Below are positions 1 to 64,000 of a DNA stretch of 64,000 bases, piece by piece. Source of the stretch: Gammaproteobacteria bacterium (GTDB lineage Bacteria > Pseudomonadota > Gammaproteobacteria > SZUA-152); NCBI GenBank assembly GCA_029882975.1, contig JAOUJW010000018.1, forward strand, positions 1 to 64,000, given 5' to 3'. The notes below the pieces were generated by a model. It ran no database searches and was not told where the DNA came from. It saw only the letters and a program-made list of their open reading frames with translations. Positions within the stretch are counted from its first letter, which is position 1, and every line of letters begins with the position of its first letter. A program made the translations under genes and the position numbers.

Positions 1-204
1 GCGGGCGCAGGATTTGAACCTGCGACCTTCGAGCGTCTGCGACTGGCAAAAGCTGAGCCCGACTTCATCTCGGGCACTATCCATATCTTCTCTTCGATTG
101 GTAGCGGGGGCAGGATTTGAACCTGCGACCTTCGAGCGTCTGCGACTGGCAAAAGCTGAGCCCGACTTCATCTCGGGCACTATCCATATCTTATTCTCTT
201 CGAT
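1..204 (-). repeat. Tandem repeats carrying the 3' part of tRNA-fMet
   Basis: Downstream of the initiator tRNA gene, in its direction of transcription, lie direct repeats of about 103-106 bp. Each holds a spacer (32-98 and 135-204, the same except for a 3-nt insertion) and a copy of the last 36 nt of the tRNA gene: T arm, acceptor 3' strand and CCA. These copies are at 99-134 and, cut by the window edge, 1-31. Each spacer contains a hairpin with 6-bp arms GCCCGA/TCGGGC (57-75 and 160-178). The copies lack the D and anticodon arms, so they are not tRNA genes. Copy 1 has one substitution in the acceptor segment. The array may continue leftward. The layout recalls the E. coli tyrT repeats that yield rtT RNA. 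Confidence 0.85.
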
Positions 205-281
<77 letters not shown>

Positions 282-295
282 CTCGAAGGGCTCGC

Positions 296-325
296 ATTCT
301 AACTAAAGTGCGACCAACAATTCAA
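296..325 (-). promoter_or_regulatory. Sigma-70-like promoter of tRNA-fMet
   Basis: On the minus strand, -35 TTGAAT (320-325) and -10 TAGAAT (296-301) are separated by 18 nt. A GC-rich discriminator (GCGAGCCC) follows, as is usual for stable-RNA promoters under stringent control. The predicted start lies only a few bases before the tRNA 5' end. Confidence 0.6.
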
Positions 326-485
326 GGCTTTATCGTAATTTTTCCTTATTTTTTTTATTTTTACGTGAAAAAGCCGGTTTCAGTCGCTCTCAGTCCGTCG
401 CTCTCGGCACCCAGGGCTGCCCCGACATACACCATTCGTGGGTGTCGCCCCCGGCCTTCAGGATCCCTGCCCGACGCAGTTTGTC

Positions 486-1226
486 TCAGCAAATTCGCGC
501 GTCCAACATCAGCTGTTTCATTTCCCTGACCGCCGCAGCCAATCCGGTAAACACCGCTCTGGCAACAATGGCATGGCCAATATTTAATTCCCGAATGGCC
601 GGGATAGCCGCAATATCTTTTACATTATGATAGTGCAAACCATGACCGGCATTCACTTTTAAGCCCAGCTCTTCCGCTAAGGACACAGCCAGAATGATTT
701 TCCTTAACTCCGATTCACGCTGCTGGGGTGACGCATCAGCGAAGTGTCCGGTATGAATTTCGATACAGGGAGCCCCACTGTGTGCCGCCGCTTCAATCTG
801 ATGGGGGTCCGCATCAATGAACAACGAGACTCTAACACCGGCCTCCTTAAGGCGTGAACAGGCGTCTTTGATAGACGCCACATTCCCCAGCACATCCAGA
901 CCACCCTCGGTCGTTAATTCTTCGCGCCGCTCCGGAACCAAGCAACAATCCTGAGGCTGAATTTTTTCAGCCATGAGCAACATTTCTTCTGTTACCGCCA
1001 TTTCCAGATTCATGCGAGTTTGCAGTATGCCGCGCAACAGCTCCACATCTCTGTCCTGAATGTGGCGCCGATCTTCGCGTAAATGCAGGGTAATGCAGTC
1101 AGCTCCGGCTTGCTCGGCTTCAATCGCAGCCTGGATGGGGTCAGGATAAAGCGTGCCTCTGGCCTGTCGCAAAGTCGCTATATGATCAATGTTTACACCT
1201 AATAAAATTTCGCCAATTCGTTCCAT
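486..1226 (-). CDS. pdxJ: Pyridoxine 5'-phosphate synthase
   Basis: PdxJ condenses 3-amino-2-oxopropyl phosphate with 1-deoxy-D-xylulose 5-phosphate to make pyridoxine 5'-phosphate, the ring-closing step of DXP-dependent vitamin B6 synthesis in the cytosol. The 246-residue protein has the family length and opens with the hallmark [17 protein letters not shown] segment. TIM-barrel motifs follow: [13 protein letters not shown] near residue 45, CLVPERR near 95, and [11 protein letters not shown] near 192. AAGGAA lies 7-8 nt before the ATG. It follows recO by 20 bp and ends the lepA-lepB-rnc-era-recO-pdxJ cluster. In E. coli acpS comes next; here the next gene is tRNA-fMet, so acpS must be elsewhere. 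Confidence 0.97.
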
Positions 1227-1246
1227 TTTTTGTTTCCTTCTAACCG

Positions 1247-1978
1247 TTACAACGATGAGCGCAGCAGCTCTCTACTCATCAATGGCTTATCCCCCAGCAA
1301 CCGACTTAAGGCATAACGCAGCAAAGTCTTCGCCTCTTTAAACACAACAGGGTCTACTTCTTCTAGCAATGAACCCTGCGCCAGTACCTGCAGCGTTCTT
1401 CCACTAACCCGTACTCCGGCTATCTCGGGCTCGGCATGAGGCACCGGACCGCGATCCATTTGATAATCGTAGCAGGCATCAGTTGCCACGGTAGCGCCGG
1501 ATACGTCGTATGTTAACGACAAGCCGTACCCCAGGTTATCCAATAACTGTATTTCAAATACTCGCAGAACCCCTTGCAATTGCAAATCTGTAGCAGCCCC
1601 ACAGAGCAAGCGTAGAGCCGAATCGTATTGGCTGAATAACTCAATTTGGCCCTCCGCTTCGTGTACGCAACGTACAATGACCTCGTTTAGATACAAGCCA
1701 CACACCAAGGCTCGACCACGCAACGCCATAGCGGTGCCCTGAGGCTCCACTGCGGTCAGGTTCATCAACTCGCCTTGACCGGACCAACTCAACAGCAAGG
1801 GTTGAAATGGTTGCAACAGAGCATAATTGCGCGAACGTGCGGATTTTGCACCTCTTGCCACCAACGCTACGCGGCCGTGTTCCGGACTCATAGCGGTAAC
1901 AATGAGACTGGTGTCACGATAAGCCCGAGAATGAATCACATAGGCAGGCTGCAGTGTTACTCGGCTGAACTTCGTCAT
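1247..1978 (-). CDS. recO: DNA repair protein RecO
   Basis: RecO works with RecF and RecR to load RecA onto SSB-coated single-stranded DNA at gaps and anneals complementary strands. The 243-residue protein has an N-terminal OB-fold (residues 5-80, with the conserved [15 protein letters not shown] strand and RGAKSARSR loop) and a helical C-terminal domain with [13 protein letters not shown] near residue 140. I see no Cys4 zinc cluster of the kind found in some RecO proteins; E. coli RecO also lacks it. It lies between era (35 bp) and pdxJ (20 bp), the usual gammaproteobacterial order. No strong ribosome binding site is visible before the ATG. Confidence 0.95.
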
Positions 1979-2013
1979 AGCATTACGTTACATGACCTCA
2001 CGACACAGGGGCA

Positions 2014-2904
2014 CTACTCATCATCATGGTAGCCCAAACTTCGCAAGGCCCTTTCATTATCCGACCAACCTTGCTTTACTTTTACCCACAACTGCAAAAA
2101 CACCTTACCATCGAACAGTAATTCCATGTCCTTTCGAGCCGCCTCACCCACTTTTTTAAGGACCTCGCCTTTTTTACCAATGACGATGGCTTTTTGACCC
2201 TCTCGTTCCACCCATATCAAGGCGGATATATGCCGTACCGATTCTTTGAAAGAGAATTTTTCTATCTCCACCGTCAGGTAGTGTGGAACTTCGTCGCCCA
2301 AACGGCGTAGCAGCTTCTCCCGCACCAATTCTGCCGCTATAAAACGTTCGCTACGATCCGTAATTTGATCTTCCGGAAATAAAGGCGGACCGGAGGGTAA
2401 CAACTGACGTATGTGAGTTTCCAGAATCTGCACGCCTTCTGCTGTTTTGGCCGACAAGGGGATAATTTGATGAAACGGATATTTTTCTGTCAGCTGTTGC
2501 AAATATGGCAGCAAATCGTCTTTGCTTTTTAACTTATCCACTTTATTGATGACTGCAATGACTGGTAATTTTTGTTTTTTCAATTTATCCAGCACTAACT
2601 GATCTTCATCCGTCCACTTGGTGCGATCCAATAATAAAACGATAATATCTACGTCATGCAGGGCGCTGTCTGCCGCCCGGTTCATGTGCCGATTGATAGC
2701 ACGCTTGGCACCCAGGTGCATGCCGGGTGTATCCACGTACACCACTTGTTCTTCAACCTGATTCTTTATACCGATAATTCGATGTCGGGTGGTCTGAGGT
2801 TTGTGTGCTGTGATGCTGATTTTTTGCCCCAACAAAGTGTTGAGCAAAGTTGATTTACCTACATTCGGGCGACCTATGATCGCCACATATCCGCTTTTAA
2901 ACAT
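2014..2904 (-). CDS. era: GTPase Era
   Basis: Era is an essential GTPase that binds 16S rRNA near its 3' end and assists 30S maturation. The 296-residue protein shows G1 GRPNVGKSTLLN (residue 11 on), G3 DTPGMH (59), G4 NKVD (120) and G5 SAKT (151). The C-terminal KH domain contains VIGKKGEVLKKVG near residue 243. All GTPase motifs are intact and length is normal. It sits 29 bp after rnc and 35 bp before recO, in the same transcription unit, as in E. coli where rnc-era-recO are cotranscribed. Confidence 0.98.
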   Translation of the reverse strand: MFKSGYVAIIGRPNVGKSTLLNTLLGQKISITAHKPQTTRHRIIGIKNQVEEQVVYVDTPGMHLGAKRAINRHMNRAADSALHDVDIIVLLLDRTKWTDEDQLVLDKLKKQKLPVIAVINKVDKLKSKDDLLPYLQQLTEKYPFHQIIPLSAKTAEGVQILETHIRQLLPSGPPLFPEDQITDRSERFIAAELVREKLLRRLGDEVPHYLTVEIEKFSFKESVRHISALIWVEREGQKAIVIGKKGEVLKKVGEAARKDMELLFDGKVFLQLWVKVKQGWSDNERALRSLGYHDDE

Positions 2905-2933
2905 TGCGATAATTTCCGGGAAACTGATTAAAA

Positions 2934-3602
2934 CTACTTATGAGAATGGATAAACTCGAGCATTTGCTTTGCAGCCACCTGCTCGGCTTTTCGACGACTG
3001 GAACCCGCACCGCTAGTGCGATGGGAAAGGGTTTCCACAAAACATTCCACTTCAAAAACCTGTTCGTGGACGCTGCCTTCCTGGGACAGTATGGAATAAA
3101 GCGGCAACTGCATTTTACGTGATTGCAAATACTCTTGTAACTGGGTTTTAGGATCTTTTAGTGACTCATCAATGCTAAGACTATTTAACAACTCTTGAAA
3201 GTGATTTTGAACAAAGTCTCGAACCGCTTCCATGCCCCCGTCCATATAGACTGCGCCTACAACCGCCTCAAATGCATCCGCCAAAGTGGAATTTCGCCGA
3301 AAACCACCGCTTTTCAATTCCCCTGGACCGAGTTGCAAATAATCACCGAGGTCCAATTTTCGCGCTAATTTCGCCAGAGTTTCGCCTTTCACCAAACTGG
3401 AACGGCTCCGGCTTAACTCTCCTTCAGTGGCACGAGTGAAGCGCAAATACAAATGCTCGGCAATGAGAAACCCCAAGATGGAATCCCCCAAATATTCCAA
3501 CCGTTCATTATTGCCGGCCTGCTTACTCCTATGGGTCAGCGCTTCTTCCAACCAAAGTGGCTCTTTGAACTGGTAATCCAATACTCCCATCAATTGGCGC
3601 AA
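2934..3602 (-). CDS. rnc: Ribonuclease III
   Basis: RNase III cleaves double-stranded RNA, processing rRNA precursors and many mRNAs. The signature NERLEYLGDSIL carries the catalytic acidic residues. A second acidic cluster lies in DAFEAVVGAVYMDGG, and a C-terminal dsRNA-binding domain starts near KDPKTQLQEYLQSR. The frame is open to an ATG at 3719, which would give 261 residues and overlap the upstream gene by 38 bp without a ribosome binding site. I prefer TTG at 3602, 8 nt after AAGGG: it gives 222 residues, close to the usual 226. ATG 3590 is another option. Identity is certain; the start is not. Confidence 0.93.
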   Translation of the reverse strand: MRQLMGVLDYQFKEPLWLEEALTHRSKQAGNNERLEYLGDSILGFLIAEHLYLRFTRATEGELSRSRSSLVKGETLAKLARKLDLGDYLQLGPGELKSGGFRRNSTLADAFEAVVGAVYMDGGMEAVRDFVQNHFQELLNSLSIDESLKDPKTQLQEYLQSRKMQLPLYSILSQEGSVHEQVFEVECFVETLSHRTSGAGSSRRKAEQVAAKQMLEFIHSHK

Positions 3603-3681
3603 CAGTTTTACCCTTTGCGGAGTCAGACGGCGCTTGTTTTTATCTTTAGAAGAAAGTAATGGTTCCTCGAAAGTTTTGTTA

Positions 3682-4074
3682 CTACTGACTTTCTTTCCCG
3701 TCAACCTTTGCATCCTCATCGGTGGTAAACCTCACCACTGCATCTACGTTACCCAGTAAAGGCCGACGTACTTCATAATTCACCACAACCGTGGTAGTAG
3801 CGCCATCACGTACGATTTCCACGTGTTCGTCCAAATTTACGTTCTTCACATTATCCACGCCGAGACGCTTTGACAAGGTGGATAGAATTTCCTCATCCGT
3901 CATTTCCGCCAGTCCGGGATTGGCGTTTAGTTTGGCTACATGGGACTTCACATTGAAATCTTCCAAGTAAACCGGTATCAAGCGGAGCGCCACCAATACC
4001 GCGAACCCTCCCACCACTAAGAGGAATGCCATGGATATAGCGGTTAAGCCCATTTGAGTTTTTATATTGCGCAT
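3682..4074 (-). CDS. DUF4845 membrane protein
   Basis: A small inner-membrane protein of the family regularly found between lepB and rnc in gammaproteobacteria and betaproteobacteria; its function is unknown. The 130 residues have one membrane segment near residues 8-30 (TAISMAFLLVVGGFAVLVAL), followed by a periplasmic region including EEILSTLSKRLGVDNV and VVNYEVRRPLLGNVD. The frame extends to a GTG at 4104, but ATG 4074 has GGGAG 7 nt upstream and gives the usual N terminus. The 3' end may overlap the longest possible rnc reading frame. Its position suggests a role linked to secretion or membrane quality control, but nothing in the sequence shows it. Confidence 0.88.
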   Translation of the reverse strand: MRNIKTQMGLTAISMAFLLVVGGFAVLVALRLIPVYLEDFNVKSHVAKLNANPGLAEMTDEEILSTLSKRLGVDNVKNVNLDEHVEIVRDGATTTVVVNYEVRRPLLGNVDAVVRFTTDEDAKVDGKESQ

Positions 4075-4168
4075 TACACGACTCCCAAAATTGACGTTGA
4101 TCACAGACTCCGTAAATAATAGCAGCTAAGGTGGCTTTTTGACGCGTATTCAGCGCCGTTAACATAAT

Positions 4169-5017
4169 CTACTGAATAGATGTACCAATTCGATCCCAGG
4201 AAATGTAGCCATCGACCGCCCCATCCCAATTAAACCAGATCATAAAGGCACGTCCCACCAAATTTGCCTCGGGTACTGTACCCCAGTAACGACTGTCCTT
4301 GCTGTTGTCGCGGTTGTCACCCAACACAAAATAGGAATTTTCGGGTACCGTGAAGGTCAAATCATCCGCGGGCCTGTGATGATTAATCAGTACACTATGA
4401 CTCAAAGTGTCCAGTTGTTCTGTGGTCATTTTTGCTCCGGACATGGCAACACCTTGCCCGACGCCTAAATAAACCGTATTGCCGCTTTGCGGCATTTCCT
4501 CACCATTGATATACACAACTTTATCGCGGTACTCCACTCGGTCTCCGGGCAGCCCAATGATGCGTTTTATGTAGTCAATTGAGGGATCCTCCGGATACCG
4601 AAATACAGCGACATCCCCACGCTGGGGTGAACCCACGTCTATTATTTTAGTGTCCAATACGGGCAACCGGATTCCGTAGGCAAATTTATTCACCAAAATA
4701 AAATCACCCGCCAATAAGGTTGGCATCATGGAACCCGACGGGATTCGAAACGGTTCCACCAAAAAAGATCTTAGTACCAAAACAATGAGAATAACGGGAA
4801 ACAGGGAACGTGAATATTCCACTAAAATCGGTTCTTTGCTTACCCGCTCTCTGGCTTCATCCAGAGTTTCATCAGGTCCGGAATCATTTAACTGCAAACT
4901 ATCGGCGCGACGACGCCTCTTTGGAGCAAACACAAAAGCGTCTATAGCCCAGATGATGCCGGTAATCAACACAGCCAAAACCATCACGGCCGGAAAATCT
5001 AAGTGCATTGTTTTCAT
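4169..5017 (-). CDS. lepB: Signal peptidase I
   Basis: LepB removes signal peptides from proteins exported by Sec and Tat, with its active site on the outer face of the inner membrane. The 282-residue protein has two N-terminal membrane segments (about 9-30 and 72-88). The catalytic serine lies in [11 protein letters not shown] (near residue 96) and the catalytic lysine in [12 protein letters not shown] (near 150). The conserved [14 protein letters not shown] box is near residue 235. Its ATG overlaps the lepA stop codon by 4 bp, so the two are translationally coupled. Confidence 0.97.
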
Positions 5018-6816
5018 TTTTTTCCCACATGTAAAACCGCTAAAAATGCTTCCTGCGGAATTTCCACAGAGCCCAATTGTTTCATCCTTTTTTTGCCGGC
5101 TTTTTGCTTCTCCAGCAATTTGCGTTTTCGGGTCATATCACCGCCATAACACTTTGCAGTAACGTTTTTTCGCAGAGCTTTCACGTTGGTTCTGGCAATA
5201 ATGTGCGAGCCAATAGCGGCCTGAATCGCCACTTCGAACATTTGCCGCGGTATAATTTCCCGCATTTTTTCCGCCAATTCGCGCCCACGATAGTGCGCCT
5301 GGGAACGGTGAACAATTACGGCAAGCGCATCCACTCTGTCACCGTTGATAAGAATATCCAGTTTAACCAAATCGGCGGTTGAAAAGCGTACAAAATGGTA
5401 GTCTAAGGAAGCATAGCCACGACTAACCGACTTAAGCCGATCAAAAAAGTCCAATACGACTTCGTTCATTGGCAATTCGTAGTCTAAGGAAATTTGATTG
5501 CCCAAATACAGTAGCTTTTTCTGAACGCCACGTTTCTCTTCACACAAGCCAATCACATTTCCCAAATACTCTTGAGGTACAAGAATACTGGCCACGATAA
5601 TTGGCTCGCGAATTTCACGAATGTAGTTGGGTTCCGGTAGTTTCACCGGGTTGTCCACATAGATAACCTCACCTTTGGTAGATTCCACTTCATAAATAAC
5701 CGTAGGTGCGGTAGTGATCAGATTCATATCATACTCACGCTCCAGGCGTTCTTGTATGATTTCCATATGCAACATACCCAAAAAGCCACAACGAAACCCC
5801 AGACCCAAGGCCTGGGAGGTTTCCGGCTCATAGAACAATGCCGCATCATTGAGGCGTAGCTTCGCCAGAGCATCCCGCAAGTCCTCATAGTCTTCCGAAC
5901 TGATGGGAAACAAACCGGCAAATACTTGCGGCTTAATGGGCTTAAACCCCGGTAGAGGTTTTTGGGCGGGATTATCTACTGCGGTAATGGTATCCCCTAC
6001 GGGAACACCGTTAATATCTTTAATGCCGGAGATAATATATCCCACGTCACCTGCGCGCAGTTCCGGCAAGTCTTTGCGCTTAGGCGTAAACACACCGACT
6101 TTATCCACCAAATGGCTATTACCGGTGGACATCACTTTCATTTTCTGACCTTTGCGCAAACACCCATGCATCACTCTGACTAAGGAAATAACACCCAGGT
6201 AACTATCGAACCATGAATCTATAATCAGCGCCTGCAAAGGTCCATCCTCATTGCCCTTTGGCGGCGGAATCCGTGCGACCAATTGTTCCAGCAGATTATC
6301 CACGCCGATACCGGTTTTAGCACTGACCTCGACGGCATCGGCGGCTTCGATACCGATAATGTCTTCGATTTCGTGTTTAACCCGTTCCGGGTCGGCAGCC
6401 GGCAAGTCAATTTTATTAAGTACCGGTACTACTTCCAAGCCTTGCTCAGTTGCGGTATAACAATTCGCCACGCTTTGAGCCTCTACGCCTTGAGAAGCAT
6501 CCACCACCAACAATGCACCTTCACAGGCCGCCAGTGAGCGGGACACTTCATAGGAGAAATCCACATGTCCTGGGGTGTCGATAAAATTTAATTGATAAGT
6601 GTTGCCATCTTTGGCCTTGTAGTTAAGTGTGACACTTTGGGCTTTGATGGTTATGCCCCGCTCCCTTTCCAGGTCCATGGAATCCAGAACCTGTTCTGCC
6701 ATTTCCCGTGCTTCCAAGCCGCCACACATCTGGATAAACCGGTCCGCAATGGTGGACTTACCATGATCTATGTGAGCGATAATGGAGAAATTTCTAATAT
6801 ATTGCATATAGGACAT
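5014..6816 (-). CDS. lepA: Elongation factor 4
   Basis: LepA (EF4) is a ribosome-associated GTPase that affects translation and 30S assembly under stress. The 600-residue protein has AHIDHGKST (G1), DTPGHVDF (G3) and NKIDLP (G4) in the G domain, then EF-G-like domains and the LepA-specific C-terminal domain ending in [17 protein letters not shown]. Length matches the family. The ATG at 6816 has GGG about 9 nt upstream; ATG 6807, giving [10 protein letters not shown], matches the E. coli start and is also possible. It heads the lepA-lepB-DUF4845-rnc-era-recO-pdxJ run. Confidence 0.98.
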
Positions 6817-6968
6817 GCATTAACCCGCAAGGCTGTTTCATTTGATAACTTATTCATTTAACCGAGATTTTCACTTTCGGTATTCCCGGAACCGCGCTAT
6901 TGTAAATCAAATTGGCGCCACCACCTAATGGCAACGTTTGCTGCATGATAATTTGGGGAAGAGGATTG

Positions 6969-6997
6969 GCGGGTCCCTGTGTGCAACAAAGACCCGC
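6969..6997 (-). terminator. Possible stem-loop after mucD
   Basis: Inverted repeat GCGGGTC/GACCCGC (6969-6975 and 6991-6997) with a 15-nt loop, starting 8 bp after the mucD stop codon. No T-run follows on the minus strand, so it is either a weak terminator or only an mRNA 3'-end structure. It separates the sigma-E operon from lepA. Confidence 0.35.
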
Positions 6998-7005
6998 TGA
7001 GGTGA

Positions 7006-8442
7006 CTACTTCTCTGTAATTTTCAGAGCTAAAAACTCCGGGTCGCCACGACGTTGGATCAGCAATGGCACAGATTTACCGCTTGGTAAATCTTCTGCTA
7101 TCTCTTTGAAATTTTTAGCATTCTTTATGTCTTTGTTCTGCAACATCAAAATGACATCCCCCTTACGGACGCCTGCTTTTCGGGCCGGACCGTTACCAAT
7201 CTCTTTAACTATCACCCCGTTTTCCTTAATTTCCAAACGCTTACGCTCCTCTGCTGTAAGATCGGCCACCACCACGTTGAGCTTATTATCCGCTAAACGT
7301 TCCGGTTTTTGGGGTGCCGCAGCTATCTTGGTATCTTCATCAGGCAACTCACCAATTTTTATGCTTAGTTGCTTTGTCTTACCCTTTCGCAAAACTTCCA
7401 CATCGACATTTTTACCCACCGGAGTTAAACCCACCAAAGGGGGCAAATTTGAGGATCGCACAATGTCCCTGCCATTAAATTTTGTCACAATATCGCCCAC
7501 TTCAAACCCATATTTTTCCGCCGGACTATTGGGGAGCACTTTGGCAATCAAGGCGCCCCTGGGTTTATCCATACCAAAGGATGGCGCTAATTCCCGAGTA
7601 ACATCCTGAATCAGGACACCGAGCCAACCCCGGGCCACATGCCCGGAAGTTTTCAACTGATCCACAATGTTCATAACCATGTTAATGGGTATAGCAAAAG
7701 ACAACCCCATAAAACCGCCGGTGCGACTGTAGATTTGGGAATTAATACCAATGACCTTACCATCCAAATTGAACAAAGGGCCGCCCGAGTTACCCGGATT
7801 AATTGCAACATCGGTTTGGATAAAAGGTACATAGTTTTCACGGGGCAGACTCCGGCCCTTGGCACTGACTATACCGGCTGTCACTGAGTGATCAAAACCA
7901 AAAGGCGAACCTATGGCCAGCACCCATTCACCCACTTTTAACTTATCCGAGTCGCCGATTTTGACCACGGGCAGGTTTTTTGCTTTCACTTTCAAAACCG
8001 CCAAATCGCTGCGCTGATCACTCCCTACCAACGTGGCCTCCAACTCTCGACGGTCATTGAGACGAACAATCACTTCATTGGCGTCTTTGATAACGTGGTA
8101 GTTGGTTAACACATAACCGTCTTCAGAGATAATAAATCCTGAGCCCAGAGATTTAGAATCGAAATCATCGGAATCCCCGCCACCCGGACCACCTTCTTCA
8201 CCGAAGAAATGTCGGAAAAGATCACCAAAGGGGCCTTCGGGGACTTCTCCAGGAGCAGGCATTTTGTGTTTGGGTGTACGCGGTGGATGCTTTATTTTCT
8301 GAGTGGTACTGATGTTAACCACAGCGGCTCCATATTTTTCTACCAAACGCGTAAAATCCGGTAAGTCCCTGGCTTGTGCCGGTATCGCCAATAGGCAAAC
8401 AACTACAAAACTCAACACTTTCATCATAGATTTAGCCAACAC
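7006..8442 (-). CDS. mucD: Periplasmic serine protease, DegP/MucD type
   Basis: A periplasmic HtrA-family protease and chaperone that degrades misfolded envelope proteins. The protein has a signal peptide ending PAQA near residue 25. The trypsin-like domain keeps all three catalytic residues: His in NYHVIKD, Asp in RSDLAVLKV and Ser in NPGNSGGPL. Two PDZ domains follow (about 260-350 and 370-470). The frame runs to 8466, but GTG 8442 has AGGAG at proper spacing; ATG 8427 or 8424 is also possible. It is the last gene of rpoE-rseA-rseB-rseC-mucD, the same order as algU-mucABCD of Pseudomonas, where MucD limits sigma-E activity. Confidence 0.95.
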   Translation of the reverse strand: MLAKSMMKVLSFVVVCLLAIPAQARDLPDFTRLVEKYGAAVVNISTTQKIKHPPRTPKHKMPAPGEVPEGPFGDLFRHFFGEEGGPGGGDSDDFDSKSLGSGFIISEDGYVLTNYHVIKDANEVIVRLNDRRELEATLVGSDQRSDLAVLKVKAKNLPVVKIGDSDKLKVGEWVLAIGSPFGFDHSVTAGIVSAKGRSLPRENYVPFIQTDVAINPGNSGGPLFNLDGKVIGINSQIYSRTGGFMGLSFAIPINMVMNIVDQLKTSGHVARGWLGVLIQDVTRELAPSFGMDKPRGALIAKVLPNSPAEKYGFEVGDIVTKFNGRDIVRSSNLPPLVGLTPVGKNVDVEVLRKGKTKQLSIKIGELPDEDTKIAAAPQKPERLADNKLNVVVADLTAEERKRLEIKENGVIVKEIGNGPARKAGVRKGDVILMLQNKDIKNAKNFKEIAEDLPSGKSVPLLIQRRGDPEFLALKITEK

Positions 8443-8487
8443 TGTTTCTCCTGCATAAAATTCCAAGCACTATCCAGAGCCATCGCC

Positions 8488-8967
8488 CTATCCGTTGACA
8501 GAGCTTTTCACCCGCAACGGGTCAGTTACCAACCGTAATAGAACCGGCTGATAACGCCTATCCAATCGGATAGAAAATCCGAAATACCTTAACCACACCG
8601 CACCCAATCCCAAACCGAGCAGCGCCAAAATGACCGTGACGAGTTCCGACTGCAATAACAATTGCTGTTGCAACACCTCACCTAACAGTCCAAAACCAAA
8701 CATCACCAGCAAGGGAACGATGTAAACCGCCACAGAACCCTTGATTAAGGCCTGCTCTTCCAAACCAATGACAACCCGGTCCCCCTCACTTACCGATAGG
8801 GTTTTCAATACGGCCAAACGCTTTTGCCGGGATTGAAAATAGTCACCTATAATGGCTGTACCACATCCCTTGTTTACCGCACACTGACCACAAACGCTTT
8901 TTTGTTCGGTTTGCACCCAAACCAGATCCCGATCCAATTTCACCACCGTGGCATTTTGCTCGATCAT
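8488..8967 (-). CDS. rseC: SoxR-reducing/sigma-E regulatory protein RseC (MucC)
   Basis: RseC/MucC is an inner-membrane protein encoded in the sigma-E operon. It has a minor effect on sigma-E activity and, in E. coli, takes part in reducing SoxR together with the Rsx complex. The 159 residues hold an N-terminal cysteine cluster CGQCAVNKGCG (residues 26-36) and two membrane helices (about 78-98 and 105-127). Its ATG overlaps the rseB stop by 4 bp. The cysteine pattern C-x2-C-x5-C is typical of the family. Confidence 0.92.
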   Translation of the reverse strand: MIEQNATVVKLDRDLVWVQTEQKSVCGQCAVNKGCGTAIIGDYFQSRQKRLAVLKTLSVSEGDRVVIGLEEQALIKGSVAVYIVPLLVMFGFGLLGEVLQQQLLLQSELVTVILALLGLGLGAVWLRYFGFSIRLDRRYQPVLLRLVTDPLRVKSSVNG

Positions 8968-9911
8968 TTTTGTGTGTGGTTAAGCGAACCGGCAATAAAT
9001 TTCACCGTTTCATGGGGTACTTCTCCCACCACGGTCACCTGGTGATTATCATATTTTGAGCCGTAGATATTGACAGCACCTTTTCTAAAAGCACCTGCAT
9101 ATCCTTGGTTTTCAGCACCTATATCCTCTATATAGATGGAAATAGACGCAAGCCCATCACTGATAACCAGATGTTCCGCCGATTGATCACTGTTTTGAAT
9201 TTGTTGGATGTAGTGTCCGGTCACCATAAATCCATTTGGTAACTGCTTCACTTCCCAGTTAGCGTTCACGGAGGGGGCTCGATCATCTTTTTTATTATGG
9301 TGCCAAGTGTATGCCTCCCCGGATACACCCGGGTTAAGCATAGTATCGGGAATATTTTTTAACACTTCGATGTTCACAAACATCATTTGCTCCAGCGGTT
9401 TACCGGATTCTGTCAATTCTGATTTAAGCAATAAGCCACTGCTTTGGTCCACCCAGAGACGGTAACCATAGCGGTATTGGTCCTTGGGCTGAATCAGGAT
9501 AATATGAGTTTGGCGTCCGGCAACCCTATCCGTACCCCCAAGCAGAATATTATATACCCCGACAAAATCACCGATGTTTTTTGACAATTTAGCAAATAGA
9601 TGACTGTTGAAACGTCGTTGACGCACTACCACTGAGCGGCTATCGGGTAAATAACTGGTCACCACATCATTTTTTCGGATCACTTCTCTGGGCGCACCGC
9701 TTAAATGCACCAAACGCTCATATTCGCCATTTTTGTCTTTCTTGTGAATCAACTGCATGGATTCCAACTGACCGTCATGGCTATACACCAGGGTTCCATG
9801 ATAGTTCAGGGTCTTTAAAGCTTCTCCCATTTGATTTAAGTATGTCACGGGATCGGGTTGATCCGCCCATGCTGCAGGAAATCCCGCCAGGAAAAGAAAC
9901 AATAATTTCAC
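8964..9911 (-). CDS. rseB: Sigma-E regulatory protein RseB (MucB)
   Basis: RseB is a periplasmic lipid-sensing protein that binds RseA and shields it from DegS cleavage; off-pathway LPS or lipoprotein releases it. The 315-residue protein has a signal peptide (MKLLFLFLAGFPAAWA) and a large N-terminal LolA-like domain with ALKTLNYHGTLVYSHDG near residue 32 and YGYRLWVDQSSGLLLKSEL near 160. A smaller C-terminal domain ends in HETVKFIAGSL. The gene lies between rseA and rseC with no room for a separate promoter. Confidence 0.96.
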   Translation of the reverse strand: MKLLFLFLAGFPAAWADQPDPVTYLNQMGEALKTLNYHGTLVYSHDGQLESMQLIHKKDKNGEYERLVHLSGAPREVIRKNDVVTSYLPDSRSVVVRQRRFNSHLFAKLSKNIGDFVGVYNILLGGTDRVAGRQTHIILIQPKDQYRYGYRLWVDQSSGLLLKSELTESGKPLEQMMFVNIEVLKNIPDTMLNPGVSGEAYTWHHNKKDDRAPSVNANWEVKQLPNGFMVTGHYIQQIQNSDQSAEHLVISDGLASISIYIEDIGAENQGYAGAFRKGAVNIYGSKYDNHQVTVVGEVPHETVKFIAGSLNHTQK

Positions 9912-9926
9912 TTATTTCGCCCGCAC

Positions 9927-10511
9927 TTATTTCGCCTGAGTACTGCTCGGACTGACTACGATTCTCGCATAGGGCATCACTCCCTGAATGTGAGAGCGAG
10001 TTACGGTTTGGTTATGGTCCACCAGATATTTATTCAACTGGGGATTATATTGGGTGGCATTTGCCGGAATAGGACTCATGGGAAGGGCTCCCGTAGCCGC
10101 CGTTGACGGCGCGGGATTCAATCGGACAAACTCAGTGCTATCAGGCATTTCGGCAACTTGGGGTGCCGTACTGTCGGTGGTAAACATTTGTACACTCACA
10201 ACAGTGGCAACCGCCACGGAAGCCGCTATGGCAATTCCGGAAACTTTCCGCATCAATGGTGCTACAAAATTCGGTAAACTTCTGGGGGCTAGAACGGTAG
10301 GTTCGGATTCGAGTTGCTGACTGACGGAGAGGTATAAATCGGGGTTGAGAGTTTTGGGTAAGTTGTGGCGCATAGCATCACTGATCAGATGATAACGTTG
10401 CCAGCGTTGTTTCAGTTCCGGGTCCGCATGTAAACGATCCACCAGATGGTCACAATCTTTTAGTTCTCCATCCACGAATGCTGAGAACTGTTCTTCAAAT
10501 GTCTTCGTCAT
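9927..10511 (-). CDS. rseA: Anti-sigma-E factor RseA (MucA)
   Basis: RseA holds sigma-E at the inner membrane until DegS and RseP cleave it. Residues 1-75 form the cytoplasmic sigma-binding domain (EEQFSAFVDGELKDCDHLVD). One membrane helix lies near residues 92-112 (VSGIAIAASVAVATVVSV). The periplasmic part ends with GVMPYARIVVSPS. The frame could extend to 10631, but that would overlap rpoE by 88 bp; ATG 10511 gives the family N terminus and lies 32 bp after rpoE. 194 residues, normal length. Confidence 0.93.
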   Translation of the reverse strand: MTKTFEEQFSAFVDGELKDCDHLVDRLHADPELKQRWQRYHLISDAMRHNLPKTLNPDLYLSVSQQLESEPTVLAPRSLPNFVAPLMRKVSGIAIAASVAVATVVSVQMFTTDSTAPQVAEMPDSTEFVRLNPAPSTAATGALPMSPIPANATQYNPQLNKYLVDHNQTVTRSHIQGVMPYARIVVSPSSTQAK

Positions 10512-10543
10512 ATTACAAGCCCACCGTATCAATCCTGACTTAC

Positions 10544-11125
10544 TCAGTCTCTTTCTAATAAAGGTTTCAGAATCTTGTCTATGGCTTCCCGTGCCCTGAA
10601 TATCCGAGAACGGACTGTGCCTACCGGACATTCCATCGCTTCTGCGATCTCTTCATAACTCATGCCGTCAATCTCACGCAAGGTGATAGCGGTCTTCAAA
10701 TCTTCCGGCAAACTATCAATCGTTGACAATATCGCTGATTCAATTTCGTCTCGGTTCAACAAACCTTCAGGGGTCTCCTGCTCTTTTAATGCAGACTGCC
10801 CTTCAAACTGTTCAGCATCCTGTACATCGATATCCACATTCGGTAACCGCCTGCCTTGCGCAACCAAATGATTCTTAGCCGTATTTATCGCTATGCGATA
10901 CATCCAGGTGTAAAAAGCGCTGTCACCCCGGAAGTTTGGTAATGCCCGGTAAGCCTTAATGAAGGCTTCCTGGGAAACATCCTGTGCCTCGACAACGTCT
11001 TTTACATATCGGGTTATCAATTTTACAACTTTGTGCTGATACTTCAGTACCAGTAAGTCAAAAGCTGATTTATCGCCTTTCTTCACCCGATCGACAAGCG
11101 ACTGATCTGTATTCCGTTCGCCCAT
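10544..11125 (-). CDS. rpoE: RNA polymerase sigma factor RpoE (AlgU)
   Basis: An extracytoplasmic-function sigma factor that directs transcription of envelope-stress genes. The 193-residue protein closely follows E. coli RpoE: region 2 has QEAFIKAYRAL and RGDSAFYTWMYRIAINTAKN, and region 4 has LPEDLKTAITLREIDGMSYEEI and CPVGTVRSRIFRAREAI. The reading frame begins with TTG at 11134, but ATG 11125 has AGAAGGGG about 10 nt upstream. It is the first gene of the operon, divergent from nadB, and has a matching self-type promoter at 11177-11202. Confidence 0.97.
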   Translation of the reverse strand: MGERNTDQSLVDRVKKGDKSAFDLLVLKYQHKVVKLITRYVKDVVEAQDVSQEAFIKAYRALPNFRGDSAFYTWMYRIAINTAKNHLVAQGRRLPNVDIDVQDAEQFEGQSALKEQETPEGLLNRDEIESAILSTIDSLPEDLKTAITLREIDGMSYEEIAEAMECPVGTVRSRIFRAREAIDKILKPLLERD

Positions 11126-11176
11126 TTGGGCCAAACCCCTTCTGGAAGTAGGGCGAACTCGTTAACTCTACCAGGG

Positions 11177-11202
11177 TAGACAATAGCCTATCTGGTTAGT
11201 TC
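11177..11202 (-). promoter_or_regulatory. Probable sigma-E promoter of rpoE
   Basis: On the minus strand, GAACTA (11197-11202) and TCTA (11177-11180) are separated by exactly 16 nt, close to the known sigma-E consensus GGAACTT-N16-TCTRA. It lies about 50 bp before the rpoE start codon, which implies positive autoregulation as in E. coli and Pseudomonas. A short palindrome, CTACCAGGGTAG (11168-11179), overlaps the -10 element. Confidence 0.6.
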
Positions 11203-11358
11203 GCCAAAAATTTATTCTTTTACCGTTTACGGACCCTACGGGGCAACCCGGTAGACTAAAAACAGTAATGATAAGCAATATTTCACTCACTTGCGAATTT
11301 TACTTAGCAGATTATTGTAATATCATGCAGTTGAGCGCGCTATCGTAGAATTCACACC

Positions 11359-12999
11359 ATGCATCAGGCAAACATATTTGACATACTTATTATTGGCAGC
11401 GGTTCTGCGGGCTTGAGCGCCGCTTTGCATCTGGATCCACAAACCCGCGTGGCCATATTATCCAAAGGTGAATTGAATGCGGGCAGTACCTCATTCGCCC
11501 AAGGGGGTATTTCCGCCGTTCTGGACCCTATGGACTCCATCCAATCCCATATTCAGGATACACTGAATGCCGGTGGCGGCCTGTGCAACGAATCGGTGGT
11601 CCGATATGTAGTGGAGCACGCCAAAGACCAGATACAGTGGCTCATTGATTTGGGTATGCCTTTCACCCAAGATGAAAACCAAGGCTACCACCTGACGCGC
11701 GAAGGTGGTCACAGCCATCGCCGCGTCATTCACACGGCAGACATTACCGGAAAGGCCTTATCCCAGACCCTGACCGCCGGCGTAGAGCAACGGGACAATA
11801 TTCAGGTATTTGCCAATCACATTGCCATAGACCTGATTACCGGAGCCAAATTGGGCTTGCACTCCAACCGGGTATACGGCGCTTATGTGCTGGACCTGAA
11901 CTCAGGGCAAACTCGCGTCATTCAGGCCAAAGCCATCATTATTGCCACCGGCGGTGCCAGCAAAGCCTATTTGTATACCAGCAATCCGGACGTATCCACC
12001 GGCGACGGCATTGCCATGGCCTGGCGTGCCGGTTGCCGGGTGGCTAATATGGAATTTATCCAGTTTCACCCCACATGCCTATACCATCCGCATGCTAAGT
12101 CCTTTCTCATTTCCGAGGCAGTACGTGGCGAAGGGGGCAGACTGCTGTTGCCGGATGGCAGCTCTTTCATGGATAAGGTGGATCCCAGAGGCGAATTGGC
12201 TCCACGTGATATTGTCGCTAGAGCCATCGACCATGAGATGAAGCGCCAAGGCCTGGATTGTGTCTATCTGGATATTAGCTTCAAATCCAGACAATTCATT
12301 CAAAGCCACTTCCCTAATATTTACGAACGCTGTTTGCGCTTTGGTTTTGACCTGAGTCGTCAACCCATACCCGTGGTACCCGCCGCCCATTACACTTGTG
12401 GCGGCATTATGACCGACATCAACGGCTTAACGGACATCGATAACCTCTATGCCGTGGGTGAAGCCACCTGCACCGGACTGCATGGCGCAAACCGCATGGC
12501 CAGCAACTCCCTATTGGAGTGCCTGGTTTTTGGAGCCGCCGCAGCTAAACATATCAACCAGTACATGGACAAAACCCGGGACTTACCCCAATTACCGGAA
12601 TGGGACGAAAGTCGGGTCACCAATTCAGACGAAGAAATCGTTGTGGCACATAACTGGGACGAATTGCGTCGATTTATGTGGGATTATGTCGGAATCGTCA
12701 GAACCAATAAGCGCCTGCAACGGGCGATGCGTCGTATCAATATGCTGGAACGTGAAATTCACGAATACTACAGCAATTTTAAAATAAGCAACGATTTACT
12801 GGAACTGCGCAATCTGGTGACGGTATCCAAGCTGATCGTATTATCTGCTCTGGCCAGAAAAGAGAGCCGTGGTTTACACTACACGCTGGATTATCCCCAA
12901 CTGGACAACAGCATGGCACCACAAAACACTGTGTTAAAACCGCCTAACTTTCTGCCACTTGAAATGCCAACGTCTTCAAAATCACCCGAAGCCTCCTGA
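11359..12999 (+). CDS. nadB: L-aspartate oxidase
   Basis: NadB is a flavoenzyme that oxidises L-aspartate to iminoaspartate, the first step of de novo NAD synthesis; NadA uses the product. The 546-residue protein has an N-terminal FAD-binding [11 protein letters not shown] motif (residues 12-22), an active-site region [17 protein letters not shown] near 118, [10 protein letters not shown] near 235, and the C-terminal [20 protein letters not shown] flavin segment. It diverges from rpoE, as in E. coli. Its last 56 bp overlap the 3' end of ygfX on the other strand. Confidence 0.97.
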
Positions 13000-13423
13000 A
13001 GGGCTCAACTGGTAATGAGTCGGGCAGAATTACCACATTGAAACGTTGATTTTGCTCCGTTTTAAACTGCAAAACGACCAGCTGAAGATGCACAAAGCTG
13101 CCCGGCAACAATTGCGCAATTTGATCCGTATGCTCCCGTGTATGCAACAGCCATTTGTTACTACCCAAGTACCGGATGGCATGAACCCTGTCGCTACGCA
13201 CAAACACCGGCAAGGACCACCCACTCAACCAGCCCATGCCGGTCAGGGCTCGCATCCAAACCACAAAGACAAAGGTAATGCAGAGAATCTTTGCGGCATA
13301 GGATAGATCCAAGGAAACAGGAAATACAATGGCACCCAGTGCCAACAGATTTAGAGCGGCGGCTGCAATCCGCGAGGGTTGCAGCTCAATTGAAAGCTGA
13401 GCGGCGTATTTTTTCAACGACAC
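12944..13423 (-). CDS. ygfX: YgfX-family membrane protein (CptA-like)
   Basis: A small inner-membrane protein encoded next to sdhE. E. coli YgfX was described as a toxin that affects MreB and FtsZ, and the pair as a toxin-antitoxin module; links to flavinylation and prodigiosin synthesis have also been reported. The 159 residues have SIELQPSR at the N terminus, two membrane helices at about 18-58, and a cytoplasmic domain ending [13 protein letters not shown]. It probably starts at GTG 13423, overlapping sdhE by 38 bp. Its 3' end overlaps nadB, convergent. The family call rests on the two-helix layout, the motifs and the neighbour. Confidence 0.8.
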
Positions 13424-13637
13424 TGGCTCGCATGGGATCCATGGGTATTACACGCCCCATTAAATACTCCAACAATAACTCGTCTGATTCCTGTAACAAA
13501 TGCTCGAAACATCGTTGTTCGGCCGTGCTCAGATCATCGTATTGTCCGGGGTAGAAACCGCAAAGTAATGTATCCAATTCCAGCATACCCCGGCGACACT
13601 GCCAATAGAGTTGCGACATTTTCTCTCGTTGATCCAT
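13386..13637 (-). CDS. sdhE: Succinate dehydrogenase assembly factor SdhE
   Basis: SdhE binds the SdhA flavoprotein and promotes covalent attachment of FAD. The 83-residue protein contains the family signature CRRGMLELD (RGxxE type, near residue 15) and the acidic helical core FEHLLQESDELLLEYLMG. ATG 13637 has AGGA about 8 nt upstream; ATG 13619 is also possible and gives MSQLYWQ. It lies 39 bp after sdhB and overlaps ygfX, the order sdhB-sdhE-ygfX. This links the assembly factor directly to its target operon; in E. coli they are unlinked. Confidence 0.93.
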   Translation of the reverse strand: MDQREKMSQLYWQCRRGMLELDTLLCGFYPGQYDDLSTAEQRCFEHLLQESDELLLEYLMGRVIPMDPMRASVVEKIRRSAFN

Positions 13638-13676
13638 GACCAAATCCTAAGCGACCCTCACCGACTCAACATCGAC

Positions 13677-14375
13677 TTACAGTAAATGTTTTAGCATGAG
13701 TTTACGTATATTGCCGATGGCGGCCGTAGGATTCAAGCCCTTGGGGCAAACGTCAACGCAATTCATAATGGTGTGGCAACGAAACACCTTATAAGCTCCC
13801 TCCAAATCACGCAAACGTTCATCGGCCGCCTGGTCGCGGCTATCCGCCAGAAAGCGCCAGGACTGTAATAAGGCGGCGGGACCACGAAATTTTTCCGGAT
13901 TCCACCAGAAAGAGGGGCAAGACGTGGAACAACAACCGCACAGGATGCATTCATACAAACCGTCCAAGCAATCCCTTTGTTCCGGTGTTTGGTAATATTC
14001 CACCTCCGGTTCCGGATCGTTGACGATTAAATAGGGCTTTACCGCACGGTACTGATTATAAAACTGCTCCATATCCACAACCAAGTCGCGGATCACCGGC
14101 AAACCGGGCATGGGGCGAACGCAGACCGGCTGCTTCAATCCTTTGAGCGGCGTTATGCAAGCCAATCCGTTGCGGCCATTAATATTCACACCGTCGGAAC
14201 CACAGACTCCCTCTCCACAGGAGCTGCGGAAACTGAGAGATTCATCCAATTCCGCTTTTATTCTGTTCAAAGCATCCAACAGCATCATACCTGACTGTAG
14301 GGACTCCAATTCGTAGTCCTTCATATAAGGTTTGCTGTCCGTCTCAGGGTTAAAGCGGTAAATGGAAAATTTCAT
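13677..14375 (-). CDS. sdhB: Succinate dehydrogenase iron-sulfur subunit
   Basis: SdhB carries electrons from the SdhA flavin to ubiquinone through three clusters. The 232-residue protein shows the [2Fe-2S] ligands in SSCGEGVCGSDG (near residue 55) with a later cysteine in NGLAC, the [4Fe-4S] motif CILCGCCSTSCP (near 147), and the [3Fe-4S] motif CHTIMNCVDVCPKGLNP (near 204). All cluster ligands are present. It follows sdhA in the sdhC-sdhD-sdhA-sdhB operon. Confidence 0.98.
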   Translation of the reverse strand: MKFSIYRFNPETDSKPYMKDYELESLQSGMMLLDALNRIKAELDESLSFRSSCGEGVCGSDGVNINGRNGLACITPLKGLKQPVCVRPMPGLPVIRDLVVDMEQFYNQYRAVKPYLIVNDPEPEVEYYQTPEQRDCLDGLYECILCGCCSTSCPSFWWNPEKFRGPAALLQSWRFLADSRDQAADERLRDLEGAYKVFRCHTIMNCVDVCPKGLNPTAAIGNIRKLMLKHLL

Positions 14376-14445
14376 TTCAATACACTCTTATGTCTATACA
14401 CTCTACGCTGCGCTCTATCTCACCAACTGTTGGCTGCCCTCGGTA

Positions 14446-16209
14446 TTAATAAACACGTTTTATGGGCGGAAAGGATTCCACGGATAAGGCCTTGGTCCGC
14501 ACCGGTTTGTAGTCGAGGCGGTTGTCTTCACTGTAGTACAGGCTGTGTTTCATCCAATGTTCATCATCCCGGTCAGGAAAATCCACCCGTGAGTGCGCTC
14601 CCCGACTTTCCTTTCTTGCTAAGGCACTGACCACGGTCGCCATACCGATTTCCATCAAGTTTTCCAATTCCATGGCCTCGATTCTTGCCGTGTTAAAGGT
14701 TTTGCTGTGGTCCTCTATTCTGACTTCATGCATTCGGGCTTGCAGTTCCCGTACCTTTTCCACTCCTTCGCGCAACACAGCCTCATCCCGAAACACGCCA
14801 CAGTAATGTTCCATGGTTTGCTGTAATTGTTGCCGAATCCGGTTGACGGATTCCCCCGCCCCGCGCTTGTCCCAACGCGCCAAACGAACCATTGCTCGAT
14901 CGACACTGGATTCATCCAAAGCGCGGTGGGTGCGATTCTCCCTCAGGTAATCAATGATTTGCTTACCCGCAGCTCGTCCAAACACGATGATATCCAAGAG
15001 GGAATTACCTCCCAAGCGATTAGCCCCATGCACAGAAACGCAGGCACACTCCCCCACCGCATACAATCCCGGTACCGGCTCTTCCGCCCCCTGCCCCAGA
15101 GGCGCCACCACTTCTCCAAAACGGTTGCTGGGAATTCCACCCATGGTGTAGTGGGCAGTAGGGAATACCGGTATAGCTTGCTCAATAGGGTCTAAATGTA
15201 AAAAGGTCATGGCCATATCTCGAATACCTGGCAAGCGTTTCTTAATCACTTCGGCACCCAAATGATCCAGTTTTAACATGACATGGTCTTTACCCGGCCC
15301 GCAGCCTCGCCCTTCTCTAATTTCGATAGCAATGGCTCGACTCACCACATCCCGACTGGCCAGATCTTTGGCGTTGGGTGCATAACGCTCCATAAAACGT
15401 TCGCCCTCGGCGTTTACCAGGTACCCGCCCTCCCCTCTGGCCCCTTCGGTAATCAACATGCCTTTTCCGGCAATGCCCGTGGGATGGAACTGGAAGAACT
15501 CCATGTCTTGTATGGGAATCCCCGCTCGTAGAGCCATTGCCATACCATCCCCCGTATTGATACGGGCATTGGTATTGGTGCGAAACAGTTGCCCCACTCC
15601 GCCTGTGGCAATGAGAGTGGTTTTGGCTTCGATCACCAAAGGCTCACCCGTTTTAATGTCCAACAACACGGCACCCAGAATAAAGCCTTCACTATCCTGA
15701 ATCAGGTCAACCGCAAAGTATTCATCAAAGAAATGGGTTTTGGAGCGAATGTTTTGCTGATATAAGGCATGCAATATCGCGTGTCCGGTTCTATCTGCCG
15801 CGGCGCAGGTACGCGCCGCCTGTTCGCCCCCAAAATTTTGACTTTGACCGCCAAAGGGTCGCTGGTAGATCTTGCCGTTGTTTAAGCGCGAGAAAGGAAC
15901 GCCGGAGTGTTCCAGTTCGATTACCGAATGGGCGGCGGCACGGCACATGTATTCGATTGCGTCTTGATCCCCCAGGTAATCACTACCCTTAACGGTATCG
16001 TACATATGCCAATGCCAGTTATCGGGGGACACATTTGCCAATGCAGCATTCATTCCCCCTTGAGCGGCAACTGTGTGGGACCGGGTGGGAAAGACCTTGG
16101 ATACGACGGCGACGGTCGCTTCTTCCCGGGATAATTGTAAGGCTGCACGCAGTCCTCCACCGCCGGCACCGACCACCAAAGCATCAAAACGTCTTTTGTT
16201 GATGGTCAT
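14446..16209 (-). CDS. sdhA: Succinate dehydrogenase flavoprotein subunit
   Basis: SdhA oxidises succinate to fumarate in the citric acid cycle and complex II. The 587-residue protein has the FAD site [13 protein letters not shown] (residue 14 on), the flavin-linking histidine region [10 protein letters not shown] near 45, the active site [10 protein letters not shown] near 235, and the C-terminal [15 protein letters not shown]. The frame extends to 16233, but ATG 16209 has GGAG 9 nt upstream and gives almost the E. coli length. It lies between sdhD and sdhB, on the minus strand. Confidence 0.98.
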
Positions 16210-16255
16210 TACATGCTTCTCCATGCCAACCAAATTGCAGCAGCGCTTACAACCA

Positions 16256-16588
16256 TCACAGCGTCCTCATTAAGATACTCACTCCATAGATCAAACATGC
16301 GGCAAGATAAGTTCCCAGCAGAGCCAGCAGACTCAAGCGCAACCCCATAGGTTTGATGTAGTCCATGACCACATCGCGCAAACCAACCCAACTGTGTGCC
16401 AACAGAAACACCAAAAACAACACTAAAGCGACTGTCACTACCGGCGACTTCAGGACATCCAACCACACGCTATAACTGGACGGCGGATCAAGCAGCAGGG
16501 CTACCAAAAACACCAACAAGTATAGCGCTAAAAATACAGCTGAAATGCGTTGGATTAACCAGGTGCGAATACCCGCAGAAGCACTCAT
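16256..16588 (-). CDS. sdhD: Succinate dehydrogenase membrane anchor subunit
   Basis: SdhD is one of two membrane anchors that bind heme b and ubiquinone. The 110-residue protein has three membrane helices, with the heme-ligand histidine in [18 protein letters not shown] near residue 70, matching E. coli SdhD. The frame continues upstream to 16645, but ATG 16588 overlaps the sdhC stop as ATGA, giving tight coupling and the usual length. Confidence 0.93.
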
Positions 16589-16965
16589 ATCATCCACCCA
16601 CCGATCAACAAGGTTATAACCAAGGCGGCAATATGTACAAACCACGCACTGAATCTGGCCGGCGCACGTTTAACCCAGATATCCATATCGATTAATAAAA
16701 AACGCAACCCTGCCAGAAAGTGATGGCACAATAGCCATAAGAATAGAATCAATACGGTTTTTGCCATGACGCCGTTCAGAAGATTGCTAATAAAATTGAA
16801 CGCCTGCTCATTGCGCAACGACAGATCAAATATATACAACAGGCCGGGAATAGATAAGGTGAGCAACACTCCTGCAGCTCGGTGCAAAATGGAGAGTAAC
16901 GCCGTTACGGGCATTCGAATTTGGAATAGATTCAGAAAAATTGGTTTTTTATTTGTATTGTCCAT
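16585..16965 (-). CDS. sdhC: Succinate dehydrogenase cytochrome b556 subunit
   Basis: SdhC is the larger membrane anchor of complex II. The 126-residue protein has SILHRAAGVLL (residues 26-36), which carries the conserved Ser and Arg of the quinone site, and HHFLAGLRFLLIDMD near residue 88 with the heme ligand. Three membrane helices are clear. It is the first gene of sdhCDAB-sdhE-ygfX; the promoter must lie in the 124 bp between it and ygfZ. Confidence 0.95.
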   Translation of the reverse strand: MDNTNKKPIFLNLFQIRMPVTALLSILHRAAGVLLTLSIPGLLYIFDLSLRNEQAFNFISNLLNGVMAKTVLILFLWLLCHHFLAGLRFLLIDMDIWVKRAPARFSAWFVHIAALVITLLIGGWMI

Positions 16966-17089
16966 TACTTAGTAGTGTATACCAGTCTACGCAAAGTTCT
17001 AGTCTTCACGTTACGTCCTCCAAACGTTGTCCCATTCGCTTGACAAAAACGGTACAATAGCGACCTTGCCAAGCACCGAAGAGAAAAAC

Positions 17090-18136
17090 ATGAACCACTG
17101 GTTAGAATTTCTGCAATCTCAAAACGCCCACATCGATGATGGCGAGGTCGTTCATTTTGAACAGACGAACAACACGGTAAAAGAACCGATGATCAGCCCC
17201 TTGAGCCATTATGGTGTACTGGCTTTGAGCGGGGCCGATGTTGACACATTTATACAAAATCAATTTTGCAATGATGTTCGACTGACCACCCTGGAACAAA
17301 GCCAGCTGAGCGCTTATTGTTCCCCTAAGGGTCGGGTGCTGTCCTTGTTCCGGCTGGTGCGGCAAGCGGACCGTTATCTCCTGCTCATGCCACGGGAACG
17401 GATATTACCCACACAGCAAAGACTGAAAATGTTCGTACTGATGAGCCAGGTTGTAATCGAAGATGTGAGCAATGAAATGGCGATCATGGGATGCTACGGA
17501 CCGGGAAGTGACGCGTTGCTCCAACAAACGCTGCTGCAACAGGCGCATCTGCCGACACAAACAGATCAGTGTGTCCAAATCCCCCCTTTGACTCTTATCC
17601 ATGTATCCCAGACGGGCCCTATGTATTTAATCCTGGGTTCGCAAGAAAGTATCATAACTGCATGGTCACAGCTGCAAGATGGGGCCAATCCAACCGGACC
17701 GTACAGTTGGCGCTGGCATGGTATTCAGGCTGGATTACCGGAAATCTACCCGGCCACATCGGAAGACTTTGTGCCGCAAATGTTAAATTTACACAGTCTC
17801 AATGCGATCAACTTCAAAAAAGGATGCTATCCAGGCCAGGAAGTTGTAGCCCGTGTACACTACCTGGGCAAGCAAAAACGCCGCATGTATCTGGCACATG
17901 CTCACACCCAAACCGTGCCCCACGCCGGTGAAAACTTGCATACCAAGGATGATCCGCAAGGACAGAGTGTCGGTAAAGTGGTTTGTGCGGAACCCGCACC
18001 CGATGGAGGCGCGGATTTTCTAGCGGTGATACAAACCAAGAACGCCGAATCGGACTCGATTCAATTGCCTGACGGCAGCCTCATCACCATTAAAGATTTG
18101 CCCTATTTCGTCGAATTAGAGGGTAAGAAATCGTGA
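17090..18136 (+). CDS. ygfZ: Folate-binding YgfZ/GcvT-like protein
   Basis: YgfZ is a tetrahydrofolate-binding protein that helps assemble or repair certain iron-sulfur enzymes, such as MiaB and SdhB-type proteins. The 348-residue protein has a GcvT-like N-terminal fold and the diagnostic KGCYPGQEVVARVHYLGK motif near residue 240, with the required cysteine intact. The frame runs back to 17027, but ATG 17090 follows GAAGAG and gives the usual N terminus. It diverges from sdhC and is followed after 13 bp by an HDOD gene, probably in one transcript. Confidence 0.92.
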   Translation: MNHWLEFLQSQNAHIDDGEVVHFEQTNNTVKEPMISPLSHYGVLALSGADVDTFIQNQFCNDVRLTTLEQSQLSAYCSPKGRVLSLFRLVRQADRYLLLMPRERILPTQQRLKMFVLMSQVVIEDVSNEMAIMGCYGPGSDALLQQTLLQQAHLPTQTDQCVQIPPLTLIHVSQTGPMYLILGSQESIITAWSQLQDGANPTGPYSWRWHGIQAGLPEIYPATSEDFVPQMLNLHSLNAINFKKGCYPGQEVVARVHYLGKQKRRMYLAHAHTQTVPHAGENLHTKDDPQGQSVGKVVCAEPAPDGGADFLAVIQTKNAESDSIQLPDGSLITIKDLPYFVELEGKKS

Positions 18137-18149
18137 GAGACACTCCCAT

Positions 18150-19016
18150 ATGGAAAGTGCTGGAAAACTGTCGGATTCCCCCCAATCCACCCTGGACGAA
18201 TTGCTGGATCAAATTCTTCTGGATCTAAAAAAGGACCGTTTGAGCCTACCGGTCTTGCCCCAGGTGGCATCGGGAATTTACCAGGGTATTAATGACAAGG
18301 ATATTAACGCCAAAGAGCTGGCCAAATTTGTGGCAGTGGAACCGGCATTGTCTGCCAGGATTCTACAGGTGGCGAATAGCCCCTTAGTTCGAGGCAACTC
18401 CAAAATTGACAACTTGCATTATGCCATTACTCGAATGGGTAACACTTTGGTACACACCATCATTGTCAGTTTCCTGGTAAAACAATTGTTCCGCAGCCCC
18501 AACGTCGTCCTACACCAGATTCTATGCGATTTGTGGCAACACTGTTGCCATGTGGCCGCAATCAGTCACATACTGGCTAAAAACTTCACCCGGCTGTCTG
18601 CTGAAGAAGCTATGCTGGCAGGACTGTTGCACGATATTGGCAAATTACCTATTTTATCAAAGGCGACACAGAACCCGACCCTAGCCCACAATAAACCATT
18701 GCTCGAATCCATTATGGAACAGCTTCACGGTCAATTGGGGAAAATCATTCTAAAAACCTGGAATGCCGGCGAACAGTTTATTGCAGTTGCGGTGGAGCAT
18801 GAAAATTTATTGCGCGATTCGGAAAAACCGGATTTAGTGGATGTGGTTCTGGTAGCCAATCTACACAGCCATGCCGGTGATCACCACTATCAAGGTTTGG
18901 ACTGGAGTACCATTCCTGCTATGCAAAAATTAAATATTGACGTGGATCGCAGTATGGCTTTACTGGACGCGGCTAAAAAGGACGTTATCTTGATTAAGGA
19001 GTTGCTACAGGGTTAA
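18150..19016 (+). CDS. HDOD-domain signalling protein
   Basis: HDOD domains are HD-related helical domains found in bacterial signalling proteins; most have no shown catalytic activity. The 288-residue protein has LPVLPQVASGI (residue 30 on), EPALSARILQVANS near 60, an HD-like GLLHDIGKLPIL near 155, and a C-terminal AVAVEHENLL region. The His-Asp pair in GLLHDIG is present, unlike in the second HDOD protein of this window. It starts 13 bp after ygfZ. Its partner and signal are unknown. Confidence 0.88.
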   Translation: MESAGKLSDSPQSTLDELLDQILLDLKKDRLSLPVLPQVASGIYQGINDKDINAKELAKFVAVEPALSARILQVANSPLVRGNSKIDNLHYAITRMGNTLVHTIIVSFLVKQLFRSPNVVLHQILCDLWQHCCHVAAISHILAKNFTRLSAEEAMLAGLLHDIGKLPILSKATQNPTLAHNKPLLESIMEQLHGQLGKIILKTWNAGEQFIAVAVEHENLLRDSEKPDLVDVVLVANLHSHAGDHHYQGLDWSTIPAMQKLNIDVDRSMALLDAAKKDVILIKELLQG

Positions 19017-19041
19017 ACGAATTTTGCACAAACAGGGAATC

Positions 19042-19479
19042 TCATTCACCGGGCAATACATTCATTAACAACCAGTACATCCCCAATTGTTTAACCGCCT
19101 GAAGAAACTCTTCAAAGTCTACCGGTTTGCGAATATAACTGTTGGCGCCATCATCGTAACACGCCACTATATCCCTTTGCTCTATGGACGATGTTAAAAC
19201 CACCACCGGTACGTGCCTGGTCCTATCGTCGGACCGTAATTTTTTTAAAACTTCCAAACCATCCACTTTAGGTAGTTTCAGATCCAATAAGATTAATTGC
19301 GGCTGTGCGGTTATATCCCTATCAGCATAAGGTCCGGTGCAAAACAAATAGTCCAGCGCCTCTACACCGTCACGGGTCACAACCACATCATTAGCTATAT
19401 TGTTTTTATTGAGGGCCCGCAGAGTCAGCGCTTCATCATCTGGATTATCCTCCACCAACAATATAACTCTGTCGCTCAT
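19042..19479 (-). CDS. Single-domain response regulator (Rcp1 type)
   Basis: A stand-alone receiver domain of 145 residues, accepting phosphate from a histidine kinase. Acidic residues lie in VEDNPDD (9-15), the phospho-acceptor is Asp66 in ILLDLKLP, a switch Thr is in VVVLTSS and the conserved Lys is in SYIRKPV. The extended loop between strand 2 and Asp66 ([18 protein letters not shown]) is typical of Rcp1/CheY-like regulators paired with phytochrome-like kinases. There is no output domain. It lies 169 bp downstream of the REC-PAS-GGDEF-EAL gene on the same strand, so the two may act together. No kinase gene is nearby. Confidence 0.92.
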
Positions 19480-19648
19480 AGCTCTCCTTTGGCTCCCGTT
19501 CGACTCCCCCTTTAGGCAAGAGGTGACTCATAATGTAACAGTGAATCAGCCGTTCCCTAAATCTACTATAAATTCGCAGCAGCAACAACTTGGATACAAG
19601 GGCGCTAACTTCATTGCCAGGATATTGCGGGATAGCACAAGCGACAGA

Positions 19649-21763
19649 TCACATAGTAACCAGTTGCCGTTGTTCCGGTCGACGTTCTTTTACCAGCATT
19701 TCCACCACTTGATCCGCGCGCATAGGTTGAGCGTACAGGAAGCCCTGACCTATGTCACAGTCGTGCTCCCGTAGAAACTCCAGCTGAGCTTTGTCTTCAA
19801 TCCCCTCGGCCACTACTTTCAGATTTAAACGATGTGACATGGCGATAATGGAATCCACAATGGCGGCATCATCTTTATCGTGTACGATATCAGAGACAAA
19901 CGACTGATCGATTTTAAGCACATTCAAGGGTAGCTTTTTTAGATAACTCAGGGAGGAATAACCTGTTCCGAAATCATCAATGGCTAAACGAATACCCATA
20001 TCGTAGAGGCTCTTTAAGGTCTCCAGGGCGTGTTCCGGGTCTTCCATGACGCTGGTTTCGGTAATTTCCAGCTCCAACCAACAGGGATCAACACCGGTTT
20101 CATCCAATACCGTTCGAATCATCCCCACCAAATCTTTGTAGCGAAATTGTGTGGGCGATAAGTTTACGGCAATGGGAATAGGCATATTGATGGTATCCAT
20201 CAATCTACGGATATGCAAACAGGCGGAACGCAGCACCCATTCGCCTACGGAAATGATCAAACCGGTTTCTTCCAACAAAGGAATAAACTGATTGGGTAAC
20301 ACAATTTCGTTATTTGTCGGCTTCCATCTCAACAGAGCTTCAAAACCAATAATATTGTCGCTAGTCAAGTGTATTTGCGGCTGAAAATACAACTCGAACT
20401 CCTGTCGATCCAGCGCCCGCCGCAAGGCACTTTCCATTTTCAAACGATCTGCGGAATCCACATTCATAGCTTTATGATAAAATTGGTAGCTGCCACCCTG
20501 ACGCTTGGCGTGATGTACGGCTGTATCCGCAAACTTAACCAGCTCGTCGTAGTCCTGGGTATCATCCGGAAAAATAGCGATACCGATGCTGGGAGTCAGA
20601 AATATTTCTCTACCCTCGACCCAAAAGGGTTCGGAAAAAACCTTCATGACAGAATGCGCAATGGCATCCACTTCCACACTTTGATCCAGGTCGGGGCAGG
20701 CAATGGCAAACTCGTCACCGCCGAAACGGGATACAAAATCGCGATCATGGATACTGGCCACCAAACGTCGACTCACCTGTTGCAATAAACGATCGCCGGT
20801 ATGATGCCCTAAGGTATCGTTGATTTTGATAAACCGATCCAGATCCAGATGCAACAAAGCAACCCTGCGATTATTATGCAAAGCGTTGACCATCGGTTGC
20901 TTAAAACGGGAGCGGAACAAAGTGCGATTGGGCAAGTCGGTCAATGCATCATAGTGGGTTAAATGTTGGATTCTTTCTTCGGCCCATTTTTGTGCACTCA
21001 AATCCGTAAACCCGGCAATATAGTGCGACACTTCGTTATTCTCAGTCCGCACCACACTGATGCTGAGCCATTCCGGATAAATTTCACCACTACGGCGCCG
21101 GTTCCACACTTCACCCTGCCAATAGCCTTTTTCATTAATGGAATGCCACATTTCTTTATAAAAATCTTCACTATGGCGACCGGAGCGCAGTATTTTTGGG
21201 GTTTGACCCAGAATGTCTGCCTGGGTATAACCGGTAATATTAGTAAAGGCTTTATTCACTCTAAGTATGCGAGTCTCTGCATCAGTGATAACGATACCCT
21301 CTACACTGCTCTCAAATACTTTCGCCGCCAGGCGCAGATCTTCTGAGGCGGCAATCCGGGCGCGTCTTACCTGGACTTCGCGTAACTCCCGTTCAATGGC
21401 GGGAACCAAGCGAGCCAAATTGTTTTTCATGATGTAGTCGTGGGCGCCGGCGCGCATTACCGTTACTGCGGTCTCCTCCCCTATAGCACCGGACACAATA
21501 ATAAACGGCAGGTCGATCCCCGTACTTTGTAGTAATTGCAAAGCTTCAGTACCACTAAAACCGGGCAGGTTATAATCCGATAAGACCACATCCCACTGTC
21601 GCGACTGTAGCGCGGACAGCATTTCGCCGCGATTTTCAACACGGACGCAATTGGCATCCAGCCCGCCGTTGTTGAGTACGCGTAACACCAGACACAAATC
21701 ATCCTGAGAGTCCTCAACCAATAATATGTTCAGTTTCTTCGCTATTGGTGACATATTAACCAT
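19649..21763 (-). CDS. REC-PAS-GGDEF-EAL c-di-GMP regulator
   Basis: A 704-residue cytoplasmic protein that could make and degrade cyclic di-GMP under control of a phosphorelay. Domains in order: receiver (about 10-125; DVVLSDYNLPG holds the phospho-acceptor), PAS (140-255), GGDEF (270-430; intact SRFGGDEF) and EAL (445-690; intact EALLRW and DDFGTGYSSL). The inhibitory RxxD site before GGDEF is not conserved (HDRD in place of RxxD). Both catalytic signatures look functional, so net activity cannot be predicted. It shares its strand with the receiver protein downstream. Confidence 0.94.
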   Translation of the reverse strand: MVNMSPIAKKLNILLVEDSQDDLCLVLRVLNNGGLDANCVRVENRGEMLSALQSRQWDVVLSDYNLPGFSGTEALQLLQSTGIDLPFIIVSGAIGEETAVTVMRAGAHDYIMKNNLARLVPAIERELREVQVRRARIAASEDLRLAAKVFESSVEGIVITDAETRILRVNKAFTNITGYTQADILGQTPKILRSGRHSEDFYKEMWHSINEKGYWQGEVWNRRRSGEIYPEWLSISVVRTENNEVSHYIAGFTDLSAQKWAEERIQHLTHYDALTDLPNRTLFRSRFKQPMVNALHNNRRVALLHLDLDRFIKINDTLGHHTGDRLLQQVSRRLVASIHDRDFVSRFGGDEFAIACPDLDQSVEVDAIAHSVMKVFSEPFWVEGREIFLTPSIGIAIFPDDTQDYDELVKFADTAVHHAKRQGGSYQFYHKAMNVDSADRLKMESALRRALDRQEFELYFQPQIHLTSDNIIGFEALLRWKPTNNEIVLPNQFIPLLEETGLIISVGEWVLRSACLHIRRLMDTINMPIPIAVNLSPTQFRYKDLVGMIRTVLDETGVDPCWLELEITETSVMEDPEHALETLKSLYDMGIRLAIDDFGTGYSSLSYLKKLPLNVLKIDQSFVSDIVHDKDDAAIVDSIIAMSHRLNLKVVAEGIEDKAQLEFLREHDCDIGQGFLYAQPMRADQVVEMLVKERRPEQRQLVTM

Positions 21764-21966
21764 CTGCTACGAGATTGTATGGGTTGATGTGCGGAATTTG
21801 GAAACATTGCTACTAAAGATAGCAAAGATTTACGTAAGTGCTATGAAATAACCAAATTCTTGGAAATGAAGAATTTGCTACACGAAAAGTTCAAAACTGA
21901 CTATAAATAAGACACCTGCAACAGTGTCTAGAGACTATTCCGCATTTAAGAAACTCAAATTTTACA

Positions 21967-21990
21967 AAACCGGGGGCCGTTTCCCGGTTT
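21967..21990 (-). terminator. Rho-independent terminator after lysS
   Basis: Perfect 8-bp arms AAACCGGG (21967-21974) and CCCGGTTT (21983-21990) around an 8-nt loop, beginning 5 bp after the lysS stop codon. On the minus strand the stem is followed by a short T-rich stretch (TTTTGTAAAATTT). It should end the recJ-prfB-lysS transcript. Confidence 0.7.
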
Positions 21991-21994
21991 CATC

Positions 21995-23524
21995 TCACAA
22001 TTTACGCATATGCGGGAACAGCAATACATCCCGAATGGAAGGCGCGTCTGCCAGCAACATCACCAAGCGGTCAATGCCAATACCCTCTCCGGCGGTCGGC
22101 GGCATGGCATGTTCCAGTGCAACTATATAGTCTTCATCGTAGTGCATAGCTTCGTCATCACCGGCGTCTTTTTCCTCAACTTGTTTCCGAAAGCGGGCAG
22201 CCTGGTCTTCCGGATCGTTTAACTCGGAGAAACCATTAGCCAATTCTCTACCACCCACAAAAAATTCAAACCGATCCGTTACAAAAGGGTCGCTGTCCGA
22301 ACGACGCGCCAATGGAGAAACTTCCGTTGGATAAGCCGTAATAAAAGTAGGATTTTTTAATCGATGCTCTACGGTTTTCTCAAATATTTCAATTTGAACT
22401 TTACCCAAACCGTAGGTGGACTTCAGCGGAATACCTAAGGACTCAGCGACCCCTCTGGCACTGTCCAGATCGTTTAACTGCGATTGCTGTAAATCCGGGT
22501 TAAAATGCAAAATAGACTCCAGCACTGTCATGCGGGCAAATGGCAAAGCAAAATCATAGCTATCACCCTGGTAGGACACCTGGGTAGTCCCTAGTATATG
22601 CTGTGCCATGGAACGCAGCATGTCCTCGGTTAGATCCATTAAATCCTGGTAATCGGCATAAGCCTGATAAAATTCCACCATGGTAAATTCGGGGTTATGG
22701 CGCGTGGACAAGCCCTCATTACGAAAATTACGGTTAATCTCATATACCCGCTCAAACCCACCCACCACCAGGCGTTTTAAATACAGTTCCGGAGCAACCC
22801 GTAGAAACAATTCCATATCCAAAGCATTATGAAAGGTCTTAAACGGTCGCGCCGTAGCTCCACCGGGGATGCTATGCATCATGGGCGTCTCCACCTCCAT
22901 GAACTGATGCTCATTCAAATAAGTCCGCATGAAATTGATCACAGCAGAGCGGATGCGAAAAGTTCTTCGCGTCTCCTCATTCATGATCAGATCCAAATAA
23001 CGTTGGCGGTATTTGGTTTCTGTATCCGACAACCCATAGTATTTTTCCGGTAACGGCCGCAAGGATTTTACCAGCAGCTTAATTCGGTCCACACGAATGG
23101 ATAACTCGCCCGCCTTGGTGCGAAACACCGTGCCTTCAGCACCGATGATGTCACCTATATCCCATTTCTTGAATTGCTGATTATAAAACCCTTCGGCGAA
23201 TACATCGCGGGATATGTACAATTGAATCTTTCCCGTCATATCCTGAATATGGGCAAAACTGTTCTTGCCCATGATTCGCCGAGTCATCATGCGCCCGGCC
23301 ACACTGACTCGAACCGGATTCTGTTCCAAATCCTCGTCACTGCCGGCTTCGTAACGATCGTGTATCTCCGCAGCAAGTGAATCCCGACGAAATGTATTGG
23401 GGTAAGCACCACCTTCTTCCCGCAGGGAAGCCAGTTTCTGCTTACGCTGGGCAATGAGTTTATTTGTATCCTCAACGCTGATGGGGTTATCTTCGGATTT
23501 ATTGCCCTGGTTTTCGTCTGTCAT
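21995..23524 (-). CDS. lysS: Lysyl-tRNA synthetase, class II
   Basis: LysS charges tRNA-Lys. The 509-residue protein has an N-terminal OB-fold anticodon-binding domain (about 60-150) and the class II catalytic core: motif 2 [19 protein letters not shown] near residue 270 and motif 3 [13 protein letters not shown] near 480. Length matches E. coli LysS (505). It follows prfB by 55 bp, as in E. coli, where prfB and lysS are cotranscribed. Confidence 0.98.
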
Positions 23525-23579
23525 AGTCTCTAATTCTTTTGATACTGTTCTTTTTAAAGGTGAAGGTATCGTTTACAAC

Positions 23580-24678
23580 TTATAAACCACTTTTCAAACT
23601 GGCTTGGATAAATTGATCCAATTCACCGTCCAATACTGCCTGGGTGTTGCCTGTCTCCACTCCTGTTCGTAAATCCTTTATGCGCGACTGATCCAGCACA
23701 TACGAACGTATCTGACTGCCCCAGCCAATATCCATTTTGGAGTCTTCAACCGCCTGCTGGTCCATATTGCGTTTCTGCACTTCCAACTCGTACAACTTGG
23801 CCTTCAATTGTTTCATAGCAGTGGCTTTATTTTTATGCTGGGAACGATCGTTCTGGCATTGCACCACGACATTGGTGGGTATATGGGTAATACGCACAGC
23901 CGATTCGGTACGGTTAACATGCTGACCACCGGCACCGGAGGCGCGATATACATCGATGCGCAAATCGGCGGGATTGATTTCAATATCAATATCATCATCC
24001 ACTTCAGGCGATACAAATACCGATGCAAAAGAAGTATGGCGGCGGTTTCCGGAATCGAAAGGAGATTTTCGTACCAGCCGATGTACTCCCGTCTCAGTAC
24101 GCAACCAACCGAAAGCATATTCTCCTTCAAAGCGAATTGTGGCACTTTTGATACCCGCCACCTCCCCTTCGGAAACCTCTATCAATTCGGTTTTGAAGCG
24201 ACGCTTTTCACCCCAGCGCAAATACATACGCAGCAACATTTCCGCCCAATCTTGCGCTTCGGTTCCGCCTGAACCCGCCTGGATATCCAAAAAAGCGCTG
24301 TTCGCATCCATTTCACCGGAAAACATGCGGCGAAATTCCAAGGAATCCAATTCTGTCTCGTAGGAATCCAAATCGGCGACCACCGAGTTTACGGTATCTT
24401 CATCCCCTTCCTCATCGGCCAGTTGCAGTAACTCCGAGGCATCCAGCAAACCTTTTTGTAAGCGGGTCAAGCCGGTAACAGCAATTTCCAGTTGGGCACG
24501 TTCCCGGCCCAATGTCTGAGCTCTTTGCGGATCGTTCCATATTTTCGGGTCTTCCAGCTCCCGCGTTACTTCAACCAGCCGTTCGCTCTTAGTATCCAGG
24601 TCAAAGATACCCCCTCAGGGCATCCACCCTGGCGGTCATATCTTTAATACGCGCATGAATTAATGCAGTTTCTATCAT
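23580..24678 (-). CDS. prfB: Peptide chain release factor 2, programmed +1 frameshift
   Basis: RF2 ends translation at UGA and UAA. The gene is split by an in-frame TGA (24601-24603). A short first frame starts at ATG 24678 ([18 protein letters not shown]...) and ends at CTT-TGA; translation resumes in +1 with GAC (Asp). The signal AGGGGGTATCTTTGAC matches the E. coli frameshift site: an internal Shine-Dalgarno AGGGGG three bases before the CUU slippery codon, then UGA-C. The main frame carries the SPF recognition tripeptide ([11 protein letters not shown]) and the GGQ catalytic loop ([13 protein letters not shown]). The frameshift makes RF2 regulate its own level. Total about 365 residues. 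Confidence 0.97.
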
Positions 24679-24751
24679 AGTGATATCGTCAATAACAAAA
24701 ACGGGCAATCATACACCAGCGCGCTGCATTCATAAAGGCTTGCACACACCA

Positions 24752-26542
24752 CTAAACCGTCTCAAGGGTTTCCCGCCTTACTGCGGTCCCGGCAGGGCGC
24801 CCCCCTTCCAGAGGCCTAATATGTTGCACCAACAGCTGCAAGGAGACTTTGCCGTTGTATTCATTGATTCCCAATTGATAGACCAGTAACACTTTTTGCA
24901 CTTGCAAAGGCCAGTGTTCATCGGTCACACCAAAAGCGATCGCATCCAACTCTGTTTTACCTTGACTGGGTCGCAATCTCAATTTTAGATGCTTTTCACC
25001 CACCACCCGCCGTTCCAGTAATTCAAATTCACCATCAAACAGCGGTTCCGGAAAAGCCTGTCCCCAGGGACCACCGAACTTAATCAGGCGAGCCAGTTCC
25101 AGGTTCAGATACTCCAGCGGTAACTCGCCATCAGTCATTACAGTATGGCCGATGTCAGCAGGGCTGATATGGCGCCCCACTTCAGCAGCAAACTCTTTGG
25201 AGAATTCCTCATAGGCCCGCCGCTCCAGAGTCAATCCGGCCGCCATGGCATGGCCGCCAAATTTTTTCAACAAATGAGGTTTTCGAGCCGCCACCGCATC
25301 CAGCACATCGCGTATATGCACGCCGCTAATGGAACGAGCCGATCCCTGAATTAAACTATTTTGGGGCTTATCACTCACATCAGCAAAAGCAATCACCGGT
25401 CGATGCACTTCATCTTTGATTCTTGATGCCAGGATTCCGATAACCCCTTTATGCCAGGCACCGTCGTATAAACACAGACCCAAAGGTAAATCCTGCTCCT
25501 CCCCCAGATGCATGTCCTGCAACCATTCCATCGCATCGCGCTTCATTTGCGATTCGACCTGTTTGCGATCCTGGTTTAAGCGGTCCAGCTCCCGCGCTAA
25601 GGCCAAGGCCTGCTCCGGACTATCCGTTAACAAACATTCGATACCGATGGACATATCTTCCATGCGTCCCGCTGCGTTCAAACGAGGCCCGAGGGCGAAA
25701 CCCAAGTCCGCAGCCACCACACTGTTTTGACGTCGACCGGACACCTGGATCAATGCCTGAATCCCGGCGCAACAGCGGTTTTTTCGTATTCTGGCCAAAC
25801 CCTGCGCCACCAAAATTCGATTGTTCCTATCCAACGCGACCACATCGGCAACCGTACCCAAAGCCACCAGATCCAGAAGTTGCGCCAGATTAGGCTCCAC
25901 TTGCCCTTTTTGACGAAACCAATCGCACTCCCTCAGTGACGCTCTTAAGGCCAACATCACATAAAATATAGTACCCACCCCGGCTAGAGACTTGCTGGGA
26001 AATGCATCGCCCATACAATTGGGATTCACAATAGCGTCTGCCGACGGCAAGGTTGCTGCGGGCAAGTGATGGTCCGTCACCAACACTTTAACCCCCAAGG
26101 CCTTTGCCCGTTCCACACCTGCGTGACTGGAGATGCCATTGTCAACCGTTATGATCAAGTCCGGCGTATAATCCCGGGCCAGATCAACGATTTCCTCTGT
26201 CAAACCATAGCCAAAATGAAACCGATTGGGTACCAAATAAGACACTGATGTCAAACCAAACAATCGCAAGGCCCGTACAGCCACGGCGGTGCTGGTGGCA
26301 CCATCGGCATCAAAATCCCCCACCACCAACACCCGCTGTTGTTGATCCAATGCCTGGCGTAATAACGCAACTGCTGCGCTTAAGCCACCCAAAGCCTCAT
26401 GGGGCAACAGCTGCTGTAGTGAAGATTGCAATTCCTGTTGTGATTCCACCTGGCGTGATTGATACACCCGGTTCAATACCGGGTGCGAATCTAAGACTAT
26501 ATTTTTATTGCCGGTTTTCCTGCGAACAATGGTAAATTCCAT
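24752..26542 (-). CDS. recJ: Single-stranded-DNA exonuclease RecJ
   Basis: RecJ is a 5'-3' single-strand DNA exonuclease in recombination and mismatch repair. The 596-residue protein has DHH-family motifs: DFDADGATST (near residue 77), DNGISS (near 135), VTDHHLPAA (near 157) and a DHHA1 motif GGHAMAAGL near 430, then a C-terminal OB domain. Length is slightly above E. coli RecJ (577). GGAG lies just before the ATG. The order recJ-prfB-lysS is the same as in E. coli. Confidence 0.97.
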   Translation of the reverse strand: MEFTIVRRKTGNKNIVLDSHPVLNRVYQSRQVESQQELQSSLQQLLPHEALGGLSAAVALLRQALDQQQRVLVVGDFDADGATSTAVAVRALRLFGLTSVSYLVPNRFHFGYGLTEEIVDLARDYTPDLIITVDNGISSHAGVERAKALGVKVLVTDHHLPAATLPSADAIVNPNCMGDAFPSKSLAGVGTIFYVMLALRASLRECDWFRQKGQVEPNLAQLLDLVALGTVADVVALDRNNRILVAQGLARIRKNRCCAGIQALIQVSGRRQNSVVAADLGFALGPRLNAAGRMEDMSIGIECLLTDSPEQALALARELDRLNQDRKQVESQMKRDAMEWLQDMHLGEEQDLPLGLCLYDGAWHKGVIGILASRIKDEVHRPVIAFADVSDKPQNSLIQGSARSISGVHIRDVLDAVAARKPHLLKKFGGHAMAAGLTLERRAYEEFSKEFAAEVGRHISPADIGHTVMTDGELPLEYLNLELARLIKFGGPWGQAFPEPLFDGEFELLERRVVGEKHLKLRLRPSQGKTELDAIAFGVTDEHWPLQVQKVLLVYQLGINEYNGKVSLQLLVQHIRPLEGGRPAGTAVRRETLETV

Positions 26543-26640
26543 ACGCTCCGTACTTCCTTATTTTGCCGGATTGGTTTTGTCTGTCTGGTTTTATCTGCGT
26601 GTAAGCGCGTATAATAAACGACTCCGACCAGGAATATAAC

Positions 26641-27156
26641 ATGAGCAAAGAATTCATCCCGCTAAACATAGCCGTTCTCACTGTGTCTGATACGCGAAAT
26701 GATGCGGATGACAAATCCGGTCGTCTTCTGGTTCAGCGTCTGCAACAGGCCGGACACCACTTGGCTGACAAACAAATTGTCAAAGACGATATTTATCAGA
26801 TTCGCGCCGTGGTATCTGCCTGGATTGCAGCGGCCGGTGTCAACGTCGTTGTGAGCACAGGCGGCACCGGCGTCACCGGTCGTGACGGCACACCTGAAGC
26901 TATTGCTGTATTATTAGACAAAACCATCGAAGGCTTTGGCGAACTGTTCCGTTCCATCTCCTATCGCGACATTAAAACCTCGTCGCTACAGTCCCGCGCC
27001 CTGGCGGGGGTAGCCAACGGTACTTATGTATTTTGCCTGCCGGGTTCCAGCGGCGCCTGCACCACCGCCTGGGATGAGTTAATCGAAGCTCAGTTGGATC
27101 ACCGAACCTCCCCTTGCAACCTGGCCATGCTCATTCCCCGACTTCAAGAAAAATAG
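26641..27156 (+). CDS. moaB: Molybdenum cofactor biosynthesis protein B
   Basis: MoaB belongs to the MoaB/MogA family that adenylylates molybdopterin before metal insertion; the precise role of MoaB in E. coli is not settled. The 171-residue protein has VLTVSDTR (residues 11-18), the substrate-binding VSTGGTGVTGRDGTPEAI near 78, and the C-terminal LPGSSGACTTAWDELI region. It diverges from recJ across 98 bp. No other moa gene is in the window. Confidence 0.93.
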   Translation: MSKEFIPLNIAVLTVSDTRNDADDKSGRLLVQRLQQAGHHLADKQIVKDDIYQIRAVVSAWIAAAGVNVVVSTGGTGVTGRDGTPEAIAVLLDKTIEGFGELFRSISYRDIKTSSLQSRALAGVANGTYVFCLPGSSGACTTAWDELIEAQLDHRTSPCNLAMLIPRLQEK

Positions 27157-27275
27157 AAGAGCCGTTAACTATCTGTTTTCAATAAATTTCATTATTCGAC
27201 CTCCGATCCCAGATACCACTTAAGATTTATTTCACATATCCGTTATTAGAACTGATGAAATAAGAAAACGTGACA

Positions 27276-27295
27276 GAACCGGCGGCCACCGGTTC
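27276..27295 (+). other. Hairpin upstream of the pseudopilin gene
   Basis: Perfect 7-bp arms GAACCGG (27276-27282) and CCGGTTC (27289-27295) with a 6-nt loop, 120 bp after moaB and about 50 bp before the pilin-like gene. No T-run follows. It may be a weak moaB terminator or a 5' leader structure. Confidence 0.35.
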
Positions 27296-27348
27296 GTTGG
27301 AGCTTGCCAACCATCATCGTTCTAAGCTTTTCTATTTATTGGGATTTT

Positions 27349-27798
27349 ATGATGTCCAGAGGTTTTTCCTTAATTGAACTAATGATAGTTTTGGCCATAA
27401 TGGCCATTATTGTGGCATTCGCCATCCCCGCCTACGAGGACTATGTGGACAGCAGCAATATCGCTGTTGCCAAAGCGGATTTAGTGAAAGTGTCCCAAGC
27501 GATCGAACAATATTATCTCAAAACCAGCAGTTTCCCGAATTCCCTGACAGATATAGGCTTTGACACCTACCAAGACCCATGGGGTAACAATTACCGCTAC
27601 CTCAATATAAGCACCGTCACCACCGGTGTTGGCCCTTTAAGAAAAGATCGCAATCTCAATCCCGTCAATTCCGACTATGATCTGTACAGCGTCGGCAAAG
27701 ATGGTGTCACATCCTCCAATTTTTCCGCTCAACGTGCCTTGGACGATATTGTCAGGGCCAATAATGGAAAATACATAGGTTTGGCCTCAGATTACTAG
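27349..27798 (+). CDS. GspG-like pseudopilin / type IV prepilin-like protein
   Basis: A small filament-forming envelope protein. The prepilin peptidase site is RG/FSLIELMIV (residues 4-13), with Glu5 of the mature protein present, followed by the hydrophobic helix AIMAIIVAFAIPAY. The C-terminal half matches type II secretion major pseudopilin GspG: QDPWGNNYRYLN and SDYDLYSVGKDG. ATG 27349 or 27352 is preferred over 27304 because GGGA precedes it and the leader becomes short. No other gsp structural gene is adjacent. It is followed after 10 bp by a GGDEF/EAL gene, probably cotranscribed. Confidence 0.85.
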   Translation: MMSRGFSLIELMIVLAIMAIIVAFAIPAYEDYVDSSNIAVAKADLVKVSQAIEQYYLKTSSFPNSLTDIGFDTYQDPWGNNYRYLNISTVTTGVGPLRKDRNLNPVNSDYDLYSVGKDGVTSSNFSAQRALDDIVRANNGKYIGLASDY

Positions 27799-27808
27799 TA
27801 TTCCAGCC

Positions 27809-30640
27809 ATGCGCTTTAACATCACGCTATTCCAAAGCAAAGTCACACGACGAATGTTTATTCTGTTCGTCTTATCCGCATTGGTTCCTGTAAGCGTACT
27901 CACCTTAATGACTTATAAACAAATCGGTGTGCTTATTGATAAGCAAAGCACTCAGTTTTTGCACCAAAGCAGTAAAGCCATTGGACTGCGTTTATTTGAA
28001 AAACTACAAAACATGGCAACAGTCACGGACCGCTTCAATACTTTGCAAATAACAAATGAATCCGAGCAAAGTACAATACAAAAGAAAATACAACAAGACC
28101 GTCTCCTGGACCGGCTCTTCAGCAATATCAGCTTACATAAGAAAGGTAAAAGCTGGCAACTCTTGGGGGACAAACCGGATTTACCACCTTTATCCATAAG
28201 TGAACATAACCGTTTGAGTAGTGGCGGCCATGTACTGGTATCGGAGATCAATGAGAACGGTGACAGAGAATTTTACTTAATAAAACAAGTTAACCCCGGT
28301 CGCCAATTACTGGTTACCCATATTAGCTCATCTTATCTTTGGGATATCGATCACTTTTTGCCCTCGGACACGGAAGTATGCATTCTCGATCATTTGTACA
28401 AAATTCTATTCTGTACAAACAATATTAAACTGATAAAGGATCAAACACCGGCCGTGTTATCTGCAGCGCAGACCCACTCTTCCTTTGATTGGGATTATGG
28501 TGATATGGAATACACCGCCTATGTCCGACCGCTGTTTCTCAAAGGCGCTTTCCAAAGCCCGGATTGGACCATTGTGTTGTCGACCCCCAAAGCTCGCATA
28601 CTAAAACCTCTAAAACGATTTCAAAACTTGTTTCCACCTTTGATAGCGCTGTCCATATTACTAGTTGGCTTGTTGAGCAGCCATCAGATTCGGAAAAGCC
28701 TCATTCCTTTGGAAAAACTGAAACAAGGGACACAAGAGATTTCCGAAGGCAAATTCACCGCGAATGTGGAAATTCACAGTGGTGATGAGTTTGAAGACCT
28801 GGCACAGTCCTTTAACAAAATGGCAAAAAAACTGGACACGCAGTTCAAAAGTCTACAGATCGTTGCTGAAATTGACAGGATCATGCTCTCCTCGCTGGAT
28901 GCCAACTATATTGTCGAAACCGTAATGGATCGAATAAAAGATATTACGGAAGCTGACAAAAGCTTGATCTATAGAACCAGTACGCAACTAAACAACGAAG
29001 CGGCCAAAATATCCATCTATCACGCCAGCGTCGCCCTCAGCACTGCGGAAACCGAATTGCTGCAACGTAATCCCCGTTACATTTTTGTTCGTAACACAAA
29101 CGAATTCCCTCTGTTTCTAAAGGATCTTAGTTATGAGGGTGCACGATGCCTGGTCATGCTCCCCATTTATTTGAAAAATGAACTGCATGCCACCGCCGTG
29201 GTTGCATACAATGAAGAAGTGGATTTTGATCAGTATGATTTCCAGCACGCTCGGGAACTGTCGGACCGAATCGCCGTCGCCCTGACCAATGCCGATTGGG
29301 AAGACAGGGTCTATCGGCAAACCAACTATGATTCGGTAACAGGTTTACCCAACCGAAAACTATTATCAGACCGGCTGGAACAAGCCATGCAGCGGGCCAG
29401 AAGGGATCACACCCAGATCGCCATCCTGCTCATTGATCTTGATCGTTTCAAAGCAATTAACGACTCCCTGGGGCAATCATCAGGAGACAATATACTAAAA
29501 CTGCTGGGTGGACGTTTTCAACATTGTATACGCGAAACCGATACCCTGGTGCGTTTTGGTGGTGATGAATTTGTTGTAATCATGTCCGACATCCCAACCA
29601 GTAACAATATGGTCAACATTGTGAATCCACTGGCCAAGTCGCTGCTAAATGCGGTTATTTTGCCTTTCAAAATCGGCGGCCATGAGATCAATATAACTGC
29701 CAGCCTGGGCATTGCCCTTTTTCCCAGCGACAGTCGTAACGCAGGTGATTTATTGAAATATGCGGAATCGGCCATGTATCATGCGAAATCTATGGGCAAA
29801 GGCGGCTACCTGTATTACTCAAAAGATATAGATGCCACCACCCTGTCACAACTGGTTCTGGAAAACGATTTACGACACGCATTTCAAAAAGACGAACTGG
29901 AACTGTATTATCAACCTCAATTCGAGTTACAAACAAACACCATAGTATGTGCTGAAGTTCTGGTTCGTTGGAACCACCCCAAGCTGGGATTGTTGACACC
30001 GGATAAGTTTCTACCCCTGGCATTGAACACCGGCCTGATGGTGCCCTTAGGGAATTGGATAGTATCCAAAACCATTGAACAAATACACAACCGTATCCAA
30101 AACAACATACCCCTGATTCGTGTCGCCATCAATATCTCCGCACATCATTTCAATACAGGCAACCTGGTGGAGAAAATTCGCCAAGCCATGTTGGAGAAAC
30201 AAATCAGTTCTGAAATACTGGAACTGGAAATCACGGAAGACACTGTCATGAGCGACTTGGATAAAACGTTTAATATTCTGCAGGAACTAAAGCAACTGGG
30301 CATAAAACTCGCCATTGACGATTTTGGTACCGGCTACTCCTCGCTCAGTTACTTAACTCGATTCCCCATTGACTATTTAAAGATAGACCAGTCGTTTGTT
30401 AAAGAACTGCCTCATAGCAACAGCGTTTCATCCATTGTTGCCGCGACTATTGCCATGGCACACAGTTTGAATCTAAAAGTCATTGCCGAAGGAGTCGAGA
30501 ACAAACAACAACTGGAATTCTTACGCAATAAGAATTGCGATATCGTTCAGGGTTTTCTATTGAGCAAACCTCTACCCCAAGATAAATTAGTCCGGTTGTT
30601 AATCACAAAGGACCGGGATGATCGCACTGCCGCGTCCTGA
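27809..30640 (+). CDS. Membrane GGDEF-EAL protein with HAMP and GAF domains
   Basis: A 943-residue inner-membrane c-di-GMP enzyme. Order: membrane segment (about 14-35), periplasmic sensor region (to about 270), second membrane segment (about 275-293), HAMP (IRKSLIPLEKLKQGTQEISEG), GAF-like region (about 350-490), GGDEF domain (510-680) and EAL domain (695-935). The GGDEF signature is intact (VRFGGDEF) and the product-inhibition site RETD is present at the correct spacing. The EAL signature reads EVL (CAEVLVRW), a variant known in active and inactive phosphodiesterases; the DDFGTGYSSL loop is intact. It lies 10 bp after the pseudopilin gene. Confidence 0.92.
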   Translation: MRFNITLFQSKVTRRMFILFVLSALVPVSVLTLMTYKQIGVLIDKQSTQFLHQSSKAIGLRLFEKLQNMATVTDRFNTLQITNESEQSTIQKKIQQDRLLDRLFSNISLHKKGKSWQLLGDKPDLPPLSISEHNRLSSGGHVLVSEINENGDREFYLIKQVNPGRQLLVTHISSSYLWDIDHFLPSDTEVCILDHLYKILFCTNNIKLIKDQTPAVLSAAQTHSSFDWDYGDMEYTAYVRPLFLKGAFQSPDWTIVLSTPKARILKPLKRFQNLFPPLIALSILLVGLLSSHQIRKSLIPLEKLKQGTQEISEGKFTANVEIHSGDEFEDLAQSFNKMAKKLDTQFKSLQIVAEIDRIMLSSLDANYIVETVMDRIKDITEADKSLIYRTSTQLNNEAAKISIYHASVALSTAETELLQRNPRYIFVRNTNEFPLFLKDLSYEGARCLVMLPIYLKNELHATAVVAYNEEVDFDQYDFQHARELSDRIAVALTNADWEDRVYRQTNYDSVTGLPNRKLLSDRLEQAMQRARRDHTQIAILLIDLDRFKAINDSLGQSSGDNILKLLGGRFQHCIRETDTLVRFGGDEFVVIMSDIPTSNNMVNIVNPLAKSLLNAVILPFKIGGHEINITASLGIALFPSDSRNAGDLLKYAESAMYHAKSMGKGGYLYYSKDIDATTLSQLVLENDLRHAFQKDELELYYQPQFELQTNTIVCAEVLVRWNHPKLGLLTPDKFLPLALNTGLMVPLGNWIVSKTIEQIHNRIQNNIPLIRVAINISAHHFNTGNLVEKIRQAMLEKQISSEILELEITEDTVMSDLDKTFNILQELKQLGIKLAIDDFGTGYSSLSYLTRFPIDYLKIDQSFVKELPHSNSVSSIVAATIAMAHSLNLKVIAEGVENKQQLEFLRNKNCDIVQGFLLSKPLPQDKLVRLLITKDRDDRTAAS

Positions 30641-30945
30641 AACGGTACTCCAATTAACTTTCCATCGGCCACTCCCAACATCAGTTAATATATACACCGG
30701 AAACAGCGTCACCTGACTTGCAGTCCTCTGAGGTTATAATCGTCCCAAAATGCCACACCAAAACAGTCAGCATTGCTTTTTCCATTAAAATAAATCAAAA
30801 TGCTGGCCCATGAAAGACAGCATCAACACTCGGATATGTTAAAGCCTTTCACAGGCGCGACGGTTTCTTACCACCCCTTCCCCATATACTACATTCACAG
30901 GTTGAGATTAACTCAACCTGGCACTACAGTTGCTTCAGTAAAACT
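30641..30945 (+). other. 305-bp intergenic region before the XRE regulator
   Basis: No coding or RNA gene is visible. A possible -10 (TATACT, 30885-30890) without a clear -35 lies just before a perfect palindrome (30898-30920, separate entry), consistent with a self-repressed promoter for the XRE gene. The rest shows nothing recognisable. Confidence 0.5.
30898..30920 (+). promoter_or_regulatory. Palindromic operator upstream of the XRE gene
   Basis: Perfect 9-bp inverted repeat CAGGTTGAG / CTCAACCTG around a 5-bp centre ATTAA. It lies 25 bp before the regulator start codon and 7 bp after a candidate -10 (TATACT), so a bound dimer would cover the transcription start. This arrangement is expected for autorepression by the XRE protein encoded next to it. 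Confidence 0.6.
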
Positions 30946-31290
30946 ATGACGGTAGGAGCAACTCTTCTTGCGCTGCGACGGGCACGCGGTCTCAGTTTAA
31001 CCGACATTGAAAACATGACCGGCATAAATAAAGGTGCCCTATCAAAATTTGAACGAGGTATCGAAGGATTGGGCCAACAAAAATTGGATAAGTTGTGTAC
31101 ATTGTACGGCACGACTCCTTCCGTAATCTATGCCATTGCGCGAGCTGCCACCCATAATCCCAAATTATTGTCAGAACAGGAAAAATTACAATCACTGGTA
31201 AAAAATTTATCTAAACTGATAAATAGATACTTGGCTGCCAGTGATTCAGTTCGAACGGATGTGGAAAAACTGTTGAGCAAAACTAAATAG
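30946..31290 (+). CDS. XRE-family transcriptional regulator
   Basis: A 114-residue DNA-binding protein. Residues 3-60 form a Cro/C1-type helix-turn-helix (LRRARGLSLTDIENMTG, then GALSKFERGIEG as recognition region). The C-terminal 50 residues are helical and probably dimerise. The palindrome immediately upstream is its likely operator. It is followed after 57 bp by an HDOD gene on the same strand. No toxin-like partner is adjacent, so a toxin-antitoxin role is not supported. Confidence 0.85.
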   Translation: MTVGATLLALRRARGLSLTDIENMTGINKGALSKFERGIEGLGQQKLDKLCTLYGTTPSVIYAIARAATHNPKLLSEQEKLQSLVKNLSKLINRYLAASDSVRTDVEKLLSKTK

Positions 31291-31347
31291 GCACAAACCA
31301 ACGACACACACGTTCGAATATCGACGGCATCAGAAGGAGTTTGATGT

Positions 31348-32154
31348 ATGCAATTGCAGGAGTTAATCGACAACCCGGAACTGCCTTCATTACCTGAAGC
31401 GATTGTTCGACTTAATGACGCCGTGGCGCAAAACAAGTCGTTAAAAATCATCAATTCAATTATTAGTCATGAACCGGGATTGTCAGCTCGCACCCTGGAA
31501 CTGGCCAACAGTGCCTGGTACAGACGCCAACAATCGGTGGACACGGTGCGCGAAGCCATCGCCATCATTGGCATTGATTCATTGCAGCAACTATTGTTGG
31601 CAAGCTCGGTGACTCGAATATTTTTTGGTGTCCCAGAGAAACTCATGGACATGAACACATTTTGGAACGATGCCATACGTTTTGCCTGCTACGCAAAAAG
31701 CGTGGCGGAGCAATGTGGTGAAGCAGCGGTTTCTGCCCAACTTTTTACCGCCGGTTTACTGACACCCATCGGCAAACTCATCCTGCTTTTATATGCACCC
31801 GATCAAGCTGCTGCATTGCTACAAGGCAAAGGTGGTTTTGAGGAGGAACAACAGACTCTGGGATTCAGCTGCAATCAAATATCAGCCGCCCTGCTAAAAA
31901 AGTGGCGTACGTCCGAAGCACTACATGCTCCTATAGGCTGTTATCACGCCCCGCAGCATTGCAGCGCACACCAAACCAGCGCTCATATTCTCAAACTGGC
32001 CGCCTTGCTTAGTCTCAACGACTCTAACGGTGAAGGAAAACCAGAAGACAGCCCCAGCTATAAGACTTTAAAGCTGTCGGCTGATTCCTTGAATCTCATC
32101 CATCAAACTGCAAAAGAAGCAATACACAACGCCAAATCACTGGTTGGCCTTTAA
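31348..32154 (+). CDS. HDOD-domain protein lacking the HD pair
   Basis: A 268-residue HDOD signalling protein. LPSLPEAIVRLND (residue 13 on) and EPGLSARTLELANS near 46 match the domain. Where the other HDOD protein has GLLHDIGKL, this one reads GLLTPIGKL, so the His-Asp pair is missing and metal-dependent hydrolysis is not expected. The start has a strong AGAAGGAG 8 nt upstream. Probably in one transcript with the XRE regulator; a protein-interaction role is likely. Confidence 0.85.
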   Translation: MQLQELIDNPELPSLPEAIVRLNDAVAQNKSLKIINSIISHEPGLSARTLELANSAWYRRQQSVDTVREAIAIIGIDSLQQLLLASSVTRIFFGVPEKLMDMNTFWNDAIRFACYAKSVAEQCGEAAVSAQLFTAGLLTPIGKLILLLYAPDQAAALLQGKGGFEEEQQTLGFSCNQISAALLKKWRTSEALHAPIGCYHAPQHCSAHQTSAHILKLAALLSLNDSNGEGKPEDSPSYKTLKLSADSLNLIHQTAKEAIHNAKSLVGL

Positions 32155-32168
32155 AGCAAAAGCTTTAA
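32151..32168. terminator. Small hairpin at convergent gene ends
   Basis: Perfect 7-bp arms TTAAAGC/GCTTTAA with an AAAA loop, containing the stop codons of both the HDOD gene (+) and the propeller/PKD gene (-). AT-rich and without a T-run, so a weak bidirectional terminator at best. Confidence 0.35.
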
Positions 32169-35107
32169 CCAAGACCACCATCTTTCTCGGATAACGCCCG
32201 TTCACTATCGCTCCGCTTGTGATCCCGGTCACTGTCACGGTCGTGGTCCTCGTCATGACGATTAGAGTCCTCATTATCATCTGCATGGGTTCGCATCAGG
32301 CGATATTGCCACACCCGCTCACAATTCTCGTAACGATGTTTATTGTCAATTTCCTCATCAGTCTCATGAGCGGAATCGTCGTGGTCGGACTCGCCCTTCT
32401 TCTTTTTATCGTGGCGGTGTTCGCGGTTGGAGCACGCGCAAGACTTCGATTTTTTCGAACCGGTAAATGACTGCACCTCTGTATACTGCGTGGACGAGTT
32501 GGACGAGTCGTTATGATCATCAGAATCGTCTTTGCGCTCCTCCCTACAAGGTGAACACAAGCTTATCTCCCGAACTGAAATCAGCTCCGACCCCCACTGC
32601 CGCCCAAAATCCACAGTTATCTCCACCCCATTGCCCGGGTCGAACAAACCAAGATCCAGATTGGATCGTCGCAATCGTAAGTTTCCCGTATTCAGATCCA
32701 ACTGCAATCGGGTACTTCCATCCTTGTACACATATACTGTTTCGCTTACGGATTGAAAACTGGCCAGTGGTTGCGAAAAAATCAATATCCCATCCACATG
32801 CACTTGCACCACGCTATCCGCTGCCAACGGGTTTTCCAGTGAAAATTGAGCCACCCATTTGATTTTTCCACTGTCGGATTCCACGCGTAAGAAACCCGTT
32901 TGCAGGGTGATTTGTTGCCTTGCCGAAGTAACCGTAATGGTGATGGAACCGGTGATGCTGTTGCGCCCGTCACTAATGGTAACCCGAGCCTCGTACGTCC
33001 CCTCAAACTCATAGGTATGCACAGGATCCATCTCAGTGGACGTACCGCCGTCTCCAAAATCCCAAAGATAGTGAATACTGTCTCTAGGGGGATAGGGACT
33101 GTTCGCAAAAAACTGTACCGTCAAAGGCGCTGCCCCTGTCGTTACATCGGCGCCGGGAGCAAAAGCCGCCGCTTCAACCTGAACCGTGACACTGGCGGTA
33201 TCCCTATTCCCCAAAGCATCCGTCACTGCCACGCTCACTGTGTAAGTACCTGGCCTGGTAAAAGTGTGGGATACCTGCGCTTGATCTGCGGAGTTACTCC
33301 CATTGGCCGGATCGGAAAAATCCCAGGAATAACTCAAACGGGAACCCTCCGGATCACTGCTGCCTTGTGCCGAAAAAACCACGGTTAAAGGACTGGATCC
33401 TGATATCACGTTGGCGCTGATCACCGCATTGGGAGGTAGATTTTCGTTGGCGGTAATAATGACCTGATCGCCGCTTTGATCCAAACCATCACTGACGTTT
33501 AAAGAGATAATATACTCACCGGAAACATCGGCTAAAAAAGTCGGCGTTGCAGTCGAAGCATCCAGCAAGGCGGCCGAACTTCCAGTTGGTACCGAATCCA
33601 GAGTCCATTGGAATTGCAACGGGCCGGTGTTATCCGGATCCGAGGAAGTGGAACCGTCTAACTGCACCGTTTCCCCCACATAAACGCTACGATCCGCACC
33701 AGCCGCCGCCACAGGTAATTGATTTGCATCGATCATGATGCGCAAGAAGATATCCCATACTCCGTTATTATCGTCACTGACCAGATTCTCCGCTTCGGAA
33801 CCGAATACAACATAGTTTCCACCGGCGGAAATAGCCGGCTCGAAACTGCTGAAGTCACCGGCAATAGATTGATCGTTCATGCTGACCAAAGACGTACTGG
33901 CATTGATGCGGTCTCTCAGAAATATGTCCCATGTAAGAGGATTCTTTCCTGTCTCCAAAGCGGCAGCGGTATAAAACACAACATAACGACCATCGGCACT
34001 GACGTCCGGGCGTCCCAAAGTGTAATTAGCGGCTTGTGCACCGCTACTGCTGACGGAAACACGTTCCAACTGTTGCGTGTCGATTGGATAAGCAAAAACA
34101 TCGCGAAAGCCGTTAGTGTCTCCATCCACCAAATTCGTGGCATTGGACTGAAACAAAACCACCGACCCGTCGGCACTGAGAGACGGGGTGGTACTACCGC
34201 CATTTGCCTGCCCTGCTACCGGGTCACTGATTCGAACCAAGGTACCGGTTTGCAGATTTTTCATGTAAATATCTTCCACGCCATTACTATCACCGCTGAG
34301 AAGATTATCCGACGCCGAATCGAAAACCACCAAGGTGCCCGCCGCATTGATAGACGCGTGGGTACTGCTACCGTTTCCGGGTATACCATTACTCGCGCTG
34401 ATTAATTGTGTTTCACCACTGCTGCGATGATATAAATACACTTGCTCTATCCCTGACAAACTTTGTCCGTCAATCAGGTTGGTAGCCACCGATTGATACA
34501 CAATAAAATCGCCCGTGGCACTGATCATGGGGACTGTGTTTTTGCCATCTGCCTCTACACCGGTGGAAGATACGCTGATTCGGGTCAATTGCTGTTGCAA
34601 TAAATCAAAAAGAAAGACATCCGCCGTCTCATTGGTATCATCCGGCACCAGGTTATTGGCATCGGAACTGAAAACCACAAAACGACCGTTATCACTTATG
34701 GCTGGAAAGTAACTGTTGCCATTGGCCTCAGCAGACATTCCCTGACTCAAACGGGTTGTGGTTCCGGTAAGCCGGTCGCGCAGGAAAATATCCCAAACCG
34801 CGTTATTGTCCTCGGGAACTAGATTATTAGCGATGGAGTCAAAGACGATGAAACGACCGTCCGCACTAATATCCGAACTGATGCTATTGTTATTAGCTTG
34901 GCTTAAATCGGTATGGATGGAAACTCGTTCCGTGATGCCGGCCAGATCCCCTGCTACAGCGGCCGAGAAAGTTTGCTGGGCGCGAAGTGGAGTGTTCGCC
35001 TGCTCGCTACAGGAAACCAATAGTATAAAAACCAGGAAACTCCATGCATATGGCAACACCAGTGCCGCAGATAAGTTCCAATTCCTATTTTTCACAGAAC
35101 GTTTCAC
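32165..35107 (-). CDS. Lipoprotein with beta-propeller, PKD domains and charged tail
   Basis: A 980-residue cell-envelope protein of unknown function. A hydrophobic leader ends in a lipobox (LLVSC, Cys near residue 33). About seven repeats of the type ISADGRFVVFxSxANNLVPxDxN-x4-DIFLRD (70-450) form a TolB/PD40-like propeller. Three PKD-type domains follow (about 460-740; for example YSWDFSDPANG and YLWDFGDGGTS). An approximately 100-residue beta region comes next. The last ~130 residues have a CSPC pair, a CAC cluster, and a very polar tail rich in Asp, His, Arg, Glu and Ser. Start is GTG 35107 with GGGGG upstream. It probably binds ligands or metals at the cell surface; function is not shown. 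Confidence 0.88.
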   Translation of the reverse strand: MKRSVKNRNWNLSAALVLPYAWSFLVFILLVSCSEQANTPLRAQQTFSAAVAGDLAGITERVSIHTDLSQANNNSISSDISADGRFIVFDSIANNLVPEDNNAVWDIFLRDRLTGTTTRLSQGMSAEANGNSYFPAISDNGRFVVFSSDANNLVPDDTNETADVFLFDLLQQQLTRISVSSTGVEADGKNTVPMISATGDFIVYQSVATNLIDGQSLSGIEQVYLYHRSSGETQLISASNGIPGNGSSTHASINAAGTLVVFDSASDNLLSGDSNGVEDIYMKNLQTGTLVRISDPVAGQANGGSTTPSLSADGSVVLFQSNATNLVDGDTNGFRDVFAYPIDTQQLERVSVSSSGAQAANYTLGRPDVSADGRYVVFYTAAALETGKNPLTWDIFLRDRINASTSLVSMNDQSIAGDFSSFEPAISAGGNYVVFGSEAENLVSDDNNGVWDIFLRIMIDANQLPVAAAGADRSVYVGETVQLDGSTSSDPDNTGPLQFQWTLDSVPTGSSAALLDASTATPTFLADVSGEYIISLNVSDGLDQSGDQVIITANENLPPNAVISANVISGSSPLTVVFSAQGSSDPEGSRLSYSWDFSDPANGSNSADQAQVSHTFTRPGTYTVSVAVTDALGNRDTASVTVQVEAAAFAPGADVTTGAAPLTVQFFANSPYPPRDSIHYLWDFGDGGTSTEMDPVHTYEFEGTYEARVTISDGRNSITGSITITVTSARQQITLQTGFLRVESDSGKIKWVAQFSLENPLAADSVVQVHVDGILIFSQPLASFQSVSETVYVYKDGSTRLQLDLNTGNLRLRRSNLDLGLFDPGNGVEITVDFGRQWGSELISVREISLCSPCREERKDDSDDHNDSSNSSTQYTEVQSFTGSKKSKSCACSNREHRHDKKKKGESDHDDSAHETDEEIDNKHRYENCERVWQYRLMRTHADDNEDSNRHDEDHDRDSDRDHKRSDSERALSEKDGGLG

Positions 35108-35276
35108 AGGATGCCCCCAAACTGTGGTTTCAGGGTTTCAGTATAGCCTGCTTCAGACTCGGTTCACAAATAGAGGATCATACAGGCCGCCAATGGGTGA
35201 TCCGGCATTGGATGTGCAATATAATACAGCTTTACCCACTGCGGATACGAACCCACTGCAATATCGGGACCAGTAA

Positions 35277-36212
35277 ATGCTAAATATTTATTCGTTTATT
35301 ATCAATTGGTTAAAAAATGTTCTCAATTTGCAGCGCAGTCAATGCGTAAGCACACCTTTGCCTGTAACCTCTAACAGCGTTAAAGGCTTCGTAGTCAGCA
35401 TGGCCTTGGTTTTGGCGTTAACGGCCTGCTCCACCCAAACCAGCTATAAATATCTGGATTGGATAATACCGTGGTATTTAAGTGATCTGGTCACTTTGGA
35501 CCAGGATCAATCCGATCTACTCAACGCCTATATACAAACCAATTTGAGCTGGCATAAACAAACCCAGATTCCCCGTTATATCGATACCCTTACTCAGATC
35601 AGGGAGGAACTGGATAATCTGGATGGACGAAGAATCCAGCAAATAATTGACGCTTACGAACAATACTGGACACATATTGTGGCGAAAACCACGCCCCATA
35701 TCACTCGTTTGTTACAAAGCGCCTCGGAAGAGCAATTGCAGGAGTTATTCAGTAATCTGGTGCAACAAAATAATAGTTTACGGGAACAATATGTACTGCC
35801 CAGTGTGCGCCAACAAGCTCGATTGCGCAGCCACCAGTTCGCGGATCAAGCCCGTTATTGGGTGGGCGAATTGACTGCCTCACAACAACGAGCCATTGAA
35901 AAATGGAGTTTGCGTTTGCGCCCTGCCAATCAATTGTGGATACAACACCGATTGCACTGGCAGGAAAACTTCCGAGTTGCGCTGAGTGCTCGCGATGATC
36001 CGGAATATTTTGGATCCATTATGCAAGAATTATTGATTTCCCCAGACAGATACTGGACGGAAAAATACGCCACCGTACAACGAATTAACGAGCAACAAAC
36101 CATTCAATTAATCTTGTATTTGGTACGGGATTTAACCGAATCACAACGAGATTTTTTGGTACAGCGAATCGATGAAATATTGGCACAATTAAAAGAAATT
36201 TATTATTCCTAG
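35277..36212 (+). CDS. DUF6279-like lipoprotein
   Basis: A 311-residue envelope lipoprotein of a family with no known function. A lipobox LALTACS ends a hydrophobic segment (cysteine near residue 51). The N terminus before it is unusually long (about 40 residues), so translation may begin downstream, for example at TTG 35358 or ATG 35400. The mature part is helical and rich in Gln, Trp and charged residues; the WIIPWYLSDLVTLDQDQ and YVLPSVRQQARLRS segments resemble DUF6279 proteins. Divergent from the propeller/PKD gene across 169 bp. Confidence 0.75.
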   Translation: MLNIYSFIINWLKNVLNLQRSQCVSTPLPVTSNSVKGFVVSMALVLALTACSTQTSYKYLDWIIPWYLSDLVTLDQDQSDLLNAYIQTNLSWHKQTQIPRYIDTLTQIREELDNLDGRRIQQIIDAYEQYWTHIVAKTTPHITRLLQSASEEQLQELFSNLVQQNNSLREQYVLPSVRQQARLRSHQFADQARYWVGELTASQQRAIEKWSLRLRPANQLWIQHRLHWQENFRVALSARDDPEYFGSIMQELLISPDRYWTEKYATVQRINEQQTIQLILYLVRDLTESQRDFLVQRIDEILAQLKEIYYS

Positions 36213-36312
36213 AACGCGGGGAGGTATATCAGTACCATCACAGCATCAAGAGATGGGAATTTACGCTTTTTGCGTTATTATATCCATACTGTCCGCCAAT
36301 ATAGGGGCTGAT

Positions 36313-36612
36313 ATGCTAACAATGAAAAAGAAAATCCAATGGTTTGTGTTGCTGGGCTTACTACTCGGCAGTATGAATACTATGGCCGATGTATTGTCCA
36401 TCCCGGACGCAGACTCCGATCCTTCTGTGGTGTTACCTGATCGAGGGATGAGCATGGATGAGGTGACCGCAAAATTTGGAGAACCTCTGCAAGTCATCGA
36501 CGCTATCGGTAAGCCGCCCATAACCCGATGGATGTATGATCAGTTTACGGTTCATTTTGAATACCAGTACGTGATTCACGCATTTAAAAAACGCAAGACC
36601 GCCCAAGAATGA
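36313..36612 (+). CDS. Small exported SmpA/OmlA-like protein
   Basis: A 99-residue protein with a signal peptide (KKKIQWFVLLGLLLGSMNTMA) and a short mature domain with SMDEVTAKFGEPLQV and TRWMYDQFTVHFEYQYVIH. This alternation resembles the SmpA/OmlA (BamE-like) fold that helps outer-membrane assembly, but no lipobox is present. The frame reaches 36253; ATG 36313 has AGGGG 6 nt upstream. Its stop overlaps the next gene's ATG (ATGA), so it is coupled to the Nudix gene. Confidence 0.75.
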   Translation: MLTMKKKIQWFVLLGLLLGSMNTMADVLSIPDADSDPSVVLPDRGMSMDEVTAKFGEPLQVIDAIGKPPITRWMYDQFTVHFEYQYVIHAFKKRKTAQE

Positions 36613-37172
36613 AATTTTGCAGTGATTGTGGCGCAGACGTGAGCTTTAAAGTTCCGGATGGCGATAATCTGCCCCGCTATATTTGCCAAAATTGCGGTCT
36701 TATCCATTACCAAAACCCGAAAATTGTCACCGGCTGTATTCCCGAATGGGAAGACAAAATTTTATTGTGCAAACGCGCTATAGAACCACGCTACGGTCTC
36801 TGGACCTTGCCGGCCGGTTTTATGGAAAACCAGGAAAGTACCGATGCCGCGGCTGCCAGGGAAACACTGGAAGAAGCCAATGCCCGAGTGCTGCGGTTAC
36901 GCTTATATGCTGTCTACAATATCCCGCGTATCGACCAAGTGTACATTCTGTTTCGCGGTCAACTGCAAGACCTGGACTTCAGTCCAGGTAGCGAAAGCCT
37001 GGACACCCGGTTATTCACACACGACCAAATACCCTGGGATGAATTGGCGTTTCCCGTAATGACGGAAACCTTGAAACGCTATTACCAAGACCGCGACTCC
37101 GGAAGTTTAACCAATTTGAATGGCGGTAGTACCGGCCATACACATTTTGGCAGTATTTTGGATTTGCGGTAG
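36609..37172 (+). CDS. Nudix hydrolase with zinc ribbon
   Basis: A 187-residue hydrolase of nucleoside diphosphate derivatives. The N-terminal zinc ribbon CSDCG...CQNCG (residues 4-33) precedes the Nudix domain; the box is GFMENQESTDAAAARETLEEA (G-x5-E-x7-RE-x2-EE), with Asn at the usual Gly after EE. The zinc ribbon plus Nudix layout recalls NudC-type NADH pyrophosphatases but is shorter, so substrate is open. Coupled to the small exported protein by a 4-bp overlap. Confidence 0.9.
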   Translation: MKFCSDCGADVSFKVPDGDNLPRYICQNCGLIHYQNPKIVTGCIPEWEDKILLCKRAIEPRYGLWTLPAGFMENQESTDAAAARETLEEANARVLRLRLYAVYNIPRIDQVYILFRGQLQDLDFSPGSESLDTRLFTHDQIPWDELAFPVMTETLKRYYQDRDSGSLTNLNGGSTGHTHFGSILDLR

Positions 37173-37200
37173 TTGCCCCAACTCTTTCGCCTCAACGGTG

Positions 37201-37285
37201 GGGGGCATTTGGGGAATACCCAATGCCCCCGTTCTGTTCGGCTCATTGCAACTCGAAAAAACAACGGTGCTTCGTTGTATTTTTA
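37201..37285. terminator. Two hairpins between convergent genes
   Basis: The first hairpin (37201-37230) has GC-rich arms, GGGGGCATT paired with AATGCCCCC, with inner GGG/CCC pairs. The second (37261-37278) is ACAACG/CGTTGT with a 6-nt loop, an A-run before it and ATTTTT after it, so it reads as a Rho-independent terminator in both directions. Together they separate the Nudix gene (+) from the symporter gene (-). Confidence 0.65.
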
Positions 37286-37325
37286 GGCGGCGCGAGATAC
37301 CGGCTGTGGTGTGACGGTGGAGGCT

Positions 37326-38681
37326 TTAATCCTTCTGGTGCTTTTCGTCCGCAAAGTATTCCTGGGTCAGAGTAAATATGACCGGGCTGAGTAGCAACAG
37401 CGCTATTAAGTTGGGAATGGCCATCAAAGCGTTCAAGGTATCCGCAATTAACCACAAGGGCTTTATTTCGGCTAAAGCACCCACGGGAACCGCAAACACC
37501 CACAACAGTCGAAACGGCATGACGGATTTTGGCCCAAACAGAAATTGCACACAGCGCTCGCCGTAATAGCTCCAGCCCAACAAGGTAGTAAAGGCAAACA
37601 AGGCCATACCCAATGCCACAATAGTACCACCACCGGCAAACGGTAAAGTCGCTTGGAACGCCGCGGATGATAGCGGTGCCCCGGACTGCCCTCCGGTCCA
37701 CAAACCACTGATGATGATCACCAAGCCGGTAATAGTACAAATGATAATGGTGTCTATAAAGGTTCCCAACATAGCAATGGTACCCTGACGCACCGGATTA
37801 TCGGTTTTGGCAGCAGCGTGCGCAATAGGCGCACTGCCTAATCCCGCCTCGTTGGAAAATACGCCTCTAGCCACGCCTTGTTGTATGGCCAACCAGATGG
37901 CTGCGCCGGCAAAGCCGCCCTGAGCCGCTGTACCGGTAAACGCACTTTGAAAAATCAAGGCTAACGCACCGGGAATTTTGTCCGCGTTAAAGACCAACAC
38001 CACTAAACCGGCCGTCAAATAGGCAATTGCCATGAAAGGGACTAATTTACCCGCCACCTCGGCAATGCGGTTGATTCCGCCTATCAACACCAAACTGACC
38101 AATACCATAAGTACCAGCCCGGTGTATGCCGGCGCGATACCAAAGTTGGCGTTCATGGCTTCGGCAACCGAATGCGCTTGGATAGTATTGCCGATTCCAA
38201 ACCCGGCGATAGCACCAAAAACGGCAAAACACACTCCTAACCAGAGCCATTTTTCTCCCAGGCCGTTCTTGATGTAATACATCGGTCCACCCACGTGTTT
38301 ACCATTTTCATCCACATCACGAAAACGAACCGCGCAGACGGCCTCGGCGTATTTGGTCGCCATCCCCACCAAGGCGGTACACCACATCCAAAACAGAGCA
38401 CCCGGTCCACCCACGAAGACCGCTACCCCAACCCCGGCAATATTTCCGGTTCCGATTGTTGCCGACAATGATGTCATCAGAGCATTAAACGCACTGATGT
38501 CCCCTTCTCCAGCGGCAGTACGACCGCGCCATAACATGCGAAAGCCATAACCGAGGCGAAAAATGGGCATGAAACGCAAACCCACCATTAGAAAGAAACC
38601 TGTGCCCAAAATGAGCACCAGCATGGGAACACCCCAGACGATGCCGTTGACCTTATTCACTGCTTCCAGAATCATGTCCAT
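37326..38681 (-). CDS. Alanine/glycine:cation symporter (AGCS family)
   Basis: A 451-residue inner-membrane transporter of the amino acid:Na+ or H+ symporter family, importing alanine or glycine. About 10-11 membrane helices are visible. The family signature PGALFWMWCTALVGMATKYAE is near residue 93, preceded by SLSATIGTGNIAGV, which forms part of the substrate and ion site, and followed by GGPMYYIKNGL. It stands alone between the bidirectional terminator and the RpfE-like gene. Confidence 0.95.
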   Translation of the reverse strand: MDMILEAVNKVNGIVWGVPMLVLILGTGFFLMVGLRFMPIFRLGYGFRMLWRGRTAAGEGDISAFNALMTSLSATIGTGNIAGVGVAVFVGGPGALFWMWCTALVGMATKYAEAVCAVRFRDVDENGKHVGGPMYYIKNGLGEKWLWLGVCFAVFGAIAGFGIGNTIQAHSVAEAMNANFGIAPAYTGLVLMVLVSLVLIGGINRIAEVAGKLVPFMAIAYLTAGLVVLVFNADKIPGALALIFQSAFTGTAAQGGFAGAAIWLAIQQGVARGVFSNEAGLGSAPIAHAAAKTDNPVRQGTIAMLGTFIDTIIICTITGLVIIISGLWTGGQSGAPLSSAAFQATLPFAGGGTIVALGMALFAFTTLLGWSYYGERCVQFLFGPKSVMPFRLLWVFAVPVGALAEIKPLWLIADTLNALMAIPNLIALLLLSPVIFTLTQEYFADEKHQKD

Positions 38682-38773
38682 TAGATCAGTGCCTCATATT
38701 GCTTGTTGTTTTTGATTACCGCATTTGGAATAACTGCATCGTCTCTAAACACCGCCCTAGTTTAGCCGAATTA

Positions 38774-39832
38774 TCAAAAGCTTGTCATGTATTCATACCA
38801 AAGCCGGCGCCGTCGCGGAAGAATCCGCTGCCACCGTTTGGGTTTGCAATGATATTCCTGTCCCGCAGCGGTCCACAAACACACACTGGCGATGGCTCCT
38901 TTTTGTACAGCGTGATCCACACCGCAGAACCACTGCTCGTCATATTGCTGCAGTAAGCCCCCCCAATTTGACAGGCTCGCCCCATTCAGTGACGGCAGTG
39001 CGGGCAACACCAATAAATGTCGACCGGCGTTTATGGAGCAAGGCTGCTGTAATTGTTGTAGCCATGACTGTGCCTGTTGCAAGGATGCCAAGGGGGTATC
39101 TGTTAGCGTCGCCAGACCCTGCAGTAAAGCGTGGTCGCCATAAACCTGTGTCCACGATGACTGCAATGACGGACCCGCCCCCAAAATACCCTGCGCCCAC
39201 AACCACACACCGTTACAGGGATAACTATCTGCCTGTCGCGGTTCAAGTAACAATTGCTGATGCATGAGCATTTGCATTTCAGTCATCACCGAACGCCAGT
39301 AAGCACCATCCGGCCCTTGAGGCATACACTGGTTCAAATCCGCTCCCATAGCCTGCCCTAACGCCGTCGTTTGCACATCATATACCTGCTTGGATTGAAT
39401 ATACCAAGCACCGGACTGGCCTCGAAGAAGCTGCCACGGTTCGTTCGCATAGAGTTGATTCATTGTTCCAAACAGGGTTTGGCTTTGTGTTTGAGAGAGT
39501 TCCTTTCCCGGCAATAAAACCAAACGATCCCGATCCGCCAACATATGCACCGGTGTCAGTTTCATATACCAGGCATCCTTTGAGTAGGCCTGAGGCAACT
39601 CTCCCCGAACTTCCAACGCAGCCAGCGGACAATCCATGGATGCAGGCCAGGCAAACCAATTAAGTAGTTGTTGCTCCAGGGAGTGTTGCCCACGGTGTCG
39701 GCGGGAAATACTGAGTAAATGACTTAAACCCGGACAATCAGGCACAGCCGTCCCCAGGACTTGTTGCGCCTCCGGACTCAACCCGGCTAAGCCGGGTAAA
39801 ACCAAGGTCAGATGAATTTTCTGAGATAGCAC
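38774..39832 (-). CDS. RpfE-like / phosphoglycerate mutase-like protein
   Basis: A 352-residue cytoplasmic protein. The segments WYMKLTPVHMLADRDRLVLLPG (near residue 88) and NGVWLWAQG (near 205) resemble proteins annotated as RpfE-type regulatory or cofactor-independent phosphoglycerate-mutase-like proteins. I do not see the metal-binding and phospho-enzyme motifs of true phosphoglycerate mutase, so enzyme activity should not be assumed. It starts at GTG 39832 directly after the queA stop codon (TAG-GTG). The C terminus is strongly basic (RRRRL). Confidence 0.6.
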   Translation of the reverse strand: MLSQKIHLTLVLPGLAGLSPEAQQVLGTAVPDCPGLSHLLSISRRHRGQHSLEQQLLNWFAWPASMDCPLAALEVRGELPQAYSKDAWYMKLTPVHMLADRDRLVLLPGKELSQTQSQTLFGTMNQLYANEPWQLLRGQSGAWYIQSKQVYDVQTTALGQAMGADLNQCMPQGPDGAYWRSVMTEMQMLMHQQLLLEPRQADSYPCNGVWLWAQGILGAGPSLQSSWTQVYGDHALLQGLATLTDTPLASLQQAQSWLQQLQQPCSINAGRHLLVLPALPSLNGASLSNWGGLLQQYDEQWFCGVDHAVQKGAIASVCLWTAAGQEYHCKPKRWQRILPRRRRLWYEYMTSF

Positions 39833-40885
39833 CTATTGTCCCTGCTGTACCTGGCGTGTTACCCACATGGCATCACCATAACTGAAAAACCGGTAATTTT
39901 GTTGTACCGCATGCTGGTAGGCGTTCATGGTGTGTTCATAGCCGGCAAAGGCGCACACCAGCATCAGTAATGTGGATTCGGGCAGATGAAAATTGGTAAT
40001 CATGGCATCCACTGTATTGAACCGAAAACCCGGCTTAATAAATATATCCGTATCGCCCTCATAGGGCTGTATCGCGCCACTGCGCGAAGCCGATTCCAAG
40101 CAACGCACGGACGTAGTCCCCACGGCAATCACTCGACCACCGGCAGTGCGCACTGAACGAACCCGATCACATACCGCCGGGGAAACCATCATGTATTCGG
40201 AGTGCATTTTATGCTTATCCAAGTGATCCACGCGCACCGGCTGAAACGTTCCCGCTCCAACATGTAAGGTCACAAACGCCTGTTGAATCCCCTTGTCTTT
40301 CAAGGTTTGCAGCGTCACCTCATCAAAATGCAACCCGGCGGTTGGGGCAGCCACCGCACCTTTGTTTTTCGCGTAGACCGTTTGATATCGGCTTTTATCA
40401 TCGCCCTCATCGGCCCGTTTAATATAGGGCGGTAAAGGCATATGACCGTGAGCTTCAAGTAAATCGATGACACTGCGCTGTCCCATACCGTGATCTTGCA
40501 TTTCAATATGAAACAATTCGCCTTGGCGATCCAAAACCTGAGCCTGGATACCGCCTTCCAATTGCAACACTGCACCGGCTTTGGGCGACTTGCTGGACCG
40601 AATGTGGGCCAGGCACTGGCTTCGGTTAACCACTCGCTCTACCAACAGCTCCACTTTGCCGCCGGTGGATTTTTGCCCGAATAATCGTGCGGGAATTACC
40701 TGTGTATCATTAAATACCAGCAAATCCCCGGGACGTAACAGATCCGCTAACTGTCTAAATTGGGAATCCTGCAACTGACCACTATCTCCGTCCAAGCACA
40801 ACAAACGCGAGGCGGATCGATCAGGCATAGGGTATTGGGCGATTTGCTCCTCAGGTAGAGCAAAGTTGAAGTCACTACGTTGCAT
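39833..40885 (-). CDS. queA: tRNA preQ1(34) S-adenosylmethionine ribosyltransferase-isomerase
   Basis: QueA moves the ribosyl part of S-adenosylmethionine to preQ1 in tRNA, making epoxyqueuosine at the wobble position of GUN-anticodon tRNAs. The 350-residue protein has the family start [36 protein letters not shown] near residue 47, [10 protein letters not shown] near 175 and the C-terminal YGDAMWV. The frame runs back to TTG 40903, but ATG 40885 is the usual start; no clear ribosome binding site is seen. No tgt or yajC follows, unlike in E. coli. Confidence 0.97.
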
Positions 40886-40921
40886 GGCGGCCAATAGTAT
40901 CAAAATTCAGGCAATTACGCC

Positions 40922-40950
40922 TTGCTCTTGAGGTCACAACACTATACTAT
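40922..40950 (+). promoter_or_regulatory. Promoter of tRNA-Leu
   Basis: -35 TTGCTC (40922-40927) and -10 TACTAT (40945-40950) with an ideal 17-bp spacer. A GC-rich discriminator, GGCGCCC, follows directly, typical of stringently controlled stable-RNA genes. The tRNA begins 12 bp after the -10. Confidence 0.7.
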
Positions 40951-40961
40951 GGCGCCCTGAT

Positions 40962-41048
40962 GCCGGGGTGGCGAAACTGGTAGACGCGCCAGACTCAAAA
41001 TCTGGTGGTGGCAACACCGTGTCGGTTCGAGTCCGACCCTCGGTACCA
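40962..41048 (+). tRNA. tRNA-Leu (CAA anticodon)
   Basis: An 87-nt tRNA with a long variable arm and encoded CCA. Acceptor GCCGGGG pairs with CCCTCGG-type 3' strand, the anticodon loop is CTCAAAA with anticodon CAA (reads UUG), and the T loop is TTCGAGT. It has its own promoter and stands as a single gene. Confidence 0.95.
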
Positions 41049-41091
41049 ATCTCAAAATAGTAATTTTTCTTTAAAATCAATGAGATTTTCA
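41049..41091. terminator. Possible terminator after tRNA-Leu
   Basis: Inverted repeat ATCTCA (41049-41054) and TGAGAT (41081-41086) with a long AT-rich loop, followed by TTTTC. It begins right after the tRNA CCA end and also faces the convergent gspB gene. Short stem and large loop, so weak. Confidence 0.35.
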
Positions 41092-41097
41092 GTTTAA

Positions 41098-41829
41098 TTA
41101 CTTATTACTATTCCAGTCTTGCAACGCACCCAATTTAAAAGCGTGCCCTCGAAAGGCAAACACCGCACCCTCCACAGTAATTTTCTGCAAAACAAGATCA
41201 CTGCCTATATTCTGCCCTTCCCGCATCTTACTGCCATTTATCATCACAGAACTTTGCTTGGCCACGCTGGAATACACATGACCTTCAAAACGAATAGCCG
41301 GAAGTTGTTCTCGAATGTGTTGTGGCAATTCCGCCGCATCAACAATGGCGCCCGAGTTTTCGAAAACCACCGAACCGGAATTGGTTTGCGGGTTTTGCGC
41401 CTGGCGTAGCTCCTCAGCAGATACATTGAGCGGTTGCTCAGAAAATACCACGTTGTCGTTTGTAGATGCAGATAGTGCGGAGGGTTTTGTCACCGGCTTT
41501 TTAATGGGTTTAACCGGTTCTTGACGAACTTGAGCAACGCTAGGGGCAATAGCCATCGGTTCTGTTGTTGAATTCGCTTCCGTCTCCGTGTCAGGCTCTG
41601 TTGTCTGAGCCGACAAGGTTTCGGGATCATCCGCGGGTGTCGGGCGAGACATTACCCAATAAACCACCCCCACATTAAGCAACAAAATGATTCCAATTAC
41701 ATAGGGCCATACGGGGTGTTTTTCACGGCGAGGCTCATAGGCATTGCTGTGTAATGCCTTAATATCCGGCATCTCCCCTTTGGCGCGTTCCTGTTCTGAT
41801 TTTTTCAGAGCATCTAAAATGTACGACAC
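41098..41829 (-). CDS. gspB: General secretion pathway protein B
   Basis: GspB works with GspA to insert or position the GspD secretin in the peptidoglycan for type II secretion. The 243-residue protein starts with the family motif MSYILDALKKSEQERA, has one membrane helix (about 43-62) and a low-complexity Thr/Glu/Pro linker, and ends in the T2SSB domain (LPAIRFEGHVYSSVAKQSSVMINGSK...). Start is GTG 41829 with AGAGGGT 8 nt upstream. It follows gspA by 12 bp. No other gsp genes are nearby apart from a distant GspG-like pilin. Confidence 0.93.
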   Translation of the reverse strand: MSYILDALKKSEQERAKGEMPDIKALHSNAYEPRREKHPVWPYVIGIILLLNVGVVYWVMSRPTPADDPETLSAQTTEPDTETEANSTTEPMAIAPSVAQVRQEPVKPIKKPVTKPSALSASTNDNVVFSEQPLNVSAEELRQAQNPQTNSGSVVFENSGAIVDAAELPQHIREQLPAIRFEGHVYSSVAKQSSVMINGSKMREGQNIGSDLVLQKITVEGAVFAFRGHAFKLGALQDWNSNK

Positions 41830-41841
41830 TAGCAGACCCTC

Positions 41842-43551
41842 TTAAGCTTTTGGACCGTTATGGTTTTTATTGTTCCGGTTGTTCCAGCGGTTCTGCTTCG
41901 AAATCCGGTTTGAAAAATACTCCCTGACTGGATCGGTATGAGGTTGTGCCGATAAAGGTGATTCGCGAAGTTTTTTCTGAATCAACATAGGTACCTTTGC
42001 ACCTGCAGCGGTGTTTAAATGAATAATGGTTTGCGCACCGGCAATACCGTCTGACACCAATCCTGCCTGAACCTGAAAATCCCTTAACCGTTGCACCAGA
42101 TAATCACTATATGCTTGAGAACCTTTAGTGGTTGCTTGCCCGTCCACTTTGGATAACAGTTCCGCTAACCAAGCCACATTCTTACTACGGTCCCCTGGGG
42201 AAACCGCACCGGTGTATTCGTTGGGCGGTCGCCAAAACAAGGTGTAGTCACCAAACCAGCGTGACTCCACATCCGACAATTTCATCTCTATCCTATTGTC
42301 GTTAATATATAATATTGCAGACTGACTATCCAAAGCCGTCACAGCCACATAAATAGCTTGACCTTTTTGATTCACTAAGGTGAGTACAGCCGGACGGTTT
42401 AAATGGCGTAAACTACGAAGATTGCCGTTTTTCTGCAAACATTTCAAACCCACTTTTTCCGCATATTGGCAAATATCGGACCCATCAAAATCAAACTCAT
42501 GCTGCCACTGCCGAAAGATAGCCTTGAATGAATAATACTTGCTGACCTCCACCGGCTGGCTATCCAACAATTTCAAACTATCGGCGGAAACCCGACTTAA
42601 GGAATCCTGCTGCAGTAAAGCCAAAATATCCGTCTTAAAGGCGAGCCCCATACTCACCACGGCCAATACCACCACCAGCACCGAAGCCAATTGTAGCCCT
42701 ATATTTTTCGAATCTCCCTGAGATTGCCGCAGGCGACTGGAGCGAAAAACTTCCTTAGCCGCCCTGACCACTGTTTGGCTATCCACAGTCTTCTTATTGT
42801 GCACATACGCACCCAGCAGAGCACGGTCACACAACAAATTTATTTTCCTGGGAATGCCGGCAGTGTATTTATAAATTCGTTTTAACGCAGTAGTGGTAAA
42901 TATGGGATCTCGCTCCCTGGCCCCCGCCACTCCCAAACGATGCTCCACATAATCGACGGTCTCTTTTTGGGACAATGGTACCAAGTGATACCGGGCGGTA
43001 ATTCTCTGCTCCAATTGGCGTAACTCCGGCTGACTGAGAATATCCAGCAACTCCGGTTGACCCAACATGATGATCTGCATCAACTTACGTTGATTGGTTT
43101 CCAGGTTGGTCAGTAAGCGCAATTGCTCCAGAACATCAGGGGTAAGGTTCTGGGCCTCCTCAATGATGACGACGGTTTTACGGCCTTGAGCGTTGGTTTC
43201 CAACAAATATTCATTGATACAATCGATAAAGGTCTTGATGCTGGTATTGCCCGGCGGATACTTAATGTGCAATTCATCACATATAGTTGCCAACAGCTCG
43301 TCCGCCAGCAACTTCGGGTTAAGCACCAAAGCCACATTGGAATCAGCCGGTATTTGATCCAGCAAGCAACGGGATATGGTTGTCTTGCCTGTACCCACCT
43401 CGCCGGTTAACAGGATGAAACCACCGTCCGCACTTACCCCATAGACCAGGTGCGCCAAGGCTTCCCGGTGGCGTTCGCTCATAAAGAGAAAGCGAGGATT
43501 TGGCGCAATGGAAAACGGTGTTTCTTTTAACCCAAAATAATCGTCATACAT
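41842..43551 (-). CDS. gspA: General secretion pathway ATPase GspA (ExeA-like)
   Basis: GspA is an inner-membrane ATPase that binds peptidoglycan and, with GspB, helps assemble the type II secretin. The 569-residue protein has an AAA+ domain (about 30-265) with Walker A GEVGTGKTT, Walker B VVIIEEAQ and the ExeA-type N terminus MYDDYFGLKETPFSIAPNP. A membrane helix lies near 287-305. A C39-peptidase-like region without an obvious catalytic set follows, then a peptidoglycan-binding domain (RLRDFQVQAGLVSDGIAG). Cotranscribed with gspB. Confidence 0.95.
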   Translation of the reverse strand: MYDDYFGLKETPFSIAPNPRFLFMSERHREALAHLVYGVSADGGFILLTGEVGTGKTTISRCLLDQIPADSNVALVLNPKLLADELLATICDELHIKYPPGNTSIKTFIDCINEYLLETNAQGRKTVVIIEEAQNLTPDVLEQLRLLTNLETNQRKLMQIIMLGQPELLDILSQPELRQLEQRITARYHLVPLSQKETVDYVEHRLGVAGARERDPIFTTTALKRIYKYTAGIPRKINLLCDRALLGAYVHNKKTVDSQTVVRAAKEVFRSSRLRQSQGDSKNIGLQLASVLVVVLAVVSMGLAFKTDILALLQQDSLSRVSADSLKLLDSQPVEVSKYYSFKAIFRQWQHEFDFDGSDICQYAEKVGLKCLQKNGNLRSLRHLNRPAVLTLVNQKGQAIYVAVTALDSQSAILYINDNRIEMKLSDVESRWFGDYTLFWRPPNEYTGAVSPGDRSKNVAWLAELLSKVDGQATTKGSQAYSDYLVQRLRDFQVQAGLVSDGIAGAQTIIHLNTAAGAKVPMLIQKKLRESPLSAQPHTDPVREYFSNRISKQNRWNNRNNKNHNGPKA

Positions 43552-43801
43552 AAGCTATGTCATTGTATAAATGCGCGTAAATTATAGTGCAATTCCCTCA
43601 GTTACGCATTGGCTTAAACTCTTTTAGCGCGCTATGTCAGTTGGAACTTGAGGACCGGATAAAGTTTCGCCGGCGCTTGAATAAATACTTCTAAGTTGTT
43701 GTTTTACTGTACAACCACCCCCAAACCCAAGAAGAAAATTCAATTACTCGTCCGCTCGGACGACAATATTCAGCGGGGGGATGAAAACTTGAGGAAAATT
43801 C

Positions 43802-44233
43802 ATGAATAGATCCGATCCCATGCCGGCGCGAGTACGGTATCAGGAACGTTGGAACTTAATGTATTATTTGCGTGTTTTTGCCCAGCCTTCGGGCCAACTA
43901 CTGGGTCATTTGGTGGATATCAGCACAGAAGGTGCCATGATCATCAGTGATAAACCCTTGGCGGTGCATAAAGACTTTATTTTGAGTATGGAATTACCCA
44001 ACGCCCAAGGAAAAATTGAACCTGTGGTCATGAGCGCGAGTATCATCTGGAGTAAACTTGACGTCAATCCGTATTTTACCGATACAGGCATAAAACTCAT
44101 CGAGCCATCTACGCAGGCAGTGGAATCACTGCACCGACTAATCAAAGAACTCAAATCCTACGAATATACGGGACAAAGAATCGAACCCCCGGAGCCCGCA
44201 GAACTCAATCTGTATTTACAATTACCGGAATAG
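43802..44233 (+). CDS. PilZ-domain protein
   Basis: A 143-residue putative cyclic di-GMP receptor. The second PilZ motif, DxSxxG, is present as DISTEGAMII near residue 39; RYQER near 11-15 fits the RxxxR part at plausible spacing. The C-terminal TGIKLIEPS strand also fits the fold. GAGGA lies just before the ATG. It diverges from gspA and is followed by an S24-like gene. The window encodes at least two diguanylate cyclase domains that could supply its ligand. Confidence 0.85.
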   Translation: MNRSDPMPARVRYQERWNLMYYLRVFAQPSGQLLGHLVDISTEGAMIISDKPLAVHKDFILSMELPNAQGKIEPVVMSASIIWSKLDVNPYFTDTGIKLIEPSTQAVESLHRLIKELKSYEYTGQRIEPPEPAELNLYLQLPE

Positions 44234-44302
44234 TACAATCGTCGTCGCTGAGGAAACTTTGTCCCGCAGCAAACCGATTAACGTAAATTAGAAGGATATT
44301 AC

Positions 44303-44629
44303 ATGGCACTGCCCGGCTGTTCCGACACCACTGAACCGTTTGCCTTACGTGTGGTTGGCGACAGCATGTTGCCCGAATTCCACGACGGCCATATTATTAT
44401 TGTGGACCCATCCCATCCATTGTGTGATGGTGCGTATGCTGTTCTGGAGTATGAAGGCGAAGTACTGTTTGGACTGTACTCCCGACAAAATTCGCAACAC
44501 ACACTCAGGCACTTAAACAGCTCAGACGCCCCCGTCAGTCTCAATGGTCCCTTTGAGGTCAAAGGCGTGGTAGTGCAACGTTCCACCGGCCGGCGGCGAG
44601 ACCTCAAACATTATGAGTACGAACCATGA
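44303..44629 (+). CDS. S24/LexA-fold protein without visible catalytic lysine
   Basis: A 108-residue protein with the S24 peptidase core but no DNA-binding domain. The nucleophile region VVGDSMLPEFHDGHIIIVD (near residue 18) matches LexA and UmuD. Where LexA has the general-base lysine (EVTVKRL), this protein reads EVLFGLY, so self-cleavage is doubtful. GAAGGA lies 6 nt before the ATG. It stands between the PilZ gene and the convergent anti-sigma gene. No SOS box is visible. Confidence 0.8.
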   Translation: MALPGCSDTTEPFALRVVGDSMLPEFHDGHIIIVDPSHPLCDGAYAVLEYEGEVLFGLYSRQNSQHTLRHLNSSDAPVSLNGPFEVKGVVVQRSTGRRRDLKHYEYEP

Positions 44630-44643
44630 GCCAACTCTTCAGA

Positions 44644-46638
44644 TCAAAAATGGTACTGAATGATATCCGCCAAATGCCGGGTTTCCTTTAAACTTAAATC
44701 GCTGGCTACGGCGTAACTCAAGCCCTCATTCACGGAAAGACATACCGGAATTGCTTGGGATGTTTGCACGCATTGTTTTGATTTTGAACTCATCGTGGCG
44801 GCAGTAATAATCACACTGATTTTTTGCTTCTTACTGTTTTCGTAAATGGAATATAAGGCAAATTGTTCCTCCGTAGGCAGCAAGATGGAACCCACCCGTT
44901 TAAAACCGATCTCTGTCAAATCGTTACTTTGAAGATTTTTTCCGAGTCGCTTTGCCAGCCAAGAGATCAAATTTTGGTAACGTTGGCCCGCAGTTTCGAT
45001 CAAAGAGCGATCGTTTTTGGCGTAAAACTGGTGGGCATTTAAAACCAGTCGTTCCAGTTGCAGGTTAGAACCTCCCGTTTTCATTTGATCCGCCCCACCA
45101 CTGAGAATCCACCCCAAAATGAGTCCGGCTGCTGTAAAAGTAATGGCCGGTACCAACTGAGTTGCGCGAAGAGCTTGCCATAGATCAAGCGCAGCTTGAC
45201 TAAAGCTCTTTCCTAACCACATCACCGCTTTACCGACGGAATCAAATATATTATTGCTATGATCAATAACTTCTGCATCGCGGTAGGCGCGCTCTTCCTG
45301 TCGCCGTCGAATATGCTCAGCTGCGACCGGCAATACGATACGCCGGGGCTCCAATAAAACAGCGTATGGGCTTTTCTCACCGGTGTTATCTGCCTTCGCA
45401 CCTCTCTTCTGATCTTCGCGAACTACTTCCACCGGAATTTCCACCGGCTCTGTCGGTCCCAAAGGATCCTGCCGAGTACCGGGTGGTGCTTCGGCCTCAG
45501 CCTGTACTGCGGCCTCTGCCTGAACGGTCTCCACCGGAACTTCGGTCTCAGTCTCAGCCTGCACTTCGGTCTCAGTCTCAGCCTGCACTTCGGTCTCAGT
45601 TTCAGCCTGCACTTCGGTCTCAGTCTCAGCCTGTACTTCGGTCTCTTGAGCCCCAATCGTTATTTCGCTACCAAGCGGTGCCTCAAACTCCTGGGCATGA
45701 GCTTCATTCTTAACAGAATCATCATCCAGATCGATAACATTGTTGTCCGTTGGCGTGGAATTCGGATCTGCCGGCAACACCGATTCTGCAAACTGAATTT
45801 CTGCAGTCGCATCGGGTTGACCCAAAGCTTCTACGGTTTCAATGGCTTCCGGCAGCGGTCCTAATTCAATGATGGTGACTGTTTCAGGTTCGGAAACCGC
45901 GTCATGTTCCCCTACGTGTAACTCAGCCGGCGCTTGCTCAGAAGCTGCCGTTAGTTCCACGTTTGGAAAGACTTGCGATTCTATTGCTTCAGGTTTTTCC
46001 GTGTACGGAGGTTCTGGCGCAGCACTATTGCCCACAATATCCCCTGCCGGAACCACTACAGGAATTTCTTTTTTGTGTACTGGCATTTCATCTTTGATGA
46101 CAGGCACTTCATCTTTTCGTACGTCAATGTGTGCATCGGTCTGCGCGGATTTGGGTCCCGTGTGACTGGCCGGGGCTGGAGGTGCTGTTAAATTCAGTGG
46201 TGCGGGTTCATCATTTTCGGCTTCTTTCCCCTTCCACACGTTCTTTAGCTGCTCTAAATATGCGTTTGGTAACCAACGAGAACTGTAATAGGACATCGAC
46301 TCTCTCAGTGAATACCACCACTCCATTCCCGCAGTGCTTTCCAGGGAAAACAGATTGCGCGAACGTGACAATGAATTACCTGTATGAGATTGCAAATACC
46401 CCGATGCTTTACCACTGTACAACGCATCCAATATATGATCCGGTATCTTCTCTTCAATTAAATAATCGAACCGCTTGTGAAGTTTGTCGTTAATGAGTAA
46501 ATAATCGCGGATTTCCTCCGAACGTCCAGGCTCGCGAACGAACCGTTCTTCAACATTAATGGCCTGGGATTCGGTTAATTGTGCGTCAGTGTATGCGTGA
46601 ACTTCAGCAACAGATATGGGCTTGTTTGTGGTTTCCAT
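44644..46638 (-). CDS. Transmembrane anti-sigma factor with long acidic repeat insert
   Basis: A 664-residue protein encoded directly after an ECF-like sigma factor (TAATG overlap). The N terminus has the anti-sigma domain pattern (VAEVHAYTDAQLTESQAINVEERF). Between it and the single membrane helix (about 502-520, ITFTAAGLILGWILSGG) lies a cytoplasmic region of roughly 350 residues, very rich in Glu, Pro, Val, Ala and Thr, including four ETEVQAET-type repeats near 335-370. The periplasmic C terminus (AHQFYAKNDRSL..., WLAKRLGKNL, GFKRVGSILLP) matches transmembrane anti-sigma regulators, which are normally about 250 residues. No zinc-binding HxxxCxxC is visible. Confidence 0.85.
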   Translation of the reverse strand: METTNKPISVAEVHAYTDAQLTESQAINVEERFVREPGRSEEIRDYLLINDKLHKRFDYLIEEKIPDHILDALYSGKASGYLQSHTGNSLSRSRNLFSLESTAGMEWWYSLRESMSYYSSRWLPNAYLEQLKNVWKGKEAENDEPAPLNLTAPPAPASHTGPKSAQTDAHIDVRKDEVPVIKDEMPVHKKEIPVVVPAGDIVGNSAAPEPPYTEKPEAIESQVFPNVELTAASEQAPAELHVGEHDAVSEPETVTIIELGPLPEAIETVEALGQPDATAEIQFAESVLPADPNSTPTDNNVIDLDDDSVKNEAHAQEFEAPLGSEITIGAQETEVQAETETEVQAETETEVQAETETEVQAETETEVPVETVQAEAAVQAEAEAPPGTRQDPLGPTEPVEIPVEVVREDQKRGAKADNTGEKSPYAVLLEPRRIVLPVAAEHIRRRQEERAYRDAEVIDHSNNIFDSVGKAVMWLGKSFSQAALDLWQALRATQLVPAITFTAAGLILGWILSGGADQMKTGGSNLQLERLVLNAHQFYAKNDRSLIETAGQRYQNLISWLAKRLGKNLQSNDLTEIGFKRVGSILLPTEEQFALYSIYENSKKQKISVIITAATMSSKSKQCVQTSQAIPVCLSVNEGLSYAVASDLSLKETRHLADIIQYHF
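45539..45648 (-). repeat. 24-bp coding repeats in the anti-sigma gene
   Basis: Four tandem 24-bp units and a partial fifth (45539, 45563, 45587, 45611, 45635) encode the octapeptide ETEVQAET. Units differ by one or two bases, so copy number may vary by slippage. Because 24 is a multiple of 3, changes keep the frame and only alter linker length. Confidence 0.9.
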
Positions 46639-47099
46639 TAGACGGCTTCCGATGTAGCGGGAACCAATTGATTCTTTTTCATCTGTGCCCGCAAAGATAC
46701 ACGAGCGCCGTGAATATGATTGAGTAGTTCACCTAGGGAAATGTTTAATATGGTAGCAACATCTTTATAACCAAACCCTTCCAATGCAACCAAGAGAAAT
46801 ACTTGGGCCTGCAATGGCGTAAGTTGGTTCAGGTTTAATTGTGCGGCATCGGTGTGTTGCGAAAAAGACCGGCGCTGTTGCTTACTGTTAATCAAATCGT
46901 TGTGCAAATTATGAAAAACACCAAACACCCAGGCTTTAGCAGCCCCGTCCTCTTGCTGTTCCCACAAATAGGTCATGTCGGTGAGACAAGCAATACACTC
47001 AAACACCATGTCGTCAGCCAACTGCGCATCACTGACGAGCGCGTGCGCGTATCGACGCAAATATGGCAATGTATTCTCAATGGATTTTTTTACATCCAA
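46638..47099 (-). CDS. ECF-like sigma factor
   Basis: A 153-residue sigma-70-family protein. Region 2 reads LPYLRRYAHALVSDAQLADDMVFECIACL, and region 4 has TPLQAQVFLLVALEGFGYKDVATILNISLGELLNHIHGAR, the helix-turn-helix that contacts the -35 element. It starts at TTG 47099 with AAGGGG 9 nt upstream, suggesting low expression. The stop and the anti-sigma start share a base (TAATG), so the pair is coupled. No GGAAC-type autoregulatory promoter is evident in the 229 bp upstream. Confidence 0.85.
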   Translation of the reverse strand: MDVKKSIENTLPYLRRYAHALVSDAQLADDMVFECIACLTDMTYLWEQQEDGAAKAWVFGVFHNLHNDLINSKQQRRSFSQHTDAAQLNLNQLTPLQAQVFLLVALEGFGYKDVATILNISLGELLNHIHGARVSLRAQMKKNQLVPATSEAV

Positions 47100-47328
47100 G
47101 ATGGTGACCCCTTAGCTGCGATGAAGTCCCTGATAGCCCCGTCAATATTTTCCCTTTGTAATCAAACCCCCGCCTTATTCCTGGGCCTATGTAGGCAAAA
47201 CGGAAACTCCTGCAGCGAGTATGGGCTAAAACAGAGCAGATAGTTTTAGTTAGTTGGTTGTAAGCGTATATTTACAAGATGGGCTTTGCAACAAAAAACT
47301 GATTTTATTATAACGGTTAGAGATATAA

Positions 47329-48567
47329 TCAAGGGATCGTTATCTCATTTATAAATTTGTGATTTTTTGCGATCACATTGATTCCCTGGGGCGACTGAAT
47401 ATAACATTTTCGGTCCGCCTCCAAATCGTACCCCACTACGGTGCCATCGGGTATATTCACATACTTGTCCACAATACAGTTTTTTATTCGGCAGCCTTTA
47501 CCCACTTTGACCCCATCGAACAACAAACTGTTCTCTATAAAAGAATCCTCATCCACAAATACGTTGTTGAACAAAATACTGTTTTGCACACTGCCTCCGG
47601 TAATCACCGTTCCGCTCGACGAAATGGAATTGATGCAGATACCTTCAGTCCCAAAGCTCCCCGGTGCCGTCCTTGCCGGCGGATATTGACCGGCGTAGGT
47701 CCGTACATGCCAATCACTTTGATACAAATCGACAGGGGGCAACGGTTTTAGCAAATCCATATTAGCTGCATAATAACTATCAATGGTGCCCACATCACGC
47801 CAATAACGATCCTGGGATACCCGGCCGTCGCTACCACCGAATTCGTAACCGTAGACCTGCCCTCCTTCCAATAAATGAGGGATGATGTCACTACCGAAAT
47901 CATGCGAGCTATCATCAAGTCCATGATCACGACGCAGAACATCGAGGAGGAGCGACGTGGAAAATACATAAATCCCCATGGACACAGACGCCATACCGGG
48001 TTCTGTTGGGTGTGCTTGGGGCTGCTCCGGTTTCTCGGCAAAATGATTAATTCTTTTTTGCTCATCCAAACTTAATACACCAAAAGCACCGGCTTCATCG
48101 ATAGGTACCGTCATGCATGCTACCGTCAAACCCGCACCGCTGTCTCTGTGAAACTTCAACATCGGTTCATAATCCATACGATAAATATGATCCCCCGCAA
48201 GAATCAAAACCCACTGTGCCCCACTACGTTCTATCAGATACAGATTTTGATAAATGGCATCTGCTGTTCCTTCGTACCAATTCTCACCGGTACGCATTTG
48301 TGGCGGTACCGTTGTAATGTATTCACCCAACTCCGGATTAAAAATAGACCACCCATTACGCAAATGCTTTTGTAGAGAATGAGATTTATACTGGGTTAGG
48401 ACTAAAATCCGTCGTAGTCCGGAATGGAGACAGTTGCTCAAAGCAAAGTCTATAATGCGATATTTACCGCCAAAGGGTACTGCGGGTTTGGCCCGATCCA
48501 AAGTTAATGGCGCTAAGCGAGTGCCGGTACCTCCGGCTAATACTACGGTAACCGTTTCATTTAACAT
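47329..48567 (-). CDS. glgC: Glucose-1-phosphate adenylyltransferase
   Basis: GlgC makes ADP-glucose for glycogen synthesis. The 412-residue protein has the N-terminal site VLAGGTGTRLAPLTLDRAKPAVPFGG (allosteric and substrate region), LAGDHIYRMDY near residue 125, FAEKP near 178 and the left-handed beta-helix C terminus. GTG 48576 is possible, but ATG 48567 gives the usual start; neither has a clear ribosome binding site. No other glg gene is in the window. Confidence 0.97.
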   Translation of the reverse strand: MLNETVTVVLAGGTGTRLAPLTLDRAKPAVPFGGKYRIIDFALSNCLHSGLRRILVLTQYKSHSLQKHLRNGWSIFNPELGEYITTVPPQMRTGENWYEGTADAIYQNLYLIERSGAQWVLILAGDHIYRMDYEPMLKFHRDSGAGLTVACMTVPIDEAGAFGVLSLDEQKRINHFAEKPEQPQAHPTEPGMASVSMGIYVFSTSLLLDVLRRDHGLDDSSHDFGSDIIPHLLEGGQVYGYEFGGSDGRVSQDRYWRDVGTIDSYYAANMDLLKPLPPVDLYQSDWHVRTYAGQYPPARTAPGSFGTEGICINSISSSGTVITGGSVQNSILFNNVFVDEDSFIENSLLFDGVKVGKGCRIKNCIVDKYVNIPDGTVVGYDLEADRKCYIQSPQGINVIAKNHKFINEITIP

Positions 48568-48769
48568 GGGCAGCACAATCTATTATTGTTCAGAATATTG
48601 AAAGCGTTAGAGAGTATCATGCACGCGGAAGCGATGCCACAACCTATCGACGTAACAAACCATTTGCACGGCACTGTTTCGGTGCAATGCCATTGAATTT
48701 AAAATGTTGAAACGTGTGATAAATGCGCATATCCTACAGCCCCATTGTTGTGCACCCTTATGATGCAAG

Positions 48770-49741
48770 ATGCAAACTGAAAACCCGGCCATCTCATTGG
48801 ACCAAGACTTAGCGGAAGATTTGCTCTATCTTGAAAAAAGATTGGGCAAAACCCATGCGAAACTGCGCCTGGGCATTGAAGTGGCCTCAGATCCCAGGGT
48901 ATTTGGCGGCGGATTGAATTTTTTTCATCCGGAAAACTGGTATTCCACTCATGCGTTAATTCGCTATTGCTTGAAACTCTCCGGCTTGTATTGGCGCGGA
49001 GTGAAAAATGCTGCTAATTTCAAACTCAACCATAACACGTTCAAAATCCCTCATTTACCCCAAGGCTTGCAGGATTTCACGCTTTTGCATTTGAGCGATC
49101 TGCATGTGGACATGAATTTTGAAACCACACGTGAATTAGCCCGGCGAATCGCGTCTTTACAATATGATATCTGTGTGTTGACAGGAGATTATCGAGCCAA
49201 CACATTTGGTTCCATTAAAGGCGCTATGGATGGAATGAAGATAATCATGGAAAGCATAAATGCCCCCGTCTATGGCGTATTGGGGAATCACGACAGCATT
49301 CGCATGGTTCCGCAACTGGAAAAAATGGGCATACACATGCTGTTAAACGAGACCGTGGCCATCGATCGAAACGACAGCCGTTTCTATCTGGCGGGTATTG
49401 ACGATGCTCACTACTTTCGAGTCGACAACATGGAAAAAACTTTAAAAGAAATTCCCGAAGGCGACGTATCCTTGTTGTTAAGCCATACTCCGGAAATTTT
49501 CCGCCAAGCAGCGCACGCCGACTTCAATATCATGCTGTGTGGTCATACCCACGGTGGCCAAATATGCCTGCCCGGTGGTATACCAATCACCCTCGATGCC
49601 AAGTGCCCCCGTTATGTGGGCAAAGGCGACTGGCGCTATAAAAATCTGCAGGGTTACACGTCTGTTGGCGCCGGCACGTCCATTGTGAACGTACGCCTTA
49701 ATTGTCGGCCGGAAATTACCCTTCATACTTTTTCCCGCTGA
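48770..49741 (+). CDS. YkuE-like metallophosphoesterase
   Basis: A 323-residue phosphoesterase using two metal ions. All motifs are intact: SDLHVD (near residue 107), GDYR (near 137), GNHDS (near 169), SHTPE (near 236) and GHTHGGQ (near 255). This set is typical of YkuE/LpxG-type enzymes acting on phospholipid-like or nucleotide-lipid substrates, but there is no N-terminal membrane anchor here; the first 90 residues have no recognised domain. The substrate is unknown. Divergent from glgC. Confidence 0.9.
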   Translation: MQTENPAISLDQDLAEDLLYLEKRLGKTHAKLRLGIEVASDPRVFGGGLNFFHPENWYSTHALIRYCLKLSGLYWRGVKNAANFKLNHNTFKIPHLPQGLQDFTLLHLSDLHVDMNFETTRELARRIASLQYDICVLTGDYRANTFGSIKGAMDGMKIIMESINAPVYGVLGNHDSIRMVPQLEKMGIHMLLNETVAIDRNDSRFYLAGIDDAHYFRVDNMEKTLKEIPEGDVSLLLSHTPEIFRQAAHADFNIMLCGHTHGGQICLPGGIPITLDAKCPRYVGKGDWRYKNLQGYTSVGAGTSIVNVRLNCRPEITLHTFSR

Positions 49742-49755
49742 GTGGAACCGGCTGA

Positions 49756-50235
49756 CTAATAGGGTTTATTGCGTATACGCCAACGATACAACCAACGCGA
49801 CAAGAATATTTCCGCAAAGAAAAACCCGAATACTACCAGCGCTAACCCGGCGGGACTCAGTCCATAGTGGTACTGATAGGCCAAAGCCGGGAACAAACTT
49901 TCCGGAATCTGATCCAGCCCTGTGGCTTGCGCATGTACGGGTAATCCGACACGCCTTTTTATAAAACTGGAAAGCATATCCCCCACCATACACCAAAAGG
50001 CAATGACCCAACCGACTTGCATGGGCAAATTTATAACGACAGCTACCCATGGGGTGAGCAGCAAGGCACTGAGCAAACCGATTAAGGTTTTGGATGAACC
50101 CAACAAGGGCCGACCATCAATAAAACAGGCGTTACCATCCACGGGGTAACGAAAACGCCGCCCCAGTATTTTTCTAACCAGGATGGGGGCGCCATTAGCT
50201 ACGCCAATTAGCAATAACAGTTTTAACTCCAACAT
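49756..50235 (-). CDS. CDP-archaeol synthase-like membrane protein
   Basis: A 159-residue integral membrane protein of the CarS/DUF46 family. Archaeal members transfer CMP to archaeol phosphate; bacterial members are probably CTP-dependent lipid cytidylyltransferases but are little studied. Motifs: NGAPILVRKILG (residue 14 on), LLGSSKTLIGL near 45, GDMLSSFIKRRVG near 85 and DQIPESLFPAL near 107. Four to five membrane helices. Convergent with the phosphoesterase gene. Confidence 0.85.
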   Translation of the reverse strand: MLELKLLLLIGVANGAPILVRKILGRRFRYPVDGNACFIDGRPLLGSSKTLIGLLSALLLTPWVAVVINLPMQVGWVIAFWCMVGDMLSSFIKRRVGLPVHAQATGLDQIPESLFPALAYQYHYGLSPAGLALVVFGFFFAEIFLSRWLYRWRIRNKPY

Positions 50236-50239
50236 CGGC

Positions 50240-50671
50240 TTACTTCAACATAGGAGAACGAGTTACACATTGATTAGCGACACAAACTGTGGCCGGTTTG
50301 TCCACGATAACACAAGCCCCCATACGAGCCATTTTCTTATTTAAAAAGCTATTAATTTGATTGTATTGACGAAGCAGCATTTGAAGGTTTTCAACATCGG
50401 TAGTTGCAGTGGAATAAACACGATAGTGCCCCACCCCCCCACAAGGATTGAACCCTTGAGCTACGGTTTTACACTGAGCATGGGATTCACATGCAGTGTG
50501 AATGCTTTTCCCTATTGCGGCAGCCAAACGACGTTCCCGGGCCGTAAGCTGGGAAATGGGTGTCGTCTGTAAAGCATCACTGTCGATCGGTTTTATTTGG
50601 ACAGCACTGCCTTGAGTGCAGGCTTGACCAACCAGCATCAAAACCAATGACACACTCCGAATAATGCCCAT
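50240..50671 (-). CDS. Hypothetical cysteine-rich lipoprotein
   Basis: A 143-residue protein of unknown function. The signal peptide IIRSVSLVLMLVGQAC ends in a lipobox-like GQAC. The mature part has six further cysteines (CESHAQC, NPCGG, GACVIVD, VCVANQC), consistent with disulfides in the periplasm. The frame extends to GTG 50698; ATG 50671 gives a proper signal peptide. It lies 4 bp before the CarS-like gene on the same strand, probably coexpressed. Confidence 0.7.
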   Translation of the reverse strand: MGIIRSVSLVLMLVGQACTQGSAVQIKPIDSDALQTTPISQLTARERRLAAAIGKSIHTACESHAQCKTVAQGFNPCGGVGHYRVYSTATTDVENLQMLLRQYNQINSFLNKKMARMGACVIVDKPATVCVANQCVTRSPMLK

Positions 50672-50710
50672 AGAATATTCTAACCGCGGCAGCCCCACCG
50701 CATGATAACT

Positions 50711-51121
50711 TTATTCCTGCGTATCAATGGGTTGGACACTGATCTCCCAATCATAGGAGCAATCCAAGTGTACCCGAACTGAGACAATACCATTGAGACC
50801 ATCCTGTAGCATAGCGGTCATGGGGGTTCGATTCCTGAAACGCTTATTGATTTTGTGCAACCAAAATGTACCCATTTGCTCGTTGAGTGGAAAACTGGTA
50901 CGTAAGGCATCAGCAATACCAATAAGATGTTCCGCCCGTTTCAGCACTTCAGGATCATCAGGCAATGGGGTACCGTCAGAGTATTTGTGCAGTGATCGAG
51001 AACGTATCGATGCTGGAAATGCCAAAAGACTCAGTTTGTCACTATTGGACAAATTCCAATCATCCAGCAAATTCATCACCATTCGAGCCATTTGGCTACT
51101 TTCCGGTGGTTTTTCCGTCAT
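50711..51121 (-). CDS. DUF2384 (Xre/MbcA/ParS)-like protein
   Basis: A 136-residue protein. Residues 9-60 look like the Xre-type N-terminal fold (MARMVMNLLDDWNLSNSDKLSLLAF) and the C-terminal part (LHKINKRFRNRTPMTAMLQDGLNGI) resembles the toxin-binding domain of MbcA/ParS/Xre antitoxins. Antitoxins of this type usually pair with a RES or similar toxin, but none is adjacent; the nearest genes encode a lipoprotein and an M48-like protein. Treat as a solitary domain protein. Confidence 0.65.
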   Translation of the reverse strand: MTEKPPESSQMARMVMNLLDDWNLSNSDKLSLLAFPASIRSRSLHKYSDGTPLPDDPEVLKRAEHLIGIADALRTSFPLNEQMGTFWLHKINKRFRNRTPMTAMLQDGLNGIVSVRVHLDCSYDWEISVQPIDTQE

Positions 51122-51259
51122 GGTGTTTTAAAGAATCATCAAATTAAAACGATAAGTTATAACAGGCGGGCACGATTGGCAAATTTTCCGACTAAGCCGG
51201 TAGGGATGCTATTTCCAGCGTCAGGCCAAGCTATTGTTTTAATGGCGGTAATATGATTT

Positions 51260-52558
51260 GTGACTCGGGTCACGGAGATTGAAGAGCCGAAACCGTTATT
51301 ATGTTTATCCCTCTATAGGCTAATGCCAATGCTGAAAAAACTGAATCAACGAATAAAAAACGCCATGAACGAACGGCTGTACCAATTCGCCACCCGGTTC
51401 GAGCGCCTGTATCAAATCCTGTCCATATCCTTGGCCGTAGTCGGTCATCTGTTTTTATACAGTTTTCCTCTGCTGGTCCTTGGAAGTTTATTATTGATTC
51501 TGAGCCAGAGTTTACCTCTTTCCATTCCGGCAATGATTACCATCGGAATTTGCTTGGGGATCATGGCATTCGGCATTTTCATAAGTTATCGAATAGCCAC
51601 TATAAAATTCCAGACACCCGAAGGTCTTGCCATTGAACCGGGTAAAGCGCAAGAACTCTTTCAAGTGATTGCAGAAGTGGAAGACGCGTACAAGCTGGTG
51701 CAAGTGCACAAGCTGGTCATCTCCGATAGCTACAATATAGAATTACTGAAAACACCACGTAATGGTTTCCCGTATTTGTCCCATAACACCTTGGTCGTGG
51801 GTCTACCCTTGGCACAAACCTTATCGCCGGAGTACTTTGCTATTGCTGTACGGCGTAAGTTGATTCAATATTCCAAACGTCATAATCCCATTATCAACTG
51901 GGTCAACCAGCTACGCCATGTGTGGCCCTTATATGCCCGTGCTTTTAAAAAACGCGGAGCTGTTGGAGATCAATTGATCCACTGGTTTTTCAGCGGATTC
52001 AGTCGCTTCTATGAGTTTTTTACCCGCCGCTGCGTGCAATTGGACGAACTCCACGCTGACAAGGGCGCTCTGGACATGGTGAATGCCGAGGAATTACTGA
52101 AAACGATAGAGACCATGTTGATCAGTGAAACATTTCTGAATTCCAAATATTGGCCCAACGTACTGAACGCCGCGCGGAAAAACCCCAAAGCCGCCCCGCC
52201 ACCGTTTAACAAAATATCTGAAATGGTGCGTAACACACTGGCGGGTATGGATAAATCCAAATGGCTCGTGATGCATTTAAGCAAAGAGGCAATGAAAATC
52301 CACAAAGGTACCAAAGCACCGTTTAAAGCCCGAATGGCCGAGCTGGGGTGTTCCAGCGTGGAGGAACCGGAAGTAATGAAACAATGTGCGGCTCAATACT
52401 ACTTTGGAGAAAATTACCCGAAAATAGTCATGGTGATGAACAAACAATGGTTGACACGTGCTTTCCGGAGCGTGAAACCGGTAGTGCCACTGCAAAAACC
52501 GCCAACCAAGCAGACCAAGGTGGCTCCGGCAGCTGCATTGGCCGCCGGGAAAAAATAG
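51260..52558 (+). CDS. Inactive M48-like membrane protein
   Basis: A 432-residue protein with two membrane helices (about 57-85 and 90-112) and a domain resembling M48 (HtpX/Ste24) peptidases. Where active enzymes have HExxH, it reads AVRRKLIQYSKRH; the downstream Asp-containing ELHADKGAL keeps the third-ligand region. With the zinc-binding histidines missing, peptidase activity is unlikely. The C terminus is basic and Pro/Ala-rich. Start is uncertain: GTG 51260, ATG 51323 or ATG 51329. Confidence 0.7.
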   Translation: MTRVTEIEEPKPLLCLSLYRLMPMLKKLNQRIKNAMNERLYQFATRFERLYQILSISLAVVGHLFLYSFPLLVLGSLLLILSQSLPLSIPAMITIGICLGIMAFGIFISYRIATIKFQTPEGLAIEPGKAQELFQVIAEVEDAYKLVQVHKLVISDSYNIELLKTPRNGFPYLSHNTLVVGLPLAQTLSPEYFAIAVRRKLIQYSKRHNPIINWVNQLRHVWPLYARAFKKRGAVGDQLIHWFFSGFSRFYEFFTRRCVQLDELHADKGALDMVNAEELLKTIETMLISETFLNSKYWPNVLNAARKNPKAAPPPFNKISEMVRNTLAGMDKSKWLVMHLSKEAMKIHKGTKAPFKARMAELGCSSVEEPEVMKQCAAQYYFGENYPKIVMVMNKQWLTRAFRSVKPVVPLQKPPTKQTKVAPAAALAAGKK

Positions 52559-52559
52559 T

Positions 52560-52847
52560 TCAGCAGTCGTCGTCTTGTTCCATCACTCCGGATTTCGGAT
52601 TGAACCATTGGGTATTTATAAACATCATCGAACCTATACGTTCGAAATAAGCGTCCATTGCTCCAGCGATATCCTTATCACTTATTCCGTCATAGATAAA
52701 CACCTGGCCTTCTCTCTCCAGAACCAAATCCTGCGTATCGGGATTCAGTAGACGTTGTTTTTGCCAATCCGCAGCCCAGGTATTGTAACTGGCAGTAAAC
52801 AACACAGCTCCTGCAATAACGGCCACCCATTTGTTCCAATCGTTCAC
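52560..52847 (-). CDS. Small exported hypothetical protein
   Basis: A 95-residue protein with a signal peptide (WVAVIAGAVLFTASYNTWA/ADW). The mature domain has LVLEREGQVFIYDGISDKDI and MMFINTQWFNPKSG and ends in EQDDDC. No family recognised. Convergent with the M48-like gene, with only 1 bp between the stop codons. Confidence 0.6.
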   Translation of the reverse strand: MNDWNKWVAVIAGAVLFTASYNTWAADWQKQRLLNPDTQDLVLEREGQVFIYDGISDKDIAGAMDAYFERIGSMMFINTQWFNPKSGVMEQDDDC

Positions 52848-53012
52848 AACTTTTTCACCTCATTTCTGTCAAAAAACAACTTCCTTTTGTTCATAATGAC
52901 ACCAGCGCCGGCGTCAGAGTTTAGTCGAAATGAATCAGCCCGGCGCTGAGTCTCCGGTAAACTATTTGCATGGCAATGGAACGGAATCATAGAAAATGGG
53001 TATGTTGCGACC

Positions 53013-53729
53013 ATGATAAAATCACTGTTTGACAAAGTAGATCGCTGGATCTTTTTCTCGAAAATCGGCGCTGTTCTCCTGCTGGCCCTGCTATTAGTGG
53101 AAACCGGGTTTGTGCTGGGCTTAATGCCTGACTGGGAGCAGTTTATTCATGGTCCGATTCAAAAATCCCGCATTATTATGGACTACGAATATTTGCAAAC
53201 GCAAAACAAAGGCTGGCCGAGCTTGCAGTGGAATCCCATTCCACTATCGAAAATTCCAAAGACAATGCTTCGCTCCGTGGTAGTGGCAGAAGACAGCCGC
53301 TTCTATAAACACGATGGATTTGACGAGGAGGCATTTCAAAAAGCCATGGAATACAATTTACGCAAAGGACGCTTTGTCTATGGAGCCAGCACCATATCCC
53401 AGCAAACTGTGAAAAACCTTTTTCTAACCACTTCGAAATCACCGTTGCGAAAATTACACGAAGCCATTATTACTTGGGCTATGGAAAAAAACGTGGGTAA
53501 AAAGCGCATTTTGGAAATCTATTTGAACATTGCTGAGTTTGGGCGCGGAGTTTATGGTGTAGATGCAGCGGCAAGGTACTATTTTGGAAAACCCGCCGGA
53601 AAACTAACACAACAGGAAGCCATCGAGTTGGCCGCCACCCTACCCGCTCCGGTGAAACATAATCCGCGAACTCGTACGGCTTTTTTTAAAAAACATCGTG
53701 ACAAAATTCAGCGAAATTTAGGTGTTTAA
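53013..53729 (+). CDS. mtgA: Monofunctional peptidoglycan glycosyltransferase
   Basis: MtgA polymerises lipid II into glycan strands on the outer face of the inner membrane. The 238-residue protein has one N-terminal membrane helix (about 17-37) and the GT51 motifs: VVAEDSRFYKHDGFD with the catalytic Glu (near residue 90), GASTISQQTVKNLFL near 128, KKRILEIYLNIAEFG near 168 and the later AAARYYFGKPA. All are intact. Length is normal. Confidence 0.95.
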   Translation: MIKSLFDKVDRWIFFSKIGAVLLLALLLVETGFVLGLMPDWEQFIHGPIQKSRIIMDYEYLQTQNKGWPSLQWNPIPLSKIPKTMLRSVVVAEDSRFYKHDGFDEEAFQKAMEYNLRKGRFVYGASTISQQTVKNLFLTTSKSPLRKLHEAIITWAMEKNVGKKRILEIYLNIAEFGRGVYGVDAAARYYFGKPAGKLTQQEAIELAATLPAPVKHNPRTRTAFFKKHRDKIQRNLGV

Positions 53730-53880
53730 TTCCGGCCCAGGGGAACATTACCTCAATTTGCACTGATCCACCTGTTTTCGGTATATTAAGGATCAAGGGG
53801 ACGCATCAAGGTGGCTGTATCACAGACCATCGGATTTCTACACAACCGTGGCACATAATCTATACAATACAAAGAGTTAA

Positions 53881-53901
53881 TGTGCCACTCGGGGGCACAC
53901 T
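53881..53901 (+). promoter_or_regulatory. Hairpin covering the ribosome binding site
   Basis: Arms TGTGCC (53881-53886) and GGCACA (53894-53899) around a 7-nt loop lie directly before the ATG of the large beta-helix gene. The only purine-rich candidate Shine-Dalgarno (GGGGG, 53891-53895) falls in the loop and stem, so folding could limit translation. Confidence 0.4.
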
Positions 53902-56900
53902 ATGAAACTGTCACAGGGCCGGTTCGCGGTCGTATGCTATATCGCCACACTCTTTACCCTTAGCACATTGTCTACGCAAGCAGCCATTCTGAAGGTCAAC
54001 AACAGCGATCTGGACTGCAATGACACGCGCACCGGTTTGCCGGCAGATACTCCCTATTGCAACGTAGCATCGGCGTTTACCGACGCGGTGGACGGTGATG
54101 AAATCCAGGTATCACCGGGCGTGTATCGTACCAATATCAGTTCAACCAAAGCCATTGTGATTACCGGAAGTGGCCCCGGAGCCACTGTATTGGATGGCGG
54201 TGACAGCACGCGTATTTTTTTGGCCAGTCAAAGTTTGACACTGTCCAATCTCAGTTTAACCAACGGCCACGCGAAATCTTCCGGTGCCGGTGGGGCTATT
54301 CGAATCTCCGGCACCACTCAGGTCGCCGTTCTCACTATCGACAATGTGGTGTTTTACAACAACCAAGCCACAATCGGTGGCGCCATCGCCACCGCCGGAA
54401 ACAATGTCATAGTCAACATCAACAACAGCCAGTTTCAAAACAATAGTGCCACGCGTTTTGGCGGTGCGATTTATTACTACGGTGACAGCAACTCCACTCA
54501 AAGTTTGCAAATCAACAACAGCAGTTTCAGCAATAATCAAGTCACTGATAATAACCGAGCCAATCAAGGCGGCGGGGCTCTGTACAATATGGGTAACGCC
54601 AGTGTGAGCAACACCACATTTAGTGGTAATAGCGCCAGCCATGGAACCGGACAAGTTAACGGTGGCGCCATCAACAATCAGGCCACCGGCATCTTAACGT
54701 TACACAGCAGTACAATAGCGGATAACCAAAGCACCATGGGCACTGGCGGAATATACAACCTGGGCAATCTCACTTTGAGCAATTCCATCTTAGCCAATAA
54801 TTCGGTTAACGCCAGTCCAGCCAATTGCAACAGCATCAGTTCCGCCGGTTATAATCTTATTGGTGATACCACCAATTGTACTCTCAACGGCAGTGACACC
54901 ACTGACATCAGCAACGCCACTGCAGTCCAACTGGGCATAGGCCCTTTGGCAAACAATGGCGGCCCGGGACTCAGCCACGCTTTGAACAGCGGCAGTGCAG
55001 CCATCGACAGCGGCAGTTGTACACTATTGTACGATCAGCGCGGCGCTCAGCGCAGCGGCACCTGCGACCGTGGTGCTTATGAGGCTACAACAACGCCTGA
55101 CATTCTCGTATATCCTGCCCAAGGTATCATTACCACTGAAGCAGGCCATACGGTGACCTTAAGTGTGGTTCTCAGCGCCCCACCCAGCGCCGTTGTTCAA
55201 TTGAACATAGCCAGTTCCCTACCCAGTGAAATCTCAGTTTCCCCCACAACCCTGACGTTTACCAGCACCAATTGGAATACCGTACAAACGCTCTCGTTGT
55301 CAGGTCAGACCGATAATCTCACGGATGCTGACCAACCCGTACAAATTAGTCTAAGTGATGGCGCCTTATCCGCCTCTGTCACGGCTACTAACTGGAACGT
55401 CAATAATGTTGCCTCACCGGGATTTACAATTAGAGCGCCGGATCAATTGATCACGACGGAACAAAGCCAGACGGCACATTTTTTTATAAAACTCACCAGC
55501 CGACCCACTATTGGAACGCAGGTGGCAATAACTGCCCGCATCACCGGCATTAATGCCGACGAAGCATCCATTTCCGTCACCCTGCCCATAATATTTAACG
55601 CTGACAACTGGAACTTCGAACAACCCATCAGCGTCCAGGGCATAGACGATACTATTGTGGATGGCAATCAGGAATATCAACTGGAATTCTTACTGGAAAC
55701 CGACAACACCCTAACCACCGATGCCATATACCAAAACGCAGGCATTGCTACTCAAAATTTCACTATGATTAATCTGGATAATGACCTGCCCAATGGTGAA
55801 ACAATGGGCGTAACCGTTACCCAGCCGACAATAACGGAAACTTCTGAAAATGGAGCGGAAACATCCTTTCAGGTACAACTGAGGTCACAACCCACAGCCA
55901 ATGTCACCTTAAACATGCTCAGCAACCTGCCTGGTGAAGGCAATATCAGCAATCCACCGTCGGCTCAGCTGATATTTACACCAACGAACTGGGCTTCACC
56001 ACAAACTGTGACTGTAAGAGGTCAGGACGATAATTATGTTGACGGTAACAGACCCTACAGCATTCTGTTCGACAGCCCCCAATCTACCGATTTGGTTTAC
56101 AGCCTCGCGGTTATCGATCGCATAGATTTAACCAATATTGATAATGAAACACCCGGCATGATGGTGACGGCAGGAACCGCCCTGATCACCAATGAAACCG
56201 GAAGTTCGGTGGACATCCAAGTGGAATTAACAAGCCCTCCCAGACCCGGCACTGTAGTTGTAGTCAGCACGAATTACGATACCACAGAGCATCAGGTATC
56301 GCCTGAAAGTATTACCTTCACTGACACGAACTGGGGCCAACAGACGTTCACCATAACCGGATTGGATGATGCGACTCGTGATGGGGATGTAGTGGATTCA
56401 ATATCCGTTTTTGTCAGCAACACCAGCACCAACGGTCCCTATCATAACTCCGGTCTGCAAGAAACCGTATTGGTGACCAACATAGACAACGGATCAGTAG
56501 CCAACCCGGGCATTACGGTCACTGCCCCGGCGCAACTTCAAACCTCCGAGGATGGCACCACAGACACCTTTACGGTGGCATTACAAACCCAACCGGCGAC
56601 CAACGTCGTCATCACGGTCCAAAGCTCCGATCCTACGGAAGGGACTGTGAACACGAATAACAGTCTTAACCTCACCTTTACACCAAGCAACTGGTCTACG
56701 CCACAAACCGTAACCATCACCGGAGCCAGTGATGGGGACAGTGTCGATGTCAACTATCAAATCCAATTTTTGGTTTCCGGTGATCCCAGCTACGCCGGTA
56801 TGCAGGTCGCCCCGATCCCTGCGATCAATATCGATGTTTCGTCCGCGATCATTGTCACGCCTACCGGGGGTTTGGTCACCACCGAAGAGGGGGCGACAGC

Positions 56901-57330
56901 CACTATAGAAATTTTCCTCGAAAAAGCACCTTTGGGGGGTAATGTGTACATCGACGTTAGCAGTTCTGACATCACCGAGGCTCGTGTACTGGACAATGGC
57001 TCAGGCTCGTATGTCCAAACAACTCGCCTGACATTCAACCCCAGTAACTACAATACCCCCCAACAAGTCACGGTCAGAGGAGAAGATGATTTTAGTCCGG
57101 ATGGTGATATCAGCTATCAAGTACAGATCTCATCCTCAAGCTCCAATGACAGCAGTTACGATCTCGGCAATGTACACTCCATTTCCGCCGTAAACCGGGA
57201 CAATGAACCACCCCGCGGCGGTGACAGTGGCGGTGGGGCATTAAGCTTTGCCTGGTGTTTGCTTGTTTTGGCCAGTCTGTGGCGGCGGCGATTCAAAACG
57301 GATATACATTGCTGCAAAGCACCATGTTGA
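53902..57330 (+). CDS. Large surface protein: beta-helix, choice-of-anchor Q, six repeats, GlyGly-CTERM
   Basis: A 1142-residue exported protein. Order: signal peptide ending LSTQAA (about 1-28); right-handed beta-helix with many NNSxFSNN-type turns (about 60-330); a choice-of-anchor Q region (GPLANNGGPGLSHAL...AIDSG); six approximately 125-residue Calx-beta-like repeats (about 395-1115; for example LTFTPSNWSTPQTVTITG and DDxxxDGDxxYxI); and a C-terminal SGGGALSFAWCLLVLASLWRRR, a GlyGly-CTERM sorting signal followed by 12 extra residues. Such signals are processed by rhombosortase and the proteins leave by type II secretion. Likely adhesive or surface-attached. Confidence 0.88.
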   Translation: MKLSQGRFAVVCYIATLFTLSTLSTQAAILKVNNSDLDCNDTRTGLPADTPYCNVASAFTDAVDGDEIQVSPGVYRTNISSTKAIVITGSGPGATVLDGGDSTRIFLASQSLTLSNLSLTNGHAKSSGAGGAIRISGTTQVAVLTIDNVVFYNNQATIGGAIATAGNNVIVNINNSQFQNNSATRFGGAIYYYGDSNSTQSLQINNSSFSNNQVTDNNRANQGGGALYNMGNASVSNTTFSGNSASHGTGQVNGGAINNQATGILTLHSSTIADNQSTMGTGGIYNLGNLTLSNSILANNSVNASPANCNSISSAGYNLIGDTTNCTLNGSDTTDISNATAVQLGIGPLANNGGPGLSHALNSGSAAIDSGSCTLLYDQRGAQRSGTCDRGAYEATTTPDILVYPAQGIITTEAGHTVTLSVVLSAPPSAVVQLNIASSLPSEISVSPTTLTFTSTNWNTVQTLSLSGQTDNLTDADQPVQISLSDGALSASVTATNWNVNNVASPGFTIRAPDQLITTEQSQTAHFFIKLTSRPTIGTQVAITARITGINADEASISVTLPIIFNADNWNFEQPISVQGIDDTIVDGNQEYQLEFLLETDNTLTTDAIYQNAGIATQNFTMINLDNDLPNGETMGVTVTQPTITETSENGAETSFQVQLRSQPTANVTLNMLSNLPGEGNISNPPSAQLIFTPTNWASPQTVTVRGQDDNYVDGNRPYSILFDSPQSTDLVYSLAVIDRIDLTNIDNETPGMMVTAGTALITNETGSSVDIQVELTSPPRPGTVVVVSTNYDTTEHQVSPESITFTDTNWGQQTFTITGLDDATRDGDVVDSISVFVSNTSTNGPYHNSGLQETVLVTNIDNGSVANPGITVTAPAQLQTSEDGTTDTFTVALQTQPATNVVITVQSSDPTEGTVNTNNSLNLTFTPSNWSTPQTVTITGASDGDSVDVNYQIQFLVSGDPSYAGMQVAPIPAINIDVSSAIIVTPTGGLVTTEEGATATIEIFLEKAPLGGNVYIDVSSSDITEARVLDNGSGSYVQTTRLTFNPSNYNTPQQVTVRGEDDFSPDGDISYQVQISSSSSNDSSYDLGNVHSISAVNRDNEPPRGGDSGGGALSFAWCLLVLASLWRRRFKTDIHCCKAPC

Positions 57331-57359
57331 ATTAGTCATTGAATACCTACAGGGAAATA

Positions 57360-58316
57360 TTGGCGACGCAGGGTTGGCCGGACGTAAGACGGCAATTGCT
57401 GTGCATCGCTGCTGCGTTTGGCATCTTCAGTCAGGCGACGGCAACCCAGACACCCGACATGGCGCAGGTCTATCAGTTGGCGCGCTTTGCCAACGCGGCC
57501 TACGAAACCACTACTGAAATTAAACAGGTTTGCCGCGATAACGGATACCACTTGATACACACCGGCAGGGTTTTAAACGGCACCTTACGCTTTTTTATTG
57601 CAGAAAACCGTCATACCCGCTCTACCTTGATCGCCGTACGCGGCACGGATAATCTGGGCAATACCATCACCGATCTGGATGCCAAGTTAATTGAAAATGA
57701 TCATATTCCCATTCGATCTCATCAAGGTTTTACCGAAGCGGCAGATGCCGTCTACGCGGCAATCGCCGGACGTTTAAATAAATCGTATTTCGTCTCAACT
57801 GTCGGTCACAGCTTGGGCGGCGCAGTGGCTGTGCTGCTATCCATGTACCTGGATCATGAGGGATTCAAAATACAACGTGTCACCACATTCGGACAACCCA
57901 AACTCAGTGATCGCAAAGCATCAAACCGATTCGCACATCTACCCATATTGCGACTGGTCACAGAAAAGGACATAGTGCCCTTAGTCCCCCCTGTGGATTT
58001 GAGTCAAGCCATGCAATGGGAGCTGGATATCTTCTGGCACCTGGGTGATGAAATTCTGCTATTGCCCGGCCCTTATTACACCCAAGTGACCGGCTTGGAT
58101 GGAATCTTACGCAGTATTGATTTAATTAAAGAAAAACCGGGTAAAACGAATATAAATGCACACAGAATGGAGCAATACTTGCTCAACTTGCGCCAAAAAG
58201 TCCAATCTTCTGTGGAAGTTCCTTTTTCTCAACGCAAATCACCGCAACCCGGCAAGCAGAACCCATCTCAGAAAAATCTCCCTCAAAGCACCCTTCCACC
58301 AGAGTCGTGGATATAA
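57360..58316 (+). CDS. Exported class 3 lipase
   Basis: A 318-residue triacylglycerol-lipase-like protein. A signal peptide (LLCIAAAFGIFSQATA) precedes an alpha/beta-hydrolase domain with the nucleophile motif VGHSLGGAVAVLLS near residue 155, a likely catalytic Asp in EKDIVPLVPP and His in WHLGDEILL. No ATG is available: TTG 57360 has AGGGA at proper spacing; TTG 57339 is the alternative. It lies 29 bp after the GlyGly-CTERM gene and 10 bp before the thioredoxin gene. Confidence 0.85.
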   Translation: MATQGWPDVRRQLLCIAAAFGIFSQATATQTPDMAQVYQLARFANAAYETTTEIKQVCRDNGYHLIHTGRVLNGTLRFFIAENRHTRSTLIAVRGTDNLGNTITDLDAKLIENDHIPIRSHQGFTEAADAVYAAIAGRLNKSYFVSTVGHSLGGAVAVLLSMYLDHEGFKIQRVTTFGQPKLSDRKASNRFAHLPILRLVTEKDIVPLVPPVDLSQAMQWELDIFWHLGDEILLLPGPYYTQVTGLDGILRSIDLIKEKPGKTNINAHRMEQYLLNLRQKVQSSVEVPFSQRKSPQPGKQNPSQKNLPQSTLPPESWI

Positions 58317-58326
58317 TCAGAAGCCT

Positions 58327-58653
58327 ATGAAAAGTATTAATTTGGATGATTTTGAAACCCATGTAATTCAGGCTTCTTACGACAAACCCGTGTTGCTGGA
58401 TTTATGGGCTCAGTGGTGCCCACCCTGTCTGGTGTTGGCTCCTATCTTAGATAGAGTGGCGCAACAATACTCCCAGTCGGTGGACTTTCTCAAAATGGAT
58501 GTGGATGAAGAAGACAATATGAAAATCGCGGGCCGTTATCAGGTACGCGGATTTCCCACCGTATTGTTGATTCGTGACGGCGAAGAAAAAGAACGTTTTT
58601 ACAGCAGTAAACCCGAAACCTTTATCACTGATTTTATAGAGCGTTGGCTGTGA
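58327..58653 (+). CDS. Thioredoxin-fold protein, WCPPC active site
   Basis: A 108-residue thioredoxin without signal peptide. The active site is QWCPPC, not the classic WCGPC of TrxA, and the cis-proline loop GFPTVLL is present. The protein is shorter and more acidic than typical TrxA. WCPPC with a cytoplasmic location suggests a thiol reductase for specific partners. It follows the lipase by 10 bp, so coexpressed. Confidence 0.88.
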   Translation: MKSINLDDFETHVIQASYDKPVLLDLWAQWCPPCLVLAPILDRVAQQYSQSVDFLKMDVDEEDNMKIAGRYQVRGFPTVLLIRDGEEKERFYSSKPETFITDFIERWL

Positions 58654-58672
58654 CGTTAAAATCGCCAACGCT
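58640..58672. terminator. Hairpin at the convergent thioredoxin / CHI-like junction
   Basis: Perfect 9-bp arms AGCGTTGGC (58640-58648) and GCCAACGCT (58664-58672) with a 15-nt loop, overlapping the thioredoxin stop codon. No T-run follows. Its position between convergent genes suggests a terminator or mRNA-end structure. Confidence 0.45.
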
Positions 58673-58691
58673 GCCGCCGAATTACCCGGGT

Positions 58692-59255
58692 TTAATCCTG
58701 ACCCAACATAGCTTCTTTGAGATTGCTATCTGCCGGACGATCACCCAGCCAAACTTTTAACAGCGCAGTGTAAAAATCCCTGCCCGGTATGGTACCGCGC
58801 AACTCATTGTTAAACGTCATGCGGGTTCCACTGTCAGGAATATAGTCCAACAGGATCACGTCTCCGGTTTTACTGTCGTTAAAAAAACTGTTGAAAGTTT
58901 GCAGGCGATCCTGTAGTGATTCGTAATCCTTGGAGCTATTATTTTTCTTGAAACCCTCGTCCCAAGCCGCCGTAATTTTTGCCGCTTCCAGATCTTTATA
59001 CAATACGTGCATCACGACTCGCTTGCTATTGGCATTATCGAAAACGTCTTGCGGCTTTGCAGCACGTTCCGACAAATACAAAGCTCCGACATAAATACTA
59101 AAGAAAAATTTACTGCGTATACCCGCGCCGTTTAAGACCAGTTTACTGCCCTGCACAGAAACCGATTCCGGAAACACTACACCGGATATTTCTCTGGCAG
59201 AACATACAGACGTCGTAAAAAGGAATACTAAGATCATTGCCCATGGTGTTTTCAT
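58692..59255 (-). CDS. Chalcone isomerase-like periplasmic protein
   Basis: A 187-residue exported protein with a signal peptide (AMILVFLFTTSVCSA) and a CHI-like fold (Chalcone_3 type): VVFPESVSVQGSKLVLNGAGIRSKFFFSIYVGALYL near residue 26 and YIPDSGTRMTFNNELRGTIPG near 135. Bacterial members lack proven isomerase activity and may bind fatty acids or other lipids. AAGGAG lies 6 nt before the ATG. Confidence 0.85.
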   Translation of the reverse strand: MKTPWAMILVFLFTTSVCSAREISGVVFPESVSVQGSKLVLNGAGIRSKFFFSIYVGALYLSERAAKPQDVFDNANSKRVVMHVLYKDLEAAKITAAWDEGFKKNNSSKDYESLQDRLQTFNSFFNDSKTGDVILLDYIPDSGTRMTFNNELRGTIPGRDFYTALLKVWLGDRPADSNLKEAMLGQD

Positions 59256-59325
59256 ACGAGACTCCTTATTGTTATATTATTACTTTGTTCTTGTTCTGCC
59301 CGCGCTAAAGCGCTGGAGTTAAATT

Positions 59326-60507
59326 TTAGTTATTTTTTTCAAACCGGCTCATAAGCTGAAACAAACCAAACGCAGCCATGAATAGCAAAGCAGCCACCCA
59401 AGAATTATCGTGGCCTACAGGAACAAATATCAATAACAAAATAAAAGAGCTGATCAAAACATTAACCAGCAACAGCGACAACAAACGGTTTTTCGAAATA
59501 CGCTTAAATAGAAAGAAACCCAATACGCCCACCGCAATCATCACCACCGCTAAAATAGCAATCAGACTGATCAGTGGGTTTTCCAAAGAATAGTCCAAGG
59601 GGTTAGCCGCTTTTAACGCCTGGGTAGCTGCCGCAATTTCATTCTGATCACCTATTTTTTCAGGAGGATCAAAAGGATATTTTGCATAATGAGCAACAAG
59701 ATCAGTCAGCACATAAGCTCTATCGACCTGGATTCGTTTTTTGGGTCGATTTTGATCGTCAATACGCCCTCCCAGCATTTTATTAACCACCGAGCCACCA
59801 CTCTCCAAATGTCCGAAAATGGTGTATGCACCATCCAAATGCGGTGCATCTCCCAACATAATACAAAAAGAACTCGAAGCGCTGTTGACGTTGTTATCCC
59901 AACGCGCCATGGTAAGCTTACCTTTTCGGTGTTTAATTTGGCTGAACTCACCAGGAATTTGTTTGATCAACTGCCGCTGAGATACGCTCAGCGGTGTACT
60001 ACGACTCTCCACTTGAGATAACTGAATCAGAAAACCCGGCTCGATACGAAAAAAATCAGTCGTATCGTACATTCCCGCTCGCACCATGTTAAGTATGTGT
60101 GTTACATGCTGAGGTGCAACATCGGGATACAAAGCCAACAGCAAGGGACCATAATTGGTAGACAGCACAATGTATTGATTGGATACCTTGGGATTTTGCG
60201 GATCCGCAACACCGGTTTCCTGCCACTGTGTCAGCACCGTTTGGCTGGTGGTTTTCGCGGCGTTTTGATCCCCTGGACTGGCGCTTTGTGCATTTAAACT
60301 CTGTGAATTTGTACTCTGTGAATTTGTACTCTGTGAATTTGTACTCTTTGCGCTCGTACTTTGATCATTTTGTTTTTCGATACTCAGAGCCTTGTCATAC
60401 TCCACCGCTTGCGGGGACACACTTGCAACAATGCAATACAGCATCGCAAGTAAGAGCACTGGTAATTTCACTACAACGGCATGCTGTTTAAGCGCTGGTA
60501 AACTCAA
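59326..60507 (-). CDS. Cyclophilin fused to a three-helix membrane tail
   Basis: A 393-residue peptidyl-prolyl isomerase. A signal-like helix (about 13-32) is followed by a Ser/Thr/Asn/Gln linker with STNSQ repeats (50-72), then a cyclophilin domain (about 108-270; FFRIEPGFLIQLSQ, SSSFCIMLGDAPHLDGAYTIFGHL). Three membrane helices follow (about 313-338, 345-362, 370-387). Cyclophilins in bacteria are normally soluble or carry only a signal peptide; the membrane tail is unusual. The start is TTG 60507 with GGGGGAG 6-7 nt upstream. Confidence 0.85.
   Translation of the reverse strand: MSLPALKQHAVVVKLPVLLLAMLYCIVASVSPQAVEYDKALSIEKQNDQSTSAKSTNSQSTNSQSTNSQSLNAQSASPGDQNAAKTTSQTVLTQWQETGVADPQNPKVSNQYIVLSTNYGPLLLALYPDVAPQHVTHILNMVRAGMYDTTDFFRIEPGFLIQLSQVESRSTPLSVSQRQLIKQIPGEFSQIKHRKGKLTMARWDNNVNSASSSFCIMLGDAPHLDGAYTIFGHLESGGSVVNKMLGGRIDDQNRPKKRIQVDRAYVLTDLVAHYAKYPFDPPEKIGDQNEIAAATQALKAANPLDYSLENPLISLIAILAVVMIAVGVLGFFLFKRISKNRLLSLLLVNVLISSFILLLIFVPVGHDNSWVAALLFMAAFGLFQLMSRFEKNN
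60287..60361 (-). repeat. 15-bp coding repeats in the cyclophilin linker
   Basis: Units of 15 bp (60287, 60302, 60317, 60332, 60347) encode STNSQ-type pentapeptides. The three central units are identical; the outer ones are degenerate. In-frame copy-number change would alter only the linker. Confidence 0.85.
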
Positions 60508-60733
60508 TCTATGCTCCCCCGAACAATTTGGAATCTTTGATTTATCCCCGGATGAGCGGAGATGGGATCGGATTGCTTAGTTACGAGACGACAAGATTCC
60601 GCATCCATGCTCATATTCCATAAACCCGAGAGTAAAAACACAGGGAACATCGTGAATATTCCAACGTTTTGCAACAAAGTAATTAACGATTCTGTTCTCA
60701 TAAAGGTCATTCACGGAGTTAATGAGAAATTCC

Positions 60734-61816
60734 TCAGGTAGGATTCAACTTGGCATCACCCGATTCTCCGGTTACATCGGTCAACTGCATTTTCAGTGGA
60801 TGCGACACGGTTCTATTTTGCAGTTTCCATATCACGCCATCAACAAAGAAATGATGTATTTGTACCGCAGCAGAGGTAACGGCGATTGCGAAAAAAGTGG
60901 TAGTTCCAAACACCCCACCTATTTTGGGAAACAAATAAAACAAAGCAATACCGCCCAGGACATTAATAGCATACCAGCGACTGGTTTCCAGGATAGCGTA
61001 TGTTCTGGATGGTTTGATCTGTTTTAGATCCATTTTCTCTTTCAGCTGTATGCCCCATGCGATCAACATATATTGCAAGCTGTGGAACAAGGGTACAAAT
61101 TCCTGAAAGGATGGCATGTACACAGCTTGTATAAACCAAAGATATTGGGTGACTGCCGGAAGTAACACAATGGGTGGAATCATACGCTTGTTTTTACGAA
61201 CCCAAAAGATGACAGCCACTACAAACAATACCATGGCAACCCACATTCCCACTTCCATGGTATCTGCCAGCCACTGCGGTACGGAAAAACTGGGGTACTT
61301 AACCCCGTAATAATCATAACCGTCACGACTGACTTCAGCACGCACAGTAGAGAGCAAATAACTCAACAGAATGAAACTGATGAATACCCGGCGTTCGAAC
61401 GCATTCAGCTTGATACCGGCACGCATGCAATACAGAAAGGTTATCCCAATGGTTTGTCCGCTGTAGTGGTACGGTGACCACAACATGAACAACTTAACAA
61501 AATAAGGTGCAACCAAGGTAGGATAGGCAAAAGATAGTAATAAGCCGCCCAAAACAACAAAAGGTATCACATAAGCCGTCACCGGATATTGTTCAATATT
61601 GGCTTTGGATTGATACAAACGGTAGGTGGACATTGAAAAGTGAGGCCAGTTTATAAACCATTGCAGAATAATGGCCAGGGTGATCACCTGTGGCGTGCGC
61701 GCATCTGTGTAAAACAACCAAAAAGCAACAAACAGCAGGAAAGATGAACCCCCTATACAGAAAAAATCCACCCACTTGTTTACAAAATAGAGCGAATGAT
61801 TCGCTTTGGCTGTCAT
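60734..61816 (-). CDS. Polytopic membrane protein with conserved-looking histidines
   Basis: A 360-residue protein with about 8-9 membrane helices and no recognised family. Histidines sit in motif-like contexts: NWPHFSMSTYRLY (near residue 53), WSPYHYSGQTIG (near 115), HSLQYMLIAWG (near 245) and HHFFVDGVIWK (near 330). Several His/Asp residues at helix ends suggest a metal- or cofactor-binding membrane enzyme, by loose analogy with di-iron membrane proteins. This is inference only. Confidence 0.7.
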   Translation of the reverse strand: MTAKANHSLYFVNKWVDFFCIGGSSFLLFVAFWLFYTDARTPQVITLAIILQWFINWPHFSMSTYRLYQSKANIEQYPVTAYVIPFVVLGGLLLSFAYPTLVAPYFVKLFMLWSPYHYSGQTIGITFLYCMRAGIKLNAFERRVFISFILLSYLLSTVRAEVSRDGYDYYGVKYPSFSVPQWLADTMEVGMWVAMVLFVVAVIFWVRKNKRMIPPIVLLPAVTQYLWFIQAVYMPSFQEFVPLFHSLQYMLIAWGIQLKEKMDLKQIKPSRTYAILETSRWYAINVLGGIALFYLFPKIGGVFGTTTFFAIAVTSAAVQIHHFFVDGVIWKLQNRTVSHPLKMQLTDVTGESGDAKLNPT

Positions 61817-62037
61817 AGTCAGTTTCCGCTACTTTTTCACTTTTGGTCTAATAACAACATCACGTAGCTCTTAACGCTCCCATGTGCAACGTAGGCCTGA
61901 TCAACCTATGTGCCACTGAGTTACGCGATTAGTAGTGTTTGCATTACCCCTGCGTATAACACCTAAGTAAGGCCTTAGTGTATCACGGCTTTACAGATAA
62001 AGTTATATGGATTCTCGCTATAAAAGCTTTTCTTTTT

Positions 62038-62568
62038 CTATATTTGCGCAAGACCAGGATAAATTTTAACCAGAGCCCGAAATAATCCTACCACCGATTT
62101 TGCATCACTAATATCCCCCGCCTCGGCCATGCGCCAAGCCTCTTGCATATTTATCCAGTGCACTTGAAACACTTCACTGGGCTCGGGTTGTGCCGTAGAG
62201 AAGTGTAAATCCCCTGCCAAATATAGATGTACTTTTTCTGTAAACACACCGGGTGAGCTGATGCAGTACCCCAACGACTGCCACTGAGTAGCAAGAACAC
62301 CGGTCTCCTCCGTCAACTCCCGTTTTGCCGTATTCAGAGGGTCTTCCATGTGATCAATCTTACCTGCCGGCAATTCCCACAACCACTCATCCATAACACA
62401 ACGGAATTGTTTCAAGAGGCAAACTTGTTTTTTGTCATTGACCGCCACCACGGCGGCCCCACCGGGGTGATGTACAATTTCCATTTCAAACTCATGCCCA
62501 TTGGGTAAAACGGTGGTTTGCGTCGTCACATTAACCACTTGACCTTCATAGATTATTTTTTGCCCCAT
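62038..62568 (-). CDS. Nudix hydrolase, ADP-ribose pyrophosphatase type
   Basis: A 176-residue cytoplasmic Nudix protein. The box GKIDHMEDPLNTAKRELTEETG follows ELPA, as in NudF/ADP-ribose pyrophosphatases, and a YCISSPGVFTEKVHLYLA segment follows as expected for substrate binding. GGAG lies before the ATG. It is separated from the downstream membrane gene by 221 bp in which I see no feature beyond AT-rich DNA. Confidence 0.92.
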   Translation of the reverse strand: MGQKIIYEGQVVNVTTQTTVLPNGHEFEMEIVHHPGGAAVVAVNDKKQVCLLKQFRCVMDEWLWELPAGKIDHMEDPLNTAKRELTEETGVLATQWQSLGYCISSPGVFTEKVHLYLAGDLHFSTAQPEPSEVFQVHWINMQEAWRMAEAGDISDAKSVVGLFRALVKIYPGLAQI

Positions 62569-62647
62569 CGAAGTCTCCGGTAAAGTTTTACGGGCAGTAT
62601 CCGACTATAACAAAAGCACCTCCAGCAACCCTAGCGATGAGTACTTT

Positions 62648-62809
62648 ATGTTTATTGATGCCATTAAACACCGACTTCGCCGTAAGGACGAAGATTTAAC
62701 CCGCTTACAGGAAATCGAAGCGCAAGCACAACGCTTTGAACAGCACGTGCTTGAAGCCATGCAGTCCATTGCTGACGAGGAAGAAGAAACCGATCAGCCC
62801 GAAGATTGA
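62648..62809 (+). CDS. Possible small acidic coiled-coil protein
   Basis: A 53-codon frame with ATG 62648 and stop 62807-62809, encoding MFIDAIKHRLRRKDEDLTRLQ, then a helical Glu/Gln/Ala-rich segment, and ending in the acidic EEEETDQPED. Heptad-like spacing suggests a coiled coil. It diverges from the Nudix gene and ends 9 bp before the convergent TssC-like gene. The Shine-Dalgarno is weak. Real coding status is uncertain. Confidence 0.45.
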   Translation: MFIDAIKHRLRRKDEDLTRLQEIEAQAQRFEQHVLEAMQSIADEEEETDQPED

Positions 62810-62818
62810 GGCGGCGGT

Positions 62819-64000
62819 TCAGCCCCATTGTCCTTGGATGCTTGCCCCGGAACTGGATAAGGATTGATACCCCATCAAGCGAACCCCGTTGCGATTGCGA
62901 TAACTCAACAAGGGTATAAAACCCAATTGCAGTAATTCCTGTCCTTCCCGTTCCGTTAAAAACACTTCGGCACAGGGTTTCATATGCGCTTCACCGTCGT
63001 GTTTATAGCTATGAAAGGGTAAATCGCCCAAGTCCAAACAGGCTTCGGGACGAAATTGCCAAGCCGCATTACTGAAGCCCTGCCCTAATAAAATGACGGC
63101 ACCAAGCGCACCGTTTCCCCATAGATAGTCAGCGTGTTGTGGTAAACCCGAACGATCCCACTCCAGTTCCTCAAAGCGAAACTGTTCAATTTCCTCAGCG
63201 GATTGGCCATAAGGTGTGCGCAACAACAGACGAGGCAATATCAAGCCCAGATGTCGGGCATTTTCCTGTGAACGTAATGTCTGCCAAGCCTGCGCACAAT
63301 GTAGATTACCTTGTTGTAGGCCGGACAACAAACTGGTTGCCGGGGCACTTAGGAACGGCCCGCCTGCCTGTTCGGACAACGCTGCCATTTTCTGTAACAC
63401 TGCCATATCAACATCGTTATCCCCGAAATAATACAAACCGGCTAATAGTGCCCAGGGCTCGCCATCCAGGCGTTGCACCGCTTGCTCCACGAGCATGGAA
63501 TAAAGCGGACAGTCCTGCAGCGAGTCAGAGGACAGTGACTGTGCCAAAGCGTTCTGGCTGAGATCTAACACATACAGTTTCAAATCCAAATTCAGTTCCA
63601 GACGGGTCACCGTCTCATACAAAGAGCGCCAGTTGGCTTCCAGGGCCTGAAATGCCCCATGATGCAAAATACAGCGCATGCGTTTGGCAACTTCTTCATC
63701 CAACAGGGTCAGCAAGCGTGGCAAATCCTGATCCGCTCCGGTTTCCACATGGGGTGAAATCACCTTCTGTAGAAACGAATCAATCTGGCTTTTGCGTGGT
63801 GAGATTTCCACTTTGTCGGTAGATAGAGTGGCGGGACGATCCTGTAAAAGCTGATCAAACAAGCCTCCCTCCCCAGCCGCCGTGTCCGCCTGTTGCACTG
63901 CCACAGCGGGTTCCGGCTCGATGAGCGCACCGTTAATTTCCCGATTCAGCATTTGTTGCAATTCGCTTGCGGCAGCTGCGAACCGGGGCGGATCCAATAG
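62819..64000 (-). CDS. TssC/VipB-like contractile sheath protein (5' end outside window)
   Basis: The 3' part of a gene for a type VI secretion contractile-sheath protein; the frame is open through the right edge, so the start is not visible. About 394 codons are present. Motifs match the TssC core: ILHHGAFQALEANWRSLYETV, PLYSMLVEQAVQRLDGEPWALLAGLYYFG, APATSLLSGL, RHLGLILPRLLLRTPYG and YLWGNGALGAVILL. The N-terminal 100 visible residues (PPRFAAAASELQQMLNR...) do not match the TssC start and may belong to a fused TssB-like or other domain. A T6SS locus probably continues beyond the window. Confidence 0.8.
   Translation of the reverse strand, partial: LLDPPRFAAAASELQQMLNREINGALIEPEPAVAVQQADTAAGEGGLFDQLLQDRPATLSTDKVEISPRKSQIDSFLQKVISPHVETGADQDLPRLLTLLDEEVAKRMRCILHHGAFQALEANWRSLYETVTRLELNLDLKLYVLDLSQNALAQSLSSDSLQDCPLYSMLVEQAVQRLDGEPWALLAGLYYFGDNDVDMAVLQKMAALSEQAGGPFLSAPATSLLSGLQQGNLHCAQAWQTLRSQENARHLGLILPRLLLRTPYGQSAEEIEQFRFEELEWDRSGLPQHADYLWGNGALGAVILLGQGFSNAAWQFRPEACLDLGDLPFHSYKHDGEAHMKPCAEVFLTEREGQELLQLGFIPLLSYRNRNGVRLMGYQSLSSSGASIQGQWG

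Follow-up and report, generated by a model that had tools for sequence, protein, structure and literature searches.

Why should an anti-sigma factor of 664 amino acids hold its sigma-binding domain several hundred residues away from the membrane helix that anchors it? The question is raised by a pair of genes in the window, the 64-kb stretch of DNA analysed here, where the gene for a protein resembling an ECF sigma factor is followed by the gene for what we refer to as the giant anti-sigma. A sequence-only reading had described an ECF-type sigma/anti-sigma pair with a TTG start on the sigma gene and an enormous acidic linker between the sigma-binding domain and the membrane. It drew attention to a 24-bp repeat in this linker that could vary by slippage, and suggested that the sigma factor might be tethered far from the membrane. 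Both open reading frames, the TTG start and the ETEVQAET array are indeed present (Table 1). The protein is far longer than related anti-sigmas, which had been put at about 250 residues and typically have 254-283, and the suggestion of an unusual regulatory design is borne out. The linker, too, was correctly placed between the sigma-binding domain and the transmembrane helix, although it comprises 420 residues rather than about 350. It is the roles assigned to the repeat array and to the tethered sigma factor that need revision.

Table 1. Sequence features of the giant sigma/anti-sigma operon, in window coordinates.
Feature	Position	Strand	Details
Sigma-like protein gene	46638-47099	-	153 aa, TTG start
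Giant anti-sigma gene	44644-46638	-	664 aa
Likely ribosome-binding site AAGGGG	47108-47113	-	8 bases upstream of the TTG; from sequence
N-terminal anti-sigma domain	46414-46638	-	aa 1-75
Acidic low-complexity linker	45154-46413	-	aa 76-495, 420 residues, net charge -47
24-bp tandem array, in frame ETEVQAET	45539-45645	-	4.5 copies, 96% matches
21-bp imperfect array, KDExPVx-type repeats	46057-46116	-	
Transmembrane helix	45094-45153	-	about aa 496-515; aligned to the helix of relatives, predicted from hydrophobicity
Predicted periplasmic ectodomain	44647-45081	-	Cys pair C623/C633
GGAATAA, -35-like element of the canonical group	47175-47181	-	-10 GTT 14 bases downstream missing, ACAAA instead

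The start of the anti-sigma gene overlaps the stop of the sigma gene (TAATG), and the two are translationally coupled. In the 153-aa protein, Pfam recognises PhyR_sigma2 (the best match) and Sigma70_r4_2; domains sigma2 and sigma4 are thus both there, with hallmark residues and part of the linker between them gone. The giant itself has no Pfam or NCBIfam match. At either end it matches the ordinary anti-sigmas (254-283 aa) encoded next to ECF sigma genes, its C-terminal part alone recovers short anti-sigmas with phmmer, and our A3 profile, of which the giant is itself a part, recovers it at E 4.5e-65. Its layout, an N-terminal anti-sigma domain, a single transmembrane helix and the periplasmic domain of the family, is that of ECF26-like/EcfR proteins. 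Only 14 bases separate the stop of the giant gene from a convergent gene (44303-44629, + strand) for a stand-alone 108-aa protein with a Peptidase_S24-like (LexA/UmuD-type) domain by Pfam and no evident DNA-binding domain, itself preceded by a PilZ protein gene at 43802-44233.

The family, as captured by a profile of the transmembrane helix plus ectodomain, was found in 42 of 369 genomes sampled across the class, 4 of 24 in the same family and 78 of 398 across the phylum; giants occur in three of these sampled genomes, two of which are metagenome-assembled. Besides the window's own genome (G000), which also carries a second, short pair on contig 4, these are G002 (JAKEGK01, MAG PMV_4.23), with an anti-sigma of 798 aa, and G004 (JAADGF01, MAG M_MetaBat.104), with one of 777 aa. 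Both belong to other genera in the family, and in each the giant is coupled to a sigma-like gene of its own. This recurrence of an identical layout rules out a frameshift or fusion of two genes, the artefact that the sequence-only reading had itself named. Its other worry, that close relatives might lack the linker, holds in part: in the same-genus genome G001 (91% complete) we found only a short canonical pair and no giant, but two other genera have one. A search of plasmids for the giant returned none. About 1 kb from the canonical pair of G001 there is a gene (L034, 11083-17247, + strand) for a protein of 2054 aa that is rich in CxxCH motifs and resembles a giant multihaem cytochrome.

In a FastTree phylogeny of the anti-sigmas all three giants group together (local support 0.99), and the sister group of this clade includes the short G001 protein and two others with linkers of 38-57 aa (support 0.976). 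The Cys pair of the ectodomain is common to giants and sister group and was otherwise seen only in L084 among the proteins examined. These relationships show a single origin of the giant architecture across three genera. A metallophosphoesterase gene adjoins the giant operon of G002 and is also found near that of the window. In a further genus of the family (g3) the same gene is followed by a different ECF sigma gene whose partner is a 209-219-aa anti-sigma-like protein with a weak DUF3379 match (L048, 2827-3961; also L049, L050, L051 and L056), so that this neighbourhood holds unrelated sigma/anti-sigma pairs in different genera.

How unusual is the linker? From anti-sigma domain to transmembrane helix it spans 420 residues in the window and 529 and 551 in the other two giants, as against 13-64 (median 19) in the 43 other homologues measured, about a twentyfold difference; L035, a 254-aa protein for which the automatic measure gave -48, was left out of this range. 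The longest linker outside the giants in the phylum-wide sample has 97 aa. It belongs to one of two family anti-sigmas (L151 and L152, from G694 and G668) with Pro/Ala/Glu-rich linkers of 91-97 aa, which are a milder, separate expansion at the same place. Large open frames elsewhere (442-633 aa) were considered as further giants and rejected as GC-rich read-through upstream of normal starts.

The 24-bp array turns out to be private to the window genome, and the long linkers of its relatives are unrelated in sequence, which rules out slippage in this array as the source of linker length. Tandem repeats occur elsewhere in the window as well: 15-bp repeats encoding STNSQ (60287-60360) form an in-frame array towards the N terminus of a membrane protein resembling peptidylprolyl isomerases (ORF 59326-60507, - strand), and a 103-bp unit is present in 2.3 copies at the contig edge (1-240), beside a tRNA-Met gene (205-281, - strand), possibly as an assembly edge effect or as repeated tRNA fragments.

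What the three linkers share is composition. All are acidic (net charges -47, -26 and -64) and rich in disorder-promoting residues, and they are probably disordered; AlphaFold models of the giant (pLDDT 33, from three sequences) are too poor to inform on this part. Between G002 and G004 identity is 72% for the sigma, 72% for the anti-sigma domain and 52% for the ectodomain but only 24% for the linker, no more than among shuffled linkers (22%, maximum 25%), and no conserved motif emerges from this comparison. Length and acidity have been kept without conservation of sequence, the pattern that a flexible spacer would be expected to show.

A pair in decay might look similar: after duplication, both sigma and sensor function would have been lost, and neutral expansion of repeats would have lengthened the linker. 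The lack of linker conservation, the recent repeat array in the window and the fast divergence of sigma and ectodomain (the window sigma sits on a branch of length 2.27 in FastTree) all fit this scenario. However, the overlapping frames are intact in three genera, and sigma and anti-sigma domain remain 72% identical between two of them even though synonymous sites are saturated, indicating that the pair is under selection. Linkers of similar length (529 versus 551) without similarity in sequence also count against decay, which we regard as unlikely. More improbable still is that the giant serves mainly as a membrane scaffold. In that case the linker would bind a third protein or cluster locally, and its sigma-like partner would be an adaptor uninvolved in transcription control. 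A long acidic linker in all three giants and a redesigned ectodomain would suit such a role, but a linker without any conserved motif would not; nearby genes show no evident client, and the anti-sigma domain is the best-kept part of the protein.

The apparent degeneracy of the partner sigma, common to all three giant pairs, is the point that the sequence-only reading missed. In region 2.2, a Gln present in 38 of 39 canonical partners is replaced by F, Y or R and an Arg present in 37 of 39 by C in all three; in helix 4.2, a Ser and an Arg found in all 39 have become N/L/L and G/S/S, respectively (the sigma of L066, with 15 mismatches, was excluded from the comparison because its 5' half is missing at the locus). 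We take the lost Ser and Arg of helix 4.2 to be -35 contacts and the lost Gln of region 2.2 to be a core contact. Across five hallmark positions each giant's sigma misses four, compared with at most two in any of 29 further ECF paralogues from the same four genomes, none of which has jointly lost the region 2.2 Gln and the Ser and Arg; single hallmark positions do deviate in some functional ECF sigmas. Leave-one-out profile scores tell the same story by domain: giants fall below canonical pairs for the sigma (99-126 versus 186-232 bits) and the ectodomain (59-95 versus 143-232 bits) and within the canonical range for the anti-sigma domain (60-64 versus 50-110 bits), suggesting that the sigma-binding part has been kept and that the sensor and the presumed transcription part have changed. 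In the window protein, moreover, sigma2 and sigma4 are only 42 residues apart, the spacing of Caulobacter PhyR (3n0r), whereas EcfG has 59 and canonical partners 56-68; about 16 residues are missing from the linker between the two domains, which reportedly passes through the active-centre cleft and the exit channel. Spacing is normal (58) in G002 and G004. The structure model of the sigma-like protein has the two-domain ECF fold at moderate confidence, and its matches in the PDB do not separate a sigma factor from a mimic.

Promoters differ too. Of the 46 sigma genes examined, 20 have GGAATAA upstream, where 1.1 would be expected, frequently with GTT 14 bases further on, in agreement with the published ECF26 consensus of -35 GGAATA and -10 GT (PMC6180224). 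In G000 and G002 the short pairs have the full GGAATAAA-N14-GTT pattern upstream, but none of the three giant operons does: the window retains only the -35-like half (Table 1), and neither half was found upstream of the G002 and G004 operons.

There are two principal ways to account for these losses. In the first, the protein is still a working ECF sigma whose promoter contacts have changed and whose contacts with core have changed in part. The anti-sigma would hold it, and the long linker would let the complex leave the membrane or offer sites to proteases or partners; release would follow from ordinary proteolysis or a conformational change, and the sigma might be activated by modification. 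Pfam recognises both of its domains, its helix 4.2 retains G-T and R-x(4)-AR in G002 and G004, where the two are identical, its best profile match is EcfG, a true sigma, and a shift in specificity would account for the disappearance of the old promoter. Some known ECF sigmas have an altered DAED motif and require phosphorylation (PMC8103513). Yet none of the 29 other ECFs shares the joint loss of Gln, Ser and Arg, the best candidate for a common replacement motif upstream of the G002 and G004 operons does not exceed shuffles, and the window protein lacks part of its sigma2-sigma4 linker. A working sigma is a serious possibility, only somewhat less likely than the reading below; a working sigma that is simply tethered far from the membrane is doubtful, given that hallmark residues are lost in all three pairs.

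In the second, which we prefer to a neofunctionalised sigma, to decay and to a scaffold while giving it only about a 40% chance, the protein is a sigma mimic, free-standing but kept on a long leash at the membrane, that takes part in partner switching in the manner of PhyR and NepR. Four observations speak for it: hallmark residues have been lost jointly, the window protein has the spacing of PhyR, the autoregulatory promoter is missing and the anti-sigma domain has been retained. There is a precedent in PhyR, a degenerate ECF fold that titrates an anti-sigma (PMC8103513). Against the mimic stand an incomplete match to PhyR, the normal spacing in G002 and G004, and the hallmark deviations tolerated singly by functional ECF sigmas. 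G004, where the canonical ECF26-like sigma and short anti-sigma are both absent, adds that the true partner must come from another group or that the mimic model is wrong.

The giant pair looks like a derived offshoot, in one gammaproteobacterial clade, of the common ECF26-like pairs of ECF sigma and single-pass anti-sigma, in which the anti-sigma gained its acidic cytoplasmic linker of 420-550 residues. If the partner is a mimic, the sigma would have been converted into an antagonist that no longer directs RNA polymerase and still binds anti-sigma domains. The mimic might occupy the giant's own anti-sigma domain and so free a genuine sigma; alternatively, the giant might hold the mimic until a signal arrives, whereupon the mimic would titrate another anti-sigma. 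The ectodomain would act as the sensor, and the flexible linker would allow a domain anchored in the membrane to pick up and swap partners within a wide radius in the cytoplasm. More tentatively still, this would amount to membrane-based partner switching outside the Alphaproteobacteria, in which a receiver-less mimic is coupled to an anti-sigma that, on a disordered cytoplasmic leash of 420-550 residues, captures sigma-type partners at a distance from the membrane and swaps them. Sigma mimicry would then have arisen outside PhyR, with its stages still visible, from canonical short pairs through the slightly longer linkers of the sister subclade to a giant linker with a degenerate sigma. Whatever the partner, the giant pair is a natural experiment on a very long, presumably disordered tether in an anti-sigma, in which length and acidity have been kept and sequence has not.

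How does the pair compare with known systems? Like the alphaproteobacterial PhyR-NepR-EcfG system, in which the sigma-like domain of PhyR, described as an ECF fold whose promoter and core regions are degenerate, titrates NepR (PMC8103513), giant pairs place an apparently degenerate ECF fold beside an anti-sigma gene. The window protein has the short spacing of PhyR, the G002 and G004 sigmas have an SGDA-type region 2.2, and sequence matches of the sigma-like protein in the PDB include PhyR sigma-like domains. However, it consists of sigma2 and sigma4 only, without a receiver domain and hence without a phosphorylation switch; the giant is a 664-aa membrane protein with a transmembrane helix rather than a small soluble one; and the operon has no genuine sigma gene. 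The PhyR_sigma2 match is not diagnostic, as the canonical paralogue scores higher, and by profile all three giants' sigmas match EcfG better than PhyR. Positions lost in these sigmas overlap those lost in PhyR no more than expected by chance (p = 0.38), and NepR Pfam matches of relatives stay below the cut-off. The sigma-like protein is not a member of PhyR, nor the giant of NepR; at most they work like them.

Closer in architecture are the ECF26 sigma/EcfR pairs, such as RpoE1-EcfR1 and RpoE4-EcfR4 of Sinorhizobium meliloti (PMC6180224), with which the giants share the order of sigma and then anti-sigma gene, the N-terminal anti-sigma domain, the single transmembrane helix and the periplasmic C-terminal domain. 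The short homologues described here share the GGAATA / GT consensus too. Giants differ from these pairs in linker length (420-551 versus 13-64 aa), in the lost hallmark residues of region 2.2 and helix 4.2, in the absence of the full promoter and in their strongly diverged ectodomain. Long disordered segments in membrane anti-sigmas have a counterpart in the SigI/RsgI systems of Bacilli and Clostridia, where the segment is extracytoplasmic. The giant likewise combines a membrane anti-sigma with a long, probably disordered segment; in the giant, however, that segment lies on the sigma-binding, cytoplasmic side, and the protein families differ.
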